Virus record (IMG/VR): IMGVR_UViG_3300005617_000593
Coordinates: 1 to 21,620 of that record
Origin: a virus
Length of the DNA stretch: 21,620 bases
Direction: 5' to 3' (one strand)
Shown: piece by piece, positions 1 through 21,620 of the stretch
Layout of the letters: each line of letters begins with the position of its first letter
How positions within the stretch are numbered: position 1 is the stretch's first letter
The notes under the pieces: model-generated
Databases searched by the model: none
What the model was told of the DNA's origin: nothing
The model's input: only the letters and a program-made list of their open reading frames with translations
Position numbers and translations under genes: made by a program

Positions 1-81
1 CAAACGGTAAATGTAAATAATAATTATGGATCAAATCTTACACAATGTTATATTGTTTTTGAATATCTAAAGCAAACGTAG
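1..81 (+). CDS. 3' end of an upstream virion gene (partial)
   Basis: Frame 1 is open from the first base to a TAG at 79-81 and encodes the last 26 residues of a protein ending in VFEYLKQT. The stretch is Asn-, Val- and Tyr-rich with a beta-strand-like pattern, which suits a structural protein. The stop lies 7 bases before the next gene, so this is probably the upstream member of the late operon, in the place where P22-like phages keep tail accessory genes. The family cannot be recognised from this fragment. Confidence 0.6.
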   Translation, partial: QTVNVNNNYGSNLTQCYIVFEYLKQT

Positions 82-88
82 GTGGTTT

Positions 89-658
89 ATGGGTGGATTT
101 TTTTCAAGTATTGGTAATGCACTAGGGGATTTTTTTGGAGGAGCTCAAGATTTTTTTGGTGGTTCGGATTTTGAGATGAATCCCTATTCTAGCCAATCTC
201 TAAGTGCACTTTTGAAATTAATGAATTCCGGAGGATTGAAAGGTAACCAAACTTATAATCAAGGAAATGATTATCTACAGAATTTACTTTCAGGAAACCC
301 AGAAGCCTTTAAAAACTTTGAAGCTCCCTATTTACAAAACTTTAATGAAAATATTGTTCCAGGAATTGCCCAGCGATTTGCAGGAATGGGAACAGGAGCT
401 GGAGGGCTAAGATCAAGTGCTCTAGCTAATTCCCTAGCACAAGCAGGTAGAAGCCTACAAACGGATCTAGCAGGACTTAGAAGCGGTCTTCAAATGCAAG
501 CCCTTCCTCAAGCCTTGCAATATGCGCAACAACCGATACAAAATAGATTAAATGCTGCAAGTCAAGTACCTGGTCAATTTTATGAAATCCCAGGTCAAAA
601 GGGATTATTACAATCTGGTTTAGAAGCCTTTGCGGGCGGAGTTGGAAGGAGGTTTTAA
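89..658 (+). CDS. Ejection-type virion protein (P22 gp7-like position)
   Basis: This 189-residue protein opens with a Gly/Phe-rich stretch (residues 1-28), has a helical middle with the pattern FEAPYLQNFNENIVPGIAQRF (about residues 76-97), then an Ala/Gly/Leu/Gln-rich segment (98-150). That composition, and the FEAPY...PGIA pattern, is what I know from proteins that tailed phages eject with their DNA. It is the first of three tightly packed genes, as gp7, gp20 and gp16 are in P22. The start has AGGTGG upstream, and the next gene begins 2 bases after the stop. Role (virion component ejected through the envelope) is inferred from order and composition; no catalytic motif is visible. Confidence 0.55.
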   Translation: MGGFFSSIGNALGDFFGGAQDFFGGSDFEMNPYSSQSLSALLKLMNSGGLKGNQTYNQGNDYLQNLLSGNPEAFKNFEAPYLQNFNENIVPGIAQRFAGMGTGAGGLRSSALANSLAQAGRSLQTDLAGLRSGLQMQALPQALQYAQQPIQNRLNAASQVPGQFYEIPGQKGLLQSGLEAFAGGVGRRF

Positions 659-660
659 TC

Positions 661-1875
661 ATGGTTCATGTTGTAACACCGAGACCATCAATAGGATCAG
701 CTTTAGGTAATGCATTGGGTTCTGTTGCAGGAAATGAAGTTGGATACCAAATAAATAGATCTAGAGAACAAAATCAATTTCAGCAACAACAACAAAGACA
801 AATGCAACAAAAACAGCTTGAGCAATCTATGCTGGAGCAGTCTTTAAATAAGGCACAAGAGATTTATGCAAACCCAAATCTATCTCCAGAAGATAAATTG
901 ATAGGTTTACATCAAGCTTTAACTAATCGACCTGACATCGCTTCTGCATTAGGTCAACAGCTGCAAAAAAGCCAAAAATTGACACAAACTCAAAACCTAT
1001 TAAACAAATTGTTTGGACCCGCACAACAACCTCAACAAAATATCGATCAACAAAATCAAGAACAAAAACAATTTAGTCCTGAAAGCTTGAATGATTCACA
1101 GATAGCAGAAATAACTAGCCTTGACCCTAATTTGGGAAGGCTTTTACAAAGCCAAAAAGAATCGATAATGCGTGAAAAAAGGTCGCAACAGGAATTCGAA
1201 GAAAGAAAAAGAAAAGAATCTCCCGAATACAAGAGAGAAACTCAATTAACACAAGCACAAGCACAAGCAGATGTGAAATATAACCAATCACTTCAAGAAA
1301 CGTCTAAACAACATGCTTTAAAAAAACAAACTTTGGACCGATTAGAAAAATTAAATTTAAATGGAGTTACGGGAAAACCATTTGAGAAAATTTTAGAGAA
1401 AACAGGTCTTGTGAATCTTACTTCAGAGGGCAGGAGGGAATTTGCTGCTGAGGTAAAAAATCTTATAACTGATATCCGATCAATTCTTGGATCTCAATTT
1501 ACTGGTTTTGAGTTTCAAACGATTCTTAATGCTTATCCAAGTCCAGACTTTAGCAAGGAAGCTAATGAGGCGATCATCAAAAACTTAAAAGAATTTCAAG
1601 ACATAAAGAGTAAGGAAGTAGAAATCGCTAAAGAGTTAAAAAAAGAAAATAATGGAAAAATTCCCGAAGACTTTCAAGCTAAAGTTAATGAAAAGGTCAC
1701 TGAATATGCTAACTCAAAAGTTCCTGAAATCAAACAAAATTCAATAAAAATAATGAATGAAGAATATGGGATCACACCGGGAAATACCTTGATGTTTGAT
1801 AATAGAGGAGATCCTCTAGATGTTCCTCCACAAGATGTAGAGAAGCTAAAACAACTAGGAGCTACGTTGCCATGA
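661..1875 (+). CDS. Gln-rich coiled-coil virion protein (P22 gp20-like position)
   Basis: This 404-residue protein has a short Gly/Ala N-terminus (residues 8-28), a long Gln-rich coiled-coil stretch with poly-Gln runs (about 36-60 and 115-140), a charged helical middle, and a more folded-looking part from about 230 to 330 containing TGLVNLTSEGRREFAAEV. The last 28 residues look like a small domain (LMFDNRGDPLDVPPQ). A perfect AAGGAGG site lies 9 bases before the ATG. The stop overlaps the next start (ATGA). Helical, Gln/Ala-rich ejection proteins are typical second members of the three-gene ejection cassette. Assignment is by position and composition, not by a recognised domain. Confidence 0.5.
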   Translation: MVHVVTPRPSIGSALGNALGSVAGNEVGYQINRSREQNQFQQQQQRQMQQKQLEQSMLEQSLNKAQEIYANPNLSPEDKLIGLHQALTNRPDIASALGQQLQKSQKLTQTQNLLNKLFGPAQQPQQNIDQQNQEQKQFSPESLNDSQIAEITSLDPNLGRLLQSQKESIMREKRSQQEFEERKRKESPEYKRETQLTQAQAQADVKYNQSLQETSKQHALKKQTLDRLEKLNLNGVTGKPFEKILEKTGLVNLTSEGRREFAAEVKNLITDIRSILGSQFTGFEFQTILNAYPSPDFSKEANEAIIKNLKEFQDIKSKEVEIAKELKKENNGKIPEDFQAKVNEKVTEYANSKVPEIKQNSIKIMNEEYGITPGNTLMFDNRGDPLDVPPQDVEKLKQLGATLP

Positions 1876-3170
1876 CAACACAAGTTGATCCATTCTCCGA
1901 CTATAGAACTAAAGGAAATAGAAAAGCTGGAATACCTGTTGACACTATACCCCAAACGCAAAATATTAAAAGTCCTGATGAAAATCCTGAAAACGATCCT
2001 TTTGCTTCTTATAGAAAGAAAAAAGTCGAAGGTTTTCCATTTTTATATGAAGGGGGAAGACATATTGCACGATTGGGTTCTAGGGTAGCAGAAGTTATTG
2101 GAGGAATTCCAGGAGACATTTCTAGCTTGATTCAGAGTGGTGTTTTTTCTGGTTTGGAAAAAATATCTGGTCATAAGCCTAGTGAAGAAGCTTATGAAAA
2201 AATAAAAAAACAAAGACTTCCTACCTCACGTGAATTGAAAGAATTCTCTCAAGAAGCTACAAAAGGGTTTACTTCTCCACAAGGAAAAACTGAAGAGTTA
2301 ATAGACGAATTTGCAGAAACGGCAGCTTCTCTTCTTGGGCCAATAAAATTCCGAAAAGCTTTAGGAATATCAGCAGGCGCAACGGCAGTAAAAGAAGGAA
2401 CAAAGGCTTTAGGATTTGGTGAAAAGCCACAAGAAGCAGCAAAACTGGGAACAATAATCCTTTTGAGTGTGTTAAATCCTGGTGGAGCATTAAAATATGC
2501 TTCAAACCAATACCAAAGAGCTAATCAATTAGCAAAAGGGGCATCAGTTGATGCAATCAATTTCAAGAAAAATCTCAGAGATCTATCGATGGATTTGCAA
2601 AAAGGTGTTTCAACTCCGTCAAAAAATGCGGTTTTGAAACCAACTGAAGAGCTTATTTCCAAAATTAATCCTGAAGGGAAAATAGGCGTTCAAGAGCTTA
2701 CAGCAGCTAAAAGAGACCTTAATACTTTGATGAAAGATCCACTTCTCCTTAAAAGAGAAAAAAAACTTTTGAAACATCTGGGTCATGAGGTTGACAAGGC
2801 TATTCAACCATTTGAAAAACTAAATCCCGAATTTTCCAAGGCTTATAGACCTGCAAACCAGATCTATGGTGCTGTTATGGAAGGGGGAAAAATATCAAAT
2901 TATATAACAAAACATTTAGGGACTAAATCTGTTTTAGGGGCTATCATAGGAGAAACTATCCTAGGTCATCCGGAGTTAATTGTTCCAACAGTGGGAACAG
3001 CTATTGGAACGATGGGAGCAGCTAGATCTGTTGATTTTGCGACAAGAATATTTAAGAGCAAAGAACTTAGAAAATATTATTTTAATGCTTTAGAAGCTGC
3101 TGCAAAAAAAGATCTTCCTTCTTTAAGGCTATATGAAAGAAAACTGGAAAAAGGTCTAAAAGAAGACTAA
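1872..3170 (+). CDS. Ejection-type virion protein (P22 gp16-like position)
   Basis: This 432-residue protein has a flexible N-terminus with two copies of a short motif (DPFSDYR at about residue 6, DPFASYR at about 42), then Gly/Ala-rich helical segments at about 75-95, 150-205 and 350-385 that are hydrophobic enough to touch membranes. The middle (about 230-330) is a charged helical region. Its ATG overlaps the previous stop, with AGGAG upstream, so the three genes are translationally coupled. It is the last of three putative ejection proteins and ends by a 4-base convergent overlap with a minus-strand gene. In P22 the third ejection protein, gp16, sits just before the immI accessory region, matching the local layout. 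Confidence 0.5.
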   Translation: MTTQVDPFSDYRTKGNRKAGIPVDTIPQTQNIKSPDENPENDPFASYRKKKVEGFPFLYEGGRHIARLGSRVAEVIGGIPGDISSLIQSGVFSGLEKISGHKPSEEAYEKIKKQRLPTSRELKEFSQEATKGFTSPQGKTEELIDEFAETAASLLGPIKFRKALGISAGATAVKEGTKALGFGEKPQEAAKLGTIILLSVLNPGGALKYASNQYQRANQLAKGASVDAINFKKNLRDLSMDLQKGVSTPSKNAVLKPTEELISKINPEGKIGVQELTAAKRDLNTLMKDPLLLKREKKLLKHLGHEVDKAIQPFEKLNPEFSKAYRPANQIYGAVMEGGKISNYITKHLGTKSVLGAIIGETILGHPELIVPTVGTAIGTMGAARSVDFATRIFKSKELRKYYFNALEAAAKKDLPSLRLYERKLEKGLKED

Positions 3171-3286
3171 ACGTCCTCTGATTTACCATTCAGAAGCCAG
3201 TGTACGATACCCGGTTCATTTGGGTCAGTTTCCATATAATAAATTAATACTATTAAGAAAGGTAAAACTATAAAAAATTGATCCAT
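3167..3286 (-). CDS. Tiny single-span membrane protein
   Basis: A 39-residue minus-strand frame starts at ATG 3286 with AGGTGA just upstream. Residues 4-18 are a hydrophobic span (FFIVLPFLIVLIYYM), followed by a polar tail of about 20 residues with DPNEPG. It is the last gene of the minus-strand insert, 13 bases after the preceding stop, and its own stop overlaps the stop of the convergent ejection gene by 4 bases. I do not recognise a family. Size and topology would fit a small membrane effector, a holin-like protein or a partner of the two membrane proteins encoded upstream. Confidence 0.55.
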   Translation of the reverse strand: MDQFFIVLPFLIVLIYYMETDPNEPGIVHWLLNGKSEDV

Positions 3287-3299
3287 TTTCACCTAATTT

Positions 3300-3602
3300 T
3301 TAACCTGTTAATTTTTCTTTATGAGCCTGATTAAAAAGACAAGACCCTTGAGTGGCTAAACTACCTTCGATACGACATAGTCTACGATCAATATCCTCTA
3401 CTTTTTCGGAAAGTTTATCAATTCGGTTACCTAAACTTTTTTCAACCTTGTCAATTTTTTCATCCATTTTCTCAAATCTTGCATCAATTTTTTCGAACTT
3501 TGCATCGACTCGTTTATAGAAAAACCAAAACATCATCCCAATTACGATAAGCTGAGCGATGTTTACCTCTTTAAGTATTTCAACAACTTGAATCCATTCC
3601 AT
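3300..3602 (-). CDS. Membrane-anchored coiled-coil protein
   Basis: This 100-residue protein begins MEWIQ, has one membrane span at about residues 16-29 (QLIVIGMMFWFFY), then a long heptad coiled coil (31-82) made of near-repeats such as AKFEKIDARFEKMDEKIDKV, and a short tail with two cysteines near residues 76 and 88. The layout resembles XhlA-type small phage membrane proteins and, in topology only, an inner-membrane spanin. The ATG follows the upstream stop by one base, and AAGGA lies within the end of the upstream gene, so they are coupled. Similar short proteins starting MDW plus a membrane span are encoded at 18140-18479. Function is unknown. Confidence 0.6.
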   Translation of the reverse strand: MEWIQVVEILKEVNIAQLIVIGMMFWFFYKRVDAKFEKIDARFEKMDEKIDKVEKSLGNRIDKLSEKVEDIDRRLCRIEGSLATQGSCLFNQAHKEKLTG

Positions 3603-3603
3603 T

Positions 3604-3999
3604 TTATTTATCCTTCATTAGCAGTCTGTTTGTTTCTAAAATAGGCAGATTCCCCTCTGTTGGCACATAAACCACTTGCATTTGATTTGTTTGTAATCCC
3701 TGCACCCATAAATACCTTAGATAAGATTCATTACCTTCAAGAGAGTCTCCTATGATTTTATTTGCTTTAGCGACGCCTTCCGCCCTTATGACTTCCGCCT
3801 CTGCAAGAGATTTAGATGATTCTTTTTTAGCATTTGCCTCGCATGTTATTATTTGACGGTTATATTCCGCTCGTGCTAGTTCAGCTTGTCCTTTTATTCC
3901 TTCTTGCCATACATTTATAAAAGGGTAAATAAATTGACTATAAATAAGAACAACAAAAATAGAAACAACACCTGCTATAACCTGTTTTTTTTCTGTCAT
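3604..3999 (-). CDS. Miniature prohibitin/SPFH-like membrane protein
   Basis: This 131-residue protein has a cytoplasmic start (MTEKKQ), one membrane span (residues 8-28), then a charged helical region rich in Ala and Glu (36-88, including LAEAEVIRAEGVAKANKIIG) and a C-terminal part LRYLWVQGLQ...VVYVPTEGNLPIL (94-121). The AEAE/RAEG helix followed by a Y/WVQ-L and a VPxxxLPI strand is the known C-terminal layout of prohibitin, stomatin and HflC proteins. The usual SPFH beta-core of about 150 residues between the membrane span and the helix is missing. It is the first gene of the insert, with AAGGATAATAAAT before the ATG. It could alter host HflKC/FtsH or form a membrane scaffold; this is inference. 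Confidence 0.5.
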   Translation of the reverse strand: MTEKKQVIAGVVSIFVVLIYSQFIYPFINVWQEGIKGQAELARAEYNRQIITCEANAKKESSKSLAEAEVIRAEGVAKANKIIGDSLEGNESYLRYLWVQGLQTNQMQVVYVPTEGNLPILETNRLLMKDK

Positions 4000-4076
4000 A
4001 TTTATTATCCTTTATATTTTTTGGAATAATTTATCATTAAAATTCTCTTATTTTTAGAAAAATTATCTTGTTCATC

Positions 4077-4105
4077 AACATACCACGATTTTTCGTATTT
4101 GTCCA
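4077..4105 (-). promoter_or_regulatory. Promoter for the minus-strand insert
   Basis: Read on the minus strand, TGGACA (plus positions 4100-4105) is followed after exactly 17 bases by TATGTT (4077-4082), and the base context TGGTATGTT gives an extended -10. It lies about 80 bases upstream of the start at 3999 and points leftward into the three membrane-protein genes. It lets the insert be expressed apart from the rightward late genes. Confidence 0.5.
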
Positions 4106-4211
4106 CAATAAAGTGAAACAGAAAAAATAAAATAAATAGTTGTACATAAAATTTCTATATGTTACGGTAAAAATATATTTTAAACCTATAAAAACACTAC
4201 GAGGTGTATAT

Positions 4212-6179
4212 ATGAGCGGTAAAGATCCTATTCCTAATGAGTTTGCTTACTGTGGAGTAAAAGCAACAGTTCCCCCAAATTTAATTAAAGCTAAAGTCGA
4301 TCCAGGTACTGCTGTGAAGGGGGCAAGAATCGGAGATTTTTGGTTAAATACTGTCACACAATCAGTTTTTCAATTGGTTGGTTTTACTTCTGGTGCTCAG
4401 GTATGGCAAGCAGGAGGAAATAGTAACGCCACTACAACTTCTTTCGGAATAGTTGAATTAGCCACTTTATCGCAATTACAAAACGGTAACGCACCAGCTG
4501 GAGCGATTGTTCCATTATCTAATGATGTAGCCACTGTTATTGCTGGAGTAGTCGCAGGTGCTGGAGTACCAGCCACAACAACACAACAAGGTTACGTTTT
4601 TCTTGAAACAGATGCAAATGCGGTTCTAGGTACAGCTCCGAACGCTAATACAGCATTACAACCAAGTAACCTAGCCGCTGTTTTTGCAGCCCCTCCAGCG
4701 GGTGGTTTTGGTAGTACTACACCTAGACCTGTTGCAGCTACAACTCTTTCGGCATCCGGTGCAACAGCATTAGCAGCTGCTTTAACTGTAGGAACTACAT
4801 TAGGTGTTACAGGCACATCAACGTTAGCAGCCTTAACACAGGTGGGAACAGCAAATATCAATGCCTCAGGAGCCGGTGTAACAACCATCGGAACTGGTGG
4901 AACCGGTGCAGTTAATATAGGTAATGCTACTGGTAACACCGCTGTAACAGGTGCTTTGACAGTAAGTACAACTCTTGGAGTAACAGGTGCCTCGACTATT
5001 GCCGCTCTTTCGGCTACTTCAGGAACCTTTTCTACAACATTAGGGGTTACAGGAGCGTCCACATTCTCATCAGGTACGTTTAGTACGACTTTAGGAGTAA
5101 CGGGAGCCTCTTCGTTTAGTTCTGGTACTTTTAGCACTACTCTTGGAGTTACAGGACTTACAACTTTAGCTGCGTTAACACAAGTCGGGACAGCAAATAT
5201 TAATGCTTCTGGAGCTGCCACAACAAATATCGCTACAGGAGGCACCGGTGTCTTGAATTTGGGTAATGCTACTGGTAATACAGCCCTAACTGGAGCGCTC
5301 ACCATCAGTACGACTTTAGGCGTAACCGGATTAACAACTTTAGCGGCACTCACACAGGTTGGTACGACTTTAATAAACGCTTCCGGAGCTGCTGCAACCA
5401 GTATTGCTACTGGTGGTACTGGAGTGTTGAATTTAGGTAATGCTACTGGCAATACAGCTCTTACCGGTGCTCTTACAATTAGTACTACTTTAGGTGTTAC
5501 TGGCTTGACTACACTTGCAGGTCTAACCCAAGTTGGAACAACGCTTATTAATGCTTCTGGAGCAGCTGTAACAACAATTGGTACAGGAGGTACCGGAGCT
5601 GTCAATATCGGTAACGCAACAGGAAATACCGCAATTACAGGCGCAGCGACAATTAGTACCACATTAGGTGTTACTGGATTAACCACTTTAGCAGCATTGA
5701 CACAAGTAGGCACAACTTTAATCAATGCATCTGGCGCAGCCACTACCACAATAGGAACTGGTGGAACTGGCGTTGTTAATATCGGTAACTCGACTGGAAA
5801 TACTGCCGTCACAGGTTCTTTAACTGCCTCGACTTCTTTGACAGCTACAGCAGGAAATATTACTGCTACAGCAGGAAACTTAGTGATCAACGGATCAGCT
5901 AAATTCCTTTCATGGAAAGGTGGTGCAGTTACTGACTTTAGAGGAACTGGTGTCTTAACAGCAGGTACTCAAACTATTGCAAATACAAACATTGCAACTG
6001 GAGATATGATTTTCTTGACAAGAACCGGTGTGGCCGCTTCTACTACGCTTGGAGAACTTACTTATACCATTTCTAATGGTGCGAGTTTTACTGTTACCAG
6101 CGTTATTATCGGAACTCCGGGCTCAACTCAGACCGGGGATGTATCCACATACGCATATATTATAGTTCGACCAGTGTAA
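4212..6179 (+). CDS. Long repeat-containing tail fibre protein
   Basis: I start this gene at ATG 4212, which has GAGGTG 7 bases upstream; an upstream TTG in frame at 4140 lacks such a site. The 655-residue product has an N-terminal domain (1-75) that probably attaches to the virion, and a known tail-fibre-type repeat (SFGIVELATLSQLQNG...AGAIVPLSNDVA at about 78-108, with a second weaker copy beginning QQGYVFLE). Residues 195-540 are eight units beginning TTLGVTG, rich in Thr, Gly, Ala and Asn, suited to a trimeric beta-helical shaft. The C-terminal domain of about 100 residues (from AKFLSWKGG) is not repetitive and is the likely tip. Receptor binding is inferred. No enzyme motif or chaperone peptidase motif is seen. 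Confidence 0.75.
   Translation: MSGKDPIPNEFAYCGVKATVPPNLIKAKVDPGTAVKGARIGDFWLNTVTQSVFQLVGFTSGAQVWQAGGNSNATTTSFGIVELATLSQLQNGNAPAGAIVPLSNDVATVIAGVVAGAGVPATTTQQGYVFLETDANAVLGTAPNANTALQPSNLAAVFAAPPAGGFGSTTPRPVAATTLSASGATALAAALTVGTTLGVTGTSTLAALTQVGTANINASGAGVTTIGTGGTGAVNIGNATGNTAVTGALTVSTTLGVTGASTIAALSATSGTFSTTLGVTGASTFSSGTFSTTLGVTGASSFSSGTFSTTLGVTGLTTLAALTQVGTANINASGAATTNIATGGTGVLNLGNATGNTALTGALTISTTLGVTGLTTLAALTQVGTTLINASGAAATSIATGGTGVLNLGNATGNTALTGALTISTTLGVTGLTTLAGLTQVGTTLINASGAAVTTIGTGGTGAVNIGNATGNTAITGAATISTTLGVTGLTTLAALTQVGTTLINASGAATTTIGTGGTGVVNIGNSTGNTAVTGSLTASTSLTATAGNITATAGNLVINGSAKFLSWKGGAVTDFRGTGVLTAGTQTIANTNIATGDMIFLTRTGVAASTTLGELTYTISNGASFTVTSVIIGTPGSTQTGDVSTYAYIIVRPV
4794..5831 (+). 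repeat. Eight in-frame protein repeats of the fibre shaft
   Basis: Units start at 4794, 4968, 5034, 5085, 5136, 5310, 5484 and 5658, each with TTLGVTG. Units 1 and 5-8 are exactly 174 bases (58 residues), unit 2 is 66 bases, and units 3 and 4 are 51 bases each (17 residues). Long units share LTQVGT, INASGA, TGGTG and NATGNTA motifs. The short units keep only the first part and end in SGTFS. Protein identity is high, but third codon positions differ strongly between units, so they are poor DNA-level direct repeats. Confidence 0.9.
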
Positions 6180-6204
6180 AAATCTGAAACTCAAAGGAGC
6201 AAAA

Positions 6205-6393
6205 ATGAAATTGGTTAGTAGAATTGAATTGAAAGTGGACGGTTATGATAAGTGTTCGCTCCTAATAGATCATGACTGTCCTTTAGGCCAATTATATGAT
6301 TATTCCTGTGCATTAAAATCTTTTGTAATGGAAAAGATGCAAGAAGCTGAAAAAGTTCAGCAAACCAAAACGGAAGAAATAAAACCATCATAA
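6205..6393 (+). CDS. Small conserved-looking tail-module protein
   Basis: This 62-residue protein has AAAGGAGC 5 bases before its ATG, an excellent ribosome site. The N-terminal part alternates beta-like stretches (LVSRIELKVDGYDKCSLLID), followed by a helical part (LGQLYDYSCALKSFVMEKMQEAEK) and a charged tail. It lies between the long fibre and the next structural genes, so it may be a small chaperone, adaptor or tail assembly factor. The helical tail resembles a short coiled coil. I do not recognise a named family. Confidence 0.6.
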   Translation: MKLVSRIELKVDGYDKCSLLIDHDCPLGQLYDYSCALKSFVMEKMQEAEKVQQTKTEEIKPS

Positions 6394-6423
6394 AATGGAA
6401 TAGAAATTAGATAAGGAAAAACC

Positions 6424-6765
6424 ATGACAATTTTAGGAAAACGTGCATTATTTGAACCTCTAAGAAGCATAGACTCGGCTACATTTACCGGGTCTTATCA
6501 AACGTTGGGGTCTGTTTTGGCTAATCCTTCGGTGCTTCTTAAAATAGTAAATAATAGTACAGTTTTAGTGACTGTTTCATTTGATGGAACGAATGATCAT
6601 GATATTTTGCCTGCTAATGCTTTTACTCTTTATGATTTCGGTTCTGACGCTCAAAGTGTTTCAGGGGATCAAAGGCTAGCGTTTGCTCAAGGGACTCAAA
6701 TCTATGTAAAGGGAAGCGCAGGAACTGGATCTGTTTATGCTGTAACTGTTTATGCAGGCGGTTAA
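6424..6765 (+). CDS. Small beta-sandwich-like virion protein
   Basis: This 113-residue protein is predicted all-beta by eye: alternating hydrophobic strands such as VLLKIVNNSTVLVTVSFDGTND, a turn LPANAFTLYDFG, and a closing strand pair TQIYVKGSAGTGSVYAVTVYAG. Compact proteins of this pattern, with SFDG...D.LPA..FTLYD, occur among tail and decoration proteins of podoviruses and marine phages, as far as I recall. AAGGA precedes the ATG by 7 bases. The stop codon abuts the next start (TAAATG), so it is likely cotranslated with the following fibre genes. A role as a fibre adaptor or knob protein is inferred. Confidence 0.6.
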   Translation: MTILGKRALFEPLRSIDSATFTGSYQTLGSVLANPSVLLKIVNNSTVLVTVSFDGTNDHDILPANAFTLYDFGSDAQSVSGDQRLAFAQGTQIYVKGSAGTGSVYAVTVYAGG

Positions 6766-7320
6766 ATGAGCCAGTCAGGAACATTAAATACGGGTGGAAG
6801 TGGTCCTCTTCCCCCAAGTGTTGCGACTAGTTACGTTACTGATTCTGGTACTGCAATACCAGCTCTTAATATTTTAAACGTAGTCACTCCAGGTTCTGGA
6901 ACACAAGGCATTGCAACTTCAGGTGCTGGTAATACCATTACAATAACTGTGACCAATACCAGTTTGGTCATAACTTCACCTCAAATTGATATGACAGCCG
7001 CAGGAGATACAATTCTGTTCACTGCATCGTCAAATTTTATTATGACCGGTTTTTTTAGCCGAGGAAATAACATCGGGGGTGCAGGAAATGAAGCTGAATT
7101 TAATTTAGGCTGGATTGGTCCTAATTACGATGATTATGCAAATCTAACTCAAGTTCAGCCTGATAATGGATTTACAAATGCTATCGGTGTCGGGGATTTA
7201 GGGGGAATGTCAACTCCTCAAATAATTCCTGCAGGAATGGATTTTAGATTAAATGTGATAACTCCATCAACGTGGTCACCTGATCTCAGAACATTTTATA
7301 TTTTAGGTTTCTACTTATGA
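6766..7320 (+). CDS. Tail/fibre protein with MSQSG module, copy 1
   Basis: This 184-residue protein starts with a module shared with its downstream neighbour: [19 protein letters not shown] followed by [13 protein letters not shown] and a strand [13 protein letters not shown]. From about residue 45 it differs: a Thr/Ile-rich stretch with [10 protein letters not shown], then a domain from about 75 to 184 ([15 protein letters not shown] ... FYILGFYL) that looks like a beta-sandwich. The module probably attaches to a common virion partner while the C-terminal domain is exposed. Its start directly follows the previous stop, and its stop overlaps the next start by ATGA. Receptor binding or structural display is inferred. 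Confidence 0.6.
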
Positions 7321-7880
7321 GTCAGTCAGGAATTATTAACACTTCTTCAGGGCCTGTACCGCCTAGTGTTGCCACATCTTATGTTACAGATAATGGGACA
7401 GCTGTACCATCTGCAAATGTTTTAGAAGTCGTCGCAATTGATGTTACCGATAATAACGCTAATGGAATCCTAGTAGAGGGTGGACTTGTTGAAACAGGTG
7501 CTTCTAATCGTGTTCAAGTGCAACTATCAAATAGAATAACCGGAACCGCCACAACAACAGATGGTGTAACACCTGTAACTCTTTATACTTTTCCACTAGG
7601 AGCTACACCAGGAACATACTTATTTACACAGAGTGTTGTAGGATTTAATTCGACTGATCAAATTGGAGCTGTGTATTCTGGTTTTAGAGGAGTTAGAACA
7701 ACTGGAGCGGCTGGAGTATTAATCAACACTAATATCGCATTAGTAGGGGAAGAGGGTTCGTTTACTGTTGCAGAAGTTGCTAATTCAATATCTGGAAATG
7801 ATGCAATTTTGACCGTTACAGGTGTAGCAGGTAAGACAATTGATTGGAATGTTGTCACAACTTATGTATTTGTTAGCTAA
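7317..7880 (+). CDS. Tail/fibre protein with MSQSG module, copy 2
   Basis: This 187-residue protein has the same N-terminal module as the gene before it ([18 protein letters not shown], then [13 protein letters not shown], then VLEVVAID). The rest is a different beta-rich domain (about 70-187) with [19 protein letters not shown] and [13 protein letters not shown]. The TLYTFPL...G.Y.F.....GF pattern recalls C1q/TNF-like or other jelly-roll heads found at fibre tips, but this is only a visual likeness. The gene overlaps its neighbour by 4 bases, so the two paralogous modules are translated together. It likely adds a second C-terminal head to the same docking site. Confidence 0.6.
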
Positions 7881-7894
7881 AATATAGGTAGATA

Positions 7895-8992
7895 ATGGGT
7901 GGTTTTGCAAATTCAATATCAAATAATGTAGATTGCGTATTTGCTAATAATGCAGATTTTAGCGGATCTGTTAGCCCTTCAGATACCAATGGATTACAAA
8001 CGAATGGTCAATTATGGGTGGGTTCAACAGCCCTTAATGGGGGAGGCACTCATGTTAATGTGGGTGCAATCACCTCTCCTTTAGGAACTGTCTCCATTGG
8101 ATATTCAACACCAAACATCACTTTAGACATCGCAGGTGGTTCGTCGGCTGTAGAACATCTTACTGGTGATACTGGTGGACAATTAAACCCTACAGCAAAC
8201 AATTTCAATACTGTTGGATCAGGAAGCATTACCATCGCCGGATCAGGAAGCACACTTACTACTCAATTGACAGGTTTGACAAATCATGCTGTGCTGGTTG
8301 GTGCTGGAACAACGACAATAACTAAGGTTGGACCAACAGCAACTTCAGGACAGGTTTTACAATCTGCTGGTGCAGCAGCAGACCCGGCCTTTAGCACTGC
8401 TACGTATCCTTCAACAACTACGATAAGCCAGTTGCTCTACTCCTCATCTGCTAACGTAGTTTCAGGATTAGCAACAGCTAATAAAGCAGTATTAACCACG
8501 GGAGCAACAGGAATACCTGTTTTAACCGCATTAGCGACAGATGGACAGCTTATCATAGGTTCAACAGCCGGGGTGCCAGCCGCAGCAACTTTGACCGCAG
8601 GAACAGGCGTTTCCATTGCAAATGGAAGTAACTCAATAACAATATCTGTATCTGCTAGCGGATTCACATGGACAGATGTAACCGGAGCCACACAAACAAT
8701 CGCAGTTCAGAACGGATATCTAACTGATAGAGGGGGAGGGGTAACATATACACTTCCTGCAACAGCCTCTATAGGAGATACGTTCAAAATTGTCGGGAAA
8801 TTGGGTCTAGCCACGATAACACCAAATGCAAACCAGCAGCTTCTTATTGGATCAGCTTCAGGTACTGTCGGCGCTACAGGAACAGCTGTCTCAAACAATG
8901 TGGGAGACTGCATAGAATTTGTTTGTACGACATCGGGAGCTAATACCATTTGGAGATCCACTTCTGTGGTTGGAACATGGACTTTAAATTGA
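7895..8992 (+). CDS. Repeat-containing tail fibre with beta C-domain
   Basis: This 365-residue protein is Gly/Thr/Ser/Ala-rich. It contains one clear copy of a unit shared with the next gene (HAVLVGAGTTTITKVGPTA then TSGQVLQSAGAAADPAF, about residues 130-165), then weaker units up to about 250. The last 105 residues are a distinct domain: GVTYTLPATASIGDTFKIVG, then QQLLIGSASGTVGATG, then IEFVCTTSGANTIWRSTSVVG. This TLPA..IGD.F.I.G...NTIW..... pattern is common at the C-termini of phage tail and fibre proteins. Start chosen at the ATG with AGGTAG upstream. It is likely a fibre whose C-domain is the tip. Confidence 0.65.
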   Translation: MGGFANSISNNVDCVFANNADFSGSVSPSDTNGLQTNGQLWVGSTALNGGGTHVNVGAITSPLGTVSIGYSTPNITLDIAGGSSAVEHLTGDTGGQLNPTANNFNTVGSGSITIAGSGSTLTTQLTGLTNHAVLVGAGTTTITKVGPTATSGQVLQSAGAAADPAFSTATYPSTTTISQLLYSSSANVVSGLATANKAVLTTGATGIPVLTALATDGQLIIGSTAGVPAAATLTAGTGVSIANGSNSITISVSASGFTWTDVTGATQTIAVQNGYLTDRGGGVTYTLPATASIGDTFKIVGKLGLATITPNANQQLLIGSASGTVGATGTAVSNNVGDCIEFVCTTSGANTIWRSTSVVGTWTLN

Positions 8993-9010
8993 TTTTAATG
9001 AGGACTAAAA

Positions 9011-10273
9011 ATGCCTACACCAGGAAATAGCATCAACGAAGCCACAACAGGGATTTGTGGATTCACTGGGACTGCGTTTACTTCTACTCCAGTAACCGCT
9101 CACGACGTCCTTATTGGAGGTTCAACATCAAGTACAATAGCACAAGCAGCCCCTACAGCGACCGCTGGAATACCTTTAGTTTCTGGTGGTTCCTCTGCCG
9201 ATCCATCGTTTACAACAGCAGTGGTAGCCGGAGGTGGTACAGGAGCAGTTACATTAACCGGAGTTTTGATTGGTAATGGCACATCAGCAGTTACAGGAAA
9301 TGCGGTTACTCAACATGATGTGTTAGTGGGCGGATCTTCTAATGCTATTACTTCTGTTGCTCCTTCAGCAACTTCTGGAGTACCTTTTATTTCTCAAGGA
9401 GCATCATCCGATCCAGTATTTGGAACGGCTGTAGTAGCGGGTGGTGGAACTGGAGCTACAAGTTTTACAGCATATACCCCTGTATGTGCGGGTACAACTA
9501 CAACAAACCCACTTCAAAGCGTTGCAAGCATTGGTACTTCTGGTCAAGTGTTGACGTCGAACGGTGCTAGCAATTTGCCTACATTTCAAACAGCTCCTAC
9601 AGGGGTATTTGCTCCTAATGCTAATATTCTTATTTTTGATGATTTCATCGGAACAATCTTTATTTCTGGAAATCAAGCCTTGTTATCACAGCAATCCTGG
9701 ACAACAACAGGAGGTTTTTTCACATCAGTTAGCGTGGCAGCAGGAACAAATCCAGGAGTTGTCGCAAATGGTTCATTTGCAGCAAATGATTCAGACCTGC
9801 GATTAGGTGGTACTTCTTTAAAACCATTTATCTTAGGTGGAGGTGCTTTAACAATAAATTGGATAATTTCACCGGCTATCTTATCAGGTGGAACAAATAG
9901 ATATACCTTACGTTTTGGTTTGGGGGACACCTCAAATGCTGATGAAGCTAACGGTGTATATTTTGAATATTCTGATAATATTAATAGTGGAAACTGGGTT
10001 ATAAAAACAGCCGCAGGTAGTTCTAGAACAACAACAAATAGCTCTACCGCTGTTACAACAGCGTTCCATAATGCTCAGATTTCCATAAATGCGGCTGGAA
10101 CTTCTGCCACTTTTACAATGGATGGCGTTTCTTTAGGGACGATTAATACCAACCTTCCTACACTTGGGATTTGGCCTTTTGTGGATGTAATAAGATCTTT
10201 AGGTACAATTGCCGCATCTTCCGTTATTGTAGATCTATTTTATTTGAACCAGAGTCTAACTACTGCTAGATAA
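9011..10273 (+). CDS. Repeat-containing fibre with lectin-like C-domain
   Basis: This 420-residue protein has two parts. Residues 28-200 are repeats: HDVLIGGSTSSTIAQAAPTA and HDVLVGGSSNAITSVAPSA, each followed by SG...S.GASSDP.F.TAVVAGGGTGA. They resemble a unit in the preceding gene and end with SGQVLTSNGASNLPTFQ. From about residue 205 (ILIFDDFIGTI) to the end is a beta-rich domain with GDTSNADEANGVYFEYSD, WVIKTAAGSSRTTTNSSTAV and ATFTMDGVSLGTI, which has the look of a concanavalin A/LamG-type jelly roll. Carbohydrate binding at the cell surface is inferred. GAGGA precedes the ATG. The 3' end overlaps the convergent minus-strand gene by 18 bases. Confidence 0.65.
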   Translation: MPTPGNSINEATTGICGFTGTAFTSTPVTAHDVLIGGSTSSTIAQAAPTATAGIPLVSGGSSADPSFTTAVVAGGGTGAVTLTGVLIGNGTSAVTGNAVTQHDVLVGGSSNAITSVAPSATSGVPFISQGASSDPVFGTAVVAGGGTGATSFTAYTPVCAGTTTTNPLQSVASIGTSGQVLTSNGASNLPTFQTAPTGVFAPNANILIFDDFIGTIFISGNQALLSQQSWTTTGGFFTSVSVAAGTNPGVVANGSFAANDSDLRLGGTSLKPFILGGGALTINWIISPAILSGGTNRYTLRFGLGDTSNADEANGVYFEYSDNINSGNWVIKTAAGSSRTTTNSSTAVTTAFHNAQISINAAGTSATFTMDGVSLGTINTNLPTLGIWPFVDVIRSLGTIAASSVIVDLFYLNQSLTTAR

Positions 10274-10534
10274 TGATTTTATATGTCGTTTAATTTTCTT
10301 ATTTTTTGATGGCGTGCATTTTTGATATGTCAGTTCAATAGCTAATTTTGCTGATCTTAGTTCGGCTTCTAAAATATAATGCTCCGCCTGCCATTCAGGA
10401 TTTTTTTCCATCTCTTCTTTAATTTGCTTAACTTTATCTTGCATAGCTTTTCTGACTTCGATGCAGCATGAGCAAACCCCTGTCAAAGAAGAAAAAAAGA
10501 AAAATGACAATAAAAAAATTGAAATCAATTTCAC
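10256..10534 (-). CDS. Small secreted Cys protein, family A copy 1
   Basis: A 92-residue product starts at GTG 10534 with GGAG 5 bases upstream. Residues 1-20 are a Sec signal peptide (KLISIFLLSFFFF core), then CSCCIEV (cysteines 21, 23, 24), a charged helical region with EWQAEHYILEAEL, one further cysteine near residue 73 (YQKC), and a basic, Ser-rich tail. It is clearly related to the protein encoded at 10843-11091: both share ISIFLL, CxCCIEV, EWQ, LE, AIEL and KCxP. Four conserved cysteines suggest disulphides outside the cytoplasm. No lipobox is clear. Its 3' end overlaps the convergent fibre gene by 18 bases. Function unknown. Confidence 0.6.
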   Translation of the reverse strand: MKLISIFLLSFFFFSSLTGVCSCCIEVRKAMQDKVKQIKEEMEKNPEWQAEHYILEAELRSAKLAIELTYQKCTPSKNKKIKRHIKSLSSSS

Positions 10535-10561
10535 AAAATCTCCATAGTGTTATTGATAAAC

Positions 10562-10804
10562 TCACCTTAATCGAGGTGGTAATGGATCAAAATCCGGCTG
10601 ATCCATCATAAATTTTATCTGTTCAAAAGCATCGGTATATCCTTCTAAATACTTTAAACGATATGGATCCTTTTCGGTCTTATCTATTCGGATTATTTGC
10701 ATTTCTTCCAATGTTTCCTGGATATAAAAATATGCCTTCTCACAGTTGCATGAGTAGCACAAAGAACTACAAACTATCATGAAGAACAAAATAATTTTTT
10801 TCAT
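10562..10804 (-). CDS. Small secreted protein, family B copy 1
   Basis: I start this at ATG 10804 with AGGG 5 bases upstream; an in-frame GTG lies 6 bases earlier. The 80-residue product has a signal peptide (MKKIILFFMIVCSSLCYS), then CNCEKAYFYI, a helical region with DPYRLKYLEGYTDAFEQIKFMM, and a Pro-rich end (DQPDFDPLPPRLR). It is homologous to the protein at 11119-11352 (shared NCE, FxI, DPY, Y-EGY, IK, MD-P). It sits between two family A genes, so each B gene is followed by an A gene. A periplasmic or surface location is inferred from the signal peptide. I do not recognise a named family. Confidence 0.6.
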   Translation of the reverse strand: MKKIILFFMIVCSSLCYSCNCEKAYFYIQETLEEMQIIRIDKTEKDPYRLKYLEGYTDAFEQIKFMMDQPDFDPLPPRLR

Positions 10805-10842
10805 ATGCACCCTGAATTTTTACTTTATGTAGGATCACTTTT

Positions 10843-11091
10843 TTAAAATTTTCTTTTTTTAATATTAGGATTGCATTTGTGTTTGATCAGTTCTATTGCA
10901 AATTTTGTCCCTTGAATATCCCCTTCTAAATGATAGTAGTTGACTTGCCACTCCAGCTCTTTTGCCAACATTTCCTCAAGTTGAGAAACTCGTTGAATAA
11001 GTAATTTTTTTACTTCTATACAACATGGACAAGTCCCTTCTAATGAAAAAACTGATAAGAATGTCAAAAGAAAAATTGAAATTGTTTTCAA
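10843..11091 (-). CDS. Small secreted Cys protein, family A copy 2
   Basis: The frame starts at TTG 11091, with AAGGAG 9 bases upstream; no ATG lies near. The 82-residue product has a signal peptide (KTISIFLLTFLSVFSLEG), then CPCCIEV with cysteines at 21, 23 and 24, a charged helical stretch (RVSQLEEMLAKELEWQVNYY), and a last cysteine in HKCNP. The cysteine pattern and helix match the family A protein at 10256-10534, but the C-terminal tail is shorter. Both A copies use non-ATG starts, so expression may be low. It follows the family B copy 2 gene by 27 bases in the same minus-strand operon. Confidence 0.6.
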   Translation of the reverse strand: MKTISIFLLTFLSVFSLEGTCPCCIEVKKLLIQRVSQLEEMLAKELEWQVNYYHLEGDIQGTKFAIELIKHKCNPNIKKRKF

Positions 11092-11118
11092 GTTTACTCT
11101 CCTTTTAGTAGGTTAAAC

Positions 11119-11352
11119 TCATTTTTCTCTATAAGGTTTTTGAGCTTGTGGGCTATCCATTATTTCTTTTATATGCTTTAAACAGGCTAAATAGCCCTCA
11201 ACATAATCATTATAAGGATCTTGAGTGTGAGTCAAATCAAATCCCTCTATTTCTGATATAGTTTTATCAATAAAAAAGGAAACCCTTTCACAGTTATAGG
11301 AAAACCCTAATGTAGAGAATGCAAGAAAAAAGATTAAAAAAATATTTTGCAT
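11119..11352 (-). CDS. Small secreted protein, family B copy 2
   Basis: This 77-residue product starts at ATG 11352 with AAAGGAAA 4 bases upstream, and is the first gene of the four-gene minus-strand insert. It has a signal peptide (QNIFLIFFLAFSTLGFS), then YNCERVSFFI, DPYNDYVEGYLACLKHIKEIMDSP, and a short basic tail. It differs from copy 1 in having only one of the two N-terminal cysteines (YNCE against CNCE) and an extra one in ACLKH. A -10-like TATATA lies about 25 bases upstream on the minus strand, with TTGATT 19 bases further, which is a weak promoter fit. Function unknown; a secreted pair with family A is inferred. Confidence 0.6.
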   Translation of the reverse strand: MQNIFLIFFLAFSTLGFSYNCERVSFFIDKTISEIEGFDLTHTQDPYNDYVEGYLACLKHIKEIMDSPQAQKPYREK

Positions 11353-11422
11353 AAATTTCCTTTGCGTTACACTTATATATGACAGTTTTAGAGAAAAAAA
11401 TCAATAGAAAAAGGTTTAAGTT

Positions 11423-11575
11423 ATGCCGCTGAAACATGGGAAATCAAAAAAAACAATTGGAAAAAATATTAAAGAGATGGAAGAGTCGAGGCACCCACGA
11501 AGGCAAGCAATCGCTGCGGCTTTAAATGAAGCTAGAAAAAGTGGGGCAAAGATCCCTAAACCGAAAAAAAAATGA
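11423..11575 (+). CDS. DUF6496-like small basic protein
   Basis: This 50-residue protein reads MPLKHGKSKKTIGKNIKEM, then ESRHPRRQAIAAALNEARKSGAK and a Lys-rich end. The pattern MPLKxGKSKKTIxxNIKEx followed by P-(R/K)-QAIAxAL is one I recognise as the small DUF6496 family, common in phages and bacterial genomes, with no known function. It is very basic, with a short helix at about 29-38, and could bind nucleic acid. AAGG lies 8 bases before the ATG. It opens the three-gene plus-strand group that ends at 12065, and the next gene starts 6 bases after its stop. Confidence 0.7.
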   Translation: MPLKHGKSKKTIGKNIKEMEESRHPRRQAIAAALNEARKSGAKIPKPKKK

Positions 11576-11581
11576 GGTTAT

Positions 11582-11872
11582 ATGCGAATTCAAAAAACAT
11601 CTGATGAACTGCGATCAACGAATATACTTCCAAAATCAAGAGCTAAAAGTGCTCCTCCAATATATGAGAGGCACGACAAATTTCAATTTGGTACAAACCC
11701 AATGAAAATGTCGGCTTTTGAAAAAAGTAGAGCCGCATTGGAAGTTGAAGAAAGAGAAATGGCTAGAAAAAAATATATTAAAGGCATCCAAGGATGCGAT
11801 GGAGGGTTATATGAACATGATCAAGAAAAGTCTGAGTCTACTTGTCCTCTTAATACTAGGGGGTCTGTCTAG
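11582..11872 (+). CDS. Unknown polar protein
   Basis: This 96-residue protein starts at ATG 11582 with GAGG 5 bases upstream. It is polar and charged, without signal peptide or membrane span. It has the motif KSRAKSAPPIYERHDKFQFG (about residues 18-37) and a helical, charged part EKSRAALEVEEREMARKKYI (47-66). The last 20 residues overlap the start of the lipoprotein gene in another frame. The Pro-Pro-Ile-Tyr and FQFG parts are memorable, but I do not recognise a family. The gene order (DUF6496, this protein, lipoprotein) suggests a co-expressed late accessory group. Confidence 0.55.
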   Translation: MRIQKTSDELRSTNILPKSRAKSAPPIYERHDKFQFGTNPMKMSAFEKSRAALEVEEREMARKKYIKGIQGCDGGLYEHDQEKSESTCPLNTRGSV

Positions 11873-12065
11873 TTGCCAATATCTGCCACAACTAGCCCAA
11901 TCATTAGAAGAAATCGAAAATGATACTGCTATCATGGTTGAAGTGGACAAAGAAGCCATGCAAAAAGAAACAGATCTACATATTCTTGTAGATGTGGTTA
12001 ATAAGGAGCCAGTTTCACAACCAGCTCCTATTCAAGTGCCCTTTAAGCCTGCGACTGGGACTTAG
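11811..12065 (+). CDS. Small lipoprotein, o-spanin-like
   Basis: I start this at ATG 11811, which has GGAGGG 4 bases upstream, instead of an earlier in-frame ATG at 11718. The 84-residue product has a lipoprotein signal peptide: basic start (MIKKS), hydrophobic core (LSLLVLLILGG) and a lipobox LSSC with the cysteine at residue 22, followed by Gln, which favours the outer membrane. The mature 63 residues are acidic and helical, then Pro-rich (EPVSQPAPIQVPFKPATGT). Small, Pro-rich outer-membrane lipoproteins that overlap an upstream frame are typical of Rz1-type o-spanins. The upstream frame has no membrane span, so a spanin pair is not proven. The 3' end overlaps recT by 23 bases. Confidence 0.6.
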   Translation: MNMIKKSLSLLVLLILGGLSSCQYLPQLAQSLEEIENDTAIMVEVDKEAMQKETDLHILVDVVNKEPVSQPAPIQVPFKPATGT

Positions 12066-12813
12066 ATTCTTCACGTTTTTTCCATTTTTGGAAATCGGTT
12101 AAGAATTTTTCCCTATCGCTATAATCATCAATGGATTGGACGATTTTCTTCTTCCAATGGGCTGCATATTTCTGTATGTAAGACCTAATCCATTGATGAT
12201 CTGATTCTGGATAATCTTTTAAAAATTCAATCATTCTAGATTCAGCCTCTTCAGCATTTTCTGGACCTTCTTCCGCAGTGATTGTAGAAATTATCTCACA
12301 TTTTGCATCTCTAATTTCGCCTTCTACGTAGGCTGTTCCTATGATGTCAGGGAATAACCGCCTAGCTAGCCTGCTCATCGCTCTAGAATAAAGCATGTCC
12401 TCTGCATAAGATTTCCAGACAGCACGCGAGGCTAATCCCGCACGCTGAGCATCTTCAATTGTAAATTGAGAGGTAAATGTATCTCCGTTGTCAGACCTCT
12501 TTCCTTCTAGAATGCATTTAGTTGCATCGCAGTGTTTCACGCATATGCTATGACCAGCTTTTCTAACCATAGCATTCATTAGTCTAGCCGATATTTCGAT
12601 CTTCCCCTGAATATTCCAAAGTCCTCCATTAAGTGCAGTCATCGGTTTAATTCCAAGTTCCTGAGCTGCAAGAAGAACCATCAAGATTTTTTGCTCGGAT
12701 CCGACTCCTGCATATAAACCAGATGCTGCCGCATTCCTAGCTATAATTTGCATAGTCTGAAAGTCATTTTCTTGAGGTACGTAACTTTGTTTAAGTGCTA
12801 TAGCGTTTTCCAT
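12043..12813 (-). CDS. recT: RecT-like single-strand annealing protein
   Basis: This 256-residue protein matches a widespread phage family usually annotated as RecT-like recombinase. Visible features are LAAQELGIKPMTAL (residues 48-61), IQGKIEISARLMNAMVRKAG (68-87), CILEGKRSDNGDTFTSQFTI (100-119), DAQRAGL (121-127), the strongly conserved W-SYAEDMLYSRAMSRLARRLF (133-154), then DIIGTAYVEGEI. Such proteins bind single-stranded DNA and anneal it to complementary strands during phage replication and recombination. The gene lies directly downstream of a PD-(D/E)XK nuclease, like the Red/RecET pairs. AAAGGAAAGGA precedes its ATG. The C-terminal 85 residues are charged and more variable. Family membership is firmer than the exact RecT label. 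Confidence 0.7.
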   Translation of the reverse strand: MENAIALKQSYVPQENDFQTMQIIARNAAASGLYAGVGSEQKILMVLLAAQELGIKPMTALNGGLWNIQGKIEISARLMNAMVRKAGHSICVKHCDATKCILEGKRSDNGDTFTSQFTIEDAQRAGLASRAVWKSYAEDMLYSRAMSRLARRLFPDIIGTAYVEGEIRDAKCEIISTITAEEGPENAEEAESRMIEFLKDYPESDHQWIRSYIQKYAAHWKKKIVQSIDDYSDREKFLTDFQKWKKREESKSQSQA

Positions 12814-12870
12814 ATTTTCCTTTCCTTTTTATCTTTGTTTTCTATATAGTTGAGGTATCCTGAATTGGAT

Positions 12871-13467
12871 TTACACTAGGGAATCATGAAATTCATGATT
12901 TCCTTTTTTCATAAATTCAATCTCTTTCTGTTTCTTAGACTTATCGAAAAAATTTCTGTAGACATCTAGACATTTTAGAAACAGATCAAAGTTTTCTTGG
13001 TATACATAGCTAATGGGCTCTTTTCCAAATTTGGATATTTTTACAAATTCAATTTTTTTGATGTCATATCCTTCTTTCTTAGCAAGATAGCTATAAGCAG
13101 ATCCCTGCAAGGGCCATGTCTTCCCTTCATTTAAAGAGGTTTTGAAATCGACAAGAACCAATCCATCATTGTCTTCATAAATTGCATCGCATTCTCCTGT
13201 GATCATTAAATCATCACAGAAAAATCTCTTGGGCTTTTCTAAAAATTTTCTAGGAAGCCACTTAAAAAAGCTTTCGACATAACCCTGTAAGCTATCATCG
13301 TAGCTGGATATTCCAATGTTATTGATGAGTGCATCACAGATCTCATGCACTTTTGTTCCTCTGTCAGCGGCCTTTTTTAAAACCTCCACATCAACAACGG
13401 ATAATCCGGAAAAAGGAAAAAGAACTTCTGTAACCCTATCGTAATCTTGAAAATTTCTGGTTGTCAT
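12871..13467 (-). CDS. PD-(D/E)XK exonuclease (RecB/Cas4-like)
   Basis: This 198-residue protein carries the full active-site pattern of a RecB/Cas4-type nuclease: RGTKVHE with His41, GECDAI with Asp94, VDFKTS with Asp107 and Lys109, and the QxxxY motif QGSAY (Gln121 to Tyr125). Such proteins act as 5' to 3' exonucleases that resect DNA ends for the annealing protein encoded downstream. The start overlaps the upstream stop (ATGA) with AGGG 7 bases before it. The basic-acidic C-terminus (KQKEIEFMKKGNHEF) overlaps an inverted repeat at 12878-12909. Role in the leftward operon: the nuclease partner of the RecT-like protein. It is shorter than lambda Exo (226 residues) but complete in motifs. Confidence 0.8.
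   Translation of the reverse strand: MTTRNFQDYDRVTEVLFPFSGLSVVDVEVLKKAADRGTKVHEICDALINNIGISSYDDSLQGYVESFFKWLPRKFLEKPKRFFCDDLMITGECDAIYEDNDGLVLVDFKTSLNEGKTWPLQGSAYSYLAKKEGYDIKKIEFVKISKFGKEPISYVYQENFDLFLKCLDVYRNFFDKSKKQKEIEFMKKGNHEFHDSLV
12878..12909 (+). terminator. Intrinsic terminator for rightward transcripts
   Basis: AATCATGAA (12882-12890) and TTCATGATT (12892-12900) are exact inverted repeats one base apart. They are extended by a G-T wobble and then AGG/CCT, and six T follow at 12904-12909. On the plus strand this is a good intrinsic terminator; on the minus strand no T run follows. It lies inside the 3' end of the exonuclease gene, so it would stop rightward transcripts that read through 12065. 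Confidence 0.5.
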
Positions 13468-13646
13468 AAAAAATCCCTATTGGTTAACATGGTTTTGTCA
13501 TATAGACTCATGACATGACGATGATCTTTTTCTGTCGCATCCAGATCAAGGTCAAGATCACTAAAACAAACGTGTAGATCGCCATCTACCTCTATACCAT
13601 GCAGGGATAAGAGCTCTGCATGGCTATATTGCTCCCAATATAACAT
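13464..13646 (-). CDS. Small acidic protein of leftward operon
   Basis: I start this at ATG 13646, because GGAGG lies 5 bases upstream (13652-13656) and the stop of the previous gene is one base away. A longer frame from 13685 lacks such a site. The 60-residue product is acidic (residues 17-37 contain DGDLHVCFSDLDLDLDATEK) with a short C-terminal tail. Its stop overlaps the nuclease start by ATGA, so translation is coupled to the recombination genes. No known motif is visible. It might regulate or inhibit host nucleases, as small acidic genes beside recombination genes sometimes do, but this is speculation. Confidence 0.6.
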   Translation of the reverse strand: MLYWEQYSHAELLSLHGIEVDGDLHVCFSDLDLDLDATEKDHRHVMSLYDKTMLTNRDFL

Positions 13647-13647
13647 A

Positions 13648-13827
13648 TTAGCCTCCGTAATATTGTTTAAGTTCCCTAATACCATTAGTCATTTTGAACA
13701 CCTCATAAGAATATCTTTCTAACTCTTCGCACACATCTTGACAAAACTTTTTTTCATCTGCCGATGCATTTTCTAAATTTACACAGAGTCTATCCGCAAC
13801 CTCTATGAGTTCATCTAAAGCTGACAT
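13648..13827 (-). CDS. Small helical protein, first gene of leftward operon
   Basis: A 59-residue minus-strand frame starts at ATG 13827, preceded by AAGGAAGGAG 7 bases upstream, the strongest ribosome site in the operon. The product MSALDELIEVADRLCVNLEN... is helical and acidic, with heptad-like leucines in the first 30 residues, CQDVCEELERYSYEVFK in the middle, and GIRELKQYYGG at the end. It ends one base before the next start. It is the promoter-proximal gene, where lambda-like phages place antiterminators or small host-takeover proteins; it lacks an arginine-rich N-arm like lambda N, so antitermination is not supported. Family not recognised. Confidence 0.6.
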   Translation of the reverse strand: MSALDELIEVADRLCVNLENASADEKKFCQDVCEELERYSYEVFKMTNGIRELKQYYGG

Positions 13828-13883
13828 TTTTTCACTCCTTCCTTGACGTTTTTTACTAGGTCCTTTACAATCATCTTGAACCT

Positions 13884-13912
13884 ACCATAACATGTTTGGT
13901 ATTTTCACACAA
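13884..13912 (-). promoter_or_regulatory. Leftward early promoter
   Basis: On the minus strand TTGTGT (13907-13912) and TATGGT (13884-13889) are 17 bases apart and point to the leftward recombination operon. The site overlaps the rightward promoter at 13896-13924, so one protein bound there could control both. The untranslated leader can form a 7-pair hairpin (TAGGTTC with GGACCTA). Confidence 0.5.
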
Positions 13913-13924
13913 TATATTTATGAT
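13896..13924 (+). promoter_or_regulatory. Rightward promoter of the HTH regulator
   Basis: TTGGTA (13896-13901) and TATGAT (13919-13924) are exactly 17 bases apart, about 29 bases before the ATG at 13953. Its -35 lies inside the spacer of the leftward promoter. The palindrome AACATGTT (13889-13896) is centred near the -35 and could be an operator. A GG-TTTGTAT-like half site follows on the other strand (13921-13930). Confidence 0.5.
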
Positions 13925-13952
13925 ACAAACCAAAAAAAGTTAGGAAATCTCT

Positions 13953-14237
13953 ATGAAATTAAAAGAATATCTTGATGAATATGGAATCCCAATGACAGTT
14001 TTTGCACGAAAAATTGGAGTTTCAGATGCGACAATTTCCAATATACTTTATCGCGATAAAGACTTAAGGCTCAGTACTGCATTGCGAATTGAGGCAGTCA
14101 CCAAAAGCCAAGTTACGTGCGTTGAATTGCTACCTGCTAAGTTCCTTTCTTTCTCACCTAAAGAAAAATTAAATAAAACCAATAACAGAAAAAATATGAA
14201 CGAAAAGAAGATGGAACATCCCAAAAAACCTAAGTAA
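13953..14237 (+). CDS. Small HTH (Xre/Cro-like) regulator
   Basis: This 94-residue protein has an N-terminal Xre/Cro-type helix-turn-helix: MKLKEYLDEYGIPMTVFARK then IGVSDATISNIL, with the turn at GVS (22-24) and recognition helix at 25-32, followed by STALRIEAVT. The C-terminal 30 residues are basic and disordered (KLNKTNNRKNMNEKKM). It lacks the protease-type C-terminal domain of lambda CI, so it is a Cro-like switch or short repressor and not a RecA-cleaved one. It is encoded opposite the leftward operon, with overlapping divergent promoters. TTAGGA precedes the ATG. Which phase it favours (lytic or lysogenic) cannot be read from sequence. Confidence 0.75.
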   Translation: MKLKEYLDEYGIPMTVFARKIGVSDATISNILYRDKDLRLSTALRIEAVTKSQVTCVELLPAKFLSFSPKEKLNKTNNRKNMNEKKMEHPKKPK

Positions 14238-14414
14238 AAAAGTGTTAAAAGAGTTTGTCGTAAGTTTATCCAATAGATTTCGCATATATTCTCCTAAAAA
14301 CATAGGTAAGAAAATTTGTCATCTCGAAAAACTTTCAATTTAATTCTTTACGCTTTATCGTAGGAAATCGAAGAGAAAAAGAAAAGGTGTAATTTTTCTC
14401 AACTAAAAAAAGTG

Positions 14415-14443
14415 TTGCAAAGTTCTTTTGTAGATTTTATATG
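14415..14443 (+). promoter_or_regulatory. Promoter in the post-regulator leader
   Basis: TTGCAA (14415-14420) and TATATG (14438-14443) are 17 bases apart. A transcript would begin near 14450 and run into the perfect hairpin and terminator that follow. The stretch 14238-14414 before it shows no gene and no clear signal. Confidence 0.4.
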
Positions 14444-14455
14444 AGAGAAAAGGCA

Positions 14456-14481
14456 GCAAGAGAGCCTCAACACTCTCTTGC
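14456..14481 (+). promoter_or_regulatory. Perfect 9-bp hairpin in leader RNA
   Basis: GCAAGAGAG (14456-14464) and CTCTCTTGC (14473-14481) are exact inverted repeats with an 8-base loop CCTCAACA. It is the first structure in any RNA starting near 14450. It lacks a T run, so it is not a terminator. It could be a nut-like antitermination element, a small-RNA 5' stem or a stabilising stem. Confidence 0.55.
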
Positions 14482-14495
14482 CGAAAGGAAAGAAT

Positions 14496-14535
14496 CATAA
14501 TGACGAAAGCATAATATCATTATGCCTGTTTTTTT
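14496..14535 (+). terminator. Terminator with alternative pairing (attenuator-like)
   Basis: GCATAAT (14509-14515) pairs with ATTATGC (14519-14525), then CTG and seven T (14529-14535): a classic intrinsic terminator. The bases CATAATGA (14496-14503) can instead pair perfectly with TCATTATG (14517-14524), which uses the terminator's right arm. The two folds exclude each other. A 4-codon frame (ATG ACG AAA GCA TAA, 14500-14514) with AAGGAAAG upstream lies inside, so ribosomes could choose the fold. RNA ended here would be about 85 bases long. Confidence 0.5.
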
Positions 14536-14576
14536 CCAAGAGCCTTTATTATTAATATCTTATTTTAAGGAACTCT

Positions 14577-14888
14577 ATGAAAAAAAACACGTATGAATAC
14601 CCTCCGTACATTTATTTAACACAAGTGGCTGAGCATTGCCCTAAAGCCGTTTCAACATATCTTTTATTATGGAGAAATGCGGATCAAGAAAAAAAATTAC
14701 ATCTCTATAAAAAAGATATCCGCAATGAATATCTTATCGAATTGAATGATTTTAAAAAAGATCTTTTAAAGTTAGTCAAGGAGATGTTGATCTCCATTGA
14801 TGAGACAAAAAACATGCTTCACATCGAACTTGTGTCATGGGATGAAGATGAGTCGGAAATTGATTCCAGAGGCTATGCATTATGTTAG
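14577..14888 (+). CDS. Unknown early protein
   Basis: This 103-residue protein starts at ATG 14577 with AAGGA 6 bases upstream, right after the leader terminator. It has a short aromatic N-terminus (YEYPPYIYL), a region TQVAEHCPKAVSTYLLLWRN (16-35) that may be an HTH-like helical pair, and a coiled-coil-like helix (54-75, IELNDFKKDLLKLVKEMLIS), then an acidic end. The AEHCPKAVSTYLLLWRN part resembles the start of winged-helix proteins in replication operons, but I cannot name the family. Its last 7 bases overlap the next start. Expression should depend on readthrough of the leader. Confidence 0.55.
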   Translation: MKKNTYEYPPYIYLTQVAEHCPKAVSTYLLLWRNADQEKKLHLYKKDIRNEYLIELNDFKKDLLKLVKEMLISIDETKNMLHIELVSWDEDESEIDSRGYALC

Positions 14889-15193
14889 CAATTTCATACT
14901 GCACTGAATGCCGTGAATCCATGAATTCATATGGAGAAATCTGCAACGATCTTTTTGATGAAATCTGCGAGGAATATATTTGCACAAATGACTGTTTAGA
15001 ACTATGCACAAGCCCGAAAGGGAAGTTTTATTTCCTGGTAAATATCATCAAGTTTCTTGAGATAAAAAATCATGTCATTTCATCGGAAAGTGGAATCGAT
15101 TTCATTAAAGTTAAACCACTTGGAATTAATTCCGTTCTAGATGGTCAATGTTTGACTTATCACATCTGTTTTGATCGGGAAAATCATGAGTAA
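14882..15193 (+). CDS. Cys-rich early protein
   Basis: This 103-residue protein starts within the end of the previous gene (ATG 14882, with AGAGG about 10 bases upstream). The first 45 residues hold seven cysteines: CTEC, ICNDLFDEIC, ICTNDC and LC. Two CxxC/CxxxC pairs suggest a zinc site, but the order does not match a standard finger. The second half is beta-rich (GKFYFLVNIIKFLEI, GIDFIKVKPLGI). It lies between two early genes in the replication operon. I do not recognise a family; metal binding is a guess from the cysteine pattern. Confidence 0.5.
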   Translation: MLAISYCTECRESMNSYGEICNDLFDEICEEYICTNDCLELCTSPKGKFYFLVNIIKFLEIKNHVISSESGIDFIKVKPLGINSVLDGQCLTYHICFDRENHE

Positions 15194-15218
15194 ATCTTAG
15201 GGAAATGAGTGAAAAAAA

Positions 15219-16379
15219 ATGGCGTTAGCAATCCCGATTATTGACCTAGAACAGATCAAAATATCTTCAAAAGAATTGAGTTCTAAAAGTGATTTTGATA
15301 GAGTCGCTGAAAAAGGAAAGCCAGAGTCTGTAAACTCTGGCTCTATCAATCATCGAGATTCCGGCGAAGAACTCAAAGATGGAACTAACAACAACTCCAT
15401 CTTAGCAGTCTCACCGAATTTCTACAAGCAAAACGGTGAGTCTGTGGCAAATTCTGGTTATTTCATCATACCTCGATCGGTTACCTCTGATCCTCGGTAT
15501 CAGTCCGCTAGACTCAAATATAAACATGTCCTCCACATTCTTTTTGAGAATGTCGCGTTTGCACCCACAACCCACGCCATAGGAACCGAAATTATTCCCA
15601 TAGGTATTGGTCAGTTTTGTGTAACTGTTCGGGGTTTAATGGATTTGTGCAATGTAGGTGTCAAATTTAAAGAAGATAAAGTGGATAAAAACACCATCGA
15701 GCGCGCGTCTCACTTTTGGCGGACATGTGGATTTGTGAGACAAGAAGTGAGACACGGTAAAATCATTCTAACTATCACTGTACCAGAGTTTTACATCAGA
15801 TCAAAAACACAAAGTGAGACAGGAAGTGAGACTAAAGTGAGACTAAACCGAGACACTAAAGAAGAAGATAAAGAATATAAGAAGAAGAATAAACATCCCC
15901 AAACCCCTTCTTTTTCAATTCCTGAAAAAATCAAGTTCCGAGAAAACGTACAACTTACCCAAACTGAATTTGATTCGCTTGTTGAGATGCACTCAAAGGA
16001 TTTCGTTGATAAAATGCTAGACACTCTCGACTCTTACAAAGGCAGTAAAGGTGTGGAATATAAGTCAGATTTTCATGTCATGAAAAAAGGCAGTTGGCTG
16101 TTTAATCGAATTAAAGATGAAGAACTTAAGTCTAATTTTTGCTCTTCTAAAAATTCAGAAGCGAATGAATCGTTAGCTAGAGAAATAGAAAAAAAATATT
16201 CTGATTTCACTAAAGGTTGGCGTTGTAGGATATATAACGACACGATAAAAGATCAAAAAGGGCTTCTCTTTGAACCTCAGAGCCCTTATGTAAAAGGGGA
16301 ATTCACTGCATTTTCTAATGTAAAATTCCGGGAAGAAGTATCTAGGTTACTAAAAATAAAGAACATGGGAGAAATATGA
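15219..16379 (+). CDS. Replication initiator-like protein (lambda O-like layout)
   Basis: This 386-residue protein has a disordered N-terminus (1-78), a folded DNA-binding-like domain (80-195) starting YFIIPRSVTSDPRYQSARLK, with GQFCVTVRGLMDLCN as a possible HTH (131-145) and TCGFVRQEVRHGKIILTITVP as a wing-like beta hairpin (169-189), a charged linker (196-232), and a C-terminal domain (245-300) with LTQTEFDSLVEMH and SKGVEYKSDFHVM, like the C-terminal part of phage replisome organisers (DnaD-like). The gene contains iteron-like repeats over its linker, as lambda O does. It likely binds those repeats and loads the host helicase; inferred from layout. The start is weakly supported (GAGTG 7 bases upstream). 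Confidence 0.6.
   Translation: MALAIPIIDLEQIKISSKELSSKSDFDRVAEKGKPESVNSGSINHRDSGEELKDGTNNNSILAVSPNFYKQNGESVANSGYFIIPRSVTSDPRYQSARLKYKHVLHILFENVAFAPTTHAIGTEIIPIGIGQFCVTVRGLMDLCNVGVKFKEDKVDKNTIERASHFWRTCGFVRQEVRHGKIILTITVPEFYIRSKTQSETGSETKVRLNRDTKEEDKEYKKKNKHPQTPSFSIPEKIKFRENVQLTQTEFDSLVEMHSKDFVDKMLDTLDSYKGSKGVEYKSDFHVMKKGSWLFNRIKDEELKSNFCSSKNSEANESLAREIEKKYSDFTKGWRCRIYNDTIKDQKGLLFEPQSPYVKGEFTAFSNVKFREEVSRLLKIKNMGEI
15319..15342 (+). repeat. Perfect 9-bp inverted repeat in initiator gene
   Basis: AGCCAGAGT (15319-15327) and ACTCTGGCT (15334-15342) are exact inverted repeats with a 6-base loop CTGTAA, 100 bases after the ATG. No T run follows, so it is not a terminator. It may be an mRNA hairpin that slows translation, or a protein-binding site. 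Confidence 0.5.
15707..15904 (+). other. Putative replication origin with iteron-like repeats
   Basis: GTGAGAC occurs at 15735, 15747, 15814, 15826 and 15837, with a variant CCGAGAC at 15848; starts are 11-12 bases apart within each cluster, about one helical turn. An inverted copy GTCTCAC is at 15707 and another at 15408. The five exact copies are read in two different codon frames (Val-Arg and Ser-Glu-Thr). An A-rich, low-GC stretch (15855-15900) follows and could melt. The whole sits over the linker of the initiator-like gene, as in lambda O. Confidence 0.55.
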
Positions 16380-16618
16380 AGTTTATAAAATTTTGTTTAC
16401 ATGATAGTTCGACTATTTACCGCATAGAGACAATGGAATATTTTCGAATTTCATTCGATTGTCCTCTGAAAGACGAATTCGAATTGTTAGAAGTAAAATT
16501 TAAAGGAACTTCAAGTTTTTTTGCTCCATGCTTAAAGGGAACTTTTGGTAGTTTTTTAAACTTTTTAGAAAATGAACAAATTACATTTGTCTTAGATTTT
16601 GATGATCCAGATGTTTAG
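16376..16618 (+). CDS. Unknown small early protein
   Basis: This 80-residue protein starts by an ATGA overlap with the initiator stop, with GGGAGA 5 bases upstream. It alternates beta-like stretches (KFIKFCLHDSSTIYRIETM, YFRISFD, FELLEVKFKG) with an aromatic end (GSFLNFLENEQITFVLDFDD). Overall it looks like a small beta-rich fold. The coupling to the initiator gene suggests co-regulation in replication. No motif points to a function, and I do not recognise it. Confidence 0.6.
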   Translation: MKFIKFCLHDSSTIYRIETMEYFRISFDCPLKDEFELLEVKFKGTSSFFAPCLKGTFGSFLNFLENEQITFVLDFDDPDV

Positions 16619-16775
16619 GATACCTAAAAAACACACAGAAACATACCGCCATTGAATCAAAACAGTTAGGTCAATATGGACATAGCCATTAACGTTTTTT
16701 CTTCGTCTTAATCAAAATGGTGAGGTTTTTAGAAAAATGAAAAAGTTAAGTAGAAATCAAAAAAAAGAAGGTCCT

Positions 16776-17036
16776 ATGGAAAATCATGACAATCCCAAGA
16801 TCATCATCCTTGGATGGTGGGAAAAAGAAATATTTTTTCGATTAAATGAAGATATCGTCATTCTCAATAGAATTTTACGTAAAGAGGATCTGATTTTACA
16901 TCTAAAAATCGACCCTTCCGATGTCAAACACGCACGAGATGCGATCCTCATCGATGCTAGCTTTAAACCACTCACACAGGAACAAAAAAATGAATTAGTA
17001 AAGGAAAAATATGAACAGGACGACGAAAGAAATTAG
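16776..17036 (+). CDS. Unknown small early protein
   Basis: I choose ATG 16776 (AAGG 5 bases upstream) over the in-frame ATG 16737. The 86-residue product begins MENHDNPKIIILGWWEKEIFF and continues with alternating beta and helix (VILNRILRKEDLILHLKI, KHARDAILIDASFKPLTQEQ). The last part overlaps the next gene by 26 bases. The 118 bases before the upstream start (16619-16736) hold no gene of note. Family not recognised; the small mixed alpha/beta pattern is typical of early phage proteins. Confidence 0.5.
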   Translation: MENHDNPKIIILGWWEKEIFFRLNEDIVILNRILRKEDLILHLKIDPSDVKHARDAILIDASFKPLTQEQKNELVKEKYEQDDERN

Positions 17037-17181
17037 TCTTTTAGAAAAACTTCTTTCTGAGTTTTTAGAAAAGCATGCAGAATTTATGAAAAAAAGAAAA
17101 TTTAACAAATATGATCAAAAACCAGGGCATCTAAGAATGCACTTTCATACGGAAAAGGATGATGAAAATGAAGATACTTAA
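17011..17181 (+). CDS. Very small basic early protein
   Basis: A 56-residue frame starts at ATG 17011 with AAGGA 6 bases upstream. It begins MNRTTKEISLLEKLLSEFLE, a likely amphipathic helix, then KHAEFMKKRKFNKYDQKPGH and an acidic end (EKDDENEDT). It overlaps the gene before it by 26 bases and the gene after it by 14, each in another frame, so it fits the tightly packed operon. It is too short to assign to a family. It might be a DNA-binding or regulatory peptide. Confidence 0.5.
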   Translation: MNRTTKEISLLEKLLSEFLEKHAEFMKKRKFNKYDQKPGHLRMHFHTEKDDENEDT

Positions 17182-17491
17182 ATTTAAAGAAATTAACAAA
17201 GGATTCATGGTGGGAAATTTCGATCTCATGATTCCAAAATGGGGAAATTTCATCATTCGTGAAATGACTTATTTTAAAAAAAATGAACAACGTTGGCTTT
17301 CTTTTCCTTCCAAACAATACGAGGCAGATGGTAAAAAAAAATATTACTCTTATAACACTTTTGAAGACCCAAAAATGTCTGAAAACTTTCAAAAAGCAGT
17401 GTTTGAAGAATTAGATAAATTTATCGAACTTTCGAAAAATCAATCTCAACCTCAAAGCGTAGAAATAGATAGCAACCCTGTCCCATTTTAG
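17168..17491 (+). CDS. SpoVG-like small protein
   Basis: I take ATG 17168, with AAGGA 8 bases upstream; in-frame ATGs at 17159 and 17162 lie on the ribosome site itself. The 107-residue product reads MKILKFKEINKGFMVGNFDL, then IPKWGNFIIREMTYFKKNEQ, then RWLSFPSKQYEADGKKKYYS. The order of a strand, N-KG, GNFD, the I-R-M line, RWLSFPSKQY and GKKKYY matches the SpoVG-like beta domain found in many phage early operons. SpoVG proteins bind nucleic acid in bacteria. A helical tail (NFQKAVFEELDKFIELSKNQ) follows. A role as a DNA- or RNA-binding helper of replication is inferred. Confidence 0.55.
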   Translation: MKILKFKEINKGFMVGNFDLMIPKWGNFIIREMTYFKKNEQRWLSFPSKQYEADGKKKYYSYNTFEDPKMSENFQKAVFEELDKFIELSKNQSQPQSVEIDSNPVPF

Positions 17492-17500
17492 GAGAAATTT

Positions 17501-17761
17501 ATGTTTTCAGAAGAAAAAAAAGTTTATCAACACAATCTTATCAATCCAACTTGTGCTCCATCCTTGTTGGATTCTAAGAAGGATTTAATTATTTCTCAAT
17601 CCATCGACAATCTAATTAAAATAAAAGATATTTTGGTCATTTGTCATGATACTTTCGCACATTCTGGTAGTTCAATTCTTTTAGAGAATGTCGAAAGAAT
17701 TTTAAAATCTACAATTATAGAAGGAATCGAACAGGTTATAATCGATTTGGAAGGTTTATGA
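17501..17761 (+). CDS. Unknown small early protein
   Basis: This 86-residue protein starts at ATG 17501 with GGAGA 5 bases upstream, 9 bases after the previous stop. Its second half is helical with alternating hydrophobics (ISQSIDNLIKIKDILVICHD, then SSILLENVERILKSTIIEGI). No HTH or catalytic motif is visible. Its stop overlaps the RusA-like start by ATGA, so it may be coupled to that gene. The leucine/isoleucine spacing suggests helical packing or dimerisation. Family not recognised. Confidence 0.55.
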   Translation: MFSEEKKVYQHNLINPTCAPSLLDSKKDLIISQSIDNLIKIKDILVICHDTFAHSGSSILLENVERILKSTIIEGIEQVIIDLEGL

Positions 17762-18126
17762 AAAAGATTATCGACTGGTTCGCACCAATCCATACCGTGA
17801 GTGAAGCAAATTGCACTGAACATTTTTGGAAAAAGAAAAAACGGCATGATCTACAAAAAAAATGGATCAAGGTTCTTTTCAAAAAAGAAAGTCCAAGATG
17901 CAAAGTTCCTGTTCCTTGTAAAATTAAGCTTACACGATTTGGAAAAAGAAAACTGGATTCTGATAATCTTCCAGTTTCAATGAAATATGTTAGAGATGCA
18001 ATTGCTGATCAAATTTTCCCTGGTCTAGCAGCAGGTAAAGCAGATGATGATGAACGAATCGAATGGCAATATGGTCAGCAAATATCATCAGAAATAGGGG
18101 TAGGAATAGAGTTTTTCATAGATTAG
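17758..18126 (+). CDS. rusA: RusA-like Holliday junction resolvase
   Basis: This 122-residue protein has the RusA core: a strand VPCKIKLTRFGKRK, then LDSDN (Asp67, Asp69, Asn70), LPVSMKYVRDAIAD with Lys76, Gly89 and the acidic DDDER (96-98). In RusA these aspartates and the lysine bind metal and cut four-way junctions. Resolvases remove recombination branches before packaging, and this one sits at the end of the early operon just before the packaging genes. The start overlaps the previous stop (ATGA). The length is close to E. coli RusA (120 residues). The N-terminal 45 residues are basic (WKKKKRHDLQKKW) and may help DNA binding. Confidence 0.75.
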   Translation: MKKIIDWFAPIHTVSEANCTEHFWKKKKRHDLQKKWIKVLFKKESPRCKVPVPCKIKLTRFGKRKLDSDNLPVSMKYVRDAIADQIFPGLAAGKADDDERIEWQYGQQISSEIGVGIEFFID

Positions 18127-18139
18127 ATTTTATTCCACC

Positions 18140-18295
18140 TTATTTCCTTCCCTCTTTAATCAGGTCAATGAACATTTCATAAAGCCGATCTGTCCTAGCT
18201 GTCTGAGTTTTCATATCTTCTTTGATATCTCGATGTATGTAATATGCAGCACCTATGACGGTAACAATTATCGAAAGTGTTTGTATCCAATCCAT
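18140..18295 (-). CDS. Tiny membrane protein (MDWIQ)
   Basis: A 51-residue minus-strand frame starts at ATG 18295 with GAGGT 8 bases upstream, and is the last gene of a three-gene minus-strand group. It reads MDWIQTLSIIVTVIGAAYYI, so residues 3-20 form one membrane span, then a charged helix (HRDIKEDMKTQTARTDRLYE). The start MDWIQ plus a membrane span resembles the MEWIQ protein at 3300-3602. Its stop is 13 bases from the convergent resolvase stop. Holin-like or membrane-effector roles are possible; nothing decides between them. Confidence 0.55.
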   Translation of the reverse strand: MDWIQTLSIIVTVIGAAYYIHRDIKEDMKTQTARTDRLYEMFIDLIKEGRK

Positions 18296-18296
18296 A

Positions 18297-18479
18297 TTAT
18301 CTTACCTCTTCCTTCGTTTGAGCTAATTCCACAGGCATGATTTTTTTCATAATCAATACCGTCTTCACGATTGTTAAATCTTTATCAAGCTCATTGAATC
18401 TACCATTCATCCAAAGAAGTGCAGATCCAAAAGCTGCAAGAATTATTACCGTATCCACATGTTTTTTAAACCAATCCAT
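18297..18479 (-). CDS. Small membrane protein (MDWFKK)
   Basis: I start this at ATG 18479, giving MDWFKKHVDTVIILAAFGSA, because AAGG lies 7 bases upstream; ATG 18485 is too close to that site. The 60-residue product has a membrane span at about residues 9-24 and a helical tail (RFNELDKDLTIVKTVLIMKK). It ends 1 base before the MDWIQ gene. Like that gene it starts MDW plus aromatic or basic residues before the span. It may form a complex with the coiled-coil protein encoded upstream (18482-18685). Function unknown. Confidence 0.6.
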   Translation of the reverse strand: MDWFKKHVDTVIILAAFGSALLWMNGRFNELDKDLTIVKTVLIMKKIMPVELAQTKEEVR

Positions 18480-18481
18480 TT

Positions 18482-18685
18482 TCATGCCTTTTTGCAAATA
18501 TTTCGTTCCATAATCTCTAAACGTACCCTAAGATCCATGCATTCTTTATTTAATTCATTCAATCTAGCATACATGCCGCGTCTCACTTTGTCAGAAGACT
18601 TTCTGACTTCGTCAATAGTACTTTTTAAGTAATCTATTTCCACTTCGTCAATGCTTTTTAAAAGATCTAATTGCATATGATTCAC
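18482..18685 (-). CDS. Coiled-coil protein of minus-strand operon
   Basis: This 67-residue frame starts at GTG 18685; an ATG lies 9 bases downstream. Neither has a clear ribosome site, so the start is uncertain. The product is a single long coiled coil (LLKSIDEVEIDYLKSTIDEV, then RRGMYARLNELNKECMDLRV, then RLEIMERN), with no membrane span. It is the first gene of the group and lies just after the promoter at 18709-18737. Coiled coil plus membrane partners is the XhlA/XhlB and holin-accessory style, but the resemblance is weak. Family not recognised. Confidence 0.5.
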   Translation of the reverse strand: MNHMQLDLLKSIDEVEIDYLKSTIDEVRKSSDKVRRGMYARLNELNKECMDLRVRLEIMERNICKKA

Positions 18686-18708
18686 TATTTTTTAGGAGTT
18701 CGCATATT

Positions 18709-18737
18709 ATCATACCAAAAATACTCATAACTTCCAA
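18709..18737 (-). promoter_or_regulatory. Promoter for minus-strand membrane operon
   Basis: On the minus strand TTGGAA (18732-18737) and TATGAT (18709-18714) are exactly 17 bases apart, one of the best promoter matches in the window. It lies 24 bases before GTG 18685 and points leftward, against the packaging genes. It could work without phage factors, so the operon may be expressed in a lysogen. Confidence 0.55.
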
Positions 18738-18750
18738 ATGAAAAAATATG

Positions 18751-18779
18751 TTGACGATATACTTGGATGAGTTTAAAAA
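18751..18779 (+). promoter_or_regulatory. Candidate promoter of packaging genes
   Basis: TTGACG (18751-18756) and TAAAAA (18774-18779) are 17 bases apart and 27 bases before the terminase small-subunit ATG. The -35 is close to consensus and the -10 is weak, so it may need an activator or serve as a late promoter. It points away from the minus-strand promoter at 18709. Confidence 0.45.
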
Positions 18780-18806
18780 TAAGTTTACATTAAACAAAAG
18801 AGTATT

Positions 18807-19208
18807 ATGGGTACTAGCGGCGTTCTTTTAGATAAAGACAAGATAATCAAGGCTTTACAAGACAATAAAGGCGTTATCGAATGGGCTGCAAAAGCAGTCC
18901 CTTGTGATCCAACCACCATTTACCTATGGTTAAGAAGAGACCCTGATGTAAAAGATGCATTGGAAAAAGCTCGTGCAGAACGAGATATCCAGCTTATCGA
19001 TGAAAATAGACTCCTTAAAGAGAAAGCCTACAAATCAGCAAATAGATTGCTCGATAAGAACGACTGCACAATGACGATCTTTACTTTAAAATCCCTTGCT
19101 GGATTTACTGACAACAAGAAAGATGAAAATAAAACCTATACTGTGAACTTTGTTACTCAGCCCTGGAAAGATGAAAACGATACAAATTCCTCACAAGTTC
19201 CTGTGTAG
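18807..19208 (+). CDS. terS: Terminase small subunit
   Basis: This 133-residue protein has an HTH-type N-terminal domain: DKIIKALQDNKGVIEWAAKA, then VPCDPTTIYLWLRRDPDVKD and a basic helix (ALEKARAERDIQLIDENRLL). This G-i--aA--lgc---ti--wl-rdp---al pattern is common in phage small terminases and recognises the packaging site. The gene directly precedes, and overlaps by 38 bases, the large terminase. AAGAG lies 5 bases before the ATG. The C-terminal tail (DNKKDENKTYTVNFVTQPWK) probably contacts the large subunit. Packaging-site location is not visible in the window. Confidence 0.75.
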   Translation: MGTSGVLLDKDKIIKALQDNKGVIEWAAKAVPCDPTTIYLWLRRDPDVKDALEKARAERDIQLIDENRLLKEKAYKSANRLLDKNDCTMTIFTLKSLAGFTDNKKDENKTYTVNFVTQPWKDENDTNSSQVPV

Positions 19209-20535
19209 ATCTTATCAGATTGATGCTTGGAAAGCCCTAGAATCGGGCAAGAAGCGCATTGTTTGCGCATGGCACCGCGGAGCTGGTAAAGACTTATTTG
19301 CTTTAAACTGCTTGATCTACAAAGCATTACAAGAGCCTGGAGTGTACCTACACTGTTTTCCAAAGTACAATCAGGCTAAGAGAGCTATCTGGAAGGGTGT
19401 TCATGATACTGATGAAGGCGAATCGATGAACTATCTAGATCACATTCCAGAAGAGCTCATAAAATCGAAAAACGGCTCTGAGATGAGTGTCGAGTTCATA
19501 AATGGCTCTGTGTATCACTTGATGGGTGTAGATGGAAAAAACGCGTCTGTTTCACGCGGAATGAACCCAAAATTTGTGATCTTTTCTGAATATGCGTTCA
19601 TGGAACGTGAAAGTTGGGATACTATAGAGCCAAGACTTTCACAGAATAATGGGATTGCTATGTTCATTAGCACTCCTAATGGTCAAAACCACTTCTATCA
19701 CCTTTGTGAATATGCCAAGAACGCACATTTAAACGAAAAAGACTCTCTGAAAAACTCCTATTATCACAGTCGTTTGACAATCGAAGATACATCCATATTT
19801 GATGATGGTTTTATAGAAGGAAAACGCGCTGAGGGTATGCCTGAAGACTTCATTCAGCAAGAATATTACTGTTCGTTTACACGAGGTGCAGAAGGTGCAT
19901 ATTATGGAAAACTTATGCAAAGGGCTAAAGATGATGACAGAGTTACTCGCATTAATGTTAATACTGACCTTCCTGTACATAGCGCTTGGGATATCGGGGT
20001 GGGCGACGCGAGTGCTATATGGCTTTTCCAGCAGCTCAACAACGGAAAAATCAACCTCTTACATTACTACGAAAACAATTCCGAAGGTCTTGAGCACTAC
20101 ATCAGATATCTTGAAGAGTGGAGAAAATCAAACAACGTTATCTTTGGTACTCACTTTGTGCCACACGATATGCAGAATAGAGAATTCACAAGCGGGGTGG
20201 ATCGTCTCACCACAGCCAGGAACCTCGGCTACAATATGCAAATTGTGCCTAGGAAACCTATTGAAGAGGGTATCCAAGCAGTCCGTTCTATTCTCCCCAA
20301 TTGTACCTTTAACGTGGTCCATTGCAAACGAGGAATCCAATGCCTTGATTTCTACCGAAAGAAATGGAATGACATCTTAAAAGTATACTACGATGAACCG
20401 TTGCATGACCAATATTCACATGGTGCAGATGCATTTAGAATGCTTGCAATAGGTGTTAAATCATTAGGAACATCAACAGGAAAGCTCTCAGCAGATTCTA
20501 TAAAGGATATGCGGATGAGAAACTTAGGTTATTAA
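19171..20535 (+). CDS. terL: Terminase large subunit (ATPase and nuclease)
   Basis: I start this at ATG 19171 (454 residues); an upstream TTG at 19150 has no ribosome site. Walker A is WHRGAGKD (residues 34-41; Lys40). Walker B is FVIFSEYA (135-142; Glu140), with Ser before the catalytic Glu instead of Asp. The coupling motif is STPNG (167-171). The nuclease domain has WDIGVGDASAIW (Asp274), VPHD (Asp333) and HDQYSHGADAFRM (Asp413, Asp420). It packages DNA into the capsid by ATP hydrolysis and cuts it. The WHRGAGKD style is seen in P22-like and marine phage terminases. It overlaps the small subunit gene, and the next gene starts 18 bases after. Confidence 0.9.
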   Translation: MKTIQIPHKFLCRSYQIDAWKALESGKKRIVCAWHRGAGKDLFALNCLIYKALQEPGVYLHCFPKYNQAKRAIWKGVHDTDEGESMNYLDHIPEELIKSKNGSEMSVEFINGSVYHLMGVDGKNASVSRGMNPKFVIFSEYAFMERESWDTIEPRLSQNNGIAMFISTPNGQNHFYHLCEYAKNAHLNEKDSLKNSYYHSRLTIEDTSIFDDGFIEGKRAEGMPEDFIQQEYYCSFTRGAEGAYYGKLMQRAKDDDRVTRINVNTDLPVHSAWDIGVGDASAIWLFQQLNNGKINLLHYYENNSEGLEHYIRYLEEWRKSNNVIFGTHFVPHDMQNREFTSGVDRLTTARNLGYNMQIVPRKPIEEGIQAVRSILPNCTFNVVHCKRGIQCLDFYRKKWNDILKVYYDEPLHDQYSHGADAFRMLAIGVKSLGTSTGKLSADSIKDMRMRNLGY

Positions 20536-20553
20536 AAAACAAAGAGAGGAAAT

Positions 20554-20745
20554 ATGCATCAGAAAATTATGAGAAAAGCGGCTAAGGCACTGTCTAAAGA
20601 CGCAAAACATTATGAACATGAAGAGATGGAAGCAAAGAAGAAGAAGAAGCCTGTTAAAGCAAGACATGAAAGGATAGAGAAAAAAGAAGCGATTTCAGCA
20701 GCTAAGGACCTAAAAAAGAGGGCAAAACGTGCTCATGAATACTAG
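20554..20745 (+). CDS. Very basic small protein
   Basis: This 63-residue protein starts at ATG 20554 with AGAGGAAA 2-3 bases upstream. About a third of it is Lys or Arg, with KKKKKP near residue 28, in helical stretches such as MRKAAKALSKDAKHYEHEEM and AAKDLKKRAKRAHEY. It lies between the large terminase and the zinc-ribbon protein. The composition fits nucleic-acid binding or a virion-associated DNA protein. No named family is recognised. Confidence 0.55.
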   Translation: MHQKIMRKAAKALSKDAKHYEHEEMEAKKKKKPVKARHERIEKKEAISAAKDLKKRAKRAHEY

Positions 20746-20754
20746 GAGGACCAT

Positions 20755-21054
20755 ATGCAGACAGAAATGAATTGCAATAAGTGTGGTGGGAATTCTTTTG
20801 TGGGAAAACTACTGAGAGTAAGAGAAAATGGTAAGGAAAAAAAGTCTTCATCATGGCTTTGTGCATCTTGTCATGAAGAATACCGTAAACCAGATTCTAG
20901 GAAATCATACATGGAAAGAAAAAAAGAAGAGATAGAAAAAGCCAATGAAAAGTGGATGAATAGTCCACCTAAAAAAATGAATGGTAAAAATCATCCGTGG
21001 AAAACGCCTCATAGTAATTTTGCATATATGGAACGAAATCAGAACGATATTTGA
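20755..21054 (+). CDS. Small zinc-ribbon protein
   Basis: This 99-residue protein starts at ATG 20755 with AGGAGG 5 bases upstream. It has MNCNKCGGNSF (CxxC at residues 7-10) and WLCASCHEEYRKP (CxxC at about 35-38), about 25 residues apart, the layout of a zinc ribbon. The rest is a charged helical tail (YMERKKEEIEKANEKWMNSP). It could bind DNA, perhaps as an HNH-like or packaging helper, but no HNH active-site histidine pattern is visible. It is placed right before the portal gene. Function unknown. Confidence 0.65.
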   Translation: MQTEMNCNKCGGNSFVGKLLRVRENGKEKKSSSWLCASCHEEYRKPDSRKSYMERKKEEIEKANEKWMNSPPKKMNGKNHPWKTPHSNFAYMERNQNDI

Positions 21055-21108
21055 TGACACTAAAAAAAAATTTGTTTAGTATAACAAATAAAATATTTAT
21101 TGGTAAAT

Positions 21109-21620
21109 ATGACGTGGCCTACAAGCAATCCTATCGCCCGAGAATTGGATGATTTCTGGAAAGAATCTCAGGCTTTATGGCAACAATGGTGGTTTGAGGC
21201 CGATCTAGATACCAAGATGGCTACAGGTCAGCAAGACTACTGGAATTCATTTTATAACATAAATTACCGAAATCAAAAGCAGCTTCAATTCAACAAGATC
21301 CTTCGTATCATAAACATGATCGGGGGATATCAACGGGATAATCGTTTAGCCACCATTATAACACCATCTGACAACGATCCCGATTCAGGAAAAACAGCCG
21401 ATCAGCTAACTAAAATCATTGAATGGGTCATGAGACAGGATCAAACCTATGAAAAGATCTCTGACTGTTTTGATGGTTCGAATACTTGCGGTCTGAATCT
21501 TTTACATATTTGGATGGATTATCGACAAGATCCAGAAAATGGTGAGATTCGTACAGATCGGATACCATTCAACGCTTTTTTAATGGATAACTATTGGACT
21601 AAACCAGATCTATCAGACTG
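21109..21620 (+). CDS. Portal protein, P22-like (5' part)
   Basis: An open frame from ATG 21109 runs off the window end (170 codons seen). It begins MTWPTSNPIARELDDFWKES and contains NKILRIINMIGGYQRDNRLA, then IITPSDNDPDSGKTADQLTK, WVMRQDQTYEKISDCFDGSN and IPFNAFLMDNYWTKPDLSD. The IGGYQRDNR, DPDSGKTAD and RIPFNAFLMD parts match the P22-like portal family, in which the portal forms the ring at the capsid vertex. It follows the large terminase after two small genes. Upstream bases (21055-21108) are AT-rich with no strong ribosome site, but the homology supports this start. Confidence 0.8.
   Translation, partial: MTWPTSNPIARELDDFWKESQALWQQWWFEADLDTKMATGQQDYWNSFYNINYRNQKQLQFNKILRIINMIGGYQRDNRLATIITPSDNDPDSGKTADQLTKIIEWVMRQDQTYEKISDCFDGSNTCGLNLLHIWMDYRQDPENGEIRTDRIPFNAFLMDNYWTKPDLSD

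Follow-up and report, generated by a model that had tools for sequence, protein, structure and literature searches.

A candidate replication origin within the coding sequence of its presumed initiator in an IMG/VR virus record

The record and its initiator gene

The window analysed here is the whole of IMG/VR virus record IMGVR_UViG_3300005617_000593, a stretch of 21,620 nt that probably represents part of the genome of a tailed phage whose portal is P22-like. On its plus strand, positions 15219-16379 hold an open reading frame (ORF) of 386 aa that is assigned as an initiator (replisome organizer) by its match to PHROG 13246. The match is partial and covers the C-terminal part alone, residues 207-309 aligning with profile positions 134-229 of 250 (E 4.2e-15). 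The protein comprises, in order, an N-terminal extension, a winged helix, a linker, and a C-terminal domain. A protein search of phage records returned a single weak C-terminal match, to the replisome organizer of a Faecalibacterium phage, and none to Bacillus phage SPP1; a protein search of viral contigs and plasmids gave no match. Family models had no direct match to the N-terminal half, for which PHROG 2514 was reached via alignment and a homologous gene on another viral contig (L122, described below). An earlier, sequence-only reading of this DNA had proposed a new initiator family. That proposal does not stand, given the C-terminal match to PHROG 13246 and the match of the L122 product to PHROG 2514, a DnaD-like helicase loader family (E 4.6e-7).

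The winged helix is encoded on the plus strand at 15456-15788 (residues about 80-190), as placed by alignment and by an AlphaFold model built with the relatives. In the model the helices of the helix-turn-helix (HTH) span residues 137-145 and 157-170, and the wing strands residues 173-178 and 181-186. No solved structure proved close to this domain; the matches are weak ones to generic winged helices, with those of the transcription regulators CodY, HlyU, and MecI among the nearest. PHROGs and Pfam searches of the larger ORFs downstream of the initiator in the fragment revealed neither a helicase nor a loader gene.

The remainder of the record holds several further features. The minus strand carries a recombination module (12043-14237) with a RecT-like annealing protein and a PD-(D/E)XK exonuclease, and after this pair comes a divergent XRE/YdaS-like regulator (13953-14237). 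Four small ORFs at 10256-11352, also on the minus strand, have signal-peptide-like starts and Cys motifs (CSCCIEVRK, YSCNCEKAYF, CPCCIEVKK, and YNCERVSF) and alternate as two related pairs; the set looks like a duplicated two-gene unit. A 679-aa ORF at 4140-6179 is made up of GTLGVTG / GTGGTGAVNIGNATGNT repeats and probably encodes a tail-fibre or appendage protein. Close to the start of the small terminase gene, which is home to the packaging site in some P22-like phages, lies a tandem repeat with a 19-bp unit in 2.1 copies (18838-18876). No RNA families or tRNAs were detected across the 21.6-kb record.

Repeats in the wing and linker coding sequence

The heptamer GTGAGAC occurs nine times in the whole record against 1.22 +/- 1.28 expected, and nine copies were reached in none of 100 shuffles. 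Seven of these copies lie in the initiator ORF, five direct and two inverted. Together with one variant the direct copies form an array of six sites at 15735-15854, all on the plus strand. Sites 1 and 2 (15735-15741 and 15747-15753), both in codon phase 0, encode residues 173-178, VRQEVR, which form the first wing strand in the AlphaFold model, with site 2 reaching into the turn. The other four lie in the linker: sites 3 and 4 at 15814-15820 and 15826-15832, both in phase 1, site 5 at 15837-15843 in phase 0, and the variant CCGAGAC, site 6, at 15848-15854 in phase 2. Spacings between successive sites are 12, 67, 12, 11, and 11 bp. The earlier description of two clusters, with five exact copies and one variant in steps of 11-12 bp within clusters, is thus accurate. 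Its placement of the repeats within the linker applies to the second cluster alone, because the first pair encodes the DNA-binding wing, and its count of two codon frames rises to three, the phases (0,0,1,1,0,2) covering all of them with the variant in phase 2. The two inverted copies that it listed are both present on the minus strand. Membership in the array is doubtful for the one at 15707-15713, while the one at 15408-15414, about 300 bp upstream, is probably outside it; neither has a counterpart in L122.

The copies exceed what the protein sequence would require. When the protein was held fixed and codons were drawn from the usage of the record, 5000 synonymous shuffles gave at most three direct GTGAGAC copies. 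Correction for the post-hoc choice of heptamer, by admitting any heptamer with at least three G+C, gave five copies in one of 3000 shuffles, and by the same composition limit (at least three G+C) the GTGAGAC cluster is the densest heptamer cluster of the whole record. A test over all heptamers in the wing and linker fell short of significance (p=0.44), since AAGAAGA of the A-rich tract and other A-rich words are equally frequent there.

Directly after the last site follows an A-rich tract (15855-15900, plus strand), a candidate DNA-unwinding element. The 60 nt from 15844 (15844-15903) are 58% A and 70% AT, and the A content is higher in 56 of the 21561 60-nt segments of the record. The adjacent A-rich stretch noted earlier is therefore real, and an A-rich patch recurs in the alphaproteobacterial relatives discussed below, where, in initiator genes of 59% G+C, the 60 bases past the last site are 57% AT vs about 36% in the surroundings. 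The protein across the tract is K/E-rich, and cause and effect are not separable here. The cumulative GC-skew minimum lies at 14359, 1.3 kb from the sites, a value that refers to a 21.6-kb fragment only and is confounded by gene orientation.

The arrangement in related initiators

The sole homologue of the initiator gene that was found, L122, lies on another viral contig and has 36-40% identity. It was detected through the DNA motif, so that the presence of the motif is not independent evidence, while its layout is. L122 contains six sites spaced 12-55-12-11-11 vs 12-67-12-11-11 in the record, with identical codon phases (0,0,1,1,0,2). Sites 1 to 4 are GTGAGAC in both genes; at sites 5 and 6 L122 has GTGGGAC, twice, at equal spacing. 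The amino acids of VRQEVRH and SETGSET are identical between the two proteins, and the segment across sites 5 and 6 reads VRLNRD in the record vs VGQEWD in L122, where the DNA is nevertheless iteron-like. Among residues identical in the two proteins, codons are also identical at 13 of 14 iteron positions vs 23 of 41 elsewhere (Fisher p=0.011). On the L122 contig an ORF with a P-loop, DnaC-like as judged by eye, adjoins the initiator.

A wider comparison was made with 44 non-redundant alphaproteobacterial phage initiators, which were entered through one motif match (L052) and gathered by protein similarity, not by motif. They align with the protein of the record over the winged helix and linker at 15-28% identity, and the winged helices of several match PHROG 2514. 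At the wing position VRQEVRH of the record stands opposite IETVxETG of the alphaproteobacterial proteins. The DNA behind each is a pair of GAGACA words 12 bp apart, read with a frame offset of one nucleotide (15735-15755 compared by inspection with L125), and through this offset one DNA word yields different amino acids. In a second structure model the GAGACA pair again codes for the first wing strand. Over the 44 genes there are 191 hexamers of the types described below vs 36.9 expected from synonymous shuffling, with values below 0.05 for 38 of the 44 individually. A conservative test admitting any heptamer was below 0.05 in 19 of 44 initiators vs 0 of 74 control stretches in other genes; lambda O, used as a positive control for this test, gave p=0.053. 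Selection at the DNA level, as the sequence-only reading had claimed, is upheld by the synonymous shuffling and by the agreement of L122 and the 44 genes. Its proposed check, that the heptamers be kept while the amino acids change, came out favourably in L122 and much more strongly in the alphaproteobacterial genes.

The 44 genes fall into groups, termed dialects here, by the word that they repeat: GAGACA, GAGGCA, or GGGACA; one gene (L163) is without a clear array. Most genes use one word in almost all of their copies, with E-T changing to E-A and D-T to G-T along the gene; some GGGACA genes also have copies of GAGACA, in the linker. Dialect is matched by two residues of the HTH. In the motif SxRD, the residue before RD is Q in 15 of 15 GAGGCA genes and in 0 of 28 others, which have V, I, or T. 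At the DRxK position, six of six GGGACA genes have P, S, or N, where the GAGACA and GAGGCA genes have D. In the structure model the two residues fall where the two HTH helices start. At the aligned positions the initiator of the record carries V137 and D156, as in GAGACA genes. The rule is not strict, because L122 has Y and E at these positions yet uses GTGAGAC. In trees of low support, built without the dialect-residue columns, dialect changes 8-10 times, with one independent pair alone on well-supported branches, and by the AU test one common clade of all GAGGCA genes was not rejected (p 0.17 for protein, 0.15 for DNA). The association is thus complete in this sample, with an uncertain number of independent events that may be few.

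Profile searches extended the set to distant relatives from two sources, alphaproteobacterial genomes and those of the class to which a Lachnospiraceae locus (L237) belongs. Their words include CCGGCAC, CAAGCGA, GTACAAC, GAACAAC, and AACCAAC, and 12 of the 22 tested fell below 0.05. The most extreme array seen is in L356, a distant relative in a bacterial genome, with about ten CCGGCAC in wing and linker. Over 61 initiator genes, the commonest hexamer of the linker recurs in the wing in 37 vs 12.6 expected, a result to which the record and L122 add nothing, their commonest linker hexamer being A-rich. These patterns raise the prospect of a large superfamily of phage initiators with the origin inside the wing and linker of its reader, in which the word and one or two residues at the HTH starts would switch together to yield a recognition code and incompatibility groups; we regard this wider proposal as an even bet.

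The self-encoded origin and its alternatives

Since lambda it has been known that an origin can lie within an initiator gene. The O genes of lambda and lambdoid phages carry direct iterons and an AT-rich tract mid-gene, where extra iterons lengthen the protein, and synonymous changes to the iterons abolish origin function in plasmids (PMC7466680). In Bacillus phage SPP1, oriL lies within gene 38, which encodes the replisome organizer gp38 (PMC6316719). As in origins of this kind, the record has clustered direct iterons inside an initiator coding sequence, kept at the DNA level, and an A/T-rich tract adjoining them. The likeness to the origin inside gene O, drawn in the sequence-only reading, is well supported. 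With a probability of roughly 80%, judged from sequence and analogy, the array at 15735-15854 would be a theta-replication origin inside the gene of its own initiator and read by the N-terminal winged helix of that protein. In the proposed mechanism the winged helix would bind the six direct sites of GTGAGAC type, which within clusters follow one another at about one helical turn (11-12 bp), and form with them a nucleoprotein complex. This complex would strain or melt the A-rich tract at 15855-15900 directly downstream, and the C-terminal domain would then recruit the replicative helicase or its loader. We infer each of these activities, namely protein binding to the iterons, melting, helicase recruitment, and origin activity itself, by analogy with the known systems. 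For the binding step, the match between dialect and HTH residues in relatives lends indirect support.

The arrangement also departs from those systems. Lambda has four 18-bp iterons with starts 20-24 bp apart at about codons 117-145 of O (NC_001416 annotation), whereas the record has six sites of a 7-bp word in steps of 11-12 bp within clusters, with the first two of them coding for the wing itself. The record therefore falls outside lambda proper, which is defined by iterons of 18-20 bp about 20-24 bp apart and by a P-like helicase-loader gene beside the initiator; no P-like gene was recognised downstream in the fragment. SPP1 differs in having a second origin, oriR, outside the gene, together with the loader gp39 and the helicase gp40, none of which was seen in the fragment. 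The arrangement would be a distinct variant of the self-encoded origin, in a gene of known initiator families (PHROG 13246/2514), and what appears to set it apart from lambda, as judged from the sequences, is the 7-bp word, the single-turn steps, the sites in wing-coding DNA and, in relatives, the HTH-matched switching of dialect.

Sites of this kind could instead serve the initiator or another phage protein mainly in regulation or attachment, for instance in self-repression, and not in starting replication. A regulatory role would suit a domain whose closest solved folds are the transcription-regulator winged helices of CodY, HlyU, and MecI, and DNA-level selection alone is silent on which protein binds. 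The array, however, is found some 500 bp into the coding sequence and not at a promoter, the adjoining A-rich tract resembles the lambda and SPP1 origins, and the family annotation is replisome organizer or helicase loader, all of which makes a mainly regulatory array improbable. It is very improbable that a disordered repetitive linker and a conserved wing motif were selected as amino acids, with the DNA repeats a by-product. Such linkers are often repetitive, and VRQEVRH and SETGSET are unchanged in L122, but codon uniformity far exceeds what synonymous choice permits, the sites use three codon frames, and relatives encode the same DNA word one nucleotide off with other amino acids. Barely credible is an origin of the repeats as a functionless young tandem duplication or slippage product. 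Tandem Repeats Finder does report an 11-bp unit in 3.3 copies at 15811-15847; against this, the spacers vary from copy to copy, L122 retains the layout of six sites, with the first pair set apart, at 36-40% identity, and most copies switch together in relatives.

If the array is an origin, part of it would encode the wing of its presumed reader. This is unusual, and no earlier report of wing-encoded iterons was found in the open-licence papers searched. Also unusual are the use of two reading frames for one DNA word at a single position of the gene, and the joint switching of word and HTH residues in relatives. Should the origin reading be confirmed, the sequences of many uncultured phages could directly reveal their origins and the specificity of these, and the family would offer a ready-made system for the co-evolution of a protein and its binding site, both written in the same bases.

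The GTGAGAC word is also found in other settings. A scan of public DNA for pairs 12 bp apart returned mostly a conserved RRETWGET-like coding motif and chance matches. Triple-repeat matches in bacterial genomes were mostly simple repeats within unrelated genes, and for this reason the word alone is not diagnostic. Six other contigs (L110, L290, L293, L297, L299, and L260) have GTGAGAC clusters in both orientations, several of them in non-coding DNA, and these may represent another kind of protein-binding array. Two initiator-like genes of a further type (L012 and L073) carry GTGAGAC arrays that encode ETVSETLSET-like linkers; L012 matches PHROG 186/678, and the word thus recurs in a more distant initiator.
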